Below, piece after piece: positions 1 to 64,000 of a DNA stretch of 64,000 nucleotides; the stretch's first letter is position 1; each line of letters begins with the position of its first letter. Position numbers and translations under genes: made by a program. Under the pieces are notes generated by a model. That model saw only the letters and a list, made by a program, of their open reading frames with translations, was not told the origin of the DNA and did not search any database. The DNA is from Actinobacteria bacterium IMCC26103 (lineage in GTDB: Bacteria; Actinomycetota; Actinomycetes; Nanopelagicales; Nanopelagicaceae), in assembly GCA_002284875.1 (NCBI GenBank), contig CP015604.1, forward strand, positions 1,116,001 to 1,180,000, read 5' to 3'.

Positions 1-487
1 CAATTAAAGCTGACATACCTAGTTCAGTTGCTAGATCATAGAAATCACGTAATTGGCTCTTGGCTAGCGCCGCCACAATTAGCAGCACCATATCTGCACC
101 GTGCGCACGTGCTTCAAAAAATTGATATTCATCGACCATAAAATCTTTACGTAAGACTGGAATTGTCACCTTTGCGCGCACTGCAGTTAAGTCGGCGAGA
201 GTTCCTTTAAATCTACGCTCTTCTGTCAACACGCTAATCACACTGGCGCCAGCCAACTGATATTGCTCTGCAAGCGCTGCTGGATCGCTAATGGTTGAAA
301 GTGCGCCTTTGCTTGGAGATGAACGTTTTACTTCTGCAATTACTGACATGTCACTATTTTTGAAGGCGGCATGGGCATCTAAAGCAGGTGCCGCTTGTGC
401 CATCTCTTCATGTAACTCGTTTAGAGATTTACGGCGTTTAGCTAAATCTTCGCGAACTCCAGAGATGATCGAATCAAGAACGCTCAT
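1..487 (-). CDS. trpC: Indole-3-glycerol phosphate synthase, partial (C-terminus off the window)
   Basis: Converts CdRP to indole-3-glycerol phosphate in tryptophan synthesis. About 162 N-terminal residues are visible, beginning [15 protein letters not shown]; the rest lies beyond position 1. The family motifs are clear: [13 protein letters not shown] (catalytic Lys of the first beta strand), [11 protein letters not shown] and [13 protein letters not shown]. The TIM barrel is therefore intact as far as it can be seen. The ATG at 485-487 overlaps the stop of the preceding small ORF (ATGA), so the two are probably translationally coupled. It is the last visible gene of the his/trp operon. Confidence 0.93.
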
Positions 488-657
488 TTGTCGCTACCTT
501 CTTGCGTTGGATCGATTCCCTCATCCAGGGCGCTCCAAGGCGTATGAACCTTTGGCTTGCGCTCATAGCGCGATGAGATATTAAAGCGTCGTGAAATTAG
601 AAAGACGAGAAAGACGATAACGATTAGCGAAAATAGCACTGGCGCAAAGTCTGACAT
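484..657 (-). CDS. Small single-pass membrane protein of the trp operon (57 aa, unknown function)
   Basis: A 57-residue ORF fills the space between trpE and trpC exactly. Its ATG follows the trpE stop with no gap, and its TGA overlaps the trpC ATG. Residues 4-22 form one hydrophobic segment ([18 protein letters not shown]), followed by a basic stretch ([15 protein letters not shown]) and an acidic tail containing [10 protein letters not shown]. Many actinobacterial trp operons carry small or medium membrane proteins between trpE and trpC. This one is shorter than the usual Trp-associated membrane protein and I do not recognise a family. The tight packing supports a real gene; the function is unknown. 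Confidence 0.7.
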
Positions 658-2154
658 CTAAGAAACTTTCCCATGGTTTGCCAACTTGTTCGCGGCGCTG
701 ATCGCACCTAGTACAGCTGCTGCTTTATTTAGGCACTCTTGATTTTCGGATTCGGGATCTGAATCCGCGACCACCCCAGCACCTGCCTGCACATAAGCGG
801 TACCGTTATGAATTAGCGCGGTGCGAATTGCAATACAAGTATCGATATTGCCAGTGAAATCTAAGTAACCAATTGCACCACCATATAGACCACGCCGAGT
901 TGACTCTAATTCTTCAATTATCTCCATCGCTCTTGGTTTTGGTGCACCCGAAAGAGTTCCGGCCGGAAAGACGGCAAATAAAGCATCAACTGGTGATGAG
1001 TCTGCGGCTAGTTCGCCAATAACTGTCGAAACAATATGCATAACATGTGAATAGCGCTCGATATGCATGAAATCAATTACTTCAACTGTCCCTGGTGCAC
1101 AGATGCGCCCGAGATCATTTCGCCCAAGATCTACCAACATTAAATGCTCAGCGCGCTCTTTCGGATCAGCAAGTAACTCCTCGCCGAAGCGATGATCTTC
1201 TTCGGCAGAGTTAGAACGTTTGCGGGTACCTGCAATTGGATGAACCATAACTTCTTTGCCAGTGACCTTAACAAGTGCTTCTGGGCTAGAACCTACAACT
1301 TCAACTCCATCGGTAAAGCGGAATAAATACATATAGGGACTTGGGTTGTGTAAGCGCAACATGCGATAGACATCTAAAGCATCTGCAGTGCATTCCATCG
1401 CAAATCGTTGCGAGAGAACTATCTGAAAAGCCTCACCCGCAACAATCTCTTCTTTGGCCTTAAGTATCTTCGCTTTGTAGTCATCTCCTGAGATATTTCG
1501 CGAAAAATCAGGTGAATCCTTATCAGCGAGTTCTGCAATAAATCCTGGAAGAGAACCTTGTAAATCACTCTGCATGCAATCCAAGCGAACTTGTGCATCG
1601 TCGTATGCTTGATCGACGCGATCGCCGGACCCGTCCCAGTTAATAGCATTTGCAATTAAGGTGATTGTTCCTTCTGCGTGATCCATAACCGCCAGATCGC
1701 TAGTTAACATAAATGCTAATTCTGGTAGATCAATATCTTTCTTGCTAAGCGTTGGCAATTTCTCTAACCGTCGCACGCTGTCATAACCCATATATCCAAC
1801 TAAGCCACCCGTAAGCGGTGGAAGTCCAGTAATCTTTGGTGAGCGCAGGTGTGCTGCGGAAAGTCGCAGCGCTGCAAGTGGATCGATACCAACCGGTGCG
1901 CCAGCTGGAGTTGTGCCGACCCAGATCGCTTTGCCGTCTTTCTCACTTAAAGTTGCTTGGCTATTGGCTCCGATAAACGAGTAACGCGACCAGACGCCCC
2001 CATGTTCGGCAGATTCCAATAAGAATGTAGAAGGTGCGTTCTTGGCTAACTTTCGATAAATGCCGATCGGAGTTTCCCCATCGGCAAGGAGTTTTCGGTA
2101 GACCGGGATGACATTAAAGTTTTTGGCATACTCCTGAAATTCAGAACGTTGCAT
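658..2154 (-). CDS. trpE: Anthranilate synthase component I
   Basis: Makes anthranilate from chorismate, using ammonia from a TrpG glutaminase that is not in this window. The 498 residues match the usual length. The C-terminal chorismate-binding half carries GEAFQIVLSQRF, PSPYMYLF, HPIAGTRKR, DLGRNDLGR, FPAGTLSGAPK and the late GAGVVADSDPESE motif. The N-terminal part carries the LLESAE segment typical of the feedback-binding region in TrpE. Its ATG shares one base with the hisI stop (TAATG), so it is translated in the his operon. The hisI-trpE adjacency is a known actinobacterial arrangement. Confidence 0.97.
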   Translation of the reverse strand: MQRSEFQEYAKNFNVIPVYRKLLADGETPIGIYRKLAKNAPSTFLLESAEHGGVWSRYSFIGANSQATLSEKDGKAIWVGTTPAGAPVGIDPLAALRLSAAHLRSPKITGLPPLTGGLVGYMGYDSVRRLEKLPTLSKKDIDLPELAFMLTSDLAVMDHAEGTITLIANAINWDGSGDRVDQAYDDAQVRLDCMQSDLQGSLPGFIAELADKDSPDFSRNISGDDYKAKILKAKEEIVAGEAFQIVLSQRFAMECTADALDVYRMLRLHNPSPYMYLFRFTDGVEVVGSSPEALVKVTGKEVMVHPIAGTRKRSNSAEEDHRFGEELLADPKERAEHLMLVDLGRNDLGRICAPGTVEVIDFMHIERYSHVMHIVSTVIGELAADSSPVDALFAVFPAGTLSGAPKPRAMEIIEELESTRRGLYGGAIGYLDFTGNIDTCIAIRTALIHNGTAYVQAGAGVVADSDPESENQECLNKAAAVLGAISAANKLANHGKVS

Positions 2155-2525
2155 TAGCGATCACCGGCAAGAAGATCGAGTGCTATCGGGTTATGAAAAC
2201 AGCTCTTATCTCCGGTGTGGCAAGCAGCGCCGCTTTGCTCAACTTTTAGCAGCAACGCATCCCCATCGCAATCTAGCGAGATCGCAATAACTTTCTGGGT
2301 ATGGCCAGATGTTGCGCCTTTCTCCCAGAGTTCACTGCGGCTGCGGCTCCAGTAAGTTGCTTTACCAGTCTTTAAAGTTATCGCTAGTGATTGGCGATTC
2401 ATGTAGGCCAACATCAAAACTTCACCGGTCTTTACATCTTGAGCGATAGCCGGAATTAGATCCAAATCTGATTTCAAGCGCGCAGAAATATCCTCAGGCA
2501 ATTGCGAGGGCAGTTGCGCATTCAT
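2154..2525 (-). CDS. hisI: Phosphoribosyl-AMP cyclohydrolase
   Basis: Opens the purine ring of PR-AMP, the third step of histidine synthesis. This is the stand-alone cyclohydrolase (123 residues), not the HisIE fusion, so a separate hisE is expected elsewhere. Diagnostic motifs are [34 protein letters not shown], and the metal-binding block DCDGDALLL with [10 protein letters not shown], which supply the zinc and magnesium ligands. It starts 14 bp after hisF ends and overlaps trpE by one base. Confidence 0.96.
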
Positions 2526-2539
2526 GGCCTTATTCTGCC

Positions 2540-3313
2540 TTAGGCGATGCGGTTGTTGCGAATGGAATAACCTTGAGCGCTTAAGTACTTCTTAACATCG
2601 CTAATTCGGTGTATTCCGAAGTGAAATACGCTCGCTGCCAGTAGCGCATCTGCGCCAGCATCTAGAGCAGCAGCAAAATCTTCCAAAGTTCCGGCCCCGC
2701 CGCTGGCAATCAGTGGGACCTTTGAGATCGCACGTACTGCAGTGATCATGCCGATGTCATATCCGGCGCGCGTGCCATCGGCATCCATCGAATTAAGAAG
2801 AATTTCGCCGGCGCCAAGTGCACATGCTTTCTCTACCCAGGCAAGTGCATCAAGTCCTGAACTCTGGCGACCACCATGGGTGGTTACTTCGAATCCAGAT
2901 TCGGTACGTGCGCGCCGTGCATCCACTGAGATAACTAAGACTTGTGATCCAAAGCGATCAGCAATTTCTGCGATTAGCTCAGGTCGGGTGATTGCGGATG
3001 TATTTATAGAAACTTTATCGGCGCCGGCACGTAGTAAGCGATCAACATCGGCAACGCTGCGAATTCCGCCGCCCACAGTTAAGGGAATAAAAACTTGCTC
3101 TGCAGTTTTACGTACTACATCTAGCGTTGTTTCGCGATCAGAACTACTTGCGGAAATATCTAGAAAAGTTAACTCATCTGCGCCTTCCAAGTTATAGAGA
3201 TTGGCCATCTCAACTGGATCTCCGGCATCTACTAAATCGGTGAAGTTAACGCCCTTTACGACTCGGCCATCAGTTACATCTAGGCAAGGGATGATGCGAA
3301 TCGATAGCGCCAT
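2540..3313 (-). CDS. hisF: Imidazole glycerol phosphate synthase, cyclase subunit
   Basis: Cyclase half of the HisH-HisF complex, turning PRFAR plus ammonia into imidazole glycerol phosphate and AICAR. The 257-residue TIM barrel starts with [16 protein letters not shown], holding the catalytic Asp of strand 1. It continues with [50 protein letters not shown] (second catalytic Asp) and LIASGGAGT. The ATG directly follows the priA stop. The glutaminase HisH is two genes upstream in the same operon. Confidence 0.97.
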
Positions 3314-4054
3314 TTACTTTGCGCCCTTAGTAACTGTCAGCGCCTCTTGCAAGGTGAATGCGCCGGCGTATAAAGCCTTGCCAACAATTGCGCCTTCAAC
3401 TCCCATTTCAGTTAACGCAGCTAACGCAGCGATATCTGCCAGGGATGAAATTCCGCCGCTTGCAACAACCGGCTTCTTTGTAGCGTTGCAGACTTCGCGC
3501 AAGAGTTCCAGGTTTGGTCCTTGCAAAGTGCCATCCTTGGTTACATCAGTTACAACATATCGCGCGCAGCCATCACTTTCTAAACGCGCCAGCGTTTCAA
3601 ATAAATCGCCACCTTCTTTAGTCCAGCCTCGTGCGGCAAGGACATGGCCGCGCACATCTAAACCAACTGCGATGCGATCACCGTGTTCGGCGATAACGCG
3701 CGCTGTCCATTCGGGATTCTCTAACGCAGCAGTGCCGAGATTGATCCGGCGACAGCCAGTTGCAAGCGCCCGCTTTAGCGATTCGTCATCGCGAATTCCA
3801 CCCGATAACTCAACTTTTATATCGAGGCGACCAACTACTTCTGCCAACAGCGCGCTGTTATCACCGCGCCCAAAAGCTGCATCTAGGTCGACTAAGTGAA
3901 GCCATTCTGCTCCGGCTGCTTGGAATTCAAGTGCTACTTCGAGAGGTTGGCCATATACGCTCTCGCGCGCTAATTCACCTTGTACAAGTCTTACCGCACG
4001 GCCATCTTTAACATCCACAGCAGGCAATAGCTCTAGATAATTTACTTCGTTCAT
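3314..4054 (-). CDS. priA: Phosphoribosyl isomerase A (HisA, possibly also TrpF)
   Basis: Isomerises ProFAR to PRFAR in histidine synthesis. In several actinobacteria the orthologue PriA also performs the TrpF step of tryptophan synthesis. The 246-residue barrel opens with [20 protein letters not shown] (first catalytic Asp), then [55 protein letters not shown] (second catalytic Asp) and VVASGGISS. The N-terminal LLPAVDV and VRLVQGE resemble actinobacterial PriA. No trpF lies in this his/trp block, which fits a dual role but does not prove it. The ATG overlaps the hisH stop by 4 bp. Confidence 0.93.
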
Positions 4055-4653
4055 AGCATCCCCACCCAGTTCTTAATTAGCGCAAGGCCGGCATCGCCAG
4101 ATTTTTCAGGATGAAATTGCGTAGCGCAGATTGCGCCATCTTCTACCGCGCTTAAAAATTTCGCACCATAACTTGTCCAAGCTTGTGAAAGACCCACCTT
4201 AGCTTTGGCAGCATAAGAGTGAACAAAGTAGAAAGCTTGGTCTTCGATTCCCTTAAATAGTTGTGATGGGCCAGTTACTTCAACGGTATTCCATCCCATG
4301 TGCGGCAGGATTGGTGCAGCAAGTTTGGTAATACTTTCTTTCCAAATACCAACGCCTTGATGAAGTTGATCAGTTGCATACTCATCGCCATCACGAAAGA
4401 GAATCTGCATGCCAACACATATACCTAGGGTGGGGCGTTTTGCCGCAACGCGTTCGCGCACAATCTTATCTCCCCCGATTGCAATTAAACCGCGCATACA
4501 TGCGGCAAATGCACCAACACCTGGCACAACAAGACCTGACGCATTTAGCGCAACATCGCGATCAGAGGTAACTACAACTTCGGAACCGCTGCGTTCAAAG
4601 GCGCGTTGTGCCGAACGTAAATTACCTGACCCGTAGTCAAGAATTGCGATCAC
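4051..4653 (-). CDS. hisH: Imidazole glycerol phosphate synthase, glutaminase subunit
   Basis: Class I glutaminase that supplies ammonia to HisF. The 200 residues hold the triad motifs: the nucleophile elbow [10 protein letters not shown] with its Cys, and the [10 protein letters not shown] block with the His and Glu. The oxyanion segment [12 protein letters not shown] is also present. Translation starts at a GTG (4651-4653), read as [14 protein letters not shown], the normal HisH beginning. Its stop overlaps the priA start, and it begins 2 bp after hisB ends. Confidence 0.96.
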
Positions 4654-4655
4654 TA

Positions 4656-5240
4656 TTAGAGCGAACCTTTTGTGGAAGGAACTCCTGCGATTCCGCCATC
4701 GAGTGAGACTGCATCACGAAGTGCGCGCGCGACCGCTTTAAATTGCGCTTCAAATACGTGGTGCGCATTGCGTCCTTCGAGAACGCGCACATGAAGAGCG
4801 ATCCGAGCTTCTGCAACTATAGATTCCCAGATATGTTTTCCAAGAGTTGTATCGAATGTGCCAATTAACTCAACGATTTCTGGTTGGCGGTGCACCAGAT
4901 AGGGACGACCAGATAGATCAACGGCTGCCTGAACCAAGACTTCATCAAGTGGCACCATCGCATCACCGAAGCGGCGAATGCCAACTTTGTCACCTAGCGC
5001 CTCGCGCAGCGCTTGGCCAAAAGCTAGCGATGTATCTTCAACTGTGTGGTGAGAATCAACATCAACGTCACCAGTTGTCTTAACAGTTAGATTAAAACCT
5101 GAGTGCTTACCAAGTTGCGAGAGCATGTGATCAAAGAAGGGAACGCCAGTATCGACCGAGATTGCACCTTCACCGTCTAGGTTTAATTCGACGATTACAT
5201 GTGACTCTTTGGTCTTTCGTTCAACGCGAGCTGTTCTCAT
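4656..5240 (-). CDS. hisB: Imidazoleglycerol-phosphate dehydratase
   Basis: Dehydrates IGP to imidazole acetol phosphate. The 194 residues form the monofunctional actinobacterial type, without the HAD phosphatase domain of enterobacterial HisB. Metal-binding histidine clusters are visible: [38 protein letters not shown] and [20 protein letters not shown]. The start overlaps the hisC stop by 4 bp. Confidence 0.97.
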
Positions 5241-6346
5241 TGGCTTTCTCCATTCAAGATCTCTTGCAGGGCAGCGATAAATTTCTGGTTCTCGGCCTCA
5301 TTGCCAATGGTCATACGTAAGTGGCCTAATAATCCCACATCTCTAATGAGAACTCCGCGATCTAGAAGTTGACGCCAGAGTTGGGCCGGATCATGGCTAA
5401 ATCCAGTAAATAAGATGAAGTTAGATTGGCTGGGAACTGCTTGTATCCCCAGCTTCTCCAATTCTGAAATAACGGATTTACGAGAGTCGATAAGAGTTGA
5501 GACATTGCCTAATAGCTCACCTTGAAATTCCAGTGCTACCTCAGCTGCTGCCTGAGTTAGTGAACTCAAGTGATACGGCAGACGCACTAAGAACATTGCA
5601 CTGACTAACTCTTGGTTTGCGATTAAGTAACCCAAGCGCGCACCCGCGAATGCGAAGGCTTTACTCATCGTTCGAATTACCACCAAATTGGGATATTCGT
5701 TAATCAAAGTCACCGCAGATGGCAGATCAGAGAATTCAGCGTAAGCCTCATCGACGATCAAAAGCCCATTTATCTGAGCAGCTGCTTGGGCTAATAGTGA
5801 GATTTCATCCAATGTTACTGTTGTGCCAGTTGGATTATTCGGGGTTGTAATAAAAGTTAACGCTGGCTTTACAGTCGCGATTTCGTTCAGCGCTTTAACT
5901 AGATCTAGTGAGAAATCGGCGCGACGTCCCCCGTCTTGCCAATTAACTCCAATGACCTTAGCGATTAGCGGGTGCATGGAATAAGAAGGCGTAAATCCAA
6001 GTGCTGGGCGATCACCAAATGCCATGAAGAGCGATTGAATTATCTCGTTACTGCCATTGGCGGCCCAGATTTGATCGGCACCGAAGGAAGTATTAGATAA
6101 GCCGTTTATGAAGTTAGCTAAACCTTTCCGTAGCGTTTGCGCATCGCGATCGGGATAGCGATTTAAATTAAGTGCTACTTGGTAGGTGCGATCAGCGATC
6201 GCCTTTGCCAGTTCAGCAGATGGCGCATATGGATTCTCATTAGTATTTAAAGTCGCAGCTGCTGGAACTTGGGGCGCACCATATGGAGAAAGCTCTCTTA
6301 AATCTTGGCGCAGCGGTAGCCAGTTTGGCCACTCTTTCGAACTCAT
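5237..6346 (-). CDS. hisC: Histidinol-phosphate aminotransferase
   Basis: PLP enzyme that transaminates imidazole acetol phosphate with glutamate. The 369 residues are fold-type I. They show [11 protein letters not shown] near the N-terminus, the [11 protein letters not shown] substrate loop, VDEAYAEF with the Asp that pairs with the pyridine nitrogen, and [18 protein letters not shown] carrying the Schiff-base Lys. The Arg near the C-terminus ([12 protein letters not shown]) would bind the substrate phosphate or carboxylate. It overlaps both hisD and hisB by 4 bp, so the operon is tightly coupled. Confidence 0.97.
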
Positions 6347-7650
6347 AGATTCTCCAGACGCGCCGACATAGCTTCACCGTGTGCTGGCAAATCTTCCGAA
6401 TTTGCCAAAGTGATAACTGTTGGGACGATGTCGATAAAAGCCTGCTTGGAATATTCGATGTAGTGAAGTCCGCGTAAGAAAGTTTGTACGGAAAGCCCAC
6501 TGCTGTGGCAGGCGCATCCCCCGGTAGGTAAAACGTGATTGGAGCCTGCCGAGTAATCACCGAGTGACACCGGTGAGAAACGACCGATAAAGACTGCACC
6601 AGCATTACGAATCTTTAGCGCATCAGCTGCAGCATTAACCGTTTGAATTTCTAAATGTTCTGCGGCATAGGCATTTACAACATCTAAACCTTGGGCAACT
6701 GAATCGACCAAAACTATTGCAGATTGAATTCCTGAAAGCGCCTCTTTAATTCGAGCGCTGTGCTTCGTTGCGCCAACGCGTTTTTCTAACTCTTTTTCAA
6801 CGCCTACTGCTAGTTCTGGCGAAGTCGTTACTAAAACAGCTGCGGCAATCACATCGTGTTCGGCTTGGCTAATGAGATCTGCTGCTACATCAGCGGCAAT
6901 CGCACTGTCATCGGCCAAGATCGCAATCTCAGTTGGTCCAGCTTCTGAGTCAATGCCGATCACACCGCGCAGTGCACGCTTAGCTGCTGCGACATAAATA
7001 TTTCCAGGTCCTGTGACCAAATCACATTTCTCGGATAGCCCATCCATGCCGTAGGCAAAGAGCGCGATGGCTTGTGCACCACCAATGGCATAGACCTCAG
7101 TGATTCCAAGCAGTGCACATGCCGCCAAAATAGTCGGGTGCGGCAAGCCACCAAACTCTTTCTGCGGAGGAGATGCCACAGCGATACTGGTGACTTTTGC
7201 GATTTGCGCCGGAATAACATTCATCAGAACGCTACTTGGATAAACAGCGCGGCCACCTGGGACGTATAGTCCAACGCGATCTACTGGGATCCAACGTTCG
7301 GTAACGATGCCACCATCGACGACTTTTGTAATTTTTTCCGAACGTTTCTGATCTTCGTGAACTTTGCGAATCCGAACAATCGAAAGTTCTAGCGCGCTAC
7401 GCACTGCTGGATCTAAACCAGCTAGCGCGCTAGCTAGATCACTTTCAGCGACGCGAATTGATTTAGGAGTTATACCGTCGAATTCTGTGGCCAGATTTAT
7501 TAGTTCGGCTTCATCACCGTTTTTAACCCGCTCCAAAATTGGTTCTATGGCTTTCATGGCAGCTGCGATATCTAAAGTTGCCCGCGGGATGGCGCGCTGA
7601 TAGCCGGCCTTACTTAAGGCTTGGCCACGGAGATCGAGCGTGCGAATCAT
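6343..7650 (-). CDS. hisD: Histidinol dehydrogenase
   Basis: Zinc- and NAD-dependent oxidation of histidinol to histidine, the last two steps. The 435 residues carry [75 protein letters not shown] and [18 protein letters not shown], all HisD landmarks including the catalytic His-Glu region and zinc ligands. It is the first gene of the his/trp operon. A TAGACT hexamer lies six bases before its ATG, suggesting a leaderless start. Confidence 0.97.
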
Positions 7651-7656
7651 GGCTGA

Positions 7657-7662
7657 AGTCTA
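7657..7662 (-). promoter_or_regulatory. hisD: Putative -10 element of the hisD operon (leaderless)
   Basis: On the minus strand the sequence reads TAGACT, then six bases, then the hisD ATG. A start of transcription about 6-7 nt past the hexamer would put the mRNA 5' end at the start codon. No Shine-Dalgarno sequence is visible. The same hexamer-N6-start layout recurs at several other genes in this window. Confidence 0.55.
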
Positions 7663-7706
7663 ACGGTTGGGATATTGCGCCCGCGCCTTAATTTGTGAGG
7701 CTTAAA

Positions 7707-10700
7707 TTAGATGCGGACTAAGCAATCTGGACCAAGAATTGATTTCAAATCAGCGCTCAAACTTGGAGAGGCCGTGACTAACGCATCAATCTTCATAGTT
7801 GTCAAAACTCCTTGATCATCGATCTGCATATGAACTTCGCGCTTTCCAGGATGTGATCGCAGAATTTCTTTCATGCGATCGACGATCGGTGGTGTGCATT
7901 GCGAAATTGGCAGTGAGATTAAAAGCGGACCAACTGGTCCGGTAGATATATCTAGCGATTTCATCTCCATCGCGGTGAAGCGCGCTACATCATCGCGCCG
8001 TTCAAATCGTCCGCGCACAGTCACAACGCGATCTTCAATAAGAGTTAAGGCATATTGGTTGTAAGTATTGGCAAAGAATAAGACTTCAATTGCGCCTTCC
8101 AGATCTTCCAAAGTTACGATCGCCCAAGAGGATCCTTGGCGTGAGACTTTTCTTTGAACGCCAGTAATTAACCCGCCCAACGTAACCATGCCATCGGGTG
8201 TGCTCTCATCTGCAAGAAGTGCGCTAATGGACATATCCGTGTTCGAGCGCAAGATATGTTCAACGCCGAGCAGCGGATGATCAGATACATATAGTCCGAG
8301 CATTTCGCGTTCAAATGTCAGAAGCGTTGCCTTATCCCATTCAAAGTTTGGGATCTCGATATCTAAACCTGCAACTTGGGTCATTGACTCGCCACCGAAT
8401 AGATCGAATTGGCCGATTGCTTCTGCCCGCTTGGTTTCGATAACCGAATCAATAGCTTCAAGGTGCACCGTCATGAGTCCCTTGCGCGGATGTTCAAGCG
8501 AATCGAAGGCGCCACCTTTGATCAGCGATTCAATAGTCTTCTTATTGCAAACTTGGGCATCAACCTTGGCTAAGAAATCTCCAAATGAGGTAAAAGCGCC
8601 TTTTGCTGTGCGCGCCGATTTGATAGATGCCACAACGCCTTCACCAACATTTCGAATTGCAGCTAACCCGAAGCGAATATCTTTGCCGCGAGGTGTGTAC
8701 TCGGCATTAGATTCATTTACATCAGGTGGCAGAACCTTAATTCCCATGCGGCGACATTCTGAAAGATAGAGCGCAGATTTATCTTTATCATCGCGCACGC
8801 TAGTCAAGAGCGCTGCCATATATTCAGTTGGGTAGTTCGCCTTTAGATATGCCGTCCAAAAAGAGACAACGCCATATCCGGCGCTATGCGCGCGGTTAAA
8901 AGCGTAATCCGAGAATGGAATCAGAACATCCCACAGTCGTTTGATGGCAGCAGTTGAGAAACCGTTTGCTTTCATGCCCGCTTCAAAAGGCACATACTCC
9001 TTATCAAGGATCTCTTTATTCTTCTTACCCATCGCCTTACGTAATAAATCTGCGCGGCCAAGTGAGAAGCCAGCAACCTTCTGGGCGATCGCCATAACTT
9101 GTTCTTGATAAACAATAAGTCCGTAGGTGTCGCCCAAAATTTCTTGCAGCACGTTAGAGAGTTCGGCGTGGATTGGTTCGACCGATTTGCGACCGTTCTT
9201 ACGATCGGCATAGTTATTATGTGCGTTCTCGCCCATAGGTCCTGGACGATAGAGCGCAATAACTGCGGAGATATCAGCGAATGAATCAGGAGCCATACTG
9301 CGCAATAGTGCGCGCATTGGTCCACCGTCGAGTTGGAAAACGCCCAAGGTATCGCCGCGCGAAAGAAGTTCGAAAGTTTTCTGATCATGTAGCGGCAGAT
9401 CTTCAAGTACAACGTCAACGCCTTGATTCTCTTTTATATTAAGCAAGGCATCATCTAGTACTGAAAGGTTGCGCAGTCCTAAGAAGTCCATCTTTAGTAA
9501 GCCGGTTGATTCGCAAGCGCCCATATCAAATTGAGTGATGATCGCGCCATCTGCTTCGCGGCGATGGATTGGAATCACATCTAATAAAGGCTCACGCGAA
9601 AGGATCACACCTGCGGCGTGAACGCCCCATTGTCGTTTCAAACCTTCTAGGCCTTTAGCTAAGTCAACGACCTTCATTGAATCAGGATCGGTATTGTAGA
9701 GCTCGCGGAATTCTCCAGCCTCGCCATAGCGCGGATCTTTTGCATCAAAGACGCCAGATAAGGAAATATCTTTACCCATAACCGAAGGTGGCAGCGCCTT
9801 AGTTAGCTTTTCACCAATTACATATGGGTAACCAAGTACGCGCGTAGCATCTTTAATCGATTGCTTAGATTTAATGGTGCCGTAGGTGATGATCTGCGCA
9901 ACGCGATCTTCGCCATATTTCTCGGTCGCATACTTAATCATTTCGCTGCGGCGCCGCTCATCAAAGTCCAGATCGATATCTGGCATAGAGATACGTTCTG
10001 GATTTAGAAAGCGCTCAAATAACAGACCATGTTCAATCGGATCTAGCCCAGTAATTCCTAAGGAGTAAGCAACGAGAGATCCAGCGGCCGAACCACGTCC
10101 TGGACCAACACGGATTCCAACTTTCTTGGCATGTGCAACTAAATCTGCAACGACAAGGAAGTAACCAGGAAATCCCATCTTGAGCATTACATCTAGCTCG
10201 TAATTTAAACGTTCTTTATGTTCAGCAGTTACGCGATCGCCGAAGCGATTGGCTAAACCAATCTCGGCCTCTTTACGTAACCAGCTATCTTCGCTCTCGC
10301 CCGCAGGCACTGCGAAGGCAGGCATCAAATTCTCACCCTCGCGCAGCGTGACGTTGCAACGCTCGGCGATTAGTAAAGTGTTATCGCACGCTTCAGGAAG
10401 ATCTTTAAAGAGCTCGCGCATCTGAGCTGGCGTCTTGAGATAGAACTCATCGTTATCAAATTTAAAGCGTTTGGGATCGGCCAGAGTTGAACCCGATTGC
10501 ACGCACAAGAGCGCTTCGTGGGCAGCGGCATCTGCGTGGCGCGTGTAGTGAAGGTCGTTTGTAGCAAGTAACGGCAGTTTTAACTCGCGTCCTAGTTTGA
10601 GAAGGTCATCCTTGACTCGGGTTTCGACCTCAATGCCGTGATCCATTAACTCAAGGAAGAAGTTATGTGCGCCAAAAATATCGCGGTAATCACTTGCTGC

Positions 10701-11213
10701 GCGCAGCGCTTCTTTGTAATTTCCCATTCGCAAGCGCGTTTGAATTTCGCCACCTGGGCAACCAGTTGTTGCAATCAAACCATCGGCATATTGCGAAAGT
10801 AGTTCGCGATCCATACGGGGCTTGTAGTAATAACCTTCAAGGGATGCCAGGGAAGAAAGACGGAAAAGATTTTTTAAGCCATGGTTATTTTCAGCCAGGA
10901 TTGTCATATGGGTATATGCACCACCACCTGAGACATCATCATCTCCACCGCTGGCCCATTGCACACGTTTCTTATCGTGGCGTGATTCAGGCGCAACGTA
11001 GGCTTCAATTCCAATAATTGGTTTAACGCCGGCTTTAATAGCTTGTTTATAGAAATCGAAAGCGCCAAAGACGTTTCCGTGATCTGTCATCGCAATCGCC
11101 GGCATTTCTTGGCGAGCTACTTCTTCTACTAAATCACCAACGCGTGCTGCGCCATCGAGCATTGAGTATTCGGTGTGAACGTGCAGGTGGACGAAAGAGT
11201 CTCGATTACTCAT
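7707..11213 (-). CDS. dnaE1: DNA polymerase III alpha subunit, replicative
   Basis: Replicative polymerase of the C family. At 1168 residues it is the normal DnaE1 length. The N-terminal PHP domain looks intact (FVHLHVHTEYSMLDGA, IAMTDHGNVFGAF, then ATTGCPGGEIQ), so its metal site and possible 3'-5' proofreading are probably kept, as in mycobacterial DnaE1. The palm shows VGPGRGSAAGSLVAYSLGIT and MPDIDLDFDERRR with the catalytic Asp pair, then FNRAHSAGYGVVSFWTAYLK. A C-terminal OB-fold follows (MVTLGGLITGVQRKVSRQG). It lies 67 bp downstream of rluD, in the order lspA-rluD-dnaE known from other actinobacteria. Confidence 0.97.
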   Translation of the reverse strand: MSNRDSFVHLHVHTEYSMLDGAARVGDLVEEVARQEMPAIAMTDHGNVFGAFDFYKQAIKAGVKPIIGIEAYVAPESRHDKKRVQWASGGDDDVSGGGAYTHMTILAENNHGLKNLFRLSSLASLEGYYYKPRMDRELLSQYADGLIATTGCPGGEIQTRLRMGNYKEALRAASDYRDIFGAHNFFLELMDHGIEVETRVKDDLLKLGRELKLPLLATNDLHYTRHADAAAHEALLCVQSGSTLADPKRFKFDNDEFYLKTPAQMRELFKDLPEACDNTLLIAERCNVTLREGENLMPAFAVPAGESEDSWLRKEAEIGLANRFGDRVTAEHKERLNYELDVMLKMGFPGYFLVVADLVAHAKKVGIRVGPGRGSAAGSLVAYSLGITGLDPIEHGLLFERFLNPERISMPDIDLDFDERRRSEMIKYATEKYGEDRVAQIITYGTIKSKQSIKDATRVLGYPYVIGEKLTKALPPSVMGKDISLSGVFDAKDPRYGEAGEFRELYNTDPDSMKVVDLAKGLEGLKRQWGVHAAGVILSREPLLDVIPIHRREADGAIITQFDMGACESTGLLKMDFLGLRNLSVLDDALLNIKENQGVDVVLEDLPLHDQKTFELLSRGDTLGVFQLDGGPMRALLRSMAPDSFADISAVIALYRPGPMGENAHNNYADRKNGRKSVEPIHAELSNVLQEILGDTYGLIVYQEQVMAIAQKVAGFSLGRADLLRKAMGKKNKEILDKEYVPFEAGMKANGFSTAAIKRLWDVLIPFSDYAFNRAHSAGYGVVSFWTAYLKANYPTEYMAALLTSVRDDKDKSALYLSECRRMGIKVLPPDVNESNAEYTPRGKDIRFGLAAIRNVGEGVVASIKSARTAKGAFTSFGDFLAKVDAQVCNKKTIESLIKGGAFDSLEHPRKGLMTVHLEAIDSVIETKRAEAIGQFDLFGGESMTQVAGLDIEIPNFEWDKATLLTFEREMLGLYVSDHPLLGVEHILRSNTDMSISALLADESTPDGMVTLGGLITGVQRKVSRQGSSWAIVTLEDLEGAIEVLFFANTYNQYALTLIEDRVVTVRGRFERRDDVARFTAMEMKSLDISTGPVGPLLISLPISQCTPPIVDRMKEILRSHPGKREVHMQIDDQGVLTTMKIDALVTASPSLSADLKSILGPDCLVRI

Positions 11214-11280
11214 AATCGCTCGTTGCGGAAGTTGGGTTAGCGGTTGTCACAGTTGGGCAATATTAGTCTCTGGTTATCGA

Positions 11281-12219
11281 TTAAGGCAGGACCGCATCGG
11301 AAAGCAACGCCAAGCAAGCCTGAAGGTCAGGTGCATAGGGAGCGTTAAAGACCAACGGTTGCTTAGTAACGGGATGGGCAAAGCGAAGTTCTAGTGCATG
11401 GAGCCAAGGACGTGACATCTTTAACGATTTTCCGAGAACTGGATCTGCGCCATAAGTTGTATCGCCGACAAGCGGATGATTTAGCGCAGAGAAATGGACG
11501 CGAATCTGATGAGTGCGCCCAGTCTCTAACTCCACTTTTACTAGTGAGACTGATCTATAAAATTCGATTACCTCGTAATGTGTGATGCTCTCTTTACCTT
11601 CAGCGATAACGGCAAAGCGATGATCTTCTTTTGGATGGCGATCAATTGGCGCATCAATAGTTCCGCTAACTGGATCCATATGACCTTGAACTAGCGCGTG
11701 ATAAGTCTTTTCAACATCATGGTTACGAAATGCATCCTTTAAAACTGTGTAGGCGCGATCTGTTTTGGCAACGATCATCAAGCCACTTGTTCCGACATCT
11801 AGGCGGTGAACAATTCCAGCGCGTTCAGCGGGTCCTGAAGTTGAGATGGTGTAACCAGCTGCGGTAAGTGCGCCAACAACTGTTGGCCCCATCCAACCTG
11901 GACTTGGATGAGCGGCGCAACCAACTGGCTTGTCGACAACGACAATATCTTCATCGTCATAAACAACGCGCAAACCATCTAATGGAGTTAGCGGAATTGG
12001 ATCTTGATTTAAGGGCTCTGGCATTAAAACATCAATGACTTGACCGTTGGTTACGCGCTCTGATTTGGCCATGGCGCGACCACCGGTGCGGATATCTCCA
12101 TCTTCAAGTAAACGCACGATAGTGGTACGCGATAGACCTAGCACGCGCGTGAGCGCGCTATCGATACGTTCGCCGGCAACGCCTTCGGGAACGCTTAATG
12201 TGCGCGCTTCGCGTGACAT
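11281..12219 (-). CDS. rluD: RluA/RluD-family 23S rRNA pseudouridine synthase
   Basis: Isomerises uridines in 23S rRNA. Of the 312 residues, an S4-like RNA-binding domain covers about 15-70 (GERIDSALTRVLGLSRTTI, LLEDGDIRTGG). The catalytic domain follows with VVDKPVGCAAHPSPG, the active-site block GIVHRLDVGTSGLMIVAKT (Asp near residue 141), and LETGRTHQIRVHF. The exact target position cannot be read from the sequence; placement after lspA and the S4 domain favour the RluD group. It starts immediately after the lspA stop. Confidence 0.93.
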   Translation of the reverse strand: MSREARTLSVPEGVAGERIDSALTRVLGLSRTTIVRLLEDGDIRTGGRAMAKSERVTNGQVIDVLMPEPLNQDPIPLTPLDGLRVVYDDEDIVVVDKPVGCAAHPSPGWMGPTVVGALTAAGYTISTSGPAERAGIVHRLDVGTSGLMIVAKTDRAYTVLKDAFRNHDVEKTYHALVQGHMDPVSGTIDAPIDRHPKEDHRFAVIAEGKESITHYEVIEFYRSVSLVKVELETGRTHQIRVHFSALNHPLVGDTTYGADPVLGKSLKMSRPWLHALELRFAHPVTKQPLVFNAPYAPDLQACLALLSDAVLP

Positions 12220-12702
12220 TTAAGCCCCCATCGGTGAGATATTACGAATAGAAAGTACGACTGCAATTGCTGCTGCAACCACAATAGCGCTATCTGCCAA
12301 GTTAAATACCGGCCAATGCGGCACTTGAATCCAATCAATTACATGTCCAGTAAAAAATCCTGGGCTACGAAAAATTCGATCAGTCAGATTTCCCAGAATT
12401 CCTCCTAAGGCAAGTCCAAGGACAATTGACCAGCCTTTAGATGTAATTTTTGGAGCGAAGTATCCGATCGCACCAATAACTGAGAGGGCAAAGAAGGTGA
12501 AAACCACAGTTGCTCCCTGGGCCAAGCTAAAGGCTGCTCCAGAATTTTTTAGAAGCGTTAATTGGAGGAAGTTGCCTATTAACTTAACTGGGTTACGAGG
12601 ATCGAGTGCGCTTAATGCCCAGATTTTTGTTGCTAAATCAATTAACCAGATCGCCCAAGCGATGGCATAAAGTCTCTTCCAGTGTGTGTTTGGAAGGCGC
12701 AC
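12220..12702 (-). CDS. lspA: Lipoprotein signal peptidase II
   Basis: Membrane aspartyl protease that removes lipoprotein signal peptides after lipidation. The 160 residues form four hydrophobic segments (about 11-31, 64-83, 92-109, 133-152). The catalytic aspartates sit in GNLTDRIF (near 108) and VFNLADSAI (near 137), and the conserved KNSGAAFSL segment is present. Translation starts at GTG (12700-12702), one base after the end of the DksA-like gene. It directly abuts rluD. Confidence 0.96.
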   Translation of the reverse strand: MRLPNTHWKRLYAIAWAIWLIDLATKIWALSALDPRNPVKLIGNFLQLTLLKNSGAAFSLAQGATVVFTFFALSVIGAIGYFAPKITSKGWSIVLGLALGGILGNLTDRIFRSPGFFTGHVIDWIQVPHWPVFNLADSAIVVAAAIAVVLSIRNISPMGA

Positions 12703-12703
12703 C

Positions 12704-13504
12704 TTAGCGCCGCTCTTCCTTCTGCTTACAGATCATGCAGAGAGTTGCGCGCGGGAATACCTGCAGCCGCGCTTTACCAATTGCGTTGCCGCATTCTTCA
12801 CAATTTCCGTAACTCTTGCTATCGATGCGATCTAGCGCGCGCTCGGTCTGCAAAACCATATCGCGCGCGTTTATGACAAGAGACATCTCATGTTCGCGCT
12901 CAAAAGTTTTAGTACCTGAATCTGCTTGGTCATCGCCGGCGCCTTCACCAGATTCAGAAATTAACTCATCCATCTCAGCTTCAACCACAGCGAGTTCTTG
13001 GCGCAGGCGTGCTAAATCTTTAGCGATTTCAGTGCGAACTGCTTTGAGTTCGGCTGCAGTCCATGGCGCCTCTGATTCACTGGCAGTTACTGGTGTTGGT
13101 GCAGCTTTAATTGGCTTAAGGGGCGCTGCTTTCTTGCCGCTCTTAATTGGACGTGCAGGTGGGGGCATTACTAGACGACGTTCTTCAATTAATGGAGTTG
13201 AAACGGGAGCCGTAACGGTTGCGACGATAACTGTCTGAGATTTCTCATCAACTGTAAGAGTGGTCTTGCCTACTTTAGAAGGAAAGGGACGTCCCGGTGC
13301 TTTCTTAGCTGGCGCTTTCTTAGCAACTTTCTTGGCAACCTTTTTAACTTGCGCTTTTTTAGCAACCTTCTTTACAGGTGCTTTCTTGGCAGCTTTCTTG
13401 GCAGCTTTCTTAGCGGGAGCCTTCTTGGCAACTTTCTTTGCAGCAGCCTTCGCTACCTTTTTTGCAGGGCTCTTCTTGGCAACGGCTTTCTTTTTTGCTG
13501 GCAC
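12704..13504 (-). CDS. DksA/TraR-type zinc-finger protein with a lysine/alanine-rich histone H1-like N-terminus
   Basis: Residues 1 to about 75 are Lys/Ala repeats of the AKKAPAKKAAKK kind, a nucleic-acid-binding H1-like tail. Residues about 145-266 are a DksA/TraR domain: a coiled coil (AELKAVRTEIAKDLARLRQEL) and a four-Cys zinc finger (CEECGNAIGKARLQVFPR, then CMICKQKEE). I chose the GTG at 13504 over the one at 13513, because the upstream GTG overlaps a TAGGGT -10 hexamer that sits seven bases before 13504. The length is then 266 aa. Streptomyces has a similar fusion next to lspA. The role is probably RNA polymerase or nucleoid modulation, but is not proven. Confidence 0.85.
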   Translation of the reverse strand: MPAKKKAVAKKSPAKKVAKAAAKKVAKKAPAKKAAKKAAKKAPVKKVAKKAQVKKVAKKVAKKAPAKKAPGRPFPSKVGKTTLTVDEKSQTVIVATVTAPVSTPLIEERRLVMPPPARPIKSGKKAAPLKPIKAAPTPVTASESEAPWTAAELKAVRTEIAKDLARLRQELAVVEAEMDELISESGEGAGDDQADSGTKTFEREHEMSLVINARDMVLQTERALDRIDSKSYGNCEECGNAIGKARLQVFPRATLCMICKQKEERR

Positions 13505-13511
13505 GCCGCGC

Positions 13512-13517
13512 ACCCTA
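13512..13517 (-). promoter_or_regulatory. Putative -10 element for the DksA-like/lspA/rluD transcript
   Basis: The minus strand reads TAGGGT, seven bases, then GTG at 13504. This hexamer decides the start codon: an earlier GTG at 13513 lies inside it. The spacing implies a leaderless message. Confidence 0.45.
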
Positions 13518-13609
13518 TGCTCTTTTACCGCTTAGACCAACTTTGCCACTCAACTCAACTGCAAATTCTTAGGTAACTTGCCTGCGCGATCTCAAAGACC
13601 TGCGGGCGT

Positions 13610-13615
13610 TAGACT
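13610..13615 (+). promoter_or_regulatory. ileS: Putative -10 element for ileS
   Basis: TAGACT lies nine bases before the ileS ATG, with no Shine-Dalgarno sequence between. The divergent gap to the DksA-like gene is about 120 bp and holds no T-box leader that I can recognise. Confidence 0.4.
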
Positions 13616-13624
13616 CTCCCCCTT

Positions 13625-16600
13625 ATGACAATGCGCCCGGTTCCAGCTCAGATCGACCTCCCAGCAATGGAGCGTTCGATCTTAGATTTCTGGCGCGATA
13701 ACGCAATATTTGAAACAAGTACCTCTGCCCGCGAAAGTGGCCAACCTTGGACTTTCTATGAAGGCCCACCAACAGCAAATGGCATGCCCGGCACCCACCA
13801 TATTGAAGCCCGCGTTTTTAAAGATGTCTTTCCTCGTTACCAAACGATGAAAGGCAAATATGTAACTCGTAAAGCTGGATGGGATTGCCACGGCCTTCCA
13901 GTTGAGATTGCAGTTGAGAAAGAGTTAGGTTTTGCAGGCAAGGGCGATATTGAAAAATATGGCATCGCCGCCTTTAACGATAAGTGTCGCGATTCAGTAA
14001 CTCGCCACGTAGATGCTTTTACAACTATGACCAACCGGATGGGTTTCTGGGTTGATTTCGATCAGGCTTATTGGACGATGGCGCCAGAATATGTAGAAAG
14101 CGTCTGGTGGAGTTTAAAAGAAATCTGGAAGAAAGGTCTCTTAGTGCAAGACCATCGCGTTGCTCCATATTGTCCGCGATGCGGAACAGGTCTATCTGAT
14201 CATGAATTGGCGCAAGGTTACGAGACCGTTACCGATCCATCGGTATATGTACGCTTCCCAGTTACATCTGGTGAGCTCGCAGATCTTGGCGCCGCCTTAT
14301 TGGTTTGGACTACTACTCCATGGACTTTGGTTTCTAATACGGCTATTGCAGTAAATCCTGAAGTTGATTATGTAGTCGCTGAAGTAACCGTAGAAGATGT
14401 GCGCGAAGTATTAGTTGTTGCAGAGCCATTGATCTCATCTTTGACCGGCGAAGTTAGAGTCTTAAAGGTTGTAAAGGGCATAGATCTTGAGCGAACTACC
14501 TATAAGCGCCCCCTTGATCTCGTTGATATTCCTGATTCTCACTTCGTAGTTCTAGCCAGCTATGTAACAACTGAAGATGGCACCGGCCTGGTCCACCAAT
14601 CACCTGCCTTTGGCGCCGACGATTTAGCGGTCTGCCGCGCATATGGCCTGCCAGTTGTTAATCCAATCGCACCAAATGGAACTTTCCTAAGTGAAGTTCC
14701 ACTAGTCGGTGGCCTCTTCTTTAAGGATGCCGATAAGGTTTTAGTAAAAGAGTTAAAGTCACGTGGCGTGCTCTATAAACATCAGCCATACGAACACCCT
14801 TATCCACATTGCTGGCGCTGCCACACTGCACTTATCTATTACGCACAACCATCTTGGTATATCCGCACAACTTCAATTAAAGATGAGTTAATCCGCGAAA
14901 ATAACCAGACCGATTGGCACCCAGAAACTATTAAAACCGGGCGTTACGGAGATTGGTTAAATAACAATATCGATTGGGCGCTCTCGCGCAATCGCTTCTG
15001 GGGCACTCCCCTTCCAATCTGGCGCTGTGAAGAAAAGCATGAAGTCTGTGTTGATTCACTTGCTGAACTTGGCGCACTGGCCGGTCAAGAGTTATCTAAC
15101 CTAGATCCGCATCGCCCATTTGTTGATGACATTCACTTCCCATGCCCAACTTGTGGCAAAGAGATGGAGCGCGTTCCTGAAGTAATCGATTGTTGGTATG
15201 ACTCAGGTGCAATGCCATTTGCGCAGTGGGGCTATCCACATAAGCCTGGCTCAGTTGAGAAATTTAAAGCCGCCTATCCCGCTGACTTTATCTGCGAAGC
15301 AATCGATCAAACGCGCGGGTGGTTCTATACCTTGATGACTATTGGAACCTTGGTCTTTGACCAATCTGCTTATAAGAGCGTGCTCTGCCTTGGCCATATC
15401 TTGGATAAAGATGGACGCAAGATGAGTAAGCACGTCGGAAATGTTCTGGAACCAATTGCTCTAATGGACCAACATGGCGCAGATGCAGTGCGTTGGTACA
15501 TGTTGGCCGCCGGGTCTCCATGGTCTGCGCGACGCGTCGGGCACGATGCGATCAGCGATGTAGTACGCAAGACTTTGCTTACTTACTGGAACACCATCTC
15601 TTTCCACACTTTATATGCGCAATCCTCTAACTTTGATATCTCACAGATCCCGGCTGTTAAAGATCGTTCGATGATGGATCACTGGATCTTGAGTGAGTTA
15701 AATACTTTGATTCAAGAAGTAGACATTGCTTACTCTGAATTTGATTCGCAGGCCGCCGGTAAAGCGCTGGCTCGTTTTATCGATGATCTCTCAAATTGGT
15801 ATGTACGTCGCTCTCGCCGTCGCTTTTGGGATGGCGATGTTGCCGCACTGGGCACTCTTCACGAATGTTTAGTCACGCTTACCCAGCTGCTATCACCCAT
15901 GGTTCCCTTTATCACCGAACATGTCTGGCAAGCAGTAGTACGGGCTGCAGATTCATCTGCTGCAAATTCAGTACACCTCACCGATTTTCCAGTTGCACAA
16001 GGCGCGCTTATAAACCTTGAGTTAAATTCTCAAGTTGCGATGACGCGTCGTGTAGTGGAACTCGGTCGTGCCGCTCGTGCAGAATCTGCGATCAAGATCC
16101 GTCAACCTTTGCAGCGTGCACTAATTTCAGCCTCTGGTTGGGCGAAGTTGCCTTTAGATATGAAAGATCAGATCGCCGATGAGTTAAATGTGATTGATCT
16201 GGCTGATATTGCAGATGCCGCCGGAGATTTGGTAAATATCTCTGTTAAAGCCAACTTCAAATCACTGGGTGCTAAATTTGGTAAAGAGGTCCAAGATATC
16301 GCAAAGGCAATTGCCGCAACCGATGCCACAGCCCTTGTTAAAACACTACGTGCTTCTGGCACTACAAAAGTTGCAACCTGGCAGATCGATCTAGATGATC
16401 TAGTAATTACCGAGGTGCCTAAGAGCGGATGGATGGTTGCTAGCCACGAGGGCGAATCAGTGGCTTTAGATCTTGCCCTTAGCCAATCGCTAATCGATGC
16501 CGGATACGTCCGTGAGGTAATTCGTTATATCCAAGAGCGACGTAAAGGCGATGGATTTGAAATTTCAGATCGCATCAAAGTTCGCTGGAACGCAGATAGT

Positions 16601-16735
16601 TCAATCGTTGCAGCAATCACATCTGCGGCATCTCACATAAGCGATGAAGTACTTGCTCTGGAATTTACCTTCGATGCCAGCTTGCCTGCTGGAGATAATG
16701 AATTACAGATTAGCGCCACGCTCGTAAAAGCTTAG
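13625..16735 (+). CDS. ileS: Isoleucyl-tRNA synthetase (long, eukaryote-like type)
   Basis: Charges tRNA-Ile. The 1036 residues form a class I synthetase. The HIGH-box region is GPPTANGMPGTHHIEARVF, the editing (CP1) domain contains LLVWTTTPWTLVSNTAIAV, and the KMSKS box reads DGRKMSKHVGN. The C-terminal anticodon-binding region includes SNWYVRRSRRRFW. The length and WTTTPWTL/KMSKHVGN style match the long IleS2 group, several members of which are naturally mupirocin tolerant; that property is not readable here. It runs opposite to its neighbours, and its stop overlaps the yggT stop by 4 bp. Confidence 0.96.
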   Translation: MTMRPVPAQIDLPAMERSILDFWRDNAIFETSTSARESGQPWTFYEGPPTANGMPGTHHIEARVFKDVFPRYQTMKGKYVTRKAGWDCHGLPVEIAVEKELGFAGKGDIEKYGIAAFNDKCRDSVTRHVDAFTTMTNRMGFWVDFDQAYWTMAPEYVESVWWSLKEIWKKGLLVQDHRVAPYCPRCGTGLSDHELAQGYETVTDPSVYVRFPVTSGELADLGAALLVWTTTPWTLVSNTAIAVNPEVDYVVAEVTVEDVREVLVVAEPLISSLTGEVRVLKVVKGIDLERTTYKRPLDLVDIPDSHFVVLASYVTTEDGTGLVHQSPAFGADDLAVCRAYGLPVVNPIAPNGTFLSEVPLVGGLFFKDADKVLVKELKSRGVLYKHQPYEHPYPHCWRCHTALIYYAQPSWYIRTTSIKDELIRENNQTDWHPETIKTGRYGDWLNNNIDWALSRNRFWGTPLPIWRCEEKHEVCVDSLAELGALAGQELSNLDPHRPFVDDIHFPCPTCGKEMERVPEVIDCWYDSGAMPFAQWGYPHKPGSVEKFKAAYPADFICEAIDQTRGWFYTLMTIGTLVFDQSAYKSVLCLGHILDKDGRKMSKHVGNVLEPIALMDQHGADAVRWYMLAAGSPWSARRVGHDAISDVVRKTLLTYWNTISFHTLYAQSSNFDISQIPAVKDRSMMDHWILSELNTLIQEVDIAYSEFDSQAAGKALARFIDDLSNWYVRRSRRRFWDGDVAALGTLHECLVTLTQLLSPMVPFITEHVWQAVVRAADSSAANSVHLTDFPVAQGALINLELNSQVAMTRRVVELGRAARAESAIKIRQPLQRALISASGWAKLPLDMKDQIADELNVIDLADIADAAGDLVNISVKANFKSLGAKFGKEVQDIAKAIAATDATALVKTLRASGTTKVATWQIDLDDLVITEVPKSGWMVASHEGESVALDLALSQSLIDAGYVREVIRYIQERRKGDGFEISDRIKVRWNADSSIVAAITSAASHISDEVLALEFTFDASLPAGDNELQISATLVKA

Positions 16736-17013
16736 AGAAGAACTACGACAACGCCCTTTGCCAGACTGATGGCGATAAGAAGCACGATAAAAGATAAATC
16801 CAGCGAAACTCCACCGAGGCGAAGAGGCGGAACAAACCTTCCAACAAATTTCATTGGTGGATCAGTAATCGAATAGATCATCTCGAAGAAGGCTATCAAG
16901 AATGAATTCGGGCGCCAATTACGGGCAAAGATGCGCACATAATCGATAATCAAACGGATGAAGAGCGCATACTTAAAGAGATCAAGAATCGTAAGCAGTA
17001 TGTTAGAGATCAT
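16732..17013 (-). CDS. yggT: YggT-family membrane protein
   Basis: A 93-residue protein with two hydrophobic segments (about 4-25 and 70-93) around a polar loop containing SFLIAFFEMIYSITDPPMKF, the family core. YggT/YlmG proteins are linked to division and membrane organisation and usually follow sepF, as here, 25 bp downstream. In most actinobacteria divIVA (wag31) comes next, but here the next gene is the oppositely oriented ileS, with a TTAG overlap of the two stops. Confidence 0.9.
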   Translation of the reverse strand: MISNILLTILDLFKYALFIRLIIDYVRIFARNWRPNSFLIAFFEMIYSITDPPMKFVGRFVPPLRLGGVSLDLSFIVLLIAISLAKGVVVVLL

Positions 17014-17038
17014 GGGGAACCAAGTACTTGGCTAAAAA

Positions 17039-17509
17039 TTATGACTGGTTGAAGAAGCTAGCCTGTGCTGCTGCAGTCTTATCTTCGCTGCTCACATTTA
17101 CATTCGCAGGTGAGAGAAGAAAAACCTTGTGGCTAACACGTTCGATGCGACCATGTAATCCAAATACCAGTCCGCTGGCAAAGTCGACTAAGCGCTTGCG
17201 CTCTGACTCTTCCATATCGTCAAGATTGATAATGACTGGATTTCCTTCACGGTAATGCTCGCCCATCTTGCGCGCTTCGCTATAAGAACGTGGCTGTAAT
17301 GTGATGATGTGGTAATTAACATCTGGTTGAGTAGATGGTGCGACCGCAACAGTTGAACCAACGACAGTCACTCCGGCGCGATCACGCGATGAACGTAAGA
17401 GTTCACGTGCAGGGCGTTCAGTTGCGCGGACTGGAGTTGCTTCGCTTTGAGCTTCTTCATCGGTGTCGACTAACCCGAGATAGCCCATCATTTTATTTAG
17501 TGCTGACAT
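17039..17509 (-). CDS. sepF: Cell division protein SepF
   Basis: Membrane-tethering partner of FtsZ in bacteria lacking FtsA. The 156 residues begin with the amphipathic helix MSALNKMMGYLGLV, followed by a low-complexity linker (about 15-65). The SepF domain (about 68-145) shows ITLQPRSYSEARKMGEHYR, NPVIINLDDMEESERKRLVDF and ASGLVFGLHGRIERVSHKVF. Its start is preceded by TAACCT and six bases, so a local leaderless promoter inside the yggS stop region is likely. Confidence 0.96.
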   Translation of the reverse strand: MSALNKMMGYLGLVDTDEEAQSEATPVRATERPARELLRSSRDRAGVTVVGSTVAVAPSTQPDVNYHIITLQPRSYSEARKMGEHYREGNPVIINLDDMEESERKRLVDFASGLVFGLHGRIERVSHKVFLLSPANVNVSSEDKTAAAQASFFNQS

Positions 17510-17515
17510 AGGTAA

Positions 17516-17521
17516 AGGTTA
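17516..17521 (-). promoter_or_regulatory. sepF: Putative -10 element of sepF (leaderless)
   Basis: On the minus strand TAACCT is followed by six bases and the sepF ATG. The hexamer overlaps the yggS stop codon. This gives sepF-yggT a possible own promoter inside the division cluster. Confidence 0.45.
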
Positions 17522-18205
17522 GGGGTGATACGGGCGCGAACCGAGGATTTGGCTACCTATCCGCAGATGTGTCGCGCCATGGCTAATCGCTATTTGATAG
17601 TCAGAACTCATGCCAGCAGATAAGAAAGTTGCCGCTGGGTAGTTGGTTAAAAACCCTTCATGGATCTCTGCGATTTCTGAGAAAGCTCGCTCGTGTTCAT
17701 ACTCCACTGGAGGCACACACATTAGGCCGACCAATTTTATCTGCGGCAGATTTGCCACTGAATCTGCCAAAGCCATGAGCTCAGGTTTAATTACTCCCCC
17801 ACGATCTGGTGCACCATCTAGAGATAACTGGAGAAATATGGAAATCTCTCTGCCTACTTCAGTTGCAATCCGTGAGAGTTTTTCTACATGTTCTGCTGAG
17901 TCAAGTGAATGTATGAAACTTGCCCAGCCTGCGATATCTCGCAATTTGCGGCTCTGAACTTGGCCTTGAAAGTGCCAGGTTCCACTTACTTGGGCAGACT
18001 TTGCCACGCCTTCTTCGTTGCGGTTTTCTCCAAAATTTTGCACACCAAGGTTGCGCAATATTTCAACATCACTTGCCGGATAAGTCTTAGTAACGGCAAT
18101 CAAAGTTATTTCACTGCGATCACGGCCCGCTTTCGCTGCCGCTGCAGCGATTTGTGATTCAACTGCCGCCAGCTCAGTAGCAATCTCTATCTCACGTGAA
18201 CTCAT
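17519..18205 (-). CDS. yggS: YggS-family PLP homeostasis protein
   Basis: PLP-binding single-barrel protein that controls free pyridoxal phosphate levels. The 228 residues carry the Lys motif LIAVTKTYPASD, then NFGENRNEEGVAKS, WHFQGQVQSRKL, IHSLDSAE, LQLSLDGAPDRGGV, GLMCVPP, LSAGMSSDYQIAISHGATHL and RIGSQILGSR. I take the ATG at 18203-18205, which overlaps the pgeF TGA by 4 bp, rather than the TTG two codons earlier. Clustering with sepF and pgeF is conserved in Gram-positive bacteria. Confidence 0.95.
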   Translation of the reverse strand: MSSREIEIATELAAVESQIAAAAAKAGRDRSEITLIAVTKTYPASDVEILRNLGVQNFGENRNEEGVAKSAQVSGTWHFQGQVQSRKLRDIAGWASFIHSLDSAEHVEKLSRIATEVGREISIFLQLSLDGAPDRGGVIKPELMALADSVANLPQIKLVGLMCVPPVEYEHERAFSEIAEIHEGFLTNYPAATFLSAGMSSDYQIAISHGATHLRIGSQILGSRPYHP

Positions 18206-18867
18206 AAGCAAACCAAACCGGCCTGACGTCCAGTTACGCCATCACGGCGATATGAGAAGAGATCTTGATTCTCCACTGTGCAGATCTCTTGATTGGTGAT
18301 TACTTCAACTCCAGCGCCTTGCAACACTGCCATCAAAGCTTTGGGTAGGTCTAACGCTGGTGTGTCTGAAATTGTTTTGGCCGATGCCAATGGGAATTGG
18401 GCAATGACCTCATCGTGCAGTTGGCTTGATACTTCATAACAACGTCCGCAGATTGCAGGACCAATAGTTGCGCAAATATCTTGCGCCCCCATCTCGCGCA
18501 TTAACTCAAGAGTTTTCATTGCTATTCCATTTACCAATCCGCGCCGGCCCACATGCACTGCAGCAACGGCTTCACGCGAAGTCAATAACAGTGGGATGCA
18601 ATCGGCGACCATAACTGCCAAGGTGATTCCGGGAATTCCGGTAACTAGCGCATCAGCGGTCGGTGCTTCATCGGTTACGCTCTCAATAATCACAATACGG
18701 CTGCCGTGTACTTGATTCATGAATTGAATTGGTCCGTGAAGTTTTTCCAGGGATTCTCGGTTAGCCAAAACATCTAATGGCTGATCACCAACATGATCTC
18801 CAAGATTCAATGAAGAATATGGGCCTTGACTGAGGCCGCCTAAACGATTTGTGAATGTTGCCAGCAT
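18202..18867 (-). CDS. pgeF: PgeF (YfiH) multicopper-laccase-like purine nucleoside phosphorylase / peptidoglycan editing factor
   Basis: The 221 residues match the YfiH/DUF152 family. Motifs are FTNRLGGLSQGPYSSLNLGDHVGD, QVHGSRIV, DALVTGIPGITLAVMVADC, AVHVGRRGLVNGI and TIGPAICGRCYEVS, with the His and Cys residues of the metal site. Family members have shown purine nucleoside phosphorylase activity, and E. coli YfiH has been linked to cell-wall peptide fidelity. Here it lies directly downstream of ftsZ (33 bp gap), the usual actinobacterial position. Confidence 0.92.
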   Translation of the reverse strand: MLATFTNRLGGLSQGPYSSLNLGDHVGDQPLDVLANRESLEKLHGPIQFMNQVHGSRIVIIESVTDEAPTADALVTGIPGITLAVMVADCIPLLLTSREAVAAVHVGRRGLVNGIAMKTLELMREMGAQDICATIGPAICGRCYEVSSQLHDEVIAQFPLASAKTISDTPALDLPKALMAVLQGAGVEVITNQEICTVENQDLFSYRRDGVTGRQAGLVCL

Positions 18868-18900
18868 TTGATGCTCACTCGCAGATGGAGTGGGTCACTG

Positions 18901-20031
18901 CTACTTCATGAAATCAGGAACGTCGATCTCATCTTCTGAAACGAGTTCCTCAAAAGTGACTCGCTTACGAGGAGCCGAACCATCGAGATCAAGTGCCACC
19001 GAAATTGGATCATTTGATGGAATTGGATCGGCAATACCAGACAGCGTTGACTTGTCGATGACCGGGATTGAAACCTTCTTGGGCTCTCCCCCATCAAAGC
19101 CTGCAGCAATCACGGTTACGCGTACTTCATCACCGAGTGCATCATCAATAGTTGTTCCAAAGATGATTCGTGCATTTGGATGCGCTGCTGATTGCACCAA
19201 TTCGCAAGCTTCATTGATTTCAAAGAGACCAAGGTCAGAGCCGCCGGCAACTGATAGCAGAACGCCCATTGCGCCATCTATAGATGCTTCAAGAAGTGGG
19301 CTTGATATTGCAAGTTCAGCCGCACGTGTTGCGCGGTTTTCACCGCGAGCAGAACCAATTCCCATAAGAGCTGAGCCAGCATCTGTCATAACAGTTTTTA
19401 CATCCGCAAAGTCTAGATTGATTAACCCAGGTTGCGTAATAATTTCGGTAATGCCTTGAACGCCAGAGAGCAGAACTTGATCTGCGCTCTTAAATGCATC
19501 AACTGCAGTTATGTTGCGATCTGAAATTGCAAGAAGTCGATCATTTGGAATAACAATTAGAGTATCAACTTCAGCACGAAGTAATTCGATTCCTTCATCT
19601 GCTTGTGCTGAACGAATCTTTCCTTCGAATGAGAATGGACGTGTTACAACACCGATTGTTAGCGCGCCAAGATCGCGTGCAATTTTTGCAACTATCGGTG
19701 CGCCACCAGTTCCGGTTCCGCCGCCTTCACCTGCAGTAACAAAGACCATATCTGCGCCACGTAAAATTTCTTCAATATCTTCTGTGTGATCGATCGCTGC
19801 TTGGCGACCTTTCTCAGGAGCAGCACCTGCACCAAGGCCTTTAGTCGATGCTCGACCGATATCTAATTTCACATCGGCATCACTCATCAACAAATGTTGT
19901 GCATCGGTATTAATTGCAATGAACTCAACGCCTTTTAATCCAACATCAATCATGCGATTGATTGCGTTAACTCCACCGCCACCAATTCCAACTACTTTGA
20001 TGACAGCTAAATAATTCTGTGGTGCAGCCAC
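18901..20031 (-). CDS. ftsZ: Cell division GTPase FtsZ
   Basis: Tubulin homologue that forms the division ring. I start it at GTG 20029-20031 ([20 protein letters not shown]), because AAGGAGGAA sits just upstream and actinobacterial FtsZ begins exactly this way; this gives 376 residues. The GTP-binding motifs are [13 protein letters not shown] (about 16-27), NTDAQHL and the tubulin signature [10 protein letters not shown] (about 103-112). The T7 loop [11 protein letters not shown] follows. The tail ends [10 protein letters not shown], the usual binding peptide for SepF and other partners. A four-unit repeat array lies about 110 bp upstream of the start. Confidence 0.98.
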
Positions 20032-20140
20032 AAGTTCCTCCTTTAGAACTGTAAACCTCAACTTGAGAATTACATTTCTACTCTCTTCGATGAAGGTGAA
20101 CGTAAGGCGTTATGAGCCTGAAAGCAAAGACCGACGCAAA

Positions 20141-20184
20141 GTATTTATTTGGTATTTATTTGGTATTTATTGAGTATTTATCAC
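20141..20184 (-). repeat. Four tandem 11-bp A/T-rich repeats upstream of ftsZ
   Basis: On the plus strand GTATTTATT begins at 20141, 20152, 20163 and 20174, exactly 11 bp apart. The units are GTATTTATTTG twice, then GTATTTATTGA and GTATTTATCAC. They lie in the ftsQ-ftsZ gap. Read with ftsZ the core is ATAAATAC. Regular 11-bp phasing places each copy on nearly the same DNA face, as expected for a protein-binding array or a curved promoter region. No known operator matches. Confidence 0.85.
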
Positions 20185-20200
20185 CAATTTACTTGCGATT

Positions 20201-20902
20201 TTATTTAACGATTGGAGCATGTGGTGCTGTCACATCGATCATCCGAATCGATTTATTTTCTGGCTGTTCCAATAGCGCATTGATTACTTTGATCTTTAGC
20301 AAAGTATCTTCGCCATCTCCCCAAATAATTCGCAGATTTTGGCCACCAAATACTCCATAGATAAGTAAATTCGTGGCACGTGCTGCGCTTAGACGATCGA
20401 TTCCCGAGCTAAATTCTGTAGGCATTTCAGTAAAGACTTTTATCGCGGCCAATCCGCTGGCTACCGATGTTGCTATGACGCTAGGGAGTCCATTAGGTAG
20501 CGATCCAGGTGTTGTAAAGATCTCTCCTGAAGCATCAAGGGCCACTTGAGGTTTACCTGGCTCGTTATAGATTGCAACTGGAATTCGAGGATGGATATCG
20601 ACGCCAACTTTTCCGTTGAACCAATTTCGTGAGATGTCCGCAGAGGCGATCCAATCAGCTGATTTAAGGCGTAATGAAAGCGCTCTGGAATCAACACGTG
20701 CCAGTTTTTGCCCGATAGGCAGATTCAATCGCTTTGAAATTTCTTTCTCTGATTCCGGCGTTGGAGCTCCTGTGATTTCAATTTGGCTAACTGTAAATAG
20801 TGAAGACCAACCAAGGAGATATGAGCCGGCCCCAAATATTAGGACCGTTATTGAAATCACCAACACGGATTTGGGTGGCTTTATCTTGTTTGGAAAACGC
20901 AT
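20201..20902 (-). CDS. ftsQ: Cell division protein FtsQ
   Basis: Bitopic divisome protein of 233 residues. A short basic cytoplasmic start (MRFPNKIKPPKS) is followed by a membrane segment at about 13-32. A POTRA domain comes next (FTVSQIEITGAPTPESEKEI, then LNLPIGQKLARVDSRALSLR), and then an FtsQ domain with ADISRNWFNGKVGVDIHPR, VALDASGEIF and LRIIWGDGEDTLLKIKVINAL. It follows murC without a gap and precedes ftsZ. Confidence 0.95.
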   Translation of the reverse strand: MRFPNKIKPPKSVLVISITVLIFGAGSYLLGWSSLFTVSQIEITGAPTPESEKEISKRLNLPIGQKLARVDSRALSLRLKSADWIASADISRNWFNGKVGVDIHPRIPVAIYNEPGKPQVALDASGEIFTTPGSLPNGLPSVIATSVASGLAAIKVFTEMPTEFSSGIDRLSAARATNLLIYGVFGGQNLRIIWGDGEDTLLKIKVINALLEQPENKSIRMIDVTAPHAPIVK

Positions 20903-22288
20903 TTAATTAAATCGCCGCGCTAGGCCATCGCTAATAATTGGCGCAAGTGAATTAACGTCTCCCGCACCGAGAGTGAGGATTACATCACCAGGTTTGGCAT
21001 GCGCAATTACCCACTCTGTCGCCTCTAAAAAATTGGGAATGAAATGGCCGTTGGTCATCTGTTCGGCGATCGTTTGTGAAGTAATACCTGGAATCGGCTT
21101 CTCACTTGCTGCATAAACTTCAAGCAATACCGCTTCGTCGGCAATACTTAGAGCTTTGGCAAATTGATTCATAAATGCTTGGGTTCGTGAATATCGATGT
21201 GGTTGGAAAACGACTAAAACTCGCCCCTCGCCGGCATATCGCTTTGCGGCACTTAGCGTGACATCAATTTCAGTTGGATGGTGTCCGTAATCATCGACGA
21301 CGCGGATCCCGTGAACGGTTGCCTTTAACTCAAAACGTCTCCCGGTCCCATGAAAACTTGCCAGTCCAGTCAGCGCCTCGGCGGCAGGTGCGCCCAGTAC
21401 TAGCGCCATGGCAAGTGCTGCTCCAGCATTTAAAACATTGTGTAGCCCTGGCACCTGCAATGAAAGGTTGCCGATCGTGCGACCCTTCCAAATGACTCGT
21501 GCGGTCGAACCCATAGGTAGCAAATTGATCGAATCAATAAATAAATCTGCACCTTCGCGAGTGCCGTAAGAGATCAGACTTAAATCAGTGATGGTTCCAG
21601 CTAGATCTGCCGATCCATGATCATCTGCGCAATAGATCAGGTAGCCGTCCTTGGCTACGGTTTCGACAAACTCAGCGAAAGCTTTAGTTACATCTGCTTC
21701 GGTAGCAAAATAATCAACATGGTCATGTTCAATATTTGTGATGATGGCTGCATATGGGCGGTATTCAATAAATGAACCATCGGATTCATCAGCTTCGGCT
21801 ACAAATAGGTCTCCCGTACCACGATGGGCATTTGAGCCAGATGAAGTCAAAGTTCCGCCGATTGCAAAGGATGGATCCCAGCCGCATGCTTGCAGCGCAA
21901 CGGTAAGCATTGATGAGGTTGTCGTTTTTCCGTGAGTACCGGCAACGGCAATACTCTTTGATTCCGACATCAAAGTCGCGAGTGCTTGGGCGCGAGTCAA
22001 GACTGGCAAATTCAGTTCACGCGCGCGAACTAGCTCAACATTCGTTTGGCTAATTGCGGTTGAGTAAATTACAAAATCAGCGCCATTTACCTGATCTGCC
22101 TGATGCGCAGGATGTACTTGGGCGCCAAGTGCGCCAAGTGCGCTTAAGACCGTTGAATCTTTCGCATCAGAACCAGATACAGCTATGCCATGGGAAAGTG
22201 CGATACGCGCAAGACCGCTCATTCCAGCTCCACCAATTCCAATGAAGTGCAAGCGCTTGCCTGACCACTGGCGCAATGAATTAGTCAT
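20903..22288 (-). CDS. murC: UDP-N-acetylmuramate--L-alanine ligase
   Basis: Adds L-Ala to UDP-MurNAc. The 461 residues follow the Mur ligase plan: N-terminal Rossmann domain (LHFIGIGGAGMSGLARIAL), ATP-binding P-loop AVAGTHGKTTTSSML, FVAEADESDGSF, ITNIEHDHVDYF, and the C-terminal domain with VVDDYGHHPTEI and VVFQPHRYSRTQAF. The start shares one base with the murG stop (TAATG). Confidence 0.98.
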   Translation of the reverse strand: MTNSLRQWSGKRLHFIGIGGAGMSGLARIALSHGIAVSGSDAKDSTVLSALGALGAQVHPAHQADQVNGADFVIYSTAISQTNVELVRARELNLPVLTRAQALATLMSESKSIAVAGTHGKTTTSSMLTVALQACGWDPSFAIGGTLTSSGSNAHRGTGDLFVAEADESDGSFIEYRPYAAIITNIEHDHVDYFATEADVTKAFAEFVETVAKDGYLIYCADDHGSADLAGTITDLSLISYGTREGADLFIDSINLLPMGSTARVIWKGRTIGNLSLQVPGLHNVLNAGAALAMALVLGAPAAEALTGLASFHGTGRRFELKATVHGIRVVDDYGHHPTEIDVTLSAAKRYAGEGRVLVVFQPHRYSRTQAFMNQFAKALSIADEAVLLEVYAASEKPIPGITSQTIAEQMTNGHFIPNFLEATEWVIAHAKPGDVILTLGAGDVNSLAPIISDGLARRFN

Positions 22289-23370
22289 TAACTCACTCTT
22301 GCCTTATGCGCGTGCTCCATGAAATTAACGATCTTCGCTGTTGCTTGCAAGTCACTTCCTGAACCAGCAATCGGCGAACCATCTGCTTGCGATAAGAGCC
22401 TATTTAAATTGCTAGCTAACCAGGGTGCTGAAAAAAGGTTCTGGTCAATTAGTTCGCCGCGTCCTTGTGCGATTACATGGCTAGCGTTAAAGCGTTGTTC
22501 GCCATTTCCAATTGGTAGTGGAATAAATAAGGCGTATCTGCCAAGGGCGCTTATTTCAGAGCACGAGATTGCGCCACTGCGACTGATGATCAAATCTGCA
22601 GCCAGATACGCCGTTGCCATATCTTCAATATAAGCCACGGATTTATAGCGCTCCTGCGCTGCGGGCAATGGATTTAACTTTCCTACCGCATGCATAAGTT
22701 GGTTACCTTGCGAAAGCAAAGTAGGCAGAGATTGCGCTATAACTTTATTTAGAGCTACCGACCCTTGGGATCCGAAGAAAGCAAGGATCAAGGGTGCATT
22801 TGCTGAAAAACCAAGAGCCGACTTTGCCTTGGCTCGAGCCACCGACCAGTCAGAGCCGCAATTATTAAAAGCTGTTGCGACATCTGGCCGAAGTGGGATA
22901 CCGGTAATCAGCGCTTTAGCCATCGACCTGTTCTGAGTCGCCTGCGCGGCTGCAACAAAGGGAGTAAGTCGCGCACCTAAACGATTGGCAAATCCAGCTT
23001 TGGCATTTGCTTCATGTACCACGAAGGGAATTTGTAGCGACTTGGCGGCAAGATAGGCAGGAGCTGATACATATCCCCCAAAACCGATTAAGAGATCGGC
23101 GCCCTTCATTATCTGTCGGGCGCTAGCAAATGATTTAAATAGAGTAAATGGTGCGATAAAAAGTGCAACGCTGATCTTGCGTGGCAGAATTACCTTTGGA
23201 ATATGGTGCAACTTAAATCTCGCTGCTGGAACTAATTGATTCTCTAGCCCCTTGGCGGTACCAATAAATTCGATTAAATCTTCGGGGTGTTTTTCTCGCC
23301 AAAGGCGGGCAACTGCCAGGGCCGGTTCTACGTGACCTGCAGTTCCGCCACCGGCAAAGATAACTCTCAT
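22288..23370 (-). CDS. murG: UDP-GlcNAc--lipid I N-acetylglucosaminyltransferase
   Basis: GT28 enzyme that makes lipid II at the inner membrane face. The 360 residues begin RVIFAGGGTAGHVEPALAVA, containing the first G-loop. They continue with GFGGYVSAPAYLAAKSLQIP and VHEANAKAGFANRLGARL, then LAFFGSQGSVALN (the second G-loop), YIEDMATAYLAADLIISRSGA (UDP-GlcNAc binding) and GRYALFIPLPIGNGEQRFNA. It overlaps ftsW by 4 bp. Confidence 0.97.
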   Translation of the reverse strand: MRVIFAGGGTAGHVEPALAVARLWREKHPEDLIEFIGTAKGLENQLVPAARFKLHHIPKVILPRKISVALFIAPFTLFKSFASARQIMKGADLLIGFGGYVSAPAYLAAKSLQIPFVVHEANAKAGFANRLGARLTPFVAAAQATQNRSMAKALITGIPLRPDVATAFNNCGSDWSVARAKAKSALGFSANAPLILAFFGSQGSVALNKVIAQSLPTLLSQGNQLMHAVGKLNPLPAAQERYKSVAYIEDMATAYLAADLIISRSGAISCSEISALGRYALFIPLPIGNGEQRFNASHVIAQGRGELIDQNLFSAPWLASNLNRLLSQADGSPIAGSGSDLQATAKIVNFMEHAHKARVS

Positions 23371-24545
23371 GATGTGCTTAATCTACGCCGTTCGATCGCT
23401 TTTTGTAGTTCGCCTTTGACTTCTGGATCGCGCAAGGCGCTACCGAATACATATCCCAATCCAATATAGAGCGAGATTAAAGCCGAACCGCCGTAAGAAA
23501 CAAAAGGCAGGGTCACGCCGACAACCGGAAGCACGCTGGTAGCAGAACCAATATTGAGAACTGTTTGCACAGCAATCCAGCAACCAACACCGGCGCCGAC
23601 ATAGCGAGACATCGGATCTTTACAACGCAATGCGATCTTGAAAATTGAATAGATCAGCGCTGCCAAAAGAAATAGAACTAATAACGTGCCTAGTAATCCA
23701 AGTTCCTCGCCAATTACCGCAAAGATAAAATCGGTGTGAGCTTCGGCGAGATTGCCCCATTTCTGGCGGCTGCCACCTAATCCAACGCCAAAGATTCCAC
23801 CACTGGCTAACCCAAGAAGACTATGGGCTGGTTGCCAACCCGCATTTTTATAGTCGGCGGCAGAGAAGGGATCGAGAACTACTAGGAAGCGGCTAGCGCG
23901 ATAACTTGCGGTAGCGATTGACACTGCTAAACCAGTCGCACCTACTGCCACCAAAGTACCCAGAATTCGCAATTCAATTCCAGAGACAAAGAGTAATCCA
24001 CCGAGTATCGCGGCGATCACGCAAGTTGTTCCTAAATCATGACCCAACATTACAAAAGCCATAATTACAACAAAACCTGGTCCGATTAACAGGAAGACAT
24101 TTACGCGAGTTTTTCCATTGCGCTCTTGATTAGCCAGCATATAACTGGCCCACAAAATCAAGAGAAACTTAGAGAGTTCACTTGGTTGAATATCTATAAA
24201 AGGCAAAGCAATCCAGTTGGTATTTCCATTTACCGTCTTGCCGACCCCCGGGATTTGCAGAATTATCAAGATTGCTGCAGAGATTAGTAGACCAAAACGG
24301 GCGAGCAATCGCCACTGCGGCAAAGTGCGCTGCGAGAGATAAGCCGCCAAGGGAATTGAAATTATAAAGAATGCGAGTTGGCGCAAGACAATTGCAACCG
24401 CGTTGCCCTTTGTATCTAATGAATGGATCGATGAGGCCGAGAAGACCATAACCAATCCGATGACCGATAACGAGAGCGCACTAATCGCCAAGATATAGAA
24501 GTTATTAACTGGCTTTGCCAGAAATTTCTGTCCCGTTTCGTTCAT
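23367..24545 (-). CDS. ftsW: SEDS peptidoglycan polymerase FtsW
   Basis: Polytopic SEDS protein (392 residues, about ten membrane segments) that polymerises septal lipid II together with the penicillin-binding protein encoded seven genes upstream in the cluster. Visible motifs are WIALPFIDIQPSELSKFLLI, VIMAFVMLGHDLGTTCVIA and the extracytoplasmic loop LGVGLGGSRQKWGNLAEAHT. FIFAVIGEELGLLGTLLVL and LPFVSYGGSALIS follow. No Ser/Thr kinase is fused or adjacent. It overlaps murD and murG by 4 bp each. Confidence 0.96.
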   Translation of the reverse strand: MNETGQKFLAKPVNNFYILAISALSLSVIGLVMVFSASSIHSLDTKGNAVAIVLRQLAFFIISIPLAAYLSQRTLPQWRLLARFGLLISAAILIILQIPGVGKTVNGNTNWIALPFIDIQPSELSKFLLILWASYMLANQERNGKTRVNVFLLIGPGFVVIMAFVMLGHDLGTTCVIAAILGGLLFVSGIELRILGTLVAVGATGLAVSIATASYRASRFLVVLDPFSAADYKNAGWQPAHSLLGLASGGIFGVGLGGSRQKWGNLAEAHTDFIFAVIGEELGLLGTLLVLFLLAALIYSIFKIALRCKDPMSRYVGAGVGCWIAVQTVLNIGSATSVLPVVGVTLPFVSYGGSALISLYIGLGYVFGSALRDPEVKGELQKAIERRRLSTS

Positions 24546-25927
24546 GAGTTCTCCTTAAATACAGCTTTTGCAAAACGATCGCCACGATCGGCGTAAGAAA
24601 TGAATTGATCCATTGATGCGCATGCCGGAGCCAGCAGCACAGTATCGCCCGCAACGGCGCGAATTTTGGCGGCTTTCACGACTTCCTCCATTAGAGAGTT
24701 ATCGCCACCACCACGTTGATATGACACAGGTGCATCGATATAAAGAATTTCAATGTTAGGTGCTTGCGCTCTGAGCTCTGCGGCAATTAATTCGCGATCG
24801 GCCCCAATTAATATCGCTGTCTTAATGCGAGACTTACAGCGCGAAATTAACTCGGACATTTCTGCGCCCTTGGCTATACCCCCTGCAATCCAAATGGCAG
24901 AAAGGGTTGCCATAAGTGATGCTGCGGCAGCATGTGGGTTAGTTGCCTTGGAGTCATCTACCCAATTGATCTCATCTTTAGAGAAAATGTTTTCAATGCG
25001 ATGGCGCCCCAATTTAAACTTTTGAAGAGCGGCTTGGATTGGCGCATGGTTTACACCTACTGCACGCGCTAAGCCAGCTGCCGCCAAGGCATTGGATACG
25101 TTATGTGGAACAGTAGGAATTACATCAATGACTTCAGCGATCATCGCTGCTTCCTGTGGATCACTCACAAAAGCGCGATCTACCAAGAGTTCTTCTACGA
25201 CACCGATTTCGCCGGGTCCTGGAGTATCGAGTGAGAAGAAGACTTTTCTACCCTGCCAATGTGTTGCTCTAGCAACTACTTCGGCATCATCACCATTAAA
25301 TATTCCAGTACTTGCACGATCTAGAATAGACATCTTCGCTTGTGCATAAGCTTCAAAACCACCATGCCAATCAACGTGATCTTGAGCAATATTTAAAATC
25401 GCTACCGCTGCAAACGATGCCTCACGCATCCAGTGGAGTTGAAATGAGGAGAGCTCTAGGACTAAAACATCAAATTTTTCAGCACTTTCCACGCTCTCAA
25501 TAACTGTCGTACCAACATTTCCGCAAGCGCTAGCTGATATTCCACCCTCACGTAACATGGCAGCGGCCATCTCGACAGTTGTTGTCTTGCCATTGGTACC
25601 TGTTAGAGCAATCCAGCGCTGACTTGGAACTAGTTCACTACGAATTTGCCAAGCTAGGTCTACTTCATTTAGTAATTCAATGCCACCAGCAATCGCTTGT
25701 GTAATTAAGGGGTGATCGCTCTTCCAGCCAGGTGAGACCACGAGCGCATCGAAATTTATTGCTTTGTATGTATTGGAGAGAGCAACTTCAAAGCCAACAA
25801 CTTCTTCAACTTGATCATCGGCGAATGAAATTTCCGCGCCACGTTTGGAAAGTGAGCCAGCAACCGCTAACCCAGTAACTCCTGCGCCCAGGATTAGTAT
25901 TTTCTTGCCAGAGAAGTTAGTTGCCAT
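24542..25927 (-). CDS. murD: UDP-N-acetylmuramoyl-L-alanine--D-glutamate ligase
   Basis: Adds D-Glu to the nucleotide precursor. The 461 residues start with ILILGAGVTGLAVAGSL, then VSPGWKSDHPLI, the P-loop IALTGTNGKTTTVEMAA, VLELSSFQLHWM, ILNIAQDHVDWHGGFEAYAQ, LGRHRIENIF and NWVDDSKATNPHAAAASL, a MurD-specific order. It is 12 bp from mraY and overlaps ftsW. Confidence 0.98.
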   Translation of the reverse strand: MATNFSGKKILILGAGVTGLAVAGSLSKRGAEISFADDQVEEVVGFEVALSNTYKAINFDALVVSPGWKSDHPLITQAIAGGIELLNEVDLAWQIRSELVPSQRWIALTGTNGKTTTVEMAAAMLREGGISASACGNVGTTVIESVESAEKFDVLVLELSSFQLHWMREASFAAVAILNIAQDHVDWHGGFEAYAQAKMSILDRASTGIFNGDDAEVVARATHWQGRKVFFSLDTPGPGEIGVVEELLVDRAFVSDPQEAAMIAEVIDVIPTVPHNVSNALAAAGLARAVGVNHAPIQAALQKFKLGRHRIENIFSKDEINWVDDSKATNPHAAAASLMATLSAIWIAGGIAKGAEMSELISRCKSRIKTAILIGADRELIAAELRAQAPNIEILYIDAPVSYQRGGGDNSLMEEVVKAAKIRAVAGDTVLLAPACASMDQFISYADRGDRFAKAVFKENS

Positions 25928-25939
25928 AACGCGCCTTAC

Positions 25940-26998
25940 TTATTTAGTTACCCATTGGGCATAGAACAGGCCTAGGCCGGCGGCAACACATAGGCCAGCA
26001 ATAATCCAGAAGCGCAGCACAATCGTGACTTCGCCCCAACCCATAAGTTCAAAGTGATGTTGCAGCGGCGCCATCTTAAAGATGCGCTTTCCACCAGTAA
26101 TTTTAAAGTAGGCAACTTGCAGAATCACCGATGCGCTAATGATTACAAATAGCCCACCCAATGGAATAAGTAAAAGTTCAATGCGCAGTGAAGTCGCTAT
26201 TCCTGCAAGTGCTCCACCTAGAGCAAGCGAACCGGTATCTCCCATAAATATCTTCGCTGGGGATGCATTCCACCAGAGAAATCCTGCGCACGAACCAGCC
26301 AGCGCTGCCGATAAGACCGCTAAATCAAGGGGATCTCGCACCATATAACAATTAGAACTTGGCGCAATCGCACAACTTTGTCCAAACTCCCAAACACCAA
26401 TCAAGATGAAAGCGATAAAGGTCATAACCGCCGCGCCCGTTGCTAAACCATCTAAACCATCGGTGAGATTTACACCGTTACTTGTGGCAGTCACCATCAG
26501 AACTACCCAGATGATTACAAGTATCGTGCCCAATGCTATCGAGGTATCGCGCACGGTAGAAAGATTTTGGGAGATTGGAGTTAGGCCATCGCCATCTGGA
26601 AAATGGATTCCAAGGTAGCCAAAGATGGCGGCAAATAACACTTGTCCAAAAATCTTCTGCTTTGCATTTAGGCCAAGTGATTTCTGGCGTGAAACTTTTA
26701 ACCAGTCATCTAAGAAACCGACAAATCCCAGCGACGCCATCAAGCCAAGAACTAAAAGTGCAGATGTACTGATCGTATTTCGGGTCAGCGCATGTGCAAT
26801 GAAATATCCAGCGGCAGATGCAAAGATAATAATGATTCCACCCATTGTTGGCGTTCCGCGCTTGGTGTGATGCGAAGAAGGGCCGTCATCGCGGATTATC
26901 TGGCCGTATCCACGGCGGGCAAGGATTCGTATAAGGGCTGGAGTACCAAAAAGGGATAAGAAGAGAGCGATCGCACCAGCAATTAGAATTTCTCTCAT
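25940..26998 (-). CDS. mraY: Phospho-N-acetylmuramoyl-pentapeptide transferase
   Basis: Transfers phospho-MurNAc-pentapeptide to undecaprenyl phosphate, making lipid I. The 352 residues have about ten membrane segments. Active-site motifs are [27 protein letters not shown] (Asp-Asp pair), [11 protein letters not shown]-type [27 protein letters not shown], and the cytoplasmic loop [17 protein letters not shown]. Six bases separate it from murF. Confidence 0.98.
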
Positions 26999-27004
26999 TT
27001 TCTT

Positions 27005-28402
27005 TTAACGCTCCCCTTCTTCTTTATTCTCTGCTATCAGCAACGCTATTTGCGCTTGAATTCCTTGCGCAATCTCTTCAAACTTTTCTGCGCGAGATGC
27101 CTTTACTAGAACTACATCTCCAGCTCTCATCTCTTGAGCTAATTGCAAGGCGGCTTCTTTGTTTGCGCAGAGATGGATCGCCATCGCATTACTCTTGGCC
27201 AAATTAGCGGAATACTCCGGGGCTCCAATGCAGACTAAGTGGTCTATCCCTAACTCTGAGGCAAGGGTGCCAATATCTGCATGGCGATCGGCTGAGGACT
27301 CGCCGAGTTCATGCATCTTTCCTAGAAATGCCCAAGATTGTCCACCACGTTCTTGTGCAAATAGCACCAAGGTACGCAGTGCAGCTTCAGCAGATTCAGG
27401 GCTTGAGTTGTAAGCATCATTTATCAACACGACATTGCCAAGCTCGTGAATTTCCATGCGCCACTTACTGTGAACTTCCGCAGTTGAAAGTGCGACCGCG
27501 ATTTGATCAATGGATGCACCTAGCGCTGTTGCTGCAGCTGCGGCAGCAAGTGCGTTAGCAACTTGATGGATTCCAACGATACGTAATCCAACTGCCGCTC
27601 GCCCTGCCGGAGTTACTAAATCAAAGTGCGGACGCCCTTCGCGAATCTCAATATCTGTTGCACGAATATCTGCTGCGGTTGTTTCACCAAAAGAGATAAC
27701 CTCACCTTTATGCAGTGACTTCATCTTTGGAGTAAAAGTGTCATATTGACCGAGAATTGCTATTGCCTCTGGAGCAAGTGACGAAATCATTTCAGATTTT
27801 GCCTGTGCGACTGCTTCGGCTGAGCCAAATTCACCGATATGCGCGGTGCCAACTCGCAAAACCATACCTATATTGGGCTTGGCCATCTCACACAAAAGCG
27901 CGATATCTCCGATATGTCGCGCGCCCATCTCCAAGATACAAAATTTCGTATCTTTATCGCATTGCAATAATGTGATCGGAGTTCCCAATTCATTATTGAA
28001 GTTACCGATTGGCGCAACTGTCTTTCCAACTGATTCCAAAATATGTTCCAGTAAATCTTTGGTTGTCGTCTTTCCTTGTGACCCAGTAAGTGCGATAACT
28101 TGTAAATCTTTGAGTTCGCTCCGAACATGGGCCGCCAATTTATTTAAGGCTGCCAACACATCTGGTACAACGATGCAACGTTGTGGCGAAGCAACTGTGA
28201 CCAACGCTAAAACCGCTCCGTGGGTGAAGGCATCTTCAATAAATTTATGTCCGTCGGTCTTCTCGCCACGCAGCGCCAAAAAAATAGAACCTGGGATTGC
28301 AGTCGATGAATCAAAGACAGGGGCTGCGGTAACTGTGATGTCACCACCGATTAGTTCGCCACCAACTATTTGAGCGATCTGAGATGCTTTGAGTGCGATC
28401 AT
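27005..28402 (-). CDS. murF: UDP-N-acetylmuramoyl-tripeptide--D-alanyl-D-alanine ligase
   Basis: Completes the pentapeptide. The 465 residues show FLALRGEKTDGHKFIEDAF, the P-loop VIALTGSQGKTTTKDLLEHI, NFNNELGTPITLLQ, FCILEMGARHIGDIALLCE, VGTAHIGEFGS, VLINDAYNSSPESAEAAL and ILGQ- and GEVISFG-type segments usual for MurF. The start overlaps the murE stop by 4 bp. Confidence 0.97.
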   Translation of the reverse strand: MIALKASQIAQIVGGELIGGDITVTAAPVFDSSTAIPGSIFLALRGEKTDGHKFIEDAFTHGAVLALVTVASPQRCIVVPDVLAALNKLAAHVRSELKDLQVIALTGSQGKTTTKDLLEHILESVGKTVAPIGNFNNELGTPITLLQCDKDTKFCILEMGARHIGDIALLCEMAKPNIGMVLRVGTAHIGEFGSAEAVAQAKSEMISSLAPEAIAILGQYDTFTPKMKSLHKGEVISFGETTAADIRATDIEIREGRPHFDLVTPAGRAAVGLRIVGIHQVANALAAAAAATALGASIDQIAVALSTAEVHSKWRMEIHELGNVVLINDAYNSSPESAEAALRTLVLFAQERGGQSWAFLGKMHELGESSADRHADIGTLASELGIDHLVCIGAPEYSANLAKSNAMAIHLCANKEAALQLAQEMRAGDVVLVKASRAEKFEEIAQGIQAQIALLIAENKEEGER

Positions 28403-29907
28403 CGCTTCGCCTCTATTGCCTGCGCCAGAACTAAGCGATCATCAAAATCCATGGTCTTGCCTTTAATCGCCTGGCCTAATTCATGTCCTTTACCAAGAAC
28501 CGCAACGCTATCGCCCGCGTTAGCAATAGAGACTGCATATGCGATTGCCGCAGCTCGATCAGTTATAACCTTTGACGGATCAACAATTTTTAGCCCATTT
28601 GTCATAGCCTGCAAAATAGCTTCTGGATCTTCCGATCTTGGATTATCGCTGGTGAAGATAGCAACATCTGCTCCTTCAGAAAGCGCCTTGCCCATCAGAG
28701 GGCGCTTAGTTGAATCTCGATCTCCCCCGCAACCTAATACGGCGATAACTTTGCCGGAGGTAAATTCGCGTATTGAAGAGAGAACATTGGAAACTGCATC
28801 GGCAGTATGGGCATAGTCGACGAAAGCGGAGAAGTTCTGGCCAACAACTATCTCTTCCATTCGTCCGGCAGCACCTGAAATGTGCGGAACAATCGCTGCA
28901 ATATCAATTGGATCAACTCCAGATTCAACTGCGATCGCAATCGCCATAAGTAAATTATCGAAGTTATAGCCACCGCGAAGAGTTGTTGTGGTTTCAATTA
29001 AAATTCCACCAGCACCGCGCACTTTTAACTGCACACGCTTAGCTGGGGTATCAATCTCTATAAAGTGCCAAGTAGCTTTCGGGTTAGTGCGCGAGAGAGT
29101 AATTACAGGAAGCTCGGTTGATGCAGAAAGTCTGGCACCGTAAGGATCATCAATATTAATGCAGGCTAAATCTGCCATGGCAAAGTTAAAGAGAGCAGCT
29201 TTAGCCGCAAAGTAACTCTCCATATCTCCATGGAAATCTAAGTGATCTTGTGTCAGATTTGTGAAGCCGGCTATAGCCAAGTGCGCGCCATCCAAGCGAT
29301 GTAAGGCAAGGGCATGACTTGATACCTCTAGAACTAAATGGCGCATATGACGCTCTCTCATGACAGCGGCAAGTGACTGTAAATCGGTGGCTTCTGGGGT
29401 TGTGCGTTGGCTAGCTATCACCTCGTTACCAATACGAGTTTCAACTGTCCCGATTAACCCACAATCACGGTGAGCTGCTTCAAAGATCTGGTGGAGCAGG
29501 GTGGTTACGGTGGTCTTGCCATTAGTTCCAGTAATTCCAATACAGTTTAAATCTCGCATTGGTTCGCAGTAGATTTGAGCTGCTATGCGACCGGCTACTA
29601 GCCGCGGATTTGATACGACTAAAACTGGAAAACCTGGTGCCAATTCTGATATTTGATTTGCACCAGCGGCATCTGTTAACGCCGCTACCGCCCCATTTTT
29701 CTTTGCACTAACCACAAATTCTGCCCCATGTCGATTTGCCCCAGGCATCGCAATAAATAGATCACCTGGCTGTACTTGGCTATCAGAATGAGTCGCTCCA
29801 GAGACTCTAATTGCGGCGAGTTCTTTTTCACTTGATGTACTTGTCGCGCTACAAGTTTGGGCAATCTTGGAAAGCGTTACTGCAGGCGAATTGAATGGGC
29901 GCATCAT
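28399..29907 (-). CDS. murE: UDP-N-acetylmuramoyl-L-alanyl-D-glutamate ligase MurE (third residue of the stem peptide)
   Basis: The 502 residues carry GDLFIAMPGANRHGAEFV, GITGTNGKTTVTTLLHQIFE, TTPEATDLQSLAAVMRE, LEVSSHALALHRLDG, FTNLTQDHLDFHGDMESYF and FVDYAHTADAVSNVL. The C-terminal specificity loop reads FTSDNPRSEDPEAIL, whose DNPR motif is the hallmark of meso-diaminopimelate-adding enzymes, so a DAP-type wall is likely. The ATG overlaps the ftsI TGA. Confidence 0.97.
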   Translation of the reverse strand: MMRPFNSPAVTLSKIAQTCSATSTSSEKELAAIRVSGATHSDSQVQPGDLFIAMPGANRHGAEFVVSAKKNGAVAALTDAAGANQISELAPGFPVLVVSNPRLVAGRIAAQIYCEPMRDLNCIGITGTNGKTTVTTLLHQIFEAAHRDCGLIGTVETRIGNEVIASQRTTPEATDLQSLAAVMRERHMRHLVLEVSSHALALHRLDGAHLAIAGFTNLTQDHLDFHGDMESYFAAKAALFNFAMADLACINIDDPYGARLSASTELPVITLSRTNPKATWHFIEIDTPAKRVQLKVRGAGGILIETTTTLRGGYNFDNLLMAIAIAVESGVDPIDIAAIVPHISGAAGRMEEIVVGQNFSAFVDYAHTADAVSNVLSSIREFTSGKVIAVLGCGGDRDSTKRPLMGKALSEGADVAIFTSDNPRSEDPEAILQAMTNGLKIVDPSKVITDRAAAIAYAVSIANAGDSVAVLGKGHELGQAIKGKTMDFDDRLVLAQAIEAKR

Positions 29908-31745
29908 GGCTTCTTTGCACTAGCTTGTTGGGCCTGAAGAACAGTACTTTCGCGCTGCTTCTTAACTAGCTCGCTCTGGGTTAGCGCAACTGGAATTACT
30001 TCAGTTCCAGTAGGTGCTACATGTTCAGATTGAAGAACGAAAGTCATAACCTTCTTAAATACCGGACCAGCAAGTGATCCACCATAGTGAGCACCCTTAG
30101 GGTCTTGGATAGTTACGCTGATTACATACTTAGGAGCATCTGCTGGTGCAAATCCAATAAAGGATGCGGTGTAACCGCTGTAACAAGAACACGCAGAGTT
30201 ATAGCGCATTGCGGTTCCAGTTTTTCCAGCCACGCGATAACCCGGAATCGCCGCGCTTGGCGCAGTGCCTTGAGTAGAGACAACTGATTCCATCATTATG
30301 CGCAATTGTTGCGCCGTCTGCGCGCTAACTACTCGCTCAGAAGTTCGACCTGCCGCTGCTGTGTATTTCCCAGAGGAATCTGCTGTTCCTGCAATAACAG
30401 TTGGAGATACACGAACACCGTCATTGGCAATCGTTGCAAAGACGCTAGTTGCCTGCATCGCTGTAACTGAATAACCCTGGCCAAAAGCCACCGTCGGTGC
30501 AGTAGTTCCAGACCAATCACTTACTGGACGGAATAGACCGGCAGATTCTCCAGGCAGACCCGAACCAGTAGATTTTCCAATGCCAAATTTACTTAGGTAG
30601 TCGTGTAAAGAGTTGTTAGAGAGCATCTCACCGATTTGAATTGTTCCAGTATTTGATGAGACGGCTAAAATTCCAGATGTTGTTAGATGTTGTACCGCGT
30701 GATGTTCATGGTCGTGAAAGGTATCTCCGCCGCGTTTAATCGAGTAGGGAACGGTCAATACCGTCTCAGGAGTTATCTTCTTCTCTTCCAGAGCTGCCGC
30801 AAGCGTCATTACTTTTCCAGTTGATCCAGGTTCGTATACATCCTGAACTGATGGGTTACGCATCAACGCTGGAGATACATTCTTAGTGTTATTTGGATCA
30901 AAAGTTGGCGCAGTAGCATGCGCCAAGATATGTCCAGTCTTGGGATCCATCACAATTACCGTGCCGCTTACCGCACGGGCCTTTGATACCGCTTCTTGAA
31001 TCGCCTTCGATGCCACCCATTGCACATCACGATCAATTGTTAAGCGAATTGTCGTTCCCTTTTTAGCCGCGACAATCTCATTCTGCGAACCTGGAATTTC
31101 TGCGCCCAGCCCGCGCGCATATGAATATCTACCATCAGTGCCCGATATCGTGGAGTTAAGACTTGATTCAATTCCGGTAGCGCCAATTCCATCTTGTCGC
31201 ACAAAGCCAACTAAAGAAGAGACTAGCGAGCCGGATGGATATTCGCGGATGTAGTTTCGCTCAGCAAAGAATCCAACAATTCGCTTATCAAAATTTTCTT
31301 TAGTTAAAGCAGCGTTGTAGCTATCAACTGCATCGCTCAGGTTGCGCCAAATGGCAGGTTTAGCGCTCTTTGCCACCATGGCATAACGCTTCGTGCCTGA
31401 AATTGCGCTCTGTACTTGTGCAACCGTCATTCCTAGATAAGGTGCTGCAAAGTTTGCCGTCTGGGCAGCATTCGTCACCTGCGTTTGATCGACAACGATA
31501 TTGATAGCAGAGACGCTTCGTGCGAAATCAATTCCATTGATATCGGTAATCTCACCGCGAGCTGCCGGTATTGCCCGAGTCGATTCCATCTCATTAGCGG
31601 CTTTATTGCGATATTCACTGGCTTGAATTCCTTGGATCTGAATTAAGCGAAAGGTAAATAGTAAGAAGAAGGTCAAGATAAAGATTAAAAGTATGCGAAT
31701 ACGTGAGGCGGAGAGGTTTAGATTACCCACGTTTGATTTCTCCAT
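29904..31745 (-). CDS. ftsI: Septal class B penicillin-binding protein (FtsI)
   Basis: Transpeptidase that cross-links septal peptidoglycan. The 613 residues start with one membrane anchor (about 18-35), then the PBP dimerisation domain (AIPAARGEITDINGIDFAR, REYPSGSLVSSLVGFV). The transpeptidase domain shows the catalytic SxxK in YEPGSTGKVMTL, SxN in LAVSSNTGTIQIG and KTG in YRVAGKTGTAMRY. There are no PASTA domains. Its first codons lie inside the ftsL-like gene (23-bp overlap). Confidence 0.97.
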   Translation of the reverse strand: MEKSNVGNLNLSASRIRILLIFILTFFLLFTFRLIQIQGIQASEYRNKAANEMESTRAIPAARGEITDINGIDFARSVSAINIVVDQTQVTNAAQTANFAAPYLGMTVAQVQSAISGTKRYAMVAKSAKPAIWRNLSDAVDSYNAALTKENFDKRIVGFFAERNYIREYPSGSLVSSLVGFVRQDGIGATGIESSLNSTISGTDGRYSYARGLGAEIPGSQNEIVAAKKGTTIRLTIDRDVQWVASKAIQEAVSKARAVSGTVIVMDPKTGHILAHATAPTFDPNNTKNVSPALMRNPSVQDVYEPGSTGKVMTLAAALEEKKITPETVLTVPYSIKRGGDTFHDHEHHAVQHLTTSGILAVSSNTGTIQIGEMLSNNSLHDYLSKFGIGKSTGSGLPGESAGLFRPVSDWSGTTAPTVAFGQGYSVTAMQATSVFATIANDGVRVSPTVIAGTADSSGKYTAAAGRTSERVVSAQTAQQLRIMMESVVSTQGTAPSAAIPGYRVAGKTGTAMRYNSACSCYSGYTASFIGFAPADAPKYVISVTIQDPKGAHYGGSLAGPVFKKVMTFVLQSEHVAPTGTEVIPVALTQSELVKKQRESTVLQAQQASAKKP

Positions 31746-32142
31746 TTGCTAACGCCTGTGCCTGCGAATCTAGATTTAGAAAAACTGGCGAATCTGATGG
31801 GCGCATTCCCAGCGCCTGCGCTTTGGCAGCTAACGCTTCAGGTGAAGAGACCGCCTCGATCTGACGATTAATCGCTTCGCGTTGATCTGCCACAATTTTT
31901 GCTTCAGCCTTTAAGCCAGAGAGTGTGAAGGCATCCTGTGCCAGAAGAATATTAACCGCCAACAGAATTAGCAGCCCAATTGCAGCAACTGAAGATAAAA
32001 AAATGGCGAAGAAGCGGTGAGTTGCTTGCGCACCTTCAGAAACGTTGGGAACTAACTTTAAAAATACTTCAGCAGATTTTTCAGTCAACTTCTGGCGGGG
32101 TACCCGAGATGTTTTGGTAGCTGCGGAATTCAAAAGGGCCAT
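31723..32142 (-). CDS. ftsL: FtsL-like bitopic divisome protein
   Basis: A 139-residue protein with a cytoplasmic N-terminus (about 1-42), a membrane segment around 44-67 (FFAIFLSSVAAIGLLILLAV), and an extracytoplasmic coiled-coil region (LSGLKAEAKIVADQREAINR) ending in ALGMRPSDSPVFLNLD, the usual FtsL/septum-initiator tail. Sequence conservation is low in this family, so the call rests on topology and on its place between rsmH and ftsI. It overlaps ftsI by 23 bp and abuts rsmH. Confidence 0.88.
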   Translation of the reverse strand: MALLNSAATKTSRVPRQKLTEKSAEVFLKLVPNVSEGAQATHRFFAIFLSSVAAIGLLILLAVNILLAQDAFTLSGLKAEAKIVADQREAINRQIEAVSSPEALAAKAQALGMRPSDSPVFLNLDSQAQALANGEIKRG

Positions 32143-33099
32143 TTACGCCGCCACCTTTTCAATTGCCCGCAAACGCACTGAAGCCGAACGCGGATTTGCA
32201 GCTAACTCTTCATCAGTTGGTGTTTCACCAGATTTTGAAACCATGGCAAATTTGGCGGCTAATTCGGGAAGGTCTACTGGCAATTTACGTGGGCTCTTAG
32301 AAGTTGAGCGATCTACGAAGATTTCTTTAACAATGCGATCTTCGAGCGATTGGAATGAGAGAACGACAACGCGTCCACCGACAGCGATTAGATCAAGTGC
32401 TATTGGCAGAGCGCGTGTGATCGCACCAAGTTCATCATTTGCTTCAATACGTAAGGCTTGGAAGGTGCGCTTTGCCGGATTGCCACCAGTACGACGGGTT
32501 GCGGCAGGAATACTCTCTTTAACCAAGGTGGCGAGTTCTTGAGTTGAATTAAGCGGTGCTTTTGCGCGAGCTTTAACAATATTTTCAACTATCCGAGTTG
32601 CAAACTTTTCTTCACCAAAGGTGCGCAGAATCTTCACCAGCGCACCAGGTGCGTAGGTATTTACTATCTCCGATGCAGTAATTCCCCGGCTGCGATCCAT
32701 CCGCATATCAAGTGGGGCATCTTGTGAATAAGAGAAGCCACGTTCTACTTCATCTAATTGCATTGAAGAGACACCGAGATCAAATAAAACGCCATTTACT
32801 TCTTTCAAACCAAGAGATGAAACAACTTCACCAATTTCATCAAAGACCGCGTGCGCACTCTTAAAGCGATCACCAAATCGAGCTAGTCGTGCACCGGCAC
32901 GTTCTAGGGCAATTTGATCGCGATCGATACCAATAACAGTTAATGTGGGGAATTTTTCAAGTAGAGCCTCAGTGTGGCCACCTAAGCCAAGTGTGCAATC
33001 CACGATTACTGGTTTTTCATTTAGCAAAACTGTCGGGGAAAGTAGCTCAATGCAACGATCTAGCATTACAGATATATGTTGCGTACTTGCATCGTTCAT
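32143..33099 (-). CDS. rsmH: 16S rRNA (cytosine-1402 N4)-methyltransferase
   Basis: Methylates N4 of C1402 in the 16S decoding centre. The 318 residues start MNDASTQHISVMLDRCIELL and carry the SAM site VIVDCTLGLGGHTEALL, IGIDRDQIALERAGARL, VLFDLGVSSMQLDEVERGFS, LDMRMDRSRGITA, FGEEKFATRIVENI and QALRIEANDELGAI. A GGGGGAG ribosome-binding site lies just before its ATG. A large hairpin separates it from mraZ. Confidence 0.97.
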   Translation of the reverse strand: MNDASTQHISVMLDRCIELLSPTVLLNEKPVIVDCTLGLGGHTEALLEKFPTLTVIGIDRDQIALERAGARLARFGDRFKSAHAVFDEIGEVVSSLGLKEVNGVLFDLGVSSMQLDEVERGFSYSQDAPLDMRMDRSRGITASEIVNTYAPGALVKILRTFGEEKFATRIVENIVKARAKAPLNSTQELATLVKESIPAATRRTGGNPAKRTFQALRIEANDELGAITRALPIALDLIAVGGRVVVLSFQSLEDRIVKEIFVDRSTSKSPRKLPVDLPELAAKFAMVSKSGETPTDEELAANPRSASVRLRAIEKVAA

Positions 33100-33144
33100 C
33101 TACTCCCCCATTTCTACTTTGTTGTTTTGTTTATCTCTCATCTC

Positions 33145-33225
33145 TGGTCACCGCCGGCCGACGGATCTAACGAAAGTGACACCGGGGAAGGGGTGTCACT
33201 GCCGGCTTTAGGTCGGCGGTGGCCA
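33145..33225 (-). other. Large nested inverted repeat between mraZ and rsmH
   Basis: An outer pair of arms (33145-33162, containing TGGTCACCGCC; and 33212-33225, GTCGGCGGTGGCCA) encloses a perfect inner hairpin. That inner stem pairs AGTGACACC (33175-33183) with GGTGTCACT (33192-33200). GCCGGC occurs beside both stems. No T-run follows on the minus strand, so it does not look like a simple terminator for mraZ. An attenuator, RNA-processing structure or protein site are possibilities. Confidence 0.75.
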
Positions 33226-33268
33226 CAAATGAGAGCGCTATTAAATTTTTATTAAGTTTTTTAAACTG

Positions 33269-33700
33269 CTAGAAGAGGCCAGGGAATATCTCCTCAGATA
33301 CATCAGCGAAACCTTTTTCACGATCACTTAGATATGTATTCCAAGCGGAGTTATCCCAAATTTCAACGCGGGTATTTGCACCGATAACAACGCAATCTTT
33401 TTCAAGTCCGGCATATGTACGAAGGCCTGCAGGAATAGTTACGCGACCTTGGCGATCTGGAATTTCATCGTGTGCACCGGCGAACATCACGCGCATGTAA
33501 TCGCGCGCATTCTTTGATGTAACAGGTGCTTGGCGCAGAGTTTCGGTAATCGTTGCAAATTCTGAAGATGGGAAGACATATAAGCAACGCTCTTGTCCTT
33601 TGGTAATTACCAATCCAGCAGAGAGCTCTTCGCGAAATTTCGCGGGAAGGATCAAACGGCCCTTTTCATCAAGGCGTGGCTCGTGGGTGCCGAGAAACAT
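33269..33700 (-). CDS. mraZ: Transcriptional regulator MraZ
   Basis: AbrB-like DNA-binding protein and autoregulator of the dcw operon. I start it at ATG 33698-33700 ([19 protein letters not shown]), preceded by a GGAAGGGGG ribosome-binding site, giving 143 residues. Two MraZ repeats are visible: [17 protein letters not shown] near the start, and [20 protein letters not shown] in the second half. Its own operator array lies 44-93 bp upstream. Confidence 0.96.
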
Positions 33701-33743
33701 TTTGCGGCCCCCTTCCCCAGGTGCCAAGGCGGAAAACCCGCTT

Positions 33744-33793
33744 AATCCCCCACTTTACTCCACTTTCCTCCTTTTTCAACCACCTTTCGCCAC
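33744..33793 (-). promoter_or_regulatory. mraZ: MraZ operator: five tandem 10-bp boxes
   Basis: Read on the minus strand, the consecutive decamers are GTGGCGAAAG, GTGGTTGAAA, AAGGAGGAAA, GTGGAGTAAA and GTGGGGGATT. Four of the five keep GTGG at exactly 10-bp spacing; the middle one is degenerate. MraZ in other bacteria is known to bind direct repeats with a TGGG/GTGG core at 10-bp spacing upstream of its own gene, so this is very likely the autoregulatory site. Confidence 0.85.
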
Positions 33794-33861
33794 TAACCTC
33801 CCGCCTGCACCCCAGCCCTCCCCACCTAATTTGGGCAGTAATTTGCCAATATTTAGGCATG

Positions 33862-33888
33862 AAAAATGCCCCCGCCAGCGGCGAGGGC
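33862..33888 (-). terminator. Rho-independent terminator after the DUF3040 gene
   Basis: On the minus strand GCCCTCGCC, a three-base loop, GGCGGGGGC (one mismatch) and then ATTTTT follow the DUF3040 stop by about 20 bases. It ends the dinB-side transcripts before the mraZ control region. A short T-run on the other side (TTTT at 33895-33898) may make it work both ways. Confidence 0.75.
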
Positions 33889-33906
33889 AAGATGTTTTAA
33901 CCGGCT

Positions 33907-34275
33907 TTAGCCGTTATTGCGCTGATCCCAGCGATCTTCCATCCCCTTGGTAAAGCCTTGGGTAAATGAGCGGCGAGCGCGCTTTGTCGAGCCACCTTGG
34001 CCAAACTTTGATGTGCGCTTAGTCAGGCCATTGATAAGCAGGATTACGCCAACGAGGGCAACGAGAAAGCCACCTACTCCAACCAAGGTCAGCTGAGCGA
34101 TAAGTCCGGCAAAGAGAATAGAGAAGCCACCCAAAATTGCAGCGATGGCGATACCGATTGAAGCGCTAAAGCGAGTGGTTGTGCCGTTTAAAGTCGAGAC
34201 TAGACGTGGATCATCGGCAGATAGCGCCTCTTCCATCTCAGCTAATAGGCGTTGTTCGCGATCAGATAGAGCCAT
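33907..34275 (-). CDS. DUF3040 family membrane protein
   Basis: A 122-residue actinobacterial protein. It starts at ATG 34273-34275 with MALSDREQRLLAEMEEALSA and DPRLVSTL, the DUF3040 signature. Two hydrophobic segments follow (about 41-61 and 65-86, including IAIAAILGGFSILFAGLIA and GVGGFLVALVGVILLI). The C-terminus is basic. Function is unknown. A TATTGT hexamer six bases before the ATG supports this start and a leaderless message. Confidence 0.85.
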   Translation of the reverse strand: MALSDREQRLLAEMEEALSADDPRLVSTLNGTTTRFSASIGIAIAAILGGFSILFAGLIAQLTLVGVGGFLVALVGVILLINGLTKRTSKFGQGGSTKRARRSFTQGFTKGMEDRWDQRNNG

Positions 34276-34281
34276 ATCCCC

Positions 34282-34287
34282 ACAATA
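34282..34287 (-). promoter_or_regulatory. Putative -10 element of the DUF3040 gene (leaderless)
   Basis: The minus strand reads TATTGT, GGGGAT, ATG. The six-base spacing matches the pattern seen before other genes here. The GGGG could also be read as a ribosome-binding site, but it lies too close to the ATG. Confidence 0.45.
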
Positions 34288-34318
34288 GAACAACTTTGCG
34301 CTCAGGGCTAGTTGATCT

Positions 34319-35503
34319 CTAATCCCCGTGGCGTTCTGGCTCATCCCCTGGCTTAATCAGGCGCCCCGGACGAACGCTGCCCCGCCCAAAGCGCACTGAT
34401 GCCTGATCAATCGCACTTTCGGCATCGCGCCAACCCTTTTCGCGCGCGCCTAGGACGAGTTGTTCAGGGGAATCCTCCTGCAAATTCTCAAGTGAGACTC
34501 CGACTAAACGCAGTCGTGCGCGTTCTATCTTTAACGCTAGATAAAGTGATTTCACAACTTCATAAACATCGTGAGTACTGTCAATTGGCAGCGGCAGAGT
34601 CTTAGAGCGATTGATAGTTGAGAAATCTGCAAAGCGCACCTTTATTGAAATCGTCTTGGCAAATAGACCTTTCTCACGCAAACGCGCCGTTGATCTTTCC
34701 GTCATCCGCAGAAATTCTTGCAAGATTTCAGTTGGATTATCTAGATCATTTGGAAAAGTTTCAGCCGATGAAATACTTTTATCCGGTTCCTCAGGTGTTA
34801 CATCGCGATAGTCGCGCCCCCAGGCAAGTTCATAAAGCGATGCACCTGCTGCATCCCCAAGTGCGCGGATTAAAGTAGCGCGCGGAGTGTTTGCGATATC
34901 GGCAACGGTATGTAAACCCAGTCTCTCAAGCTGTTCTGCTGTCTTTGGACCGACTCCCCAGATCGCACCAACCGGAAGCGGATGCAAGAAGGTAAGGATG
35001 CGATCGGCAGTTATCTCGAGCATGCCATTTGGTTTGCAATGTTGTGAAGCTAACTTGGCGATAAATTTAGAGGGCGCGATACCAACCGAACAGGTAATAC
35101 CTTCCTCTTTCTCAACGCGGGCGCGGATAGCAGTTGCGATTTCGCGTCCGGTGCCCAGTAGTTTGCGCGCACCTGTGACATCAAGGAATGCTTCATCCAG
35201 TGAAATCGGTTCAACTAGCGGTGTGTAAGCAGCAAAGATTTGCATAACGCGTTCTGATATTTCAGAGTAACGATGGTGATCAGGTGCGATAAATATTGCT
35301 TGTGGCGCCATGCGTTGTGCGCGGCCCACAGGCATCGCAGCGCGAATTCCAAATTTACGTGCCGCATAGTTGGCAGATAAGACAACTCCTCGCGCACCTG
35401 CACCAACCACAACTGCTTTACCACGCAGTTCTGGGTGATCGAGCTCAGCAACAGATGCATAGAAGGCATCCATATCTACATGCAAAATCGTGGCCTGGGT
35501 CAT
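34319..35503 (-). CDS. dinB: DNA polymerase IV (Y family)
   Basis: Translesion polymerase. I start it at ATG 35501-35503, which overlaps the dnaE2 TGA (ATGA), giving 394 residues: MTQATILHVDMDAFYASVAE. Catalytic acidic residues are intact (HVDMDAF and ISLDEAFLDVTG), with CSVGIAPSKFIAKLAS and the helix-hairpin-helix IWGVGPKTAEQLERLGL. A likely beta-clamp motif, EQLVLGAR, lies near residue 360. Intact residues mean it is not an ImuB-type catalytically dead subunit. It is translated in the SOS operon with dnaE2. Confidence 0.95.
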   Translation of the reverse strand: MTQATILHVDMDAFYASVAELDHPELRGKAVVVGAGARGVVLSANYAARKFGIRAAMPVGRAQRMAPQAIFIAPDHHRYSEISERVMQIFAAYTPLVEPISLDEAFLDVTGARKLLGTGREIATAIRARVEKEEGITCSVGIAPSKFIAKLASQHCKPNGMLEITADRILTFLHPLPVGAIWGVGPKTAEQLERLGLHTVADIANTPRATLIRALGDAAGASLYELAWGRDYRDVTPEEPDKSISSAETFPNDLDNPTEILQEFLRMTERSTARLREKGLFAKTISIKVRFADFSTINRSKTLPLPIDSTHDVYEVVKSLYLALKIERARLRLVGVSLENLQEDSPEQLVLGAREKGWRDAESAIDQASVRFGRGSVRPGRLIKPGDEPERHGD

Positions 35504-38500
35504 CTCTGAATCGCTTGCTGTACTAATTGGCGTGACCATTTTTCATATGCTGTGCGCAGATCCCAGGCGCCGCTGGCGTTGATAGAGATACCGCGATCAC
35601 CGGTTCTGCGAGTTTTGCCACGGACTAACAATATGGATGAACTGTAGAGAGTGGAAGCAAAACCCTCTTGGGCGTCAGAGAAAAATGTGGAATCAGCACA
35701 TCCATAACCATCATCGAGAGTTAAAAAGATAACGCGCCGCCCCGAACGTACCGGTGGAGTCTGCATCGCAACTTTAATTCCGGCAACTAGCACTTCACTT
35801 TGTGATCGCAGTGAAAGTAGATCCGATGATTTAACCGCACCGATTGCATTTAGAAATGGGGCGTAGAACTCGAGCATATGGTGGGTGATATCCATACCTA
35901 AACGTTCTACTTCATTTCGCACCTTTTCAGCAGGCCCCATTGCAGGTAGACCACTTGCCGCAACATCAGGAGGTGCAAAGCCAAAGACCATCTGTGATCC
36001 CGCAACCGTGGCAACTGGTGAGCGAGTTAGATCAGATAGATGAAGCAATAAATCGCGATGGTTGATAGTTCCATCATTTAAAGAATGCACTTGGTCAAAG
36101 GCCCCAGTCATAATTAAAGTTTCGATAACTGGATGTGATGCACCTGATCTGCGATAGAAATCAGCGAGGTCGATATAGGGGCGGCCGGCAATTATCGAAG
36201 TGACTTCTTTATCGCTAATTCCTGCGACTGAGGTAAGTGCAATCCGCACACTGTCTTGCCCCGTCTCGTTTTTTTCTACCGTGTACTGGCTGCCTGAATA
36301 ATTAATATCTAGCGGTGCTAAACCAACGCCTAATTGGCGGGCTTCATCGATCATCAAACGCTTGGGATACATACCTGGATCATGCGTTAAGACACCTGCA
36401 ATAAATGCCGCTGGGTAATGCGTCTTTAAATAAGCAGATTGATATGTAGGTAGAGCGAAAGCTGCCGCATGTGCTTTACAGAAACCAAAGGAGGCAAAGG
36501 CGCGAAGTACATCCCAGATCTCGGTAATTGTGGTCAGCTCATAACCGCGGGCGGTTGCGGCAGGAAAGAACCAATCGCAGACTTCTTGTTGGCCTTCCTT
36601 GCTGCCTAAAGCGCGCCGTTTCTCATCGGCGGCAGCAAGTGAGATGCCGGTCATCGTTGCGATAATCGAGATAACTTGTTCGTGAAAGACGACCACGCCT
36701 TCGGTCTGCGCCAAGATCGGATACAGATCCGGATGGATTATCTGTGCACTGGTCCAGCCATGGCGCGCGTTAAGAAATGGGCGGATCATGTCGCTCTTTA
36801 CGGGTCCGGGACGAAAGAGTGAGATATCGATTATTAAATCGCTAAAAGTTTTTGGAGCTAACTTGCCGACTAGTTCGCGTTGTCCGGGGCTTTCGACTTG
36901 GAAGATGCCTAAGGTGCGCGTTGATTGGATTAACTCGTAAGTTGCGGTGTCATCAAGTGGCACGGCATCGATATCTAGATCAATATCAGCAACGCGTTTT
37001 ATCTCGTGCACCGCATGGGCAATTGTCGATTGCATCCGCACACCCAAGATATCTAGTTTCAATAAACCAATTTCTTCTACGCCATCTTTATCAAATTCCA
37101 CCATCGGGTAACCACTGGCGTTAAATTGAACTGGCGCACGATCCAACAGACCAGCATCAGATAGGACAACGGCGCAAGGATGCATCGCTAAGTGACGGGG
37201 CAGACCGTCAAGGCGTTGCGCCAAGGAAATCGCCATCACAGTAAGGGGCGCCGATAAGTTAAGTGAGCGAAGTTCCGGAAGTGATTTAAGGGTCGCCTCA
37301 ATATTGCGGGCGCGCACGTGTGGCAGAGATTTCGCGATTAAATCTATCTCCATCGCGGGTAGGCCAAGTGCTGCGCCAACATCGCGGATGGCATTGCGCG
37401 CACGGTAAGTGTCAACCATCGAGACCGTTGCACAGCGCGAAAGTGCTTGCGGGGATCGCCAATCAGTATCGCCATATCTTTTAAAGACCAGGTCATAGAT
37501 TTCTAAACGACGGGCCGATTCCACATCTATATCTATATCAGGAAGCGCTCGGCGCAACGGTGAACAGAAGCGCTCCATCAACAAACCATGTTGCATCGGA
37601 TCAACGCCAGAAATTCCGAGCAAGTGACAGATCAGCGAACCAGCACCGCTGCCACGAGCTGCCACGCGAATATTTTTATTCCGCGCCATATCGGTGATAT
37701 CGGCAACGGTTAAGAAATATGGCTCATATCCAAGAGTTGCAACGGTGGCGAGCTCATCATCTAAACGAGCACGTGCTTTATTAATGGTGACTGAATCGTT
37801 GTAGCGCCAATTGATTCCAGATTCACAGCGCGTGCGCAGCAAAGTGCGCATCTCATTCGCCGAATCGGCACCGACTACATGAGCCTCGGGTAAGTGAATG
37901 CCACCTAAACCAAGATCGCGTTGTGGCGAAAGAAGTGCGCGTTCGGCCCATTTGCGCGTTGTATTTAAAAGATCACGTGGGGTGCGTTCTCCAGCGGCGC
38001 GTACAATTTCAGCAGCGAGTGAAACCATCTGATCATTTGGCTTTAAGTAACCTTCGGCATTACGGCGTTCTAGATGGCGTTGGTGCAACGGAACTAATTG
38101 CCGGGCGCAATCTAAAATATCGGCAACTGGACCATCTGCAGCATCGCGCATCCGCACCGCATTGGTGATTACCGCATCAATATCGTGATCGCGAGCGAAG
38201 ATAAGGGACCTGGCAGCATGGCCGGTCGAGAAAGGTCCGTTGCCCGCAACTAAATGAGAGACGCAATCTATAGCGTGATCGCCAAAGAGCGACCGAGTCT
38301 TATTAAATATCTCAAGTGCGATATCGCTGCGGTGCAAGGTAAGGGCTTGGCTAACTGGTGATTCCGGGCCGTGCAGTAAATGTAGTTGCGTTGAATATTG
38401 GCTAAAGCGTTGCAGGAAATCTAAAGTCAGGACTGGTGTGCGTTCGGCGGAGTTCATATTAAGTCCACTTAATAAACGCACCAGTGCGCGCCATCCCCCA

Positions 38501-38784
38501 TCACCGTGTGCCAAGATAGTCACACGTGGCAGATCTTTAGCAGGCGTACTTTTAATATTTGGATCAGCCAATAAATCGATAGCTAAGTTGATTCCGATAA
38601 TTGGAGCGATGCCGAATTCCAGACATGCGCTAGCAAAACGGATCGCACCAGATAAACCATCGCGATCGGTAAGTGCGAGCGCCGGTGATTCAAATTGCGC
38701 TGCTCGTTCAACAAGATCACGTGGTTGAGTGGTGCCATATTTAAGTGAGAAAGCACTTGATGTTCGTAAATGTATAAAACTCAT
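35500..38784 (-). CDS. dnaE2: Error-prone DNA polymerase DnaE2
   Basis: SOS-induced C-family polymerase of 1094 residues, shorter than DnaE1. The palm is intact: AARGSGAGSLICHLLGISG, LPDIDIDVESARRLEI with the catalytic Asp pair, and later FGFCKAHAAAFALPTYQSAY. The N-terminal PHP domain is degenerate: the usual HxH reads HLRTSSAFS, and the usual TDHDG reads LTDRDGL, both His to Arg. Proofreading by this domain is therefore unlikely. A C-terminal OB region contains VLVAGIKVAMQTPPVRSGRR. It sits between a DUF6504 gene (7-bp gap) and dinB (4-bp overlap), behind an SOS box. Confidence 0.95.
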   Translation of the reverse strand: MSFIHLRTSSAFSLKYGTTQPRDLVERAAQFESPALALTDRDGLSGAIRFASACLEFGIAPIIGINLAIDLLADPNIKSTPAKDLPRVTILAHGDGGWRALVRLLSGLNMNSAERTPVLTLDFLQRFSQYSTQLHLLHGPESPVSQALTLHRSDIALEIFNKTRSLFGDHAIDCVSHLVAGNGPFSTGHAARSLIFARDHDIDAVITNAVRMRDAADGPVADILDCARQLVPLHQRHLERRNAEGYLKPNDQMVSLAAEIVRAAGERTPRDLLNTTRKWAERALLSPQRDLGLGGIHLPEAHVVGADSANEMRTLLRTRCESGINWRYNDSVTINKARARLDDELATVATLGYEPYFLTVADITDMARNKNIRVAARGSGAGSLICHLLGISGVDPMQHGLLMERFCSPLRRALPDIDIDVESARRLEIYDLVFKRYGDTDWRSPQALSRCATVSMVDTYRARNAIRDVGAALGLPAMEIDLIAKSLPHVRARNIEATLKSLPELRSLNLSAPLTVMAISLAQRLDGLPRHLAMHPCAVVLSDAGLLDRAPVQFNASGYPMVEFDKDGVEEIGLLKLDILGVRMQSTIAHAVHEIKRVADIDLDIDAVPLDDTATYELIQSTRTLGIFQVESPGQRELVGKLAPKTFSDLIIDISLFRPGPVKSDMIRPFLNARHGWTSAQIIHPDLYPILAQTEGVVVFHEQVISIIATMTGISLAAADEKRRALGSKEGQQEVCDWFFPAATARGYELTTITEIWDVLRAFASFGFCKAHAAAFALPTYQSAYLKTHYPAAFIAGVLTHDPGMYPKRLMIDEARQLGVGLAPLDINYSGSQYTVEKNETGQDSVRIALTSVAGISDKEVTSIIAGRPYIDLADFYRRSGASHPVIETLIMTGAFDQVHSLNDGTINHRDLLLHLSDLTRSPVATVAGSQMVFGFAPPDVAASGLPAMGPAEKVRNEVERLGMDITHHMLEFYAPFLNAIGAVKSSDLLSLRSQSEVLVAGIKVAMQTPPVRSGRRVIFLTLDDGYGCADSTFFSDAQEGFASTLYSSSILLVRGKTRRTGDRGISINASGAWDLRTAYEKWSRQLVQQAIQR

Positions 38785-38791
38785 CTTTAAC

Positions 38792-39073
38792 TCATACTTG
38801 TTTTACGATCCAGGAACCTGTGATCTCATCGCGTTCGAGTTGAAAGGTATTTAGCGCACCGATAGGTGCTGCTTCGACGGTCCATAAAGCGCGCGCACCA
38901 TCATCAGGGCGATAGATGCCATCGCTAACCCGGTTCCACCAACCACCTGCTTCACACCAGCGCGAGAGAACAGCGTGGATGCGAAAGCGTTTGCCTCGAA
39001 AGGTAAATTCGATAGGAGTAGCCGACCCATCTGCGATCACATCGTGAGCTGGGTTGATCTCTGGGACTGACAT
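38792..39073 (-). CDS. DUF6504-like protein of the SOS translesion operon
   Basis: A 93-residue soluble protein with PIEFTFRGKRFRIHAVLSRW and CEAGGWWNRVSD, then DDGARALWTVEAA. It resembles small actinobacterial proteins (DUF6504) that are habitually next to dinB or dnaE2. The FRGKRFRI and GGWW segments are the best match. It is the first gene of the operon, 31 bp after the SOS box. A role in lesion-bypass complexes is inferred only from position; no catalytic motif is seen. Confidence 0.75.
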   Translation of the reverse strand: MSVPEINPAHDVIADGSATPIEFTFRGKRFRIHAVLSRWCEAGGWWNRVSDGIYRPDDGARALWTVEAAPIGALNTFQLERDEITGSWIVKQV

Positions 39074-39104
39074 TTTCTACCGCCTCGGGCTTTCCTGTGG
39101 ATAT

Positions 39105-39120
39105 TCGAACAAGTGTTCGA
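39105..39120 (-). promoter_or_regulatory. LexA-binding SOS box
   Basis: A perfect palindrome, TCGAACAAGTGTTCGA, matching the actinobacterial/Gram-positive SOS consensus CGAAC-N4-GTTCG. It lies 31 bp before the DUF6504-dnaE2-dinB operon, so LexA repression and DNA-damage induction are expected. It is also about 130 bp from doxX on the other strand. Confidence 0.93.
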
Positions 39121-39170
39121 AAAGTAGCCCAAGGCGCTGACAGGGTCAAGATGGGCGTGTCGCAACGCCT

Positions 39171-39205
39171 GAGATAGTTGAAAGTTCAACTATCTCCCCT
39201 ACAAT
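39171..39205 (+). promoter_or_regulatory. doxX promoter with an overlapping 26-bp palindromic operator
   Basis: Arms GAGATAGTTGAA (39171-39182) and TTCAACTATCTC (39185-39196) pair perfectly around a two-base centre. The palindrome covers a -35-like TTGAAA (39178-39183). A -10 element TACAAT follows at 39200-39205, with a 16-bp spacer. A repressor bound here would block the polymerase. The symmetric TTGAA-N2-TTCAA style suits a MarR-like dimer, but the regulator is not in view. Confidence 0.8.
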
Positions 39206-39251
39206 TAGACGAGTCAGGACAATTGCTAACCAGTTACCAACAAGGAGATCC

Positions 39252-39680
39252 ATGAACGCAGTACTCGTAATAGGCCGAATCCTCTTCGCCTTTATCTTCA
39301 TCACATCAGGAATCGCTCACTTTGCAAAGCTTGAGATGATGACCGGCTATGCCAAGTACAAGAAGCTTCCTGCTGCCAAGCTTGGCGTAATCGCCAGCGG
39401 CCTCTTCTTCCTACTCGGCGGCGTTTACGTAGCACTTGGTTTCTGGGTAGACCTAGGTGCGCTATTGCTAGCAATCACTTTGGTTCTTGCCGCGGTTATC
39501 TTCCATAACTACTGGAAAGAAGCCGATGCGACTGCAAAGCAGAATGAAATGATCGCTTTCAACAAGGATCTAGCTCTTGCCGGTGCAGCACTAATTATCT
39601 TCGCACTTGTCTACAACGGTGCGATTTCAGCAGATGCTTTCGGGCCACACCTTGGAAATATCTCATTCTTTAACAAGTAA
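39252..39680 (+). CDS. DoxX family membrane protein
   Basis: A 142-residue protein with four hydrophobic segments (about 4-24, 46-66, 68-86, 108-126), starting MNAVLVIGRILFAFIFITSG and IAHFAKLEMM, typical of DoxX. Members take part in redox or thiol stress in some actinobacteria, but the family is broad and no substrate is readable. It has a strong AAGGAG ribosome-binding site, its own operator-controlled promoter and its own terminator, so it is a tightly regulated single gene. Confidence 0.88.
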   Translation: MNAVLVIGRILFAFIFITSGIAHFAKLEMMTGYAKYKKLPAAKLGVIASGLFFLLGGVYVALGFWVDLGALLLAITLVLAAVIFHNYWKEADATAKQNEMIAFNKDLALAGAALIIFALVYNGAISADAFGPHLGNISFFNK

Positions 39681-39705
39681 CTTCAAAAAGTAACGAAAGC
39701 TTCGA

Positions 39706-39742
39706 CGAAACGGCTCCCAGAGATGGGGGCCGTTTCGCATTT
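39706..39742 (+). terminator. Rho-independent terminator of doxX
   Basis: Arms CGAAACGGCTCCCA and TGGGGGCCGTTTCG pair with one mismatch, followed by CATTTTAAG. It lies 26 bases after the doxX stop and before the next gene. Confidence 0.85.
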
Positions 39743-39761
39743 TAAGTGAGAGTATTAAGAA

Positions 39762-40502
39762 ATGGATACAGTCCTAGCGATAATCGCCGGCGGATTTATC
39801 GGTTCCGTGCTTGGCTTTGTTGGCGCCGGTGGTGCGATGTTATCCGTGCCAATCTTGATGTATGTATTTGGCTTTGACCCAAAACCTGCAACTACGGCAG
39901 CTCTAGCAGTCGTATTCCTCGCCGCGTTATCGGGCTTAATTCCCAAGGCCCGCAATAAGCAGATTCTCTACCGAGACGCCTTTGTTATCTGGGCAATAGG
40001 ATCAATCACAAATTTAGGTTTCTCATCGATCGTTGATCAAATTCCAGATGCAATTATCACATCTGGCTTTGCGGGGATTTTATTATTGGCCGGTGCCTCA
40101 ATGTTGCGTCCGCCAAAATTAGATGAACACAGGCGGGCACCACTGCCATTCTTAATCGTAATGTCCTTAATAATCGGCTCAATGACCGGTTTATTCGGAA
40201 TCGGGGGCGGCTTCCTTGCGATTCCAGTACTGGTGCTTTACTTCGGTACTCCACAAATCGTGGCAGCCGGTACTTCGTTGCTAATAATCGCTGCCAACTC
40301 AATAACGGCATTTATTGGCCATCGCTCGCAATGGTCAGATGTGCAATGGCATATCCCGATCATCATGGGCGCTGGCGCAATAATCGTTGCGCAGATCGCT
40401 TCACGTCTATCGCATAAGACTTCACCTGTTGTCCTACGGAAATCTTTTGCCTACCTGCTCTTTGCAATCTCACTTTTTACCTTGGCAAAGACTTATTTCT
40501 GA
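39762..40502 (+). CDS. TauE/SafE-family (DUF81) membrane transporter
   Basis: A 246-residue polytopic protein with about eight hydrophobic segments in two similar halves. Each half has the Gly-rich family motif: FIGSVLGFVGAGGAMLSVPI in the first and SMTGLFGIGGGFLAIPVLVL in the second. Family members export sulfite, sulfoacetate or other organic anions; the substrate here is unknown. Its 3' end overlaps the MFS gene on the other strand by 10 bp. Confidence 0.88.
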   Translation: MDTVLAIIAGGFIGSVLGFVGAGGAMLSVPILMYVFGFDPKPATTAALAVVFLAALSGLIPKARNKQILYRDAFVIWAIGSITNLGFSSIVDQIPDAIITSGFAGILLLAGASMLRPPKLDEHRRAPLPFLIVMSLIIGSMTGLFGIGGGFLAIPVLVLYFGTPQIVAAGTSLLIIAANSITAFIGHRSQWSDVQWHIPIIMGAGAIIVAQIASRLSHKTSPVVLRKSFAYLLFAISLFTLAKTYF

Positions 40503-41710
40503 GCTGTCGCACTCTTAATCCCGCGCGATAAATAACCAGAGAGAATTAACATCGCAACTGGATAGATCATTCCAATCGAAAGATTTGTAAATTGGGAAAT
40601 GGCTCCGGTAATTGTCGGACCGAAGAAGAACCCAGCAATGCCAATTACGCCAACGCGGGATATGGCAACTGCGGGTGCGATACCTGGGACTTTAGTTGCG
40701 GCCAAGATAAATGCGGGAAACATTGGCCCCATACCTAACCCTGCTGCAACAAATCCGATATTTACAATCACCAGAGCGGGCAATGGATAAGACTGCGAAA
40801 GTGGAATTGCGATCGCCATAGCAATTCCCCAGATCGATCCGCCAAAATATCCACCTAACTTCACTAATCGCGCCGGTCCAAAGTGATCGAGCGCGCGATC
40901 GCCTAAGAAGCGGCTAACAATCATGGCAAGTGCGAAGGATGCGAAGGCAGATGCGTAAACGCCCTTTTCATATCCCATCTCATCGCGCAACAAGATTGCG
41001 CCCCAATCACTTGCGGCGCCTTCGCCAACCAAACTAGCCAATAGCCCAACACCCAATAACCAAAGTGGCATAACGCTCTTGCCGAATAAGGGAATCTTGG
41101 CTTCATGTTCTGAATCACCTTTATGGCCATCTAGTTCAGGGGGCAATAAGAAGGTGGCTGAAATCAAATATGCGATCAAGCAGACACCTGCAATAACTAA
41201 GAGATTAACTTCGGGCGAAACATGACGGGTTATTGCGCCACCAACGACCGTAGTTATAAAAGCTCCCGTGCTCCACATTGCGTGGAAGGAAGACATGTAT
41301 CTGCGTCCCAACAATTTTTCGACAACGGTACCTTGGAAGTTATAGCTCATATCAAGTAAGGCATAGCCAATACCCATTGTGAAAAGAGTTAGAAATAAAG
41401 TCACTGCACTTTTTGAAAGTGCCATACCCGCTAAACCGGCTGGCATGATTATTGCTCCGACAAATATCACGCGCTGTGAGCCAAAGGTATGGATAAATCG
41501 CCCTGCTAACTGAGCACCTGCAATTGATCCGAAAGTGCTGCCAATTAATACGAATCCAAATGCGCCATTAGATAAGCCAACCGCATCCTTAATTTCAGGA
41601 ATGCGTGGCACCCAACCCATTGAGACTGAGCCGAGTAATAAGAAGCAGACCCAAATGGAATTTCGCGCCAATTTCGCGCGATGAATACCTTCACTCGTTA
41701 CAGCCGACAT
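40493..41710 (-). CDS. MFS transporter
   Basis: About 405 residues and 12 predicted membrane segments, with an MFS-like GSTFGSIAGAQLAGRFIHTF near the loop 2 position. I start at ATG 41708-41710 (MSAVTSEGIHRAKLARNS). Longer starts would run into the divergent ybaK gene, and TACCCT lies six bases before this ATG. The order and tone resemble fucose-permease-like or YbjJ-like MFS proteins, but the substrate cannot be told. Confidence 0.85.
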   Translation of the reverse strand: MSAVTSEGIHRAKLARNSIWVCFLLLGSVSMGWVPRIPEIKDAVGLSNGAFGFVLIGSTFGSIAGAQLAGRFIHTFGSQRVIFVGAIIMPAGLAGMALSKSAVTLFLTLFTMGIGYALLDMSYNFQGTVVEKLLGRRYMSSFHAMWSTGAFITTVVGGAITRHVSPEVNLLVIAGVCLIAYLISATFLLPPELDGHKGDSEHEAKIPLFGKSVMPLWLLGVGLLASLVGEGAASDWGAILLRDEMGYEKGVYASAFASFALAMIVSRFLGDRALDHFGPARLVKLGGYFGGSIWGIAMAIAIPLSQSYPLPALVIVNIGFVAAGLGMGPMFPAFILAATKVPGIAPAVAISRVGVIGIAGFFFGPTITGAISQFTNLSIGMIYPVAMLILSGYLSRGIKSATAQK

Positions 41711-41716
41711 TTGCCA

Positions 41717-41726
41717 AGGGTATCCT
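41717..41726. promoter_or_regulatory. Bidirectional promoter core between the MFS gene and ybaK
   Basis: The plus strand reads AGGGTATCCT. The reverse of AGGGTA (41717-41722) is TACCCT, six bases before the MFS ATG. TATCCT (41721-41726) is six bases before the ybaK ATG. The two -10-like hexamers share the central TA. The start codons are 22 bp apart, leaving no room for a ribosome-binding site on either side. Confidence 0.6.
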
Positions 41727-41732
41727 GCATCC

Positions 41733-42221
41733 ATGGATGGCATATTAGAAAAGGCTGCAGTAAAGAGATTTATTGCCGCTGCAACTGACCTCGGCGTCAA
41801 AGGCCAAGTGACAGTTCTATCGGAAACCGCCCGCACCGCAGTCGATGCTGCAAATGGCCTAGGTATTGAAGTCGGCCAAATCGCATCGTCGTTGATTTTT
41901 AAATTACCTTCTGGCAATCCCCTATTGATTATTACCAGCGGTCGCCATCGCGTTGATACTGAATTAGTTGCTAGGAATTTGGGAATTGCTGAGCTCGGTC
42001 GCGCCGATGCTAATTATGTTAAAGATATTTCTGGGTATTCAGTCGGTGGCGTGAGCCCACTGGGGTGGATTTCAAAGCCAGAAATAATTCTCATTGATGA
42101 AGCGTTAAACGATTACGACGCTGTTTGGGCTGCTGCTGGACATCCCCATGCCGTGTATCCAACTTCATTTGCCGAGCTAATCACCTGCACGGGCGCAACA
42201 CCGATGGTCGTCGGAGATTAG
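41733..42221 (+). CDS. YbaK/EbsC-family aminoacyl-tRNA deacylase
   Basis: A 162-residue single-domain editing protein related to the ProRS INS domain. Such proteins hydrolyse mischarged tRNA, for example Cys-tRNA-Pro. The fold landmarks are GLGIEVGQIASSLIFKL (with the catalytic Lys in IFKL), LLIITSGRHRVD, VKDISGYSVGGVSPLGW (GxxP motif) and the late HAVYPTSFAEL. It is not fused to ProRS. Its TAG overlaps the arsC TAA in a 4-bp TTAG. Confidence 0.9.
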   Translation: MDGILEKAAVKRFIAAATDLGVKGQVTVLSETARTAVDAANGLGIEVGQIASSLIFKLPSGNPLLIITSGRHRVDTELVARNLGIAELGRADANYVKDISGYSVGGVSPLGWISKPEIILIDEALNDYDAVWAAAGHPHAVYPTSFAELITCTGATPMVVGD

Positions 42222-42616
42222 CCAAGTAATTCAGCAAGTAACTTTTCAACTCGCAACTTAATGTCATCGCGGATTACGCGAACAGATTCGATCCCTTGAC
42301 CTGCTGGATCATCTAGTACCCAATCCTCATACCGCTTGCCGGGATAAAACGGACAAGCATCCCCGCATCCCATTGTGATTACTGCATCAGATGCTTGCAC
42401 TGCCTCGGGTGTCAAAATCTTTGGAGTGTTATTTGCAATATCAATACCTAGCTCGGCCATTGCTTCAACTGCAATTGGATTAATGGAATCTTTTGGAGCA
42501 GAACCGGCAGAGAGTACGTCTACGCGTCCCTGGCCGAGCTCGCGCATAAATCCGGCCGCCATCTGGGAACGCCCTGCGTTATGTACGCAGACGAAAAGCA
42601 CTGAAGGTTTGCTCAC
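42218..42616 (-). CDS. arsC: Arsenate reductase (thioredoxin-coupled, LMW phosphatase fold)
   Basis: Reduces arsenate to arsenite. The 132 residues start with the P-loop VLFVCVHNAGRSQMAAGF (CX5RS nucleophile). The redox cysteines are in ITMGCGDACPFYPGKRYEDW, and the general acid is in DWVLDDPAGQ. This matches the S. aureus/actinobacterial thioredoxin-type ArsC, rather than the glutaredoxin type. It overlaps the upstream aquaporin gene by 4 bp, so the two form one unit. Confidence 0.93.
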   Translation of the reverse strand: MSKPSVLFVCVHNAGRSQMAAGFMRELGQGRVDVLSAGSAPKDSINPIAVEAMAELGIDIANNTPKILTPEAVQASDAVITMGCGDACPFYPGKRYEDWVLDDPAGQGIESVRVIRDDIKLRVEKLLAELLG

Positions 42617-43278
42617 TTTTTGCTCTTTACTTTGCTACTTAGCGATTGGGTAAGTGCGAAACCTAGGAGTGCACCGATTATTTGGGCTGCGATAAATGGG
42701 GCAATTGATTTTGGTGCAATTCCAGCAAAGGTATCTGACCAACCACGCGCGAAAGTCACGGCTGGGTTGGCAAACGAGGTTGATGAGGTGAAGAAGTATG
42801 CAGCACCTATCCAGCAAGCAACCAATACTGGGATCTTCTTCTCACGCTTCTGATCGAGAGCGATAAAGATTGTGAAGATCAAACCAGTAGTTGCGATGAT
42901 CTCACTTAATAATAAATGTCCACCGCCGCGCACATGCTGTGATGCGGTAAAGGCGGGTAGTTCAAAGAGGAGATTTGCCAGTCCTGCACCAGCTAGCGCA
43001 CCGAGAAATTGTGCAAATATAAATTGCATCGCCTGGCCAAGGGAAAGTTCGCGCTTATAGGCAAAGATCAAGGTAACCAGCGGATTAAAATGTGCTCCGC
43101 TGATATCTGCCAACAAGGTAATTAAGAGATATAAAATCGCGGCGGTAGCAAGTGAGTTAATCAGTAGTTGTAATGCGGTATCTGTCGAAAGGTTCTGCGC
43201 CATTTCACCTGAGCCAATAACGGTCATGACCAGAACTGCGCTACCTAATAGTTCGCCACCTACTTTACGAATCTTCAT
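42613..43278 (-). CDS. Aquaporin / MIP-family channel, candidate arsenite channel
   Basis: A six-helix MIP channel of 221 residues from ATG 43276-43278 (MKIRKVGGELLGSAVLV). The two pore motifs are HFNPLVTL (NPL instead of NPA) and FANPAVTFARGWSDTF. It lies immediately upstream of arsC with a 4-bp overlap. In Sinorhizobium meliloti the AqpS channel paired with ArsC gives arsenate resistance by letting arsenite flow out. The same role is inferred here; the usual pumps ArsB/Acr3 and an ArsR are not seen nearby. Confidence 0.88.
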   Translation of the reverse strand: MKIRKVGGELLGSAVLVMTVIGSGEMAQNLSTDTALQLLINSLATAAILYLLITLLADISGAHFNPLVTLIFAYKRELSLGQAMQFIFAQFLGALAGAGLANLLFELPAFTASQHVRGGGHLLLSEIIATTGLIFTIFIALDQKREKKIPVLVACWIGAAYFFTSSTSFANPAVTFARGWSDTFAGIAPKSIAPFIAAQIIGALLGFALTQSLSSKVKSKK

Positions 43279-43344
43279 GGCTCTATCTTGGCCTACCTTT
43301 GGCCGTGATAATCTCCACGCCACAGAGTAATATTTCGAATTAAG

Positions 43345-44145
43345 ATGAACATTACGTTAACCCTGCATCCTTCGAATATAGAAGGTGCACCTCATATCCT
43401 GCTGATCCATGGCATGGGTTCGGCTGCGACGGCATGGAAGCCTTTAACGCCTCATCTCTTAGATCGCTTCAATGTAATTACAGTGGATCTACCTGGACAT
43501 GGCGAATCTCCGTACACAAAGGGCCAACCCATGGATCCGAATACTTTGGCGCATCTGGTTACAATCGAAGTTGAAAAACATTTTGGTATCACTGAATTTG
43601 ATGTGGTTGGAAATTCATGGGGCGGTTGGATAGCGCTGGAAATGGCTGCACATGCACCAAGTAAAATTAAGAGCGTTACCGCCCTCGCCCCGGCAGGATT
43701 TTGGTTGGCTTCCTATATCCAGCGTGCACCCGGTACGGCGAGTATCCGCGCGCTAGCCAAGAGCTCGTACGCACTTTCTACTACATTTTTAAAGTACGAA
43801 TGGGCGCGCAAAATTGGATTTGCCGATGTTAGTCCCCAATGGCGAAAATTTTCTTATCAACTCTGTCTTGATGCAACCTTAGCCATGGCTAAATCTGCTG
43901 GGTACTTTCCGGCATGGGATGGCATGTTAGGCAAACGCTTTGACTCAAAGATCGACTCGAGCATTCCTGTGAAAATAATCTTTGGCGATTCCGATCGCAC
44001 GCTACCTGCAACTACCTGCCAAGAAACGGAAATGGCACCAAAACATTCAGAATGGATCACCATCGCCAACTGCGGCCATGCGCCAATGTGGGATAACGTC
44101 GAGACTGTGAAAGAACATATCTTCGAGATCGCCGGCCAAAGATAA
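43345..44145 (+). CDS. Alpha/beta hydrolase at the head of the carotenoid block
   Basis: The 266 residues form an alpha/beta hydrolase. HILLIHGMGSAATAWKPL supplies the oxyanion loop, and VVGNSWGGWIALEM the nucleophile Ser. The acid is probably in FGDSDRTLP, and the catalytic His in IANCGHAPMW. Its stop overlaps the start of the CrtA-like gene by one base (TAATG), so it is translated with the carotenoid genes. An esterase or lipase acting on a carotenoid derivative is possible, but the substrate is unknown. Confidence 0.85.
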   Translation: MNITLTLHPSNIEGAPHILLIHGMGSAATAWKPLTPHLLDRFNVITVDLPGHGESPYTKGQPMDPNTLAHLVTIEVEKHFGITEFDVVGNSWGGWIALEMAAHAPSKIKSVTALAPAGFWLASYIQRAPGTASIRALAKSSYALSTTFLKYEWARKIGFADVSPQWRKFSYQLCLDATLAMAKSAGYFPAWDGMLGKRFDSKIDSSIPVKIIFGDSDRTLPATTCQETEMAPKHSEWITIANCGHAPMWDNVETVKEHIFEIAGQR

Positions 44146-44810
44146 TGACAAGCTCAGAAGTAACCGTCATCTATTTTTGGAAGATCAAGCCCCGCAAAGT
44201 TGGCGTTGCACTTATTGGTATGGCGCTAGATCGCCGGTCGCTACGCAGAATTAACGGTGTGCACTTTGCCAAGATGCTTGGCACTGGAAAAGGCGAGACT
44301 TTCACACCTCGAGATGCCGATGCCAGACGTTGGGGTGCATTGGTAGTTATAGACCAAGCTAATTTGGAGCAACTAGATAATTCAAAGCTAGTAAATAGAT
44401 GGCGCGCTAATTCACTCGCTGAAGTCAGATATTTACTAGATCCAATTTCTTCCCATGGACTTTGGGCGAAGGTAAATCCCTTTGCTTACGCCACAACGCA
44501 AACTGATGGCGAAGTTATCGCCATTACTCGCGCCCGAATAAAGTGGTTTCAAAATTTCCGCTTTTGGCGCGCAGTCCCTCCCGTAACGCAGAGCCTTCAC
44601 TCATCACCAGGGCTGCTTAACACCATCGGAATCGGTGAAGCGCCGATTGGATTACAGGGAACTTTCTCACATTGGCGAACTGGCGCAGATCTCCGAAACT
44701 TTGCGTACAAGGGCGCCGCCCATCAAGTAGCGATCGCCGCAACAGAGCGCCACCAGTGGTATGCCGAAGAACTCTTTGCTCGCTTTGCAGTGCGCGAGAT
44801 TCGCGGCTGA
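44145..44810 (+). CDS. crtA: CrtA-like carotenoid monooxygenase (spheroidene monooxygenase family)
   Basis: The 221 residues match the CrtA family: FAKMLGTGKGETFTPRDAD near residue 40, RRWGALVVID, then GLLNTIGIGEAPIGLQGTFS and HWRTGADLRNFAYKGAAHQ, and WYAEELFARFAVRE at the end. In purple bacteria CrtA puts a keto group at C-2 of acyclic carotenoids; related enzymes oxidise other positions. It starts the block of tailoring genes for acyclic carotenoids, which suits its substrate class. The actual product is not known. Confidence 0.82.
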   Translation: MTSSEVTVIYFWKIKPRKVGVALIGMALDRRSLRRINGVHFAKMLGTGKGETFTPRDADARRWGALVVIDQANLEQLDNSKLVNRWRANSLAEVRYLLDPISSHGLWAKVNPFAYATTQTDGEVIAITRARIKWFQNFRFWRAVPPVTQSLHSSPGLLNTIGIGEAPIGLQGTFSHWRTGADLRNFAYKGAAHQVAIAATERHQWYAEELFARFAVREIRG

Positions 44811-44858
44811 TCTCAACTTAAATTACGCAGTAACCAGCAAGTAGGGCAGACTTAGCCC

Positions 44859-45662
44859 ATGTCGATACGCCATTACTCACCACGTCGTAATCGCCGTCGC
44901 GGAATTTCATCTCGTGCTCAGTTCTTACTAAATCTAACTTTGGGTATCGCCATCTTGCTGCAGGTTAGTTACCCACTGTTAAGCGGTGAATCTCTGCGTG
45001 TTGTCACAATTGCTACCGTTTATTGGGGCGCAGGTGCCATGGCACTGCATGCCCTCCTGGCCTTCGGTGCCCGCTATGCCTTTACCTATCTTGGAATAAC
45101 TCTGGCCTTTGGATATTCCATTGAGCTAATTGGCGTCAAATCTGGTTGGCCTTTTGGAATTTACTTATATGATCCTTCGCTTGGTCCGCAAATTTTTGAT
45201 GTTCCGTTTGTTGTTCCATTTGCGTGGGCGATGATCGCTCACCCAATCCTGTGCGCAGCACGTCGCGTTGCAGGTAATTGGGTCTTTCTCTATGGTGGAT
45301 TTGGCCTGATGGCTTATGACTTATTCCTAGATCCCCAAATGGTTTCAGCAGGTCGCTGGAAATGGGAAGTTACTGGTTCACATGTTCCATTCACCCCGGA
45401 AGTTCCTTTATCAAATGCCGTTGGTTGGTTGTTATCAGGAATGGCGCTGATTGCGTTATTACATCTATCTCTCCCACGTGAGCGACGTAAAGTCAGTGCG
45501 GGTTTTGCGGCAATTGATATCTTCTTAATTTGGACCTGGTTTGCGGGTGTTATCTCAAATCTCTTCTTCTTTGATCGCCCCGGAATCGCTTTTCTCTTCG
45601 GTCTAACTTTTGGCGCAGTACTAGCCCCATTTATATTTTCGCGTTGGCTCGGCCGCCCTTAA
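44859..45662 (+). CDS. cruF: CruF-like carotenoid 1',2'-hydratase (DUF422 membrane protein)
   Basis: A 267-residue membrane protein with about seven hydrophobic segments. The family core is FGYSIELIGVKSGWPFGIYL, then YDPSLGPQIFDVPFVVPFAW and YGGFGLMAYDLFLDPQMV. CruF and its archaeal and actinobacterial relatives add water to the psi end of lycopene- or gamma-carotene-type molecules, giving a tertiary hydroxyl. It is followed 7 bp later by a CruG-like glycosyltransferase, the same pairing as in myxol glycoside synthesis. The presence of conserved acidic residues supports activity. Confidence 0.85.
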   Translation: MSIRHYSPRRNRRRGISSRAQFLLNLTLGIAILLQVSYPLLSGESLRVVTIATVYWGAGAMALHALLAFGARYAFTYLGITLAFGYSIELIGVKSGWPFGIYLYDPSLGPQIFDVPFVVPFAWAMIAHPILCAARRVAGNWVFLYGGFGLMAYDLFLDPQMVSAGRWKWEVTGSHVPFTPEVPLSNAVGWLLSGMALIALLHLSLPRERRKVSAGFAAIDIFLIWTWFAGVISNLFFFDRPGIAFLFGLTFGAVLAPFIFSRWLGRP

Positions 45663-45669
45663 TATTTAG

Positions 45670-46737
45670 ATGTACACAACGCCCTTTCTCTTCTCGGTCC
45701 TCTTGCTTTGGATTACGGCTGCCAACTTTTTCACCATTCGACGCCCATCTGCTGTAACTGAGATTCCGACATCGGTCTCAGTATTAATCCCCGTCCGAAA
45801 TGAAGCAGAAAATATTGCTGAATTAATTGATTGCCTTACCAAACAGACCCATCTGGTTTCTTTGGAGATCATCTTTATCGATGATTCATCTGAAGATGGC
45901 ACTGGCAAGGCTTTACGTGAAGCAAAAGCCGATGGCGCTGCAATAAAAATTATCAACGCACCTGTTCTGCCAAGTAATTGGCTCGGTAAACCTTGGGCGC
46001 TGCAGCAGGGCTATTTGGCTGCACAGGGGGAAATAATCGTCACTCTAGATGCTGATGTCAGATTGGCTCCATCTGCAATCGCCCAAACTGTTGCCATGTT
46101 AGGCAGCCGAGAATTTATCTCTGCCTACCCAAGACAGGTTGCACTTTCATTTTCGGAAAGGTTAGTGCAACCGCTGCTGCAATGGTCTTGGATGACAACT
46201 GTTCCGCTGCGCGTTGCTGAAAGCTCCAGCCGATCGTCCCTTGCCGTTGCCAACGGCCAATTCTTTATGGTCAAGAAAGATGCGCTAGACCAAATCGGCG
46301 GATTTCAAAAGATTGCACTAGAAGTTTTAGATGATATGAAGCTAGCGCGCACCTTAATTACATTTGGCGCGCATGGTGGCGTAGCTGATGGTTCAAAGCT
46401 TGCCCATACTCGTATGTATAAAAACTTTAAAGAGATCAAGGCCGGTTACGGAAAATCTCTCTGGAGTGCATTCTCAACTCCGCTCGGTGCAGGACTTGCA
46501 ATTGCATTTATCTTCATAACTGGAATTGCACCAATTATTTTGTGGTTTAGCGGAAATCCCATCGGACTCTTTACTTATGAAATCATTGTTATTACTCGGA
46601 TTCTTAGCGCTAAGCGCTCGGGCGGTCGCACGCTTGATTCACTATTGCATCCCATTTCATCAGCAGTCTTGATCTATTTAATTATTTATAGCTGGCGCAT
46701 GCGCGGCAAAGTACAGTGGAAGGGTCGCACGCTGTGA
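45670..46737 (+). CDS. cruG: CruG-like family 2 glycosyltransferase
   Basis: The 355 residues start with one membrane segment (about 3-20). A GT2 domain follows: SVSVLIPVRNEAENIAELID, EIIFIDDSSEDGTGKALREA, VLPSNWLGKPWALQQGY, IIVTLDADVRLAPSAI (DxD) and FQKIALEVLDDMKLARTLI. Further membrane segments lie near the C-terminus (about 275-300, 330-347). CruG enzymes glycosylate hydroxyl groups of acyclic or monocyclic carotenoids. Adjacency to the CruF-like gene supports this. A 4-bp GTGA overlap couples it to the next gene. Confidence 0.82.
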   Translation: MYTTPFLFSVLLLWITAANFFTIRRPSAVTEIPTSVSVLIPVRNEAENIAELIDCLTKQTHLVSLEIIFIDDSSEDGTGKALREAKADGAAIKIINAPVLPSNWLGKPWALQQGYLAAQGEIIVTLDADVRLAPSAIAQTVAMLGSREFISAYPRQVALSFSERLVQPLLQWSWMTTVPLRVAESSSRSSLAVANGQFFMVKKDALDQIGGFQKIALEVLDDMKLARTLITFGAHGGVADGSKLAHTRMYKNFKEIKAGYGKSLWSAFSTPLGAGLAIAFIFITGIAPIILWFSGNPIGLFTYEIIVITRILSAKRSGGRTLDSLLHPISSAVLIYLIIYSWRMRGKVQWKGRTL

Positions 46738-48248
46738 GCGCTACTAAAGAACGCGTTGCGGTAATTGGTGCTGGTATGGGCGGAATGTGCACAGCAGCGC
46801 GCTTAGCGAAGGCCGGATATGAAGTAACGGTTTTTGAATCATCTGATCGCCACGGTGGAAAATGTCGCACCGAATGGATCGGTAATTACGCTTTCGACAC
46901 TGGTCCATCACTTCTAACGCTGCCAGCCGTTTATCGCGATTTCTTCCAGCGCACCGGTGATGTGATGGGGCGGGTAGTTGAACTTGCGCCAGTTAGCCCA
47001 TCATTTGATTACCGCTTCGCCGATGGCAGCGCAGTTCGCTTTGCCAACTTATCTCGCAAAGCGACGCTCTCGGAAATAGAGAAATCATTCGGAACCGAGC
47101 CAGCCCAAGAATGGGATCAAATAATGCGCCAGGCAGAGGCGATGTGGGATGTCTCGCGCGAGCCATTTATTGAATCAGAGTTGAGATCTGTTCGCTCACT
47201 TCTAAAACGCCCGACCTTGTTACGTGATCTTAAGATAATCTCGCCATGGAAAACGTTGCGCGATCTAAAGTTAAAAGATGCACATCTGCGCAATATTCTC
47301 GATCGTTATGCAACTTACAGCGGTTCAGACCCAAGAGTTGCACCTGCGGTATTGGCCTCGATTGCCTTCGTTGAAGAAGCATTCGGTGCTTGGCATATCA
47401 AAGGTGGCATCGGAAAATTAGCAGATGCCGTCTATCAACGCTGTCTCGATCGTGGCGTGAAATTCGAATTTCAGGCCCAAGTCACGCAGATCAACCATGA
47501 CGGTAAATCTACAACTGGAATTACTTTGGCCGATGGTCGCAAATTAGATTATGCAATCGTTGTTGCCAATGCCGATGCCTCTATGGTTTATAACAAGTTA
47601 ATTACCGGCAAAGTTAAGAAGTTACGTAAAGAGCGTGCTAATTTAGCTAAAGCTGATCCATCTCTTGCTGGCTTCTCGCTACTTCTTGGCCTGCGGCCCA
47701 CCGAAACTCCAACAGGGCTTTCTCATCACAACATCTTCTTTCCCGAAAATTATGACGACGAATTTGTAGATATCTTTGATCGAAAGCAACCGGTGCAGGA
47801 TCCAACTATTTACTTATGTGCACCGCAAGATGAATCTATGGTGCGCCATCCCGGGCACGAAGCCTGGTTTGTATTGGTAAATGCGCCACGCCACGATGAA
47901 AGCGGTAACGAAGGCTTTAACTGGAACGATGCTGACTTTAACCATCACTATGCGATGCAGATAATTAGCTCGTTAGAAGCGCGCGGTATTTCAATTCGCG
48001 ATCGCTTGGAAGTAATGGAGTTTCGCACGCCTGCAGATTTAGAACGCAGTGTGGCCGCACCTGGTGGCGCAATCTATGGAACTTCTAGCAATGGAGCGCG
48101 ATCGGCATTTATGCGCGCCAAGAATCGTTCCCCGCTTAAAGGTCTTTACTGTGTTGGAGGTTCAGCACATCCTGGTGGCGGACTGCCATTAGTTGGGCTA
48201 AGTGCTGAGATTGTCACGCAAGCTATTGTGGGCAAAACGAACCACTAA
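46734..48248 (+). CDS. crtD: CrtI/CrtD-family carotenoid desaturase (second copy)
   Basis: FAD-dependent desaturase of 504 residues. I start it at GTG 46734, which overlaps the preceding TGA, so it begins MSATKERVAVIGAG. The dinucleotide motif is VAVIGAGMGGMCTAARLAK, followed by HGGKCRTEWIG and FDTGPSLLTLP. The C-terminal motif is LYCVGGSAHPGGGLPLVGLS, nearer to hydroxyneurosporene dehydrogenases (CrtD) than to the CrtI in this window. With CruF present, a 3,4-desaturation next to the new hydroxyl is the likely reaction. Its last 51 bp overlap the CDP-alcohol phosphatidyltransferase gene on the other strand. Confidence 0.82.
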   Translation: MSATKERVAVIGAGMGGMCTAARLAKAGYEVTVFESSDRHGGKCRTEWIGNYAFDTGPSLLTLPAVYRDFFQRTGDVMGRVVELAPVSPSFDYRFADGSAVRFANLSRKATLSEIEKSFGTEPAQEWDQIMRQAEAMWDVSREPFIESELRSVRSLLKRPTLLRDLKIISPWKTLRDLKLKDAHLRNILDRYATYSGSDPRVAPAVLASIAFVEEAFGAWHIKGGIGKLADAVYQRCLDRGVKFEFQAQVTQINHDGKSTTGITLADGRKLDYAIVVANADASMVYNKLITGKVKKLRKERANLAKADPSLAGFSLLLGLRPTETPTGLSHHNIFFPENYDDEFVDIFDRKQPVQDPTIYLCAPQDESMVRHPGHEAWFVLVNAPRHDESGNEGFNWNDADFNHHYAMQIISSLEARGISIRDRLEVMEFRTPADLERSVAAPGGAIYGTSSNGARSAFMRAKNRSPLKGLYCVGGSAHPGGGLPLVGLSAEIVTQAIVGKTNH

Positions 48249-48830
48249 GTAGAAACTCAAAATCTGCAGAACGAAGAGCGCCAGCAGCGCTATAAAAACT
48301 AAATCTAAACCAAGTGCATAAGAAACAAGTGCGACAAATATAAAACTGGCACGTACTGGTCGCTCTGCCGGGGTAACTACACCTAAATCGGAAACCCCTA
48401 ACCCACCTAACTTAGCGCGGGCATATTCCTGGGTTGAGGCGATTACATAAGTTGCCAGCACTAACCAAGCTGGTGCCCCGATTTTATATGCGACATAGAA
48501 CCAGAGCGCCTCACTGATGCGATCTGCGCTGGCATCTAATACCGCACCAAAGGATGAGGTGCGTCCTTGAAATATCGCAACGCTGCCATCTATTCCATCG
48601 GCATATAGCGAAAGAACTAACAAGGGAATAACCCAGAGCGAGAGCGGATTTAACGCCATAGCAATCGCAAAGAGCACGCCGAGTGAGGTCAAAATATTTG
48701 GGGTTACATGGATCTTTGAAAGAAATTTTGCAGATCCAAATGAGATCGCCAGCCAAGCTTTAACAATTCCCTTAATCTCCGCTCCCCCGTGCAGCGAACT
48801 CCAGGTGGAGTTAAATTCTGACTTGTTCAT
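48198..48830 (-). CDS. CDP-alcohol phosphatidyltransferase family protein
   Basis: A 210-residue membrane protein. The family motif DG-x2-AR-x8-G-x3-D-x3-D is seen as DGSVAI from residue 81, FGAVLD to residue 99 and ASAD to 103, but the Arg is replaced by Ile. The family makes phosphatidylglycerol phosphate, phosphatidylinositol phosphate and related lipids. The alcohol substrate is unknown, and the missing Arg makes the exact assignment uncertain. It overlaps metF by 4 bp and the desaturase gene by 51 bp. Confidence 0.8.
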   Translation of the reverse strand: MNKSEFNSTWSSLHGGAEIKGIVKAWLAISFGSAKFLSKIHVTPNILTSLGVLFAIAMALNPLSLWVIPLLVLSLYADGIDGSVAIFQGRTSSFGAVLDASADRISEALWFYVAYKIGAPAWLVLATYVIASTQEYARAKLGGLGVSDLGVVTPAERPVRASFIFVALVSYALGLDLVFIALLALFVLQILSFYLVVRFAHNSLRDNLST

Positions 48831-49708
48831 TCCCGCCTCTTATCTTTGATCTGGGCAAAGATCTCACGTGTGGCAGTCGAGGTATTCATTGTGTAGAAGT
48901 GCAAACCTGGAACACCTGCTACAAGTAGATCTTCGCAAAGCTGGGTGGCTAACTCAACTCCTAATTTGCGAACATCTTCGGGGTTGTCTCTTACCTTTTC
49001 AAATGCGTTTGAAATCGCAGCCGGAATCGGAGTACCGGTTAACTCGGCCATGCGATTGAATTGGTTGACATTGGTCACTGGCAAAATTCCGGCAATTATC
49101 GGCAACTGCGATCCACGCGCTGCTAATTTATCGACAAGTGATTTCCATTTATCAGCTTCAAAGAAAAATTGTGTAGTCGCAAAAGTTGCTCCGGCTGCCT
49201 CTTTACGAATCAGAGTTTCAATATCTGCAGCAAAATCGCCATTTGATGCCGGATGGCCATCTGGGAATGCGGCAACACCAATTGTGAAGCCACCAAAATC
49301 TGCAGCCAGTGAAACTAACTCCTCTGCATGATTTAAGCCGCCGGGAGTTTGCGTCCAAGGTGCGCGAGGTCCACCAGTTGGATCACCACGTAGGGCCAAT
49401 ATGTTATGAATACCAGCGCCTTTGTAGCGAGTTAAAATTTCTAAGAGTTCGTCACGGGTTGATCCAACGCAAGTTAGATGTGCAACAACTGGCAACTTGG
49501 TATGTGCGGTAATTTCCGAGGTAATTCGAATAGTGCGATCGCGCGTAGAACCGCCGGCTCCATAGGTAACTGAGATGAAATCGGGCTTTATAGGCTCAAG
49601 TGCTTCGATTGCGCTCCAGAGCCGGTCTTCGCCCTCTTGGTCCTTTGGTGGAAAGAATTCAAAGGAGTATGTGACCGCTTCTCCAACCCGGCTCATGCGC
49701 ATCTCCAT
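48827..49708 (-). CDS. metF: 5,10-methylenetetrahydrofolate reductase
   Basis: Reduces methylene-THF to methyl-THF for methionine synthesis. From ATG 49706-49708 it has 293 residues. It shows YSFEFFPPKDQEGEDRLW (Glu of the active site), DFISVTYGAGGSTRDRT, VVAHLTCVGSTRDELLEIL, ILALRGDPTGGPRAP, FTIGVAAFPDGHPAS, ATTQFFFEADKW and LPIIAGILPVTN. I prefer this ATG because a TACCCT hexamer lies six bases before it; ATGs two and four codons further on are possible. Confidence 0.95.
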   Translation of the reverse strand: MEMRMSRVGEAVTYSFEFFPPKDQEGEDRLWSAIEALEPIKPDFISVTYGAGGSTRDRTIRITSEITAHTKLPVVAHLTCVGSTRDELLEILTRYKGAGIHNILALRGDPTGGPRAPWTQTPGGLNHAEELVSLAADFGGFTIGVAAFPDGHPASNGDFAADIETLIRKEAAGATFATTQFFFEADKWKSLVDKLAARGSQLPIIAGILPVTNVNQFNRMAELTGTPIPAAISNAFEKVRDNPEDVRKLGVELATQLCEDLLVAGVPGLHFYTMNTSTATREIFAQIKDKRRE

Positions 49709-49714
49709 GCGGTC

Positions 49715-49724
49715 AGGGTACCGT
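49715..49724. promoter_or_regulatory. Bidirectional promoter core between metF and crtE
   Basis: The plus strand reads AGGGTACCGT. The reverse of AGGGTA (49715-49720) is TACCCT, six bases before the metF ATG. TACCGT (49719-49724) is six bases before the crtE GTG. As at 41717-41726, the two hexamers share the central TA, and the start codons are 22 bp apart. Confidence 0.6.
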
Positions 49725-49730
49725 TGCGCC

Positions 49731-50816
49731 GTGGTTAACGATGCGCGTGGCACGCTCCTTGAGATTCGCGAGCAGGTTCAGAGTGAACTCACCTCATATC
49801 TTGCGCTACAACGCGAATACCTCGCCACCATCGGTTCTGAATTAATCCCGGTTTGTGATGCCCTTGAATCATTTGTCCTAGATGGCGGCAAACGGTTGCG
49901 CCCGCTCTTTGCATATGCAGGTTTTAGCGCAACTGGTTTACATCCCACCGCGGCCGATATCCGCGCCTTTGCAAGTCTGGAATTACTGCAAGCATGCGCA
50001 TTGATTCATGATGATCTAATGGATCGCTCGGACACCCGTCGTGGCAAACCTGCTATTCATCGCCACTTTGAGAATTTGCATCAAGAGCAAGCGATGAGTG
50101 GGCTAGCCGATCAATTCGGTGAAGCTGCTGCTGTTCTGCTAGGCGATCTAGCTTTAGTTTGGTCAGATCATTTGCTTCATACTTCAGGAGTATCAGATTC
50201 CGCTCTTTTATCGGCACTCTCTGTCCACGATGAGATGCGCATAGAACTTATGGCAGGCCAATATTTGGATGTTCGTGAGGCTGGTGAGAAATCTCCGAGC
50301 GTTGATCGGTCCCTTCGTATCGCCCGCTACAAATCTGGAAAATACACAATTGAACGCCCCCTGCACTTGGGGGCATCACTTGCAATTACCGATAAAAAAG
50401 CAGGTCAACAATTGGTAAATGTCTTAAGCGCATATGGACTTCCATTGGGCGAAGCATTTCAATTGCGCGATGATTTGCTCGGCATCTTTGGTGATCCAGC
50501 TATTACTGGAAAACCGGCGGGCGATGATATCCGCGAAGGAAAGCGCACCGTGCTGATGGCGATGACTTTAGAGCGCGCTTCGACAAGTGCGGCCAAAGAG
50601 ATAACAGCTGCCCTGGGGCGCGATGATTTAACGGCCAGCGATATTGAAAACGTTCGCTCACTCATAACCGCAACTGGTGCGGTCAAAGATGTCGAAGATC
50701 TCATCGATGGGCTACTTTCCAACGCGCTAAGTGCGGCAAACTCTGCTGAAATTAACCCTTCAGCCCGTGAGTTACTAATTGAACTTGCGACAAGTGCAAC
50801 ACGTAGGAGCCATTAA
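49731..50816 (+). CDS. crtE: Geranylgeranyl diphosphate synthase
   Basis: Trans-prenyltransferase of about 361 residues from GTG 49731 (MVNDARGTLLEIREQVQSEL). The first Asp-rich motif is ALIHDDLMDRSDTRRGK and the second LRDDLLGIFGDPAI. GGKRLRPLFAYA and the substrate-binding QYLDVRE and YKSGKYTIERPLHLG segments are also present. It starts the crtE-I-B operon and supplies GGPP, probably also for other prenyl lipids. A start further upstream would cross the metF promoter. In mycobacteria the neighbour of metF at this locus is the related idsA2. Confidence 0.93.
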   Translation: MVNDARGTLLEIREQVQSELTSYLALQREYLATIGSELIPVCDALESFVLDGGKRLRPLFAYAGFSATGLHPTAADIRAFASLELLQACALIHDDLMDRSDTRRGKPAIHRHFENLHQEQAMSGLADQFGEAAAVLLGDLALVWSDHLLHTSGVSDSALLSALSVHDEMRIELMAGQYLDVREAGEKSPSVDRSLRIARYKSGKYTIERPLHLGASLAITDKKAGQQLVNVLSAYGLPLGEAFQLRDDLLGIFGDPAITGKPAGDDIREGKRTVLMAMTLERASTSAAKEITAALGRDDLTASDIENVRSLITATGAVKDVEDLIDGLLSNALSAANSAEINPSARELLIELATSATRRSH

Positions 50817-52301
50817 ATGTCAGCCCGAGTAAAAGGTCCCACCGATCATGTTGTCGTTGTCGGCGCAGGTTTAGCTGGGTTAAGCGCTGCACTTCGATTA
50901 GCAGGTGCCGGACGCAAGGTCACTGTTGTTGAACGCGAGAGCGTTCCTGGTGGCCGCAATGGACTATTAGAAAAAGATGGATATTCCTTTGATACTGGTC
51001 CTTCGGTATTAACTATGCCATCGCTGATTCAAGATGCCTTTAGTTGCGTCGGTGAAGATATGAAAGATTGGTTAGAGCTTTCACCGCTCAAACCCCTTTA
51101 CCGTGCTTTTTATCATGACGGATCTCAAATAGATGTCCATGCCAATACCGCAGAGATGGAAGAAGAAATCCGTCGTACGGTCAGCGCTGAAGAAGCTCTG
51201 GGTTATCGCAGATATGTGGAATTTGTAACTAAGCTGTATAAGTACGAGATGAACGATTTTATCGATCGCAATATTGATTCGCCATTTAATTTGCTTACCC
51301 CAAACTTGGCGCGCTTGATTGCACTGGGTGGTTTCAGAAAGCTCTCCCCCAAGGTAAACCAGTTCTTAAAAGATCCGCGCCTGCAAAAGGTGTACTCATT
51401 CCAGGCGATGTATGCCGGCGTAAGCCCGCAACAAGCGCTAGCTATTTATGCAGTTATTGCGTATATGGATTCGGTAAATGGCGTCTTCTTCCCTAAGGGT
51501 GGAATGCACGCCGTTCCCCGTGCGCTAGCCGCTGCTGCCGAAAAACATGGCGTCACCTTTAAATACAACACCACCGTAACTGGGTTAGATGTGGAAAATG
51601 GTCGTGCTAAAGCGGTTATTACAAATGCTGGTGAACGAATCGCTTGTGATGTTGTCGTTATGAACCCAGATCTGCCAGTTGTTTGGCGTGACTTACTTGG
51701 CAAGACTCCGCTTTCGGTAAAGCGTCTTAAATACTCGCCATCTTGTGCCACATTATTAGTGGGCTCATCCAAGAAATATGACCATGTAGCTCATCACAAT
51801 ATCCACTTCGGTAAATCTTGGGATGGTGTCTTTGACGAGCTAATCAAGAAGAGGCAGCTCATGTCTGATCCTTCTGTGCTGGTCACGATTCCTACCAAGG
51901 ATGATCCAGCGCTGGCACCTTCTGGAAAAGAGAGTTATTACATCCTCTACCCAACTCCAAACCTGGATGCAGATATTGATTGGAAGACCCAAGCCCGTCC
52001 CTATCGCGATCACATGATCAAGACTTTGGAAGATCGCGGTTACACCGGCTTTGGCGATTCGATTGAAACAGAAGTAATGACCACGCCACTTGATTGGCAA
52101 GAACGTGGGATGGAGCGCGGTGCGCCATTTGCAAGTGCGCATACCTTCTTCCAAACCGGCCCTTTCCGTCCGCGAAATATCGCCGCTGGCTTTGAGAATG
52201 TCGTCTTTGCTGGCTCTGGAACACAGCCAGGCGTTGGAGTACCAATGGTTTTAATTTCCGGAAGATTAGCTGCAGAACGAATCGTAGGTCCGGTTAAGTA
52301 A
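50817..52301 (+). CDS. crtI: Phytoene desaturase
   Basis: Takes phytoene to lycopene. The 494 residues open with VVVVGAGLAGLSAALRLAGA (FAD site), VPGGRNGLLEKDGYSFDTG and PSVLTMPSLI. KYEMNDFIDRNIDSPFNLL and PQQALAIYAVIAYMDSVNG lie in the middle, and VFAGSGTQPGVGVPMVLISG is near the end. It abuts crtE with no gap, and its TAA directly precedes the crtB GTG. Confidence 0.95.
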   Translation: MSARVKGPTDHVVVVGAGLAGLSAALRLAGAGRKVTVVERESVPGGRNGLLEKDGYSFDTGPSVLTMPSLIQDAFSCVGEDMKDWLELSPLKPLYRAFYHDGSQIDVHANTAEMEEEIRRTVSAEEALGYRRYVEFVTKLYKYEMNDFIDRNIDSPFNLLTPNLARLIALGGFRKLSPKVNQFLKDPRLQKVYSFQAMYAGVSPQQALAIYAVIAYMDSVNGVFFPKGGMHAVPRALAAAAEKHGVTFKYNTTVTGLDVENGRAKAVITNAGERIACDVVVMNPDLPVVWRDLLGKTPLSVKRLKYSPSCATLLVGSSKKYDHVAHHNIHFGKSWDGVFDELIKKRQLMSDPSVLVTIPTKDDPALAPSGKESYYILYPTPNLDADIDWKTQARPYRDHMIKTLEDRGYTGFGDSIETEVMTTPLDWQERGMERGAPFASAHTFFQTGPFRPRNIAAGFENVVFAGSGTQPGVGVPMVLISGRLAAERIVGPVK

Positions 52302-53207
52302 GTGAATGAATTAAACGCTGCCAAAATTTACGATCCGCAACTGCGCGCATCCTATGAAGAGTGCAAACGTTTAAATTCGCTACACGGTAAGACTTATTAC
52401 TTAGCAACGCTGCTACTGCCGGCTGCTAAACGCCCCTTTGTTCACGCTCTATATGGATTTGCTCGCTATGCCGACGAGATAGTCGATGACCTTGCTTCTA
52501 CCTTGACGCCTGCGCAAAAGGCAGAGTTCCTAAGGAAGTGGAGCTCTGATGTTCTTGCAGGTCTTAAATCTGGAACAACGAGCGATGCCGTTGGTAAGGC
52601 GCTAATTGATACGGTGCAACGCTTTGCGATCCCGCATCAACATTTTGTGGATTTCCTTCATTCTATGGAGATGGATTTAACGGTAACTCAGTACAAAACT
52701 TTTGAAGATCTATATGAATACGTGTACGGATCGGCTGCGGTAATTGGCTTGGAGATGGTGCCGATATTGGGCGGCGATACTGTTAATTCGCTGGAAGCGG
52801 CTAAAGATCTTGGGGTGGCATTTCAATTAGCTAACTTCATCCGCGATGTTGGCGAAGATTTAGATCGCGGCCGAATATATCTTCCGCTAGATGAATTAGC
52901 CGCACATGGTGTAACACCTGAGATGCTCTATGCGCGAAAACTCACGCCAGAGATTATTAGCGCGCTTAAATTTCAGATCGCACGGGTCAGACAATTACAA
53001 AAGGCGGCCGCACCCGGCATCGCGCTCTTAGATAAGACCAGTCGGCCATGTATTCGCGCCGCTAGCGAGCTTTACTGTGGAATCGTTGATGAAGTTGAAA
53101 ATATTGGCTATGACATCTTTAACAAACGAGCAAAAACTTCAACTACCCGCCGCGCACGAGTTGCCGCCCGCGCCTATATCGACGCAGTAATCGCTCGTAT
53201 CGGCTAA
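52302..53207 (+). CDS. crtB: Phytoene synthase
   Basis: Condenses two GGPP to phytoene. The 301 residues carry FARYADEIVDDLAST (first Asp-rich motif), DFLHSMEMDLTVTQYKTFED, YVYGSAAVIGLEMVPILGG and LANFIRDVGEDLDRGRIYLP (second motif). Translation begins at GTG 52302, next to the crtI stop. Its stop codon overlaps a -10-like TAAAGT that could drive the TPP riboswitch downstream. Confidence 0.95.
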   Translation: MNELNAAKIYDPQLRASYEECKRLNSLHGKTYYLATLLLPAAKRPFVHALYGFARYADEIVDDLASTLTPAQKAEFLRKWSSDVLAGLKSGTTSDAVGKALIDTVQRFAIPHQHFVDFLHSMEMDLTVTQYKTFEDLYEYVYGSAAVIGLEMVPILGGDTVNSLEAAKDLGVAFQLANFIRDVGEDLDRGRIYLPLDELAAHGVTPEMLYARKLTPEIISALKFQIARVRQLQKAAAPGIALLDKTSRPCIRAASELYCGIVDEVENIGYDIFNKRAKTSTTRRARVAARAYIDAVIARIG

Positions 53208-53216
53208 AGTATCAAT

Positions 53217-53299
53217 CGCGGGAGCCGCTAATACGGCTGAGAGGATCTGAGATTCAGATCGACCGCTTGACCCATCCGGTAATGCGGATGTGGAAAGGA
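53217..53299 (+). ncRNA. TPP riboswitch (THI element)
   Basis: The leader shows the conserved order GCGGGAGCC, CGGCTGAGAGGAT, an ATCTGAGATTCAGAT hairpin, GACCGCTTGACCCATCCGG, TAATGC, and GGATGTGGAAAGGA. CTGAGA and GGTAATGC are the thiamin-pyrophosphate core. AAGGA at its 3' end is also the ribosome-binding site of the next gene (ATG at 53307), so control is likely translational: ligand binding would hide the site. A TAAAGT hexamer at 53205-53210 may start the RNA right at the element. Confidence 0.92.
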
Positions 53300-53306
53300 T
53301 TTAATA

Positions 53307-53918
53307 ATGCCTTCTATCTATAACTTTCTCTCCGGAAATCTAGCAACGATCTTTGGTTATGACTTGTCCTATCTAGAATTCTTTGCAGTTATCACCTCAT
53401 TTATCGGAGTCGCTTTGGGAATAACTGGCAAGCGAATTACCTGGCCTTGGTGGGCGATTAGTTCATCCCTTTACGGCGTTCTCTTTATCCAATGGGAACT
53501 CTTTGCAAGCGCTGCTCTACAAATCGTATTTATCATCGCTGCAGTAATGGGTTGGTTTGGCTGGGAGCCAAGTGGCGCACGGCCTGGCGCAATTAAAAAC
53601 AAGCAGCGCGCGCTAATTTTAATTGCAATTACCTTAGCGACTCTTGCGCTGGCCCCAATTCTTAAATCAATGGGAGCGGCTTCAACATATGTTGATGCGG
53701 TTCTCTTCTTTGGCAGCCTGGCCGCGCAGATCTTGATGGTCTATGAAAAGTATGAGAACTGGCCGCTTTGGTTATTTGTAGATCTTGGATATACCGCGCT
53801 CTATGCTTCGCAAAAACTGCTCTTCACATCATTGCTCTATGCTGCATTTACGGTCTTAGCCGCTATGGGATGGAGTAAATGGTATGCAGCTCATCGCAGC
53901 GCTATCAGATCTCTGTAG
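53307..53918 (+). CDS. pnuT: PnuT: PnuC-type thiamine transporter
   Basis: A 203-residue membrane protein with about seven hydrophobic segments. FFAVITSFIGVALGITGKRI, TWPWWAISSSLYGVLFIQWE, and GLGYTALYASQ-like DLGYTALYASQKLLFTSLLY are PnuC-family landmarks. PnuC proteins take up nicotinamide riboside, but members under TPP riboswitch control are classed as PnuT, thiamine (or precursor) transporters. These facilitators need a kinase to trap the substrate, and a P-loop kinase gene overlaps its 3' end by 35 bp. Confidence 0.88.
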   Translation: MPSIYNFLSGNLATIFGYDLSYLEFFAVITSFIGVALGITGKRITWPWWAISSSLYGVLFIQWELFASAALQIVFIIAAVMGWFGWEPSGARPGAIKNKQRALILIAITLATLALAPILKSMGAASTYVDAVLFFGSLAAQILMVYEKYENWPLWLFVDLGYTALYASQKLLFTSLLYAAFTVLAAMGWSKWYAAHRSAIRSL

Positions 53919-54420
53919 CGAAAAAGAACGTCCCATCATTGCAATTGATGGTCCGGCCGGAGCCGGTAAGACAACCTTGGCTCATGAAATTTTCCTAGCG
54001 CTCTCCCCTCAGATGTCTGTAAACGTTATTCACATGGACGATTTATATAATGGTTGGGATAACGCTCTCGGTGAAGATTTAACTTCAGTTTTGCAATATT
54101 TGGCAGCTCAACATCGGAATATTTCTGCCGCCGAGATGAGGCGCTATAACTGGACAAGATCATCTTTTGGTGAAAGTGAATCCATAGCGCCTGCTGATTT
54201 ATTGATTTTAGAAGGTGTCGGAAGCGGCGATAAGTCACTGCAAGATGAATTGGCAGCGCTTATTTGGATAGATATCGACCCCGAAATTGGTGTGATGCGA
54301 GTTATTGCCCGTGATGGCCATCAAGTCGAAGATGAAATGAAAAAGTGGCTTGGCACACAGCAAGAATATTTCTCTCAACACTCAACGCGCGAAAAGGCAG
54401 ATTTCATACTAACTACCTAA
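53884..54420 (+). CDS. Small uridine-kinase-like P-loop kinase, candidate vitamin-trapping kinase
   Basis: The 178 residues have Walker A AIDGPAGAGKTTLAHEIF (about 20-37), then VNVIHMDDLYNGWDNALGED and the LLILEGVGSGDKSL segment. An RVIARDGHQVED lid-like region follows. This is the fold of uridine/nicotinamide riboside kinases, not of thiamine pyrophosphokinase. It overlaps pnuT by 35 bp and so shares the TPP-controlled message. Phosphorylation of thiamine or a thiamine precursor is a reasonable guess; a general nucleoside kinase is the alternative. Confidence 0.78.
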   Translation: MQLIAALSDLCSEKERPIIAIDGPAGAGKTTLAHEIFLALSPQMSVNVIHMDDLYNGWDNALGEDLTSVLQYLAAQHRNISAAEMRRYNWTRSSFGESESIAPADLLILEGVGSGDKSLQDELAALIWIDIDPEIGVMRVIARDGHQVEDEMKKWLGTQQEYFSQHSTREKADFILTT

Positions 54421-54430
54421 AATTGTCAAT

Positions 54431-56365
54431 ATGTCTGACCTTACTGGCGAGTTAATTGATGGGCGCTATCAGCTCATTCGCCAAATGGCAGCCGGTGGCA
54501 TGGCCACGATTTATGAAGCCCTTGATACCCGCCTAGATCGTAAAGTTGCGGTAAAAGTTATGCATCCACATTTGGCACAGGATGAACAATTTGTAGAACG
54601 TTTTATTCGCGAAGCGAAAGCAGCGGCTGCCTTATCTCATCCAAACATCGTCTCGGTGCAAGACCAAGGCTGGAATCAGCACGGTAGCCCCGCAGTCTTT
54701 TTAGTGATGGAGTTAGTCGAAGGTCACACTTTGCGAGAATATTTAAATGAACAAGGTGCGCTATCAATTGACGCTGGTATCAAGTTCTTGCTTCCGGTCT
54801 TAAGTGCCTTAGCTGCTGCTCATAAAATGGGAATCGTCCATCGCGATATCAAGCCAGATAATATTTTGATATCTAAAGAAGGTCGGATCAAGATCGCTGA
54901 CTTTGGTTTAGCCAAAGGTCCTCTACTTGGAGCAACCATGACCGCCGAATCTAGCATCGTCCTGGGAAGCGTTTCTTATCTCTCCCCCGAACAAGTACAA
55001 CGCGGCATCGCCGATGCGCGCAGCGATGTTTACTCCGCTGGAATTACCGCCTTTGAGATATTTACTGGTGAGAAGCCATTCGCTGGTGATGAACCAATTC
55101 AAATCGCCTATATGCATGTCAATGAGCGCGTTCCATTGATGAGCACCAAGCGCAGTGGGATTCCACCTGAGTTAGACCAGTTAATTTATCGGGCAACCAA
55201 TTCTGATCCCGATGCGCGCCCCCGTGATGGTGGCGAATTCCATCAAGTGCTTACCACGATTGCGCAAGCCCTTGACCCAAATCAAAAACAATTGAGTTTG
55301 GAACTAGATATACCAATTGCTCCGATGCGCCCGGCATCAAAGAAATCATCGCGCCGAGAACGAGCGCGAATTGAAAAGGAAAAGACTGTGGCCATAAAGA
55401 AAATGGAAGATACCAGCGAAAATAAGAAGGTTGACGGCAAAGAGACAACTGCGCAGTTGCGCAAAAAAAAGAAGCTCAGCAAGCGCGTACGTCGCAACCG
55501 TTACATTGCAGCGGGCCTGGCCATCGCCCTGGGTATTTTTGGTTGGTATGTATTGGTCGGTCCCGGTTCAAAGGTAGTGGTTCCTTCAATTGTTGGCGCC
55601 ACAGAAAAGCAAGCAACCAATGCACTTACTCCCCTTGGCTTATCGCTTGTAATAACCGAAAAACGCTTTGATGAAGAAATCTCTGATGGACAGATCATCG
55701 AATCTGATCCAGCAGGCGGTGGCAAAGTCGATGCCGGTGGCGCCGTAAAGGCGATCATCTCTAAAGGTCCTGAGCGATATGTAATACCTGCATTGGTTGG
55801 CTTAACGCCCGAGGCAGCGGTAAATCTCTTAGCGAAATATCCGGTAAAAGTTGGTGAACTAAAAGAGGTTTATAACGATAAAACCCCAAAGGGATTTGTG
55901 ATCTCATCATCTCCTGTAACAGGTGAGAAAGTTAAGCGCGATACAACAATTGATTTATTAATCAGTAAGGGTGTTGAAACCCTTGATGTTGCATCCTATG
56001 TAGGTAAATCTGCCGATCAAGCGCTTAATGAATTAACTGATGCGGGATTCAGTGTCGAGAGTGTTGATCAATTCAGCGAGAGCGTTTTAGCCGGTGCGGT
56101 TATTTCCCAAGTTCCATCTGGAGGCGCACCGCTACCCAAGGGCGCGAAAATTACATTGACAATCTCCAAAGGATCGCAATATGTATTTATTCCAAATATC
56201 TTCTCGCTGACTGAAGCTAAAGCCCGCGCCGCCCTAACAGACCTAGAGCTAAAAGTTATTGTTAAAAAAATCGGTGCGAAGAAGGTAAAGGCGGTAACCA
56301 ATATCGCACCAAAGGTCGGCACTAAGGTTAAACGAGGCAGTACGGTAACTATCACTGTAGGGTAA
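54431..56365 (+). CDS. pknL: PASTA-domain Ser/Thr protein kinase (PknL/PknB type)
   Basis: A 644-residue membrane kinase. The kinase domain (about 12-275) has the glycine loop AAGGMATIYEAL, VAVKVM (Lys near 42), the catalytic loop IVHRDIKPDNIL (Asp near 139) and IADFGLAKG. A basic linker leads to a membrane segment at about 359-377. Four PASTA repeats follow (about 382-446, 449-514, 518-581, 585-644), each starting with a VPSIVG-like motif and likely sensing muropeptides or lipid II. Genes for metF, a prenyl synthase, this kinase and class II DAHP synthase cluster in mycobacteria around pknL, which is why I prefer that name over pknB. Confidence 0.92.
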   Translation: MSDLTGELIDGRYQLIRQMAAGGMATIYEALDTRLDRKVAVKVMHPHLAQDEQFVERFIREAKAAAALSHPNIVSVQDQGWNQHGSPAVFLVMELVEGHTLREYLNEQGALSIDAGIKFLLPVLSALAAAHKMGIVHRDIKPDNILISKEGRIKIADFGLAKGPLLGATMTAESSIVLGSVSYLSPEQVQRGIADARSDVYSAGITAFEIFTGEKPFAGDEPIQIAYMHVNERVPLMSTKRSGIPPELDQLIYRATNSDPDARPRDGGEFHQVLTTIAQALDPNQKQLSLELDIPIAPMRPASKKSSRRERARIEKEKTVAIKKMEDTSENKKVDGKETTAQLRKKKKLSKRVRRNRYIAAGLAIALGIFGWYVLVGPGSKVVVPSIVGATEKQATNALTPLGLSLVITEKRFDEEISDGQIIESDPAGGGKVDAGGAVKAIISKGPERYVIPALVGLTPEAAVNLLAKYPVKVGELKEVYNDKTPKGFVISSSPVTGEKVKRDTTIDLLISKGVETLDVASYVGKSADQALNELTDAGFSVESVDQFSESVLAGAVISQVPSGGAPLPKGAKITLTISKGSQYVFIPNIFSLTEAKARAALTDLELKVIVKKIGAKKVKAVTNIAPKVGTKVKRGSTVTITVG

Positions 56366-56369
56366 GCCA

Positions 56370-57227
56370 ATGCCTAAAACCTCACCGCGCATCGGCGCAC
56401 ACACGCCGACCACCGGTGGAATGGCTAAACGTGCCATCTCTTATGCCGAGACAATTGGGGCTGAAGCGATTCAGGTCTTTACCTCAAATCCACGTGGTTG
56501 GGCGATGCCTGAGACAAATCATGAAGCCGATGCGCTCTTTCGCGAGAAAGCGGAAGTACTGGATATCGAAACATATGTTCATGCTCCATTCTTAATTAAC
56601 TTAGGTTCTCCAACTGAAGGCACATATCTAAATTCATTGGCCTCTACAGAATTCTCACTTAAGCGCGGAAAAGAAATCGGCGCACTGGGCGTGGTTGTTC
56701 ACACCGGTTCTGCTGTTAACGAAGATTTCATTGATAAGGCTTGGAAGCAGATCCATAAAGGGATGATGCCAATACTTAGCGCGCTAACTGATGATGCGCC
56801 GATGTTGTTGCTTGAACCTACTGCTGGACAGGGCCAATCGCTCGTTAAACGCTTGGAAGATTTAGCGAACTACTTAAAGGCGCTGGAATACCATCCCAAA
56901 GTCGGCATCTGTTTAGATACTTGCCACGTATTTGCCGCAGGGCACGACATCGCCAAAAAAGGTGGAATGAAAGAGACTTTAGATTTACTCGTTGAGGTTG
57001 CCGGTATTGAGCGAATTCAATTAATCCACGCCAATGATTCGATGGATGTGTGCGGAGCCCTTAAGGATCGCCATCAAAATATCGGAGATGGCTTTATCGG
57101 TATCGATCCATTTAAAGAACTGCTCAAGCACCCAGCTATTAAAAATGCACCACTTATTTTGGAGACACCGGGTATGGAGCCAGAACACGGCAAAGAGGTT
57201 GCCCTCCTTAAAGGTTTACGCGGATGA
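56370..57227 (+). CDS. nfo: Deoxyribonuclease IV (AP endonuclease, Nfo family)
   Basis: Cuts 5' to abasic sites. The 285-residue barrel starts RIGAHTPTTGGMAKRAISYA. Metal ligands are visible in YVHAPFLINLGSP, VVVHTGSAV, MLLLEPTAGQGQS, GICLDTCHVFAAGHDI, IQLIHANDSMDVCGALKDRH, IGDGFIG and LILETPGME. The start is 5 bp after the kinase stop, and its end overlaps the EamA gene by 4 bp. Confidence 0.95.
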   Translation: MPKTSPRIGAHTPTTGGMAKRAISYAETIGAEAIQVFTSNPRGWAMPETNHEADALFREKAEVLDIETYVHAPFLINLGSPTEGTYLNSLASTEFSLKRGKEIGALGVVVHTGSAVNEDFIDKAWKQIHKGMMPILSALTDDAPMLLLEPTAGQGQSLVKRLEDLANYLKALEYHPKVGICLDTCHVFAAGHDIAKKGGMKETLDLLVEVAGIERIQLIHANDSMDVCGALKDRHQNIGDGFIGIDPFKELLKHPAIKNAPLILETPGMEPEHGKEVALLKGLRG

Positions 57228-58084
57228 ACGCGCGCCATCAACTGCAATTAAAACTTGCTCCGTGGGCTCTCTTAACGGTCTCAATGGCGTGGGGTGCATC
57301 ATTTGTATTGATGAAGCCAGCCATCGAGCGTCAATCAGTAAATAGTTTTCTAGCTACTCGCTTTTTCATCGCGGTCTTGGCGATGGTTGCACTTCGGCCA
57401 AGCGTTATCAAGAAATTAAACCGTGACTTAATATTAAAGGGTTCAATAGCAGGACTTTTCTTAGGTTCTGGCTATATCTTTCAAACATTGGGGCTGGCTC
57501 GAACCGGAGCTGCAATAACTGGATTTGTTACCGGACTTTACGTCGTACTAACTCCACTAATTGCAGCGCTCTTCCTTAAGGAGCGAATTACGGCATTCAC
57601 CTGGTTCTGCGTCATTCTCGCCACCGTCGGATTAGCGCTGCTATCACTGCGGGGTTGGTCAGTCGGAGTTGGTGAAGCCTTGGTTTTTTTAAGCGCTATA
57701 GCTTTCGCCGCGCACATTGTGGCGTTAAGTAAGTGGAGTTTTGGTTTAGATACCTACGCGCTCACAATTGTTCAGCTAGCAATTTGTGGAGTAATAACCG
57801 GCGCCATTGCACTTGGCCAAGGTTATGAAAAGCCAACTGATGCCGGCGTCTGGGGCGTTGTTATTTTTACATCCATTATCTGCACTGCAATTGCCTTTAT
57901 CGTTCAGACTTGGTCACAAGCACATATGACATCAACCAAAGTCGCCGTTATCTTAACTATGGAAGTTGTCTTTGCTGCTCTCTTTGCCGTCGTATTCGGT
58001 GGTGAATCACTTACCTTGCAGGTTTCCCTCGGTGGCGTTATGGTCGTATTGGCTATGTATTTGATAGTAATGAAAGAAGCGTGA
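57224..58084 (+). CDS. EamA/DMT-family transporter
   Basis: A 286-residue protein with ten hydrophobic segments in two EamA repeats: TVSMAWGASFVLMKPAIERQ and GLYVVLTPLIAALFLKERIT in the first half, VAVILTMEVVFAALFAVVFG with GGESLTLQVSLGG in the second. It is likely a metabolite exporter; the substrate cannot be read. It overlaps nfo by 4 bp. Confidence 0.9.
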   Translation: MNARHQLQLKLAPWALLTVSMAWGASFVLMKPAIERQSVNSFLATRFFIAVLAMVALRPSVIKKLNRDLILKGSIAGLFLGSGYIFQTLGLARTGAAITGFVTGLYVVLTPLIAALFLKERITAFTWFCVILATVGLALLSLRGWSVGVGEALVFLSAIAFAAHIVALSKWSFGLDTYALTIVQLAICGVITGAIALGQGYEKPTDAGVWGVVIFTSIICTAIAFIVQTWSQAHMTSTKVAVILTMEVVFAALFAVVFGGESLTLQVSLGGVMVVLAMYLIVMKEA

Positions 58085-58096
58085 GAGGCTAACTCC

Positions 58097-59137
58097 ATGA
58101 CTTCACCAATTGATTTACGCTCCGATACCGTTACTCGCCCATCACAAGCGATGCGCGAGGCTATGGCGCAATCTCCCGTCGGTGATGATGTCTACGGCGA
58201 TGACCCAACCGTTAACGCCCTTGAAGAACGAGTCGCGGCAATGTTTGGCAAGGAATCCGGCGTCTTTACCCCTACTGGCTCTTTAGCTAATCAACTTGCG
58301 ATCCGCATGCTGGTGGCACCGGGTGAAGAACTCTTGGCTGAAACTAACTCGCATATCGTGCGCGCAGAGCTCGGCGCGGCAGCCGTCTTTAGCGGAATCA
58401 CAACACGTACATGGCCGGCGAAAAATGGTCTGCTTGTAGCAAAAGATGCCTTAGAAATAGCCCGCCCAAATTCAGGTCCGTATTTAGTATCAACAACTGC
58501 AATCGCAGTTGAAAATACCCATAATTTCGGTGGTGGAACTGTGCAGCCGCTAGATGAGATTAAAGCGCTGCGTAAAGGTGCCGATGAATTAGGTCTAGCC
58601 CTTCATTTAGATGGCGCTCGTATTTGGAATGCTCATGTTGCAAGTGGCGTTGCGCTAAATGAATACGGAAAATACTTCGACACGGTCAGCGTTTGTCTAT
58701 CTAAAGGCTTAGGCTCTCCTATCGGTTCGATCATGCTTGGTAAGAAGGATTTGGTATCTAAAGCGCGCATCTGGCGCAAGCGTTACGGCGCTGGCATGCG
58801 CCAAGTTGGGCTATTGGCCGGGGCGGCACATTACGCACTTGATCACAATATTGCTCGTCTTGCAGAAGATCACCGCCGCGCAAAGCAACTTGCAGTTGCA
58901 ATTGCGGCAATTGATAAATCATTTGTAGACCCAGCAACAGTTGAAACAAATATTGTGGGCCTTGATTTAGCTAACGTGCCATATACCGCGGCCGAATTAG
59001 CCGCTCGTTGTCGTGAATCTGGACTTTGGATCAGCGCACTTGGACCAAAATATGCGCGTCTGGTTACTCATTTAGATTTCGATGACGAACAATGCACTGG
59101 CGCGATAGAAATATTAAAGCGCGCCCTCGTGGCGTAA
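58097..59137 (+). CDS. ltaE: Low-specificity L-threonine aldolase
   Basis: PLP enzyme that splits threonine or allo-threonine into glycine and acetaldehyde. The 346 residues start with IDLRSDTVTRPSQAMREAM and DDVYGDDPTVNALEERVAAM. FTPTGSLANQLAIRML, AVENTHNFGGGTVQPLDEI, HLDGARIWNAHVASGV and SVCLSKGLGSPIGSIMLGK (Schiff-base Lys) follow. Its 3' end overlaps ogt on the other strand by 24 bp. Confidence 0.95.
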   Translation: MTSPIDLRSDTVTRPSQAMREAMAQSPVGDDVYGDDPTVNALEERVAAMFGKESGVFTPTGSLANQLAIRMLVAPGEELLAETNSHIVRAELGAAAVFSGITTRTWPAKNGLLVAKDALEIARPNSGPYLVSTTAIAVENTHNFGGGTVQPLDEIKALRKGADELGLALHLDGARIWNAHVASGVALNEYGKYFDTVSVCLSKGLGSPIGSIMLGKKDLVSKARIWRKRYGAGMRQVGLLAGAAHYALDHNIARLAEDHRRAKQLAVAIAAIDKSFVDPATVETNIVGLDLANVPYTAAELAARCRESGLWISALGPKYARLVTHLDFDDEQCTGAIEILKRALVA

Positions 59138-59608
59138 TAACCACTCTTTCTTATTTAAACCGTAAGCATAATTACCGAGCGCCCCACCGGTTTTAACTAT
59201 GCGATGGCATGGCACAACCAATGCAATTGCATTCTTGGCACAAGCAGATCCGGCCGCACGCACAGCAGCCGCAGATCCCGCACGATCTGCCAGATCTGCA
59301 TAAGAGAGAGTTTTACCCGCTTTAACTTTGCGCATCGCCTTCCATGCATCTTGTGAAAATTGGGCACCAGGTTGACGAACTGAAATTCCATTAATCGCCT
59401 CAATATCGCCGGCAAAGTAATCACTTAGTAAATCTGAAATTACCTCAATTTTAGATACTTCTTCAAAACCTCTTATGTAATCAGCTTCGTCGAGGCCTTC
59501 TTTCAACGCCTTAGCGCTGGAGAGATTTAAGCCCAACAGAATTTGATCGGCAGCAATTAAATTAATGACCCCGATCGGAGATTTAAACTGGGAAATCTGC
59601 AGTGGCAC
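59114..59608 (-). CDS. ogt: Methylated-DNA--[protein]-cysteine S-methyltransferase
   Basis: Suicide repair of O6-alkylguanine. The catalytic motif is ALVVPCHRIVKTGGALGNYA, with the acceptor Cys in PCHRIV. FSQDAWKAMRKVKAGKTLSY and ADLAGRAG-like DLADRAGSAAAVRAAGSACA make the DNA-binding wing. I take GTG 59606-59608 (MPLQISQFKSPIGVINLI), which gives 164 residues and avoids overlap with aroG. An upstream TTG at 59644 would lie inside aroG. Confidence 0.93.
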   Translation of the reverse strand: MPLQISQFKSPIGVINLIAADQILLGLNLSSAKALKEGLDEADYIRGFEEVSKIEVISDLLSDYFAGDIEAINGISVRQPGAQFSQDAWKAMRKVKAGKTLSYADLADRAGSAAAVRAAGSACAKNAIALVVPCHRIVKTGGALGNYAYGLNKKEWLLRHEGAL

Positions 59609-59618
59609 ATTCGCTAAT

Positions 59619-60977
59619 TTAGCGATCGCGCAGCATTTCGGCAACTAAAAATGCAAGTTCTAGAGATTGCGAGTGGTTAAGACGTGGGTCGCAGGCGCTT
59701 TCGTAACGTGTGGCTAAATCAGTCTCGGAGATCTGTTCTCCACCGCCTAAACACTCAGTGACATCGTCACCTGTTAGCTCAATATGGATTCCGCCTGGAT
59801 GCGTGCCAAGACCCTTATGTACTTCAAAGAATCCCTTTACTTCATCCATAACATCATCAAAGCGACGAGTCTTGTATCCAGTTGCTGCTTCAAAGGTATT
59901 ACCGTGCATTGGATCGCAGACCCACAGCACTTGGGCGCCTGATTTTGTAACGCCATCGACAAGCGCAGGAAGGGCTTCGCGAATCTTGCCTGCACCCATA
60001 CGTGTTATAAAAGTTAAACGACCTGGTTCGCGGTTTGGATCTAAGCGATCAATTAAGCGCAGCGCATCATCTACTGTGGACTTTGGTCCCAGCTTTACGC
60101 CGATTGGATTGCGAACCTTTGATGCAAAATCAATATGTGCACCATCTAGTTGACGGGTGCGCTCACCTATCCATAAGAAGTGAGCTGAAACATCGTATGG
60201 CAGTTGCGTGCGAGAATCGATGCGAGTCAACGCTTTCTCGTACTCCATAATCAAAGCTTCGTGGCTAGAGTAGAAATCAACTGATTTAAATGAATCAGGG
60301 TCTACGCCGGCAGATTTCATAAAGTCCAATGCGCGACCAATTTCGCGCGCCATTTGTTCGTAGCGATCGCCAACTGAGGAATCGCGGATAAAGCCCTTGT
60401 TCCATTCGTGTACCTGGCGAAGATCTGCAAATCCACCTTGGGTAAAGGCGCGAACTAAGTTAAGGGTGGCAGCCGATGTGTTGTAAACACGGACCATCCG
60501 GTTGGGATCTGGCGTGCGCGATGCCTCATTAAATTCGAGATCATTTACCGCATCTCCGCGATAGGCAGGAAGAGTTACATCACCACGAGTTTCAAAATCA
60601 TTCGAGCGAGGCTTAGCAAATTGCCCAGCCATGCGGCCGACTTTTACTACTGGCAAACTGGAGTAATACTGCAGAACCGCAGCCATCTGCAAAATAGTTT
60701 TGATGCGATTGCGAATTGAATCTGCAGTTGCTGCGGCAAAGGTTTCGGCGCAATCGCCGCCTTGTAGCCAAAATGCGCGACCTGCTGCAGCTTCTGCGAC
60801 TTTAGCTTTTAGATCATCGCATTCACCAGCGAAAACAAGAGGTGGAAAAGATTTAAGTTCTGCGACTGCTTTCTTCACGCTTTCACCATCTACTCCACCC
60901 GGCCATAGCGGTTGTTGCGCCGCTACCAGCCCAGGTGTGAATAGGTTCTCTAATGAACTCGGGGATGAAGTAGTCAT
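59619..60977 (-). CDS. aroG: Class II 3-deoxy-7-phosphoheptulonate synthase
   Basis: First step of the shikimate pathway, condensing PEP and erythrose 4-phosphate. At 452 residues it is the plant/actinobacterial class II type. Motifs are PPLVFAGECDDLKAKVAEA, AFWLQGGDCAETF, VVKVGRMAGQFAKPRS, YRGDAVNDLEF, FYSSHEALIMEYE, HFLWIGERTRQLDGAH, VRNPIGVKLGPKS, QVLWVCDPMHGNTFE, GTHPGGIHIELTGDDVTECL and SACDPRLNHSQSLELAF. A TACTCT hexamer is seven bases before its ATG. In mycobacteria pknL is close to aroG too. Confidence 0.96.
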   Translation of the reverse strand: MTTSSPSSLENLFTPGLVAAQQPLWPGGVDGESVKKAVAELKSFPPLVFAGECDDLKAKVAEAAAGRAFWLQGGDCAETFAAATADSIRNRIKTILQMAAVLQYYSSLPVVKVGRMAGQFAKPRSNDFETRGDVTLPAYRGDAVNDLEFNEASRTPDPNRMVRVYNTSAATLNLVRAFTQGGFADLRQVHEWNKGFIRDSSVGDRYEQMAREIGRALDFMKSAGVDPDSFKSVDFYSSHEALIMEYEKALTRIDSRTQLPYDVSAHFLWIGERTRQLDGAHIDFASKVRNPIGVKLGPKSTVDDALRLIDRLDPNREPGRLTFITRMGAGKIREALPALVDGVTKSGAQVLWVCDPMHGNTFEAATGYKTRRFDDVMDEVKGFFEVHKGLGTHPGGIHIELTGDDVTECLGGGEQISETDLATRYESACDPRLNHSQSLELAFLVAEMLRDR

Positions 60978-61004
60978 GAGGATAAGAGTAGTTTGCTTAG
61001 ATAG

Positions 61005-61018
61005 TCTCGCGCGCGAGA
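61005..61018. promoter_or_regulatory. 14-bp palindrome between pfkA and aroG
   Basis: TCTCGCGCGCGAGA is a perfect palindrome, two bases after the pfkA stop and about 28-41 bp before the aroG ATG. No T-run follows on the minus strand, so an operator for aroG is as likely as a weak terminator for pfkA. The aroG -10 candidate TACTCT lies between the palindrome and the ATG. Confidence 0.45.
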
Positions 61019-61019
61019 A

Positions 61020-62045
61020 TTATCCGAAGAAGATCTCTGACTCCTTGTAACGCTCGATTGGAACGGTCTTGAGCTTCTCAGTCGCTGTTGCAAGCGGAAC
61101 GCGGACAATATCTGTTCCGTGAAGTGCAACCATCTTGCCCCAGTCACCTTCAGAAGCGGCAGTGATCGCCTGCAATCCGAAACGAGTAGCAAGTACGCGG
61201 TCGAAAGCAGTAGGTGTTCCACCACGTTGGATATGGCCAAGAACGGAAGTACGAGCTTCTTTGCCAGTCTTTGATTCGATCTGCTTGGCAAGCCATTCGC
61301 CGATTCCAGAAAGCTTTACGTGACCGAAAGCATCGAGCTCTGAATCCTTTGTGATCATGTCGCCATCTTGAGGAATCGCACCTTCGGCGATAACGATGAT
61401 TGGTGCGTAGCTGCTCTTAAAGCGTGACTCGACCCATTCGCAGACCTTGTCCACTGAGAATTTAACTTCTGGGATCAAGATACAAGCTGCTCCGCCTGCG
61501 ATACCTGAGTGAAGTGCGATCCAACCAGCATGGCGGCCCATAACTTCAACGATAAGTGCGCGGTGATGTGATTCTGCTGTTGTGTGTAAGCGATCGATCG
61601 CCTCAACTGCAATATTTACAGATGTATCAAAACCAAATGTGTAATCTGTGTTGTTAAGGTCGTTATCGATCGTCTTAGGAACGCCGATTACCTTTACGCC
61701 AAGCGCATCTAACTTCGTTGCAACGCCAAGTGTGTCTTCGCCACCGATTGCGATAAGCGCATCGATTCCCTGATCAGCAAGGTTCTGCTTGATGCGTTCT
61801 ACGCCATTTTCAATCTTAAAAGGATTTGTGCGAGATGAACCAAGGATGGTTCCGCCGCGAGGCAAGATACCGCGGGTTGTCTCGAGGTTGAGCTCCATTG
61901 TGTAGTTCTCAAGTGGGCCTTTCCAGCCATCACGGAAGCCAACGAATTCGTGGCCGTATTCCTTTACACCTTTACGAACTACTGCGCGGATAACCGCGTT
62001 AAGACCAGGACAATCTCCGCCACCTGTAAGGACGCCAATACGCAT
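61020..62045 (-). CDS. pfkA: 6-phosphofructokinase, with pyrophosphate-type active-site residues
   Basis: Phosphorylates fructose 6-phosphate. The 341 residues start RIGVLTGGGDCPGLNAVIRA, then ILPRGGTILGSSRTNPF, IAIGGEDTLGVATKL, VIGVPKTIDNDLNNTDYTFG, GRHAGWIALHSGIAGG and VLGHIQRGGTPTAFDRVLAT. The donor-deciding positions are Asp in GGEDT (residue 104) and Lys in PKTIDND (residue 124). ATP enzymes have Gly at both; the Amycolatopsis PPi enzyme has Asp and Lys. PPi dependence is therefore predicted, which would make the step reversible. A GGAG ribosome-binding site precedes the ATG. Confidence 0.93.
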   Translation of the reverse strand: MRIGVLTGGGDCPGLNAVIRAVVRKGVKEYGHEFVGFRDGWKGPLENYTMELNLETTRGILPRGGTILGSSRTNPFKIENGVERIKQNLADQGIDALIAIGGEDTLGVATKLDALGVKVIGVPKTIDNDLNNTDYTFGFDTSVNIAVEAIDRLHTTAESHHRALIVEVMGRHAGWIALHSGIAGGAACILIPEVKFSVDKVCEWVESRFKSSYAPIIVIAEGAIPQDGDMITKDSELDAFGHVKLSGIGEWLAKQIESKTGKEARTSVLGHIQRGGTPTAFDRVLATRFGLQAITAASEGDWGKMVALHGTDIVRVPLATATEKLKTVPIERYKESEIFFG

Positions 62046-62111
62046 GAAAACTCCACTTCAAAAGTAATAAATTCTTAAACCTTGGTAGGACTTAAAAAGA
62101 TCGAAAAAGTA

Positions 62112-62139
62112 GTCAACGTTGACAGGCACAGTCTAGCCT
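62112..62139 (+). promoter_or_regulatory. xylB: xylB control region: LacI-type operator and -10 element
   Basis: GTCAACGTTGAC (62112-62123) is a perfect palindrome with a central CG, the usual shape of LacI-family operators. TAGCCT (62134-62139) lies six bases before the xylB ATG and suggests a leaderless transcript. The operator lies just upstream of the -10 and would overlap the polymerase site. The regulator gene is not in the window. Confidence 0.65.
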
Positions 62140-62145
62140 TGCCCC

Positions 62146-63570
62146 ATGGCTAATCGAAAACTGATCGCGGGCGTGGACTCCTCAACTCAATCTTGCAAGG
62201 TGGTAATTCGCGATGCGCTCACCGGTGAGTTATTGCGAGAAGGGCGGGCTAGCCACCCAGATGGCACTGAAGTAAACCCAGCTCATTGGGTCACCGCGCT
62301 AGATGCGGCAATCATCGATGCCGGCGGTCTCTCTGATGTGGAAGCGATCTCAATTGGCGGACAACAACATGGCATGGTCACCCTTGATGCAAACGGTGAA
62401 GTAATTCGCGATGCGTTGCTATGGAATGACACACGATCGGCTCAAGCGGCAAATGATTTAAATTCTGAAATTGGTGGCCCAACTGAGATGGCAAAACAAG
62501 TCGGTTCAGTCTTAGTTGCATCTTTTACCGCAACCAAGTTGCGTTGGCTGGCAGATTCAGAAAAAGATAACGCTGCCAAAGTTGCTGGTGTTGCTCTGCC
62601 CCACGACTGGTTATCTTGGCAATTGCAGCACGAGAAAGGTGCGGCCAAAGATTTCAGCAAGTTATTTTCAGATCGTAGCGAAGCATCTGGTACTGGATAT
62701 TTCGATCCAACGACTTCAACTTATCGCCGCGACATTTTGGCGCTTGCGCTACGAACAGATCGCGAAATTCACCTTCCCAAAATTATTGCTCCCGCTGATT
62801 TTGGTGGAGTAACCCCGGGCGGAGTAAAGATTGCACCTGGGGCCGGCGATAACGCAGGCGCAGCTCTTGGAATACAAGCTCAACCCGGGGATGTAGTTGT
62901 ATCACTTGGCACTAGCGGAACTGCATTTGCTGTATCTGATACACCAACTCGTGATTCATCTGGCGCCGTTGCCGGCTTTGCCGATGCCACCGGACGTTTC
63001 TTACCGCTAGTTTGCACACTTAATGCGGCACGAATTTTAGATGCGGCAACGCGCATTCTTGGCAAGACCCACGATGAAGTCGGTGCACTTGCACTCTCTG
63101 CTAAATCTGGCGCCAACGGTTTATCACTATTGCCTTATTTTGAAGGCGAACGAACTCCTAATCGCCCCAATGCAACTGGTGTCTTTAGCGGAATGAATTT
63201 AAATAATTCAAACCCCGCAAATATAGCGCGCGCCATGGTGGAAGGCATGCTCTGTGGTTTAGTTGATGCAGTAGATGCACTTGAAAAATTGGGTGTCAAC
63301 GTAAAACGCATTATCTTGATTGGTGGCGCTGCCAAGAATCCGGCAGTTTCACAGATCGCCTCTGCTCTCTTTGGACGTGAAGTATTGGTTCCACCTGCTG
63401 GCGAATATGTTGCAAATGGCGCAGCTCGCCAAGCAGCATGGGCGCTACTTGGCGGCGAATCTGCACCAATCTGGGATTTAGGAAAGATTGAAAGCGTTTC
63501 CGCCGTTGCAACACCAGATGTAGTTACTCGATATCGCACCTTGCGCGATCGCACCGAAAACTGGAAATAA
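62146..63570 (+). CDS. xylB: Xylulokinase (FGGY family)
   Basis: Phosphorylates D-xylulose to xylulose 5-phosphate. The 474 residues show the FGGY layout: LIAGVDSSTQSCKVVIRDA (phosphate loop), ISIGGQQHGMVTLD (substrate site with the XylB-type QQHGMV), DALLWNDTRSAQAA, GAGDNAGAALGIQ, VVSLGTSGTAFAVSD, LLPYFEGERTPNRPNA and RIILIGGAAKNPAVSQIAS. No xylA isomerase is beside it. A LacI-type operator upstream suggests sugar control. Confidence 0.94.
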   Translation: MANRKLIAGVDSSTQSCKVVIRDALTGELLREGRASHPDGTEVNPAHWVTALDAAIIDAGGLSDVEAISIGGQQHGMVTLDANGEVIRDALLWNDTRSAQAANDLNSEIGGPTEMAKQVGSVLVASFTATKLRWLADSEKDNAAKVAGVALPHDWLSWQLQHEKGAAKDFSKLFSDRSEASGTGYFDPTTSTYRRDILALALRTDREIHLPKIIAPADFGGVTPGGVKIAPGAGDNAGAALGIQAQPGDVVVSLGTSGTAFAVSDTPTRDSSGAVAGFADATGRFLPLVCTLNAARILDAATRILGKTHDEVGALALSAKSGANGLSLLPYFEGERTPNRPNATGVFSGMNLNNSNPANIARAMVEGMLCGLVDAVDALEKLGVNVKRIILIGGAAKNPAVSQIASALFGREVLVPPAGEYVANGAARQAAWALLGGESAPIWDLGKIESVSAVATPDVVTRYRTLRDRTENWK

Positions 63571-63714
63571 GGGGGTTTGCAATAAATGTCACTTGCACCG
63601 TAGATTATTAAGCAACTGTCTGATCAGAAGGCGAGAACATTAGGGTTAGTATTAGTCAATAACTTATAGTCCAGATTTATAAATGCATTTTGAGCACTGG
63701 AGAATTTTTCACTC

Positions 63715-64000
63715 ATGTCACGCCGTAATCTGATTCTCTTTATATTGGCTGGCTTTCTCTGGGGTATTCCATACCTCTTCATCCGCGTTGCCGTAGATCC
63801 GGAGTCAGGCTTCTCCCCTGCGATCGTCGTATTTATGCGCGTCTTTATCGGTGCAGTAATTTTGGTTCCCATTGCGATTTACGACAAATCATTCTTTAGC
63901 GCAATTAAGGGTTGGAAATACATCGCGGTATATGCCCTATTTGAAATGGTAATTCCTTGGATCTTAATTGGTACTGCAGAACAATCAATCTCATCAGGGC
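63715..64000 (+). CDS. EamA/DMT-family transporter, partial (C-terminus off the window)
   Basis: About 95 residues are visible from ATG 63715: MSRRNLILFILAGFLWGIPY, LFIRVAVDPESGFSPAIVVF and MRVFIGAVILVPIAIYD, the N-terminal EamA repeat with its WGxxY/F and RxxxG features. A GGAG lies 12 bases before the ATG. It is distinct in sequence from the EamA gene at 57224. The 144-bp gap after xylB shows no clear terminator or RNA. Confidence 0.85.
   Translation, partial: MSRRNLILFILAGFLWGIPYLFIRVAVDPESGFSPAIVVFMRVFIGAVILVPIAIYDKSFFSAIKGWKYIAVYALFEMVIPWILIGTAEQSISSG

Follow-up and report, generated by a model that had tools for sequence, protein, structure and literature searches.

The carotenoid genes in the stretch of DNA analysed (the window: 64 kb, G000:C1:1116001-1180000) appear to encode a late xanthophyll branch, which we consider moderately likely to lead to a deoxymyxol-type monocyclic glycoside in Planktophila. 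Judged from the gene content, the product is likely a monocyclic 1'-hydroxy, 2'-hydroxy, 3',4'-didehydro carotenoid glycoside of the deoxymyxol or salinixanthin type, which would put a concrete structure in place of an unknown acyclic pigment. The host is a Candidatus Planktophila species, which we take to belong to the acI lineage, a group of Actinobacteria that ranks with the most abundant bacteria of fresh water. The genes and their positions in the window were as follows.

43345..44145, plus strand: alpha/beta hydrolase (HYD); PF00561, 95.9 bits
44145..44810, plus strand: CrtA-family monooxygenase, most likely a carotenoid 2'-hydroxylase (CrtA-OH type); NF045923, heme-type fold predicted
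44859..45662, plus strand: CruF-like carotenoid 1',2'-hydratase; PF04240
45670..46737, plus strand: GT2 glycosyltransferase, CruG/HpnB-like, with a DAD motif; PF00535 above cut-off
46716..48248, plus strand: CrtD-like 1-hydroxycarotenoid 3,4-desaturase (CrtI superfamily); NF045637, TIGR02734
48198..48830, minus strand: CDP-alcohol phosphatidyltransferase (PIP-synthase-like); conserved neighbour, outside the pathway
48827..49753, minus strand: methylenetetrahydrofolate reductase; conserved neighbour, outside the pathway
49575..50816 (ORF as listed), plus strand: crtE, geranylgeranyl diphosphate synthase; PF00348 above cut-off
50817..52301, plus strand: crtI, phytoene desaturase; TIGR02734, 520 bits, above cut-off
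52302..53207, plus strand: crtB, phytoene synthase; PF00494 above cut-off
53208..53306, no strand: crtB-pnuC junction; holds crtYd-crtYc on the opposite strand in most relatives, none here

The open reading frames named in the earlier note proved real, on the plus strand and where it had placed them, and were assigned to families by profile. These profile-based assignments are regarded as sure at family level; among the models listed, no pathway gene reached an NCBIfam equivalog cut-off. CruF matched PF04240 with 106.9 bits (cut-off 25) and TIGR03460 with 100.1 bits, below the equivalog cut-off of 154.7. For the GT2 protein the best glycosyltransferase model was CruG NF045692 (148 bits), followed by HpnB (122 bits), both under their curated cut-offs of 600 and 379 bits, respectively. 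CrtD passed the TIGR02734 subfamily cut-off and scored 330 bits with NF045637, under the cut-off of 580. The best profile match of crtE began at residue 66, so that the true start probably lies up to about 65 codons downstream, and crtB was the only PF00494 match found in the genome by profile search. Genes for a putative psi-end 1,2-hydratase, 3,4-desaturase and 2-hydroxylase, each scoring below equivalog cut-offs, stand together at the locus, and the route of hydration, 3,4-desaturation, oxidation by CrtA and glycosylation that had been outlined from the letters alone was supported by homology.

Across the family, crtA adjoined cruF at 106 of 109 crtA loci, cruF adjoined the GT2 gene at 103 and the GT2 gene adjoined crtD at 99. 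The order was broken at ten loci: at G011 and G105, and at eight more where the fetched contig ended less than 2 kb from crtA. The repetition of this order across the family indicates that the cluster is more than chance. Inserts at crtI-crtB or crtD-PIPS were examined at 12 loci, and no carotenoid genes were seen in them on inspection by eye; their ORFs resembled purine permeases, phosphoribosyltransferases, deaminases, enolase-superfamily genes, regulators and similar genes.

The hydrolase carries a G-N-S-W-G-G nucleophile elbow and a C-terminal GHAP motif, and was found beside crtA at 89 of the 109 family loci. The suggestion that it is tied to CrtA was not supported: its stop does overlap the crtA start (TAATG), but it was undetected at 20 of the 109 crtA loci (one of these, G027, being a contig end) and stayed beside cruF in genomes without crtA. 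A part in acyl-group chemistry was set aside as unsupported, the protein being an ordinary alpha/beta hydrolase by its families and undetected at those 20 loci.

For CrtA, the only NCBIfam model matched was NF045923 (spheroidene monooxygenase), with 145.9 bits and 1.2e-42 over residues 21-220, about half the ketolase equivalog cut-off of 300 bits; a Pfam search gave no match. The same model matched all 35 aligned CrtA relatives. Identity to the Roseobacter CrtA, annotated as a spheroidene monooxygenase, was 31.5%. Alignment A1 contained 24 invariant columns, 20 of which were still so after Roseobacter and Deinococcus relatives were added, and a seven-row alignment including the Roseobacter CrtA had 33; His193 was invariant in both A1 and A2. 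Searching the PDB by sequence with CrtA and CruF returned no meaningful relatives. In the structure comparison suggested for CrtA in the earlier note, the predicted model resembled heme aldoxime dehydratases (Z 14.6, 213 residues, rmsd 3.6), which agrees with the 5-coordinate heme reported in CrtA (PMC10604819).

CrtA could instead act as the 2'-ketolase known from purple bacteria, which would leave a 2'-keto group on the product and the sugar at the 1'-hydroxyl, giving a spheroidenone-like end. We hold this to be distinctly unlikely. The best and sole NCBIfam model does point that way, as do the 33 invariant columns shared with the Roseobacter CrtA and the 20 A1 columns that stayed invariant, but the score falls far short of the ketolase equivalog cut-off, and the Nonlabens CrtA that is found with CruF and CrtD was reported to be a hydroxylase (PMC11855829). 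In published accounts, moreover, it is the hydroxylase that gave rise to the ketolase (PMC10604819; PMC2889829). Two relatives, G003 and G094, retain cruF, the GT2 gene and crtD and are missing crtA, so the glycosyltransferase may act without the CrtA product, which would suit a ketolase. The 2'-hydroxylase assignment was kept.

No lycopene cyclase, ketolase or cleavage enzyme had been seen beside these genes. This stands for the window but fails for the genome as regards the cyclase and blh. A lycopene cyclase made up of two genes (crtYc/crtYd) lies elsewhere in the chromosome, as do blh and a rhodopsin gene; the earlier note had proposed to search for all three, and the rhodopsin bears out its link to a rhodopsin-bearing organism. 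The sole genome matches to TIGR03462 and PF15461 were at 1.32 Mb, outside the window, where crtYc/crtYd adjoins blh, about 150 kb from the cluster in this species. Neither PF04116, presumably the CrtZ family, nor PF00487, which we take to be the family of CrtW and CrtR, had a genome match at E 0.001. As no CrtZ (PF04116) match was found, the product would be of the deoxymyxol type at most.

A set of 121 family genomes was surveyed, in which crtA was present in 110, crtYcd in 114, blh in 48, cruF in 117 and rhodopsin in 98; family counts for CrtI were set aside since the query also matches CrtD. Among the 77 good genomes (at least 90% complete, at most 5% contaminated), 71 had crtA, and every one of these 71 had crtYcd. 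The cyclase was kept in 39 crtA-positive genomes without blh, 11 of them also without rhodopsin, and retinal synthesis cannot explain its keeping there. At the 74 loci where the crtB side was readable, crtYcd lay within the cluster, after crtB, at 52: in 36 of 42 blh-negative genomes (the six exceptions having it elsewhere in the genome) vs 16 of 32 blh-positive ones. The presence of crtYcd in all good crtA-positive genomes and its place in most clusters make a monocyclic product likely and count against the acyclic pigment originally supposed. Two things had been named together as weighing against that pigment, a cyclase elsewhere and a cluster inactive on lycopene; the cyclase was found.

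In this species itself, the position of crtYcd beside blh and outside the cluster means that it could serve retinal only and that the xanthophyll could be acyclic. CrtYcd would then feed only blh, and the tailoring enzymes would act on one or both lycopene ends to give a mono- or bis-glycosylated acyclic xanthophyll. Within the own genus, Planktophila, the cluster pair was indeed missing at all ten blh-positive loci and present at three of four blh-negative ones. Hydroxy- and dihydroxylycopene were reported among the Nonlabens products, with a CruF-only strain among the samples (PMC11855829), and this strain may have made them. An acyclic product is nevertheless unlikely, given the retention of the cyclase in the 71 genomes, blh-less ones included, and the own-genus species G109, in which the cyclase is present and blh is missing. 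CrtYcd could be either a mono- or a bicyclase, and a cyclase without blh could instead supply beta-carotene as such. CrtYcd would be the step at which the two-ringed retinal precursor and the one-ringed xanthophyll compete. It was also considered, and set aside, that the Planktophila cyclase had moved from the cluster to its place beside blh. A FastTree cyclase tree suggested it, with the own genus's blh-linked pair nested among cluster pairs; IQ-TREE contradicted it, grouping that pair with several others linked to blh (96/91, with a bootstrap that had not settled); and AU tests were indecisive, rejecting neither one blh clade with the own-genus pair nor one without it (p 0.405, 0.42).

For the favoured monocyclic glycoside, the reactions and their order are given as we infer them, and so are the sugar position, the presence of only one ring and the role in the cell. 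CrtE, CrtB and CrtI would lead to lycopene, one end of which would be cyclised by the CrtYc/CrtYd heterodimer. At the psi end, CruF would hydrate C1', CrtD would desaturate C3',4' and CrtA, as a putative heme monooxygenase, would hydroxylate C2'; the GT2 protein would then add a sugar to the 1'- or 2'-hydroxyl, the ring staying unsubstituted. In the membrane the glycoside would act as a photoprotectant, and in rhodopsin-bearing strains it may be an actinorhodopsin antenna.

That the antenna function is the main role of the pathway is possible but, on balance, doubtful. An alignment to 3ddl placed a glycine at the antenna-pocket position (equivalent to xanthorhodopsin G156) in 13 of 13 rhodopsin rows, representing 12 distinct proteins, and the host rhodopsin keeps this retinal-pocket-opening glycine. 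Rhodopsin never occurred without crtA among the 77 good genomes: 59 had both, 12 had crtA only and six had neither (Fisher p 8e-5; 3e-4 without G088). However, the 12 of 71 crtA-positives without rhodopsin speak against a purely antenna role, all six double-negatives belong to genus g4 and may reflect one event, and the contig of G088 ends just before cruF, so its missing crtA may be an assembly gap. A carotenoid from another actinobacterial lineage was reported to interact with its actinorhodopsin and speed initial pumping (PMC8113403), whereas Kin4B8 was described as requiring a ring C3 hydroxyl (PMC12308411), and neither PF00487 nor PF04116 ring hydroxylases were matched in this genome. The mass published for the carotenoid of Aquiluna (PMC8113403) was set aside as evidence because crtEb was reported near the crt genes there (PMC12422013).

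Four relatives had no PF00494 match at all, namely G076, G112 and G118 (genus g4) and G014 (g15). They had no crtYcd and no crtA, and the GT2 gene, crtD, crtI and crtB were missing at the locus, where HYD, cruF and crtE were uninterrupted. CruF and the neighbouring hydrolase might process another isoprenoid from the CrtE product, or an imported carotenoid; a second role of this kind in the family, outside carotenoid synthesis, is very unlikely. Between G112 and G118, CruF was 70.6% identical (dN 0.22) at a synonymous distance that was incomputable and taken as saturation, which counts for such a role. The CruF/CrtE dN ratio, however, was 2.1 in this pair vs 0.85 in the phytoene-synthase-bearing pair G003-G094, and this roughly twofold faster change of CruF relative to CrtE looks like relaxed selection and counts against it. 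The relatives that lack blh, rhodopsin, crtA or phytoene synthase constitute natural knock-outs.

Dwulit-Smith et al. (2018, AEM) are said to have described, in all acI clades, a secondary 'complex carotenoid' branch in addition to retinal synthesis, and this branch is very probably the present locus. In the open-licence literature, no paper was found that defines the carotenoid of this second branch or the cruF carotenoids of Planktophila, and only a survey was found for crtA, cruF and cruG together. The pairing of CrtA with CruF, thought in the earlier note to be undescribed, is not new, as the experimentally reconstructed myxol route of the flavobacterium Nonlabens already joins CrtA-OH with CruF and CrtD (and CrtY), and CrtY, CruF, CrtD and CrtA-OH were reported to yield deoxymyxol in E. 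coli (PMC11855829). The myxol pathway of Nonlabens spongiae and Flavobacterium P99-3 (CrtY, CruF, CrtD, CrtA-OH, CrtZ) shares with the present locus the tailoring of one psi end by CruF, CrtD and a CrtA-type enzyme, together with a lycopene cyclase; the present locus differs in its cyclase, which has two subunits (CrtYc/CrtYd), in that CrtZ (PF04116) was not matched in the genome, and in the addition of a CruG-like GT2 protein and a hydrolase.

A CruF hydratase and a CruG-type GT2 protein are also common to the CruF-CruG system of cyanobacterial myxol-2'-fucoside (myxoxanthophyll). That pathway uses a different cyclase, and to our knowledge its 2'-hydroxylase is not known as CrtA. Salinixanthin of Salinibacter and Rhodothermus is the antenna of xanthorhodopsin. 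It resembles the proposed product in being monocyclic, 1',2'-oxygenated, 3',4'-didehydro and glycosylated, and differs in being 4-keto and acylated. Its proposed route involves CrtO, CruC and CruD, and a homologue of CruF or CrtA was reportedly not found in R. marinus (PMC5822342). Pathways of this type are thus largely described, and the addition of a CruG-like glycosyltransferase is the difference from the Nonlabens route.

Profile searches recovered the following genes, each named in the earlier note and each in the family claimed for it (window positions):
43345..44145, plus strand, hydrolase
44145..44810, plus strand, crtA
44859..45662, plus strand, cruF
45670..46737, plus strand, glycosyltransferase GT2
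46716..48248, plus strand, crtD
49575..53207, plus strand, crtE-crtI-crtB
The hydrolase stop overlaps the crtA start (TAATG). No pathway gene reached the equivalog cut-off of any curated NCBIfam model shown. For the source genome, the names 'CrtA', 'CruF', 'CruG' and 'CrtD' are therefore to be read at family level.

The genome is a single contig of 1,456,516 bases, of which the window covers bases 1,116,001-1,180,000. The earlier note saw no lycopene cyclase, which holds within the window but not for the genome. In the whole-genome search it had called for, TIGR03462 matched twice over cut-off at 1,320,565-1,321,157, about 150 kb from the cluster, corresponding to a two-gene lycopene cyclase (crtYc/crtYd, here crtYcd). 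The search also located the two retinal-related genes: a blh carotene dioxygenase (PF15461 and TIGR03753 over cut-off) adjoins the cyclase pair on the other strand, and the one rhodopsin lies at 1.436 Mb. PF00494 matched CrtB alone. PF04116 and PF00487, the families that hold ring-modifying enzymes (hydroxylases and ketolases) of the CrtZ, CrtR and CrtW types, had no match in the genome. Based on these matches, the organism has genes for lycopene, a cyclase and the retinal route, together with the tailoring cluster.

One set of 121 family genomes, an even sample of a larger group, served for all five counts. It comprised 110 genomes with crtA, 114 with crtYcd, 48 with blh, 117 with PF04240 and 98 with rhodopsin. 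Among the 77 good genomes (>=90% complete and <=5% contaminated), crtA was present in 71, and all 71 carried crtYcd; 39 of them lacked blh, and 11 lacked both blh and rhodopsin. The only crtA-positive genomes without a cyclase match among the 121 (G002 and G116) are 78% and 73% complete, respectively. The cyclase is thus kept where no retinal is made, and another reason for it is needed. The obvious one is the xanthophyll; the alternative for blh-negative genomes is beta-carotene as the end product.

Neighbourhoods were laid out for 109 of the 110 crtA-positive genomes (G058 was left out). The usual order is hydrolase, crtA, cruF, GT2, crtD, two unrelated genes, crtE, crtI and crtB, then in many loci crtYd-crtYc on the opposite strand, and finally pnuC. 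In most loci of the family the carotenoid genes are separated into two blocks by the unrelated pair, a PIP-synthase-like CDP-alcohol phosphatidyltransferase and MTHFR (window 48198-49753, opposite strand), whose presence there has no obvious explanation. Adjacency was seen for crtA-cruF in 106 loci, cruF-GT2 in 103 and GT2-crtD in 99; eight of the ten loci missing an adjacency reach a contig end within 2 kb, the exceptions being G011 and G105. Of 75 crtB-containing loci, a few of them crtA-less, 74 were judged for crtYcd, which lay inside the cluster in 36/42 blh-negative versus 16/32 blh-positive genomes; the six remaining blh-negative genomes carry it elsewhere. In Candidatus Planktophila, the genus of the source genome, crtYcd was absent from the cluster in 10/10 blh-positive loci, so the earlier note had met a species whose cyclase stands outside it. 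In this genus crtYcd was present in 3/4 blh-negative loci, and in one more blh-negative species (G103) the pair adjoins crtB on a different contig. Gene order agrees with co-occurrence, linking the cyclase to the xanthophyll cluster. Argued from these two patterns, the xanthophyll would be monocyclic, and we consider this explanation as a whole, single ring included, to be fairly probable.

In a FastTree phylogeny of 82 concatenated crtYc/crtYd pairs, the blh-linked pair of Planktophila nested with cluster-linked pairs. With IQ-TREE it grouped with a subset of the blh-linked pairs from other genera (96/91), with long branches and unsettled bootstrap. AU tests rejected neither a single blh-linked clade including the Planktophila pair (p 0.405) nor one excluding it (p 0.42). 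Planktophila lacus (L152, G085:C1:408000-424000) has an extra crtYd-like copy ~0.9 kb from its crtYc-crtYd-blh set, giving three TIGR03462 matches.

Two genomes without any crtA match (G003 and G094; loci L141 and L146) have the hydrolase directly before cruF, keep GT2, crtD and crtE-crtI, and lack rhodopsin. The CruG model is named as a 2'-O-glycosyltransferase. The retention of GT2 and crtD without crtA suggests that the 1'-hydroxyl by itself may serve the glycosyltransferase as acceptor, as it does in salinixanthin. G088 (L145) similarly has cruF, GT2, crtD and crtE-crtI but neither crtA nor rhodopsin; because its contig stops just short of cruF, incomplete assembly may explain the missing crtA.

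Among the 77 good genomes, 59 had rhodopsin and crtA, 12 crtA only, none rhodopsin only and six neither (Fisher p 8e-5; 3e-4 without G088). The six are all of genus g4 and may therefore represent one event. Across all 121, rhodopsin occurred without crtA in G004, G024 and G102 (85, 88 and 79% complete). An antenna role for the carotenoid is favoured by the absence of good rhodopsin-only genomes and by a pocket-opening glycine that the rhodopsin retains (aligned to 3ddl; seen in 13 rows representing 12 distinct proteins). Against a strict antenna role stand the 12 good genomes with crtA alone and the ring C3 hydroxyl, described as required for Kin4B8 (PMC12308411), since no enzyme family for this hydroxyl was found in the source genome. 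An antenna as the main role of the pathway is thus rather doubtful, and photoprotection with an optional antenna function would fit best. Separately, blh had no match in 28/59 good rhodopsin-positive genomes, so many family opsins must obtain retinal externally or work without it.

Four relatives (G076, G112, G118 and G014; 95, 92, 94 and 87% complete) had no phytoene synthase, cyclase or crtA match in the genome, and the hydrolase, cruF and crtE are uninterrupted at the old carotenoid locus. Hydrolase and cruF lie at:
L144:9378-11016
L147:9531-11204
L148:9660-11320
L143:9649-11258
Synonymous distances among the four were mostly non-computable or >1.9, taken as saturation. Between G112 and G118, CruF dN was 0.22, and the dN ratio to CrtE was 2.1 for CruF and 1.8 for the hydrolase (about twice as fast); in G003-G094, a pair that has phytoene synthase, the CruF ratio was 0.85. 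The high CruF/CrtE ratio favours decay under relaxed selection over a function needing no phytoene; a second role of CruF and hydrolase outside carotenoid synthesis is very unlikely. A fifth genome lacking phytoene synthase (G004) keeps cruF, with no hydrolase detected, and was given no weight at 85% completeness and 7% contamination.

The structure match proposed in the earlier note was made with a predicted CrtA model (mean pLDDT 87.3). The closest folds were heme aldoxime dehydratases (Z 14.6 and rmsd 3.6 over 213 aligned residues; next class Z 8.8); Foldseek placed ferredoxin-like monooxygenases first and aldoxime dehydratases from rank 11. Of 24 columns invariant across 35 sequences from the family and the phylum, 20 remained so when Roseobacter and Deinococcus relatives were added. 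His193 is invariant throughout and is therefore a candidate heme ligand. Purple-bacterial CrtA, according to PMC10604819, needs oxygen and reduced ferredoxin, has a 5-coordinated heme and derives from CrtA-OH. In the source genome, oxidation may end at the hydroxyl or proceed to the ketone.

Across the phylum, CrtA matched at E 0.001 in 28/396 genomes, counting the source genome and a few weak matches. In 19 loci, viewed up to 1.5 kb each side, CruF adjoined CrtA in three outside the family (L216, L221 and L227), one of which (L221) has crtE-crtA-cruF-GT2 in a row. Three loci from public records titled Bifidobacterium breve and Streptomycetaceae (L193, L194 and L201) share synteny with Planktophila and 79-84% identity in CrtA; these titles seem to be misassignments. 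Planktophila belongs to the acI lineage. Dwulit-Smith et al. in 2018 (AEM) reportedly found that every acI clade has a second branch leading to a complex carotenoid, so the locus is probably already known as such. PMC8113403 cites this study. New here are the monocyclic argument from co-occurrence and gene order, the connection with a deoxymyxol route already shown experimentally, and the relatives that lack phytoene synthase. As described in PMC11855829, Nonlabens spongiae CrtY, CruF and CrtD yielded 1'-hydroxytorulene in E. coli, and addition of CrtA-OH yielded deoxymyxol, which removes any claim that the CrtA/CruF combination is new. Planktophila differs from this route by GT2 and the two-subunit cyclase.
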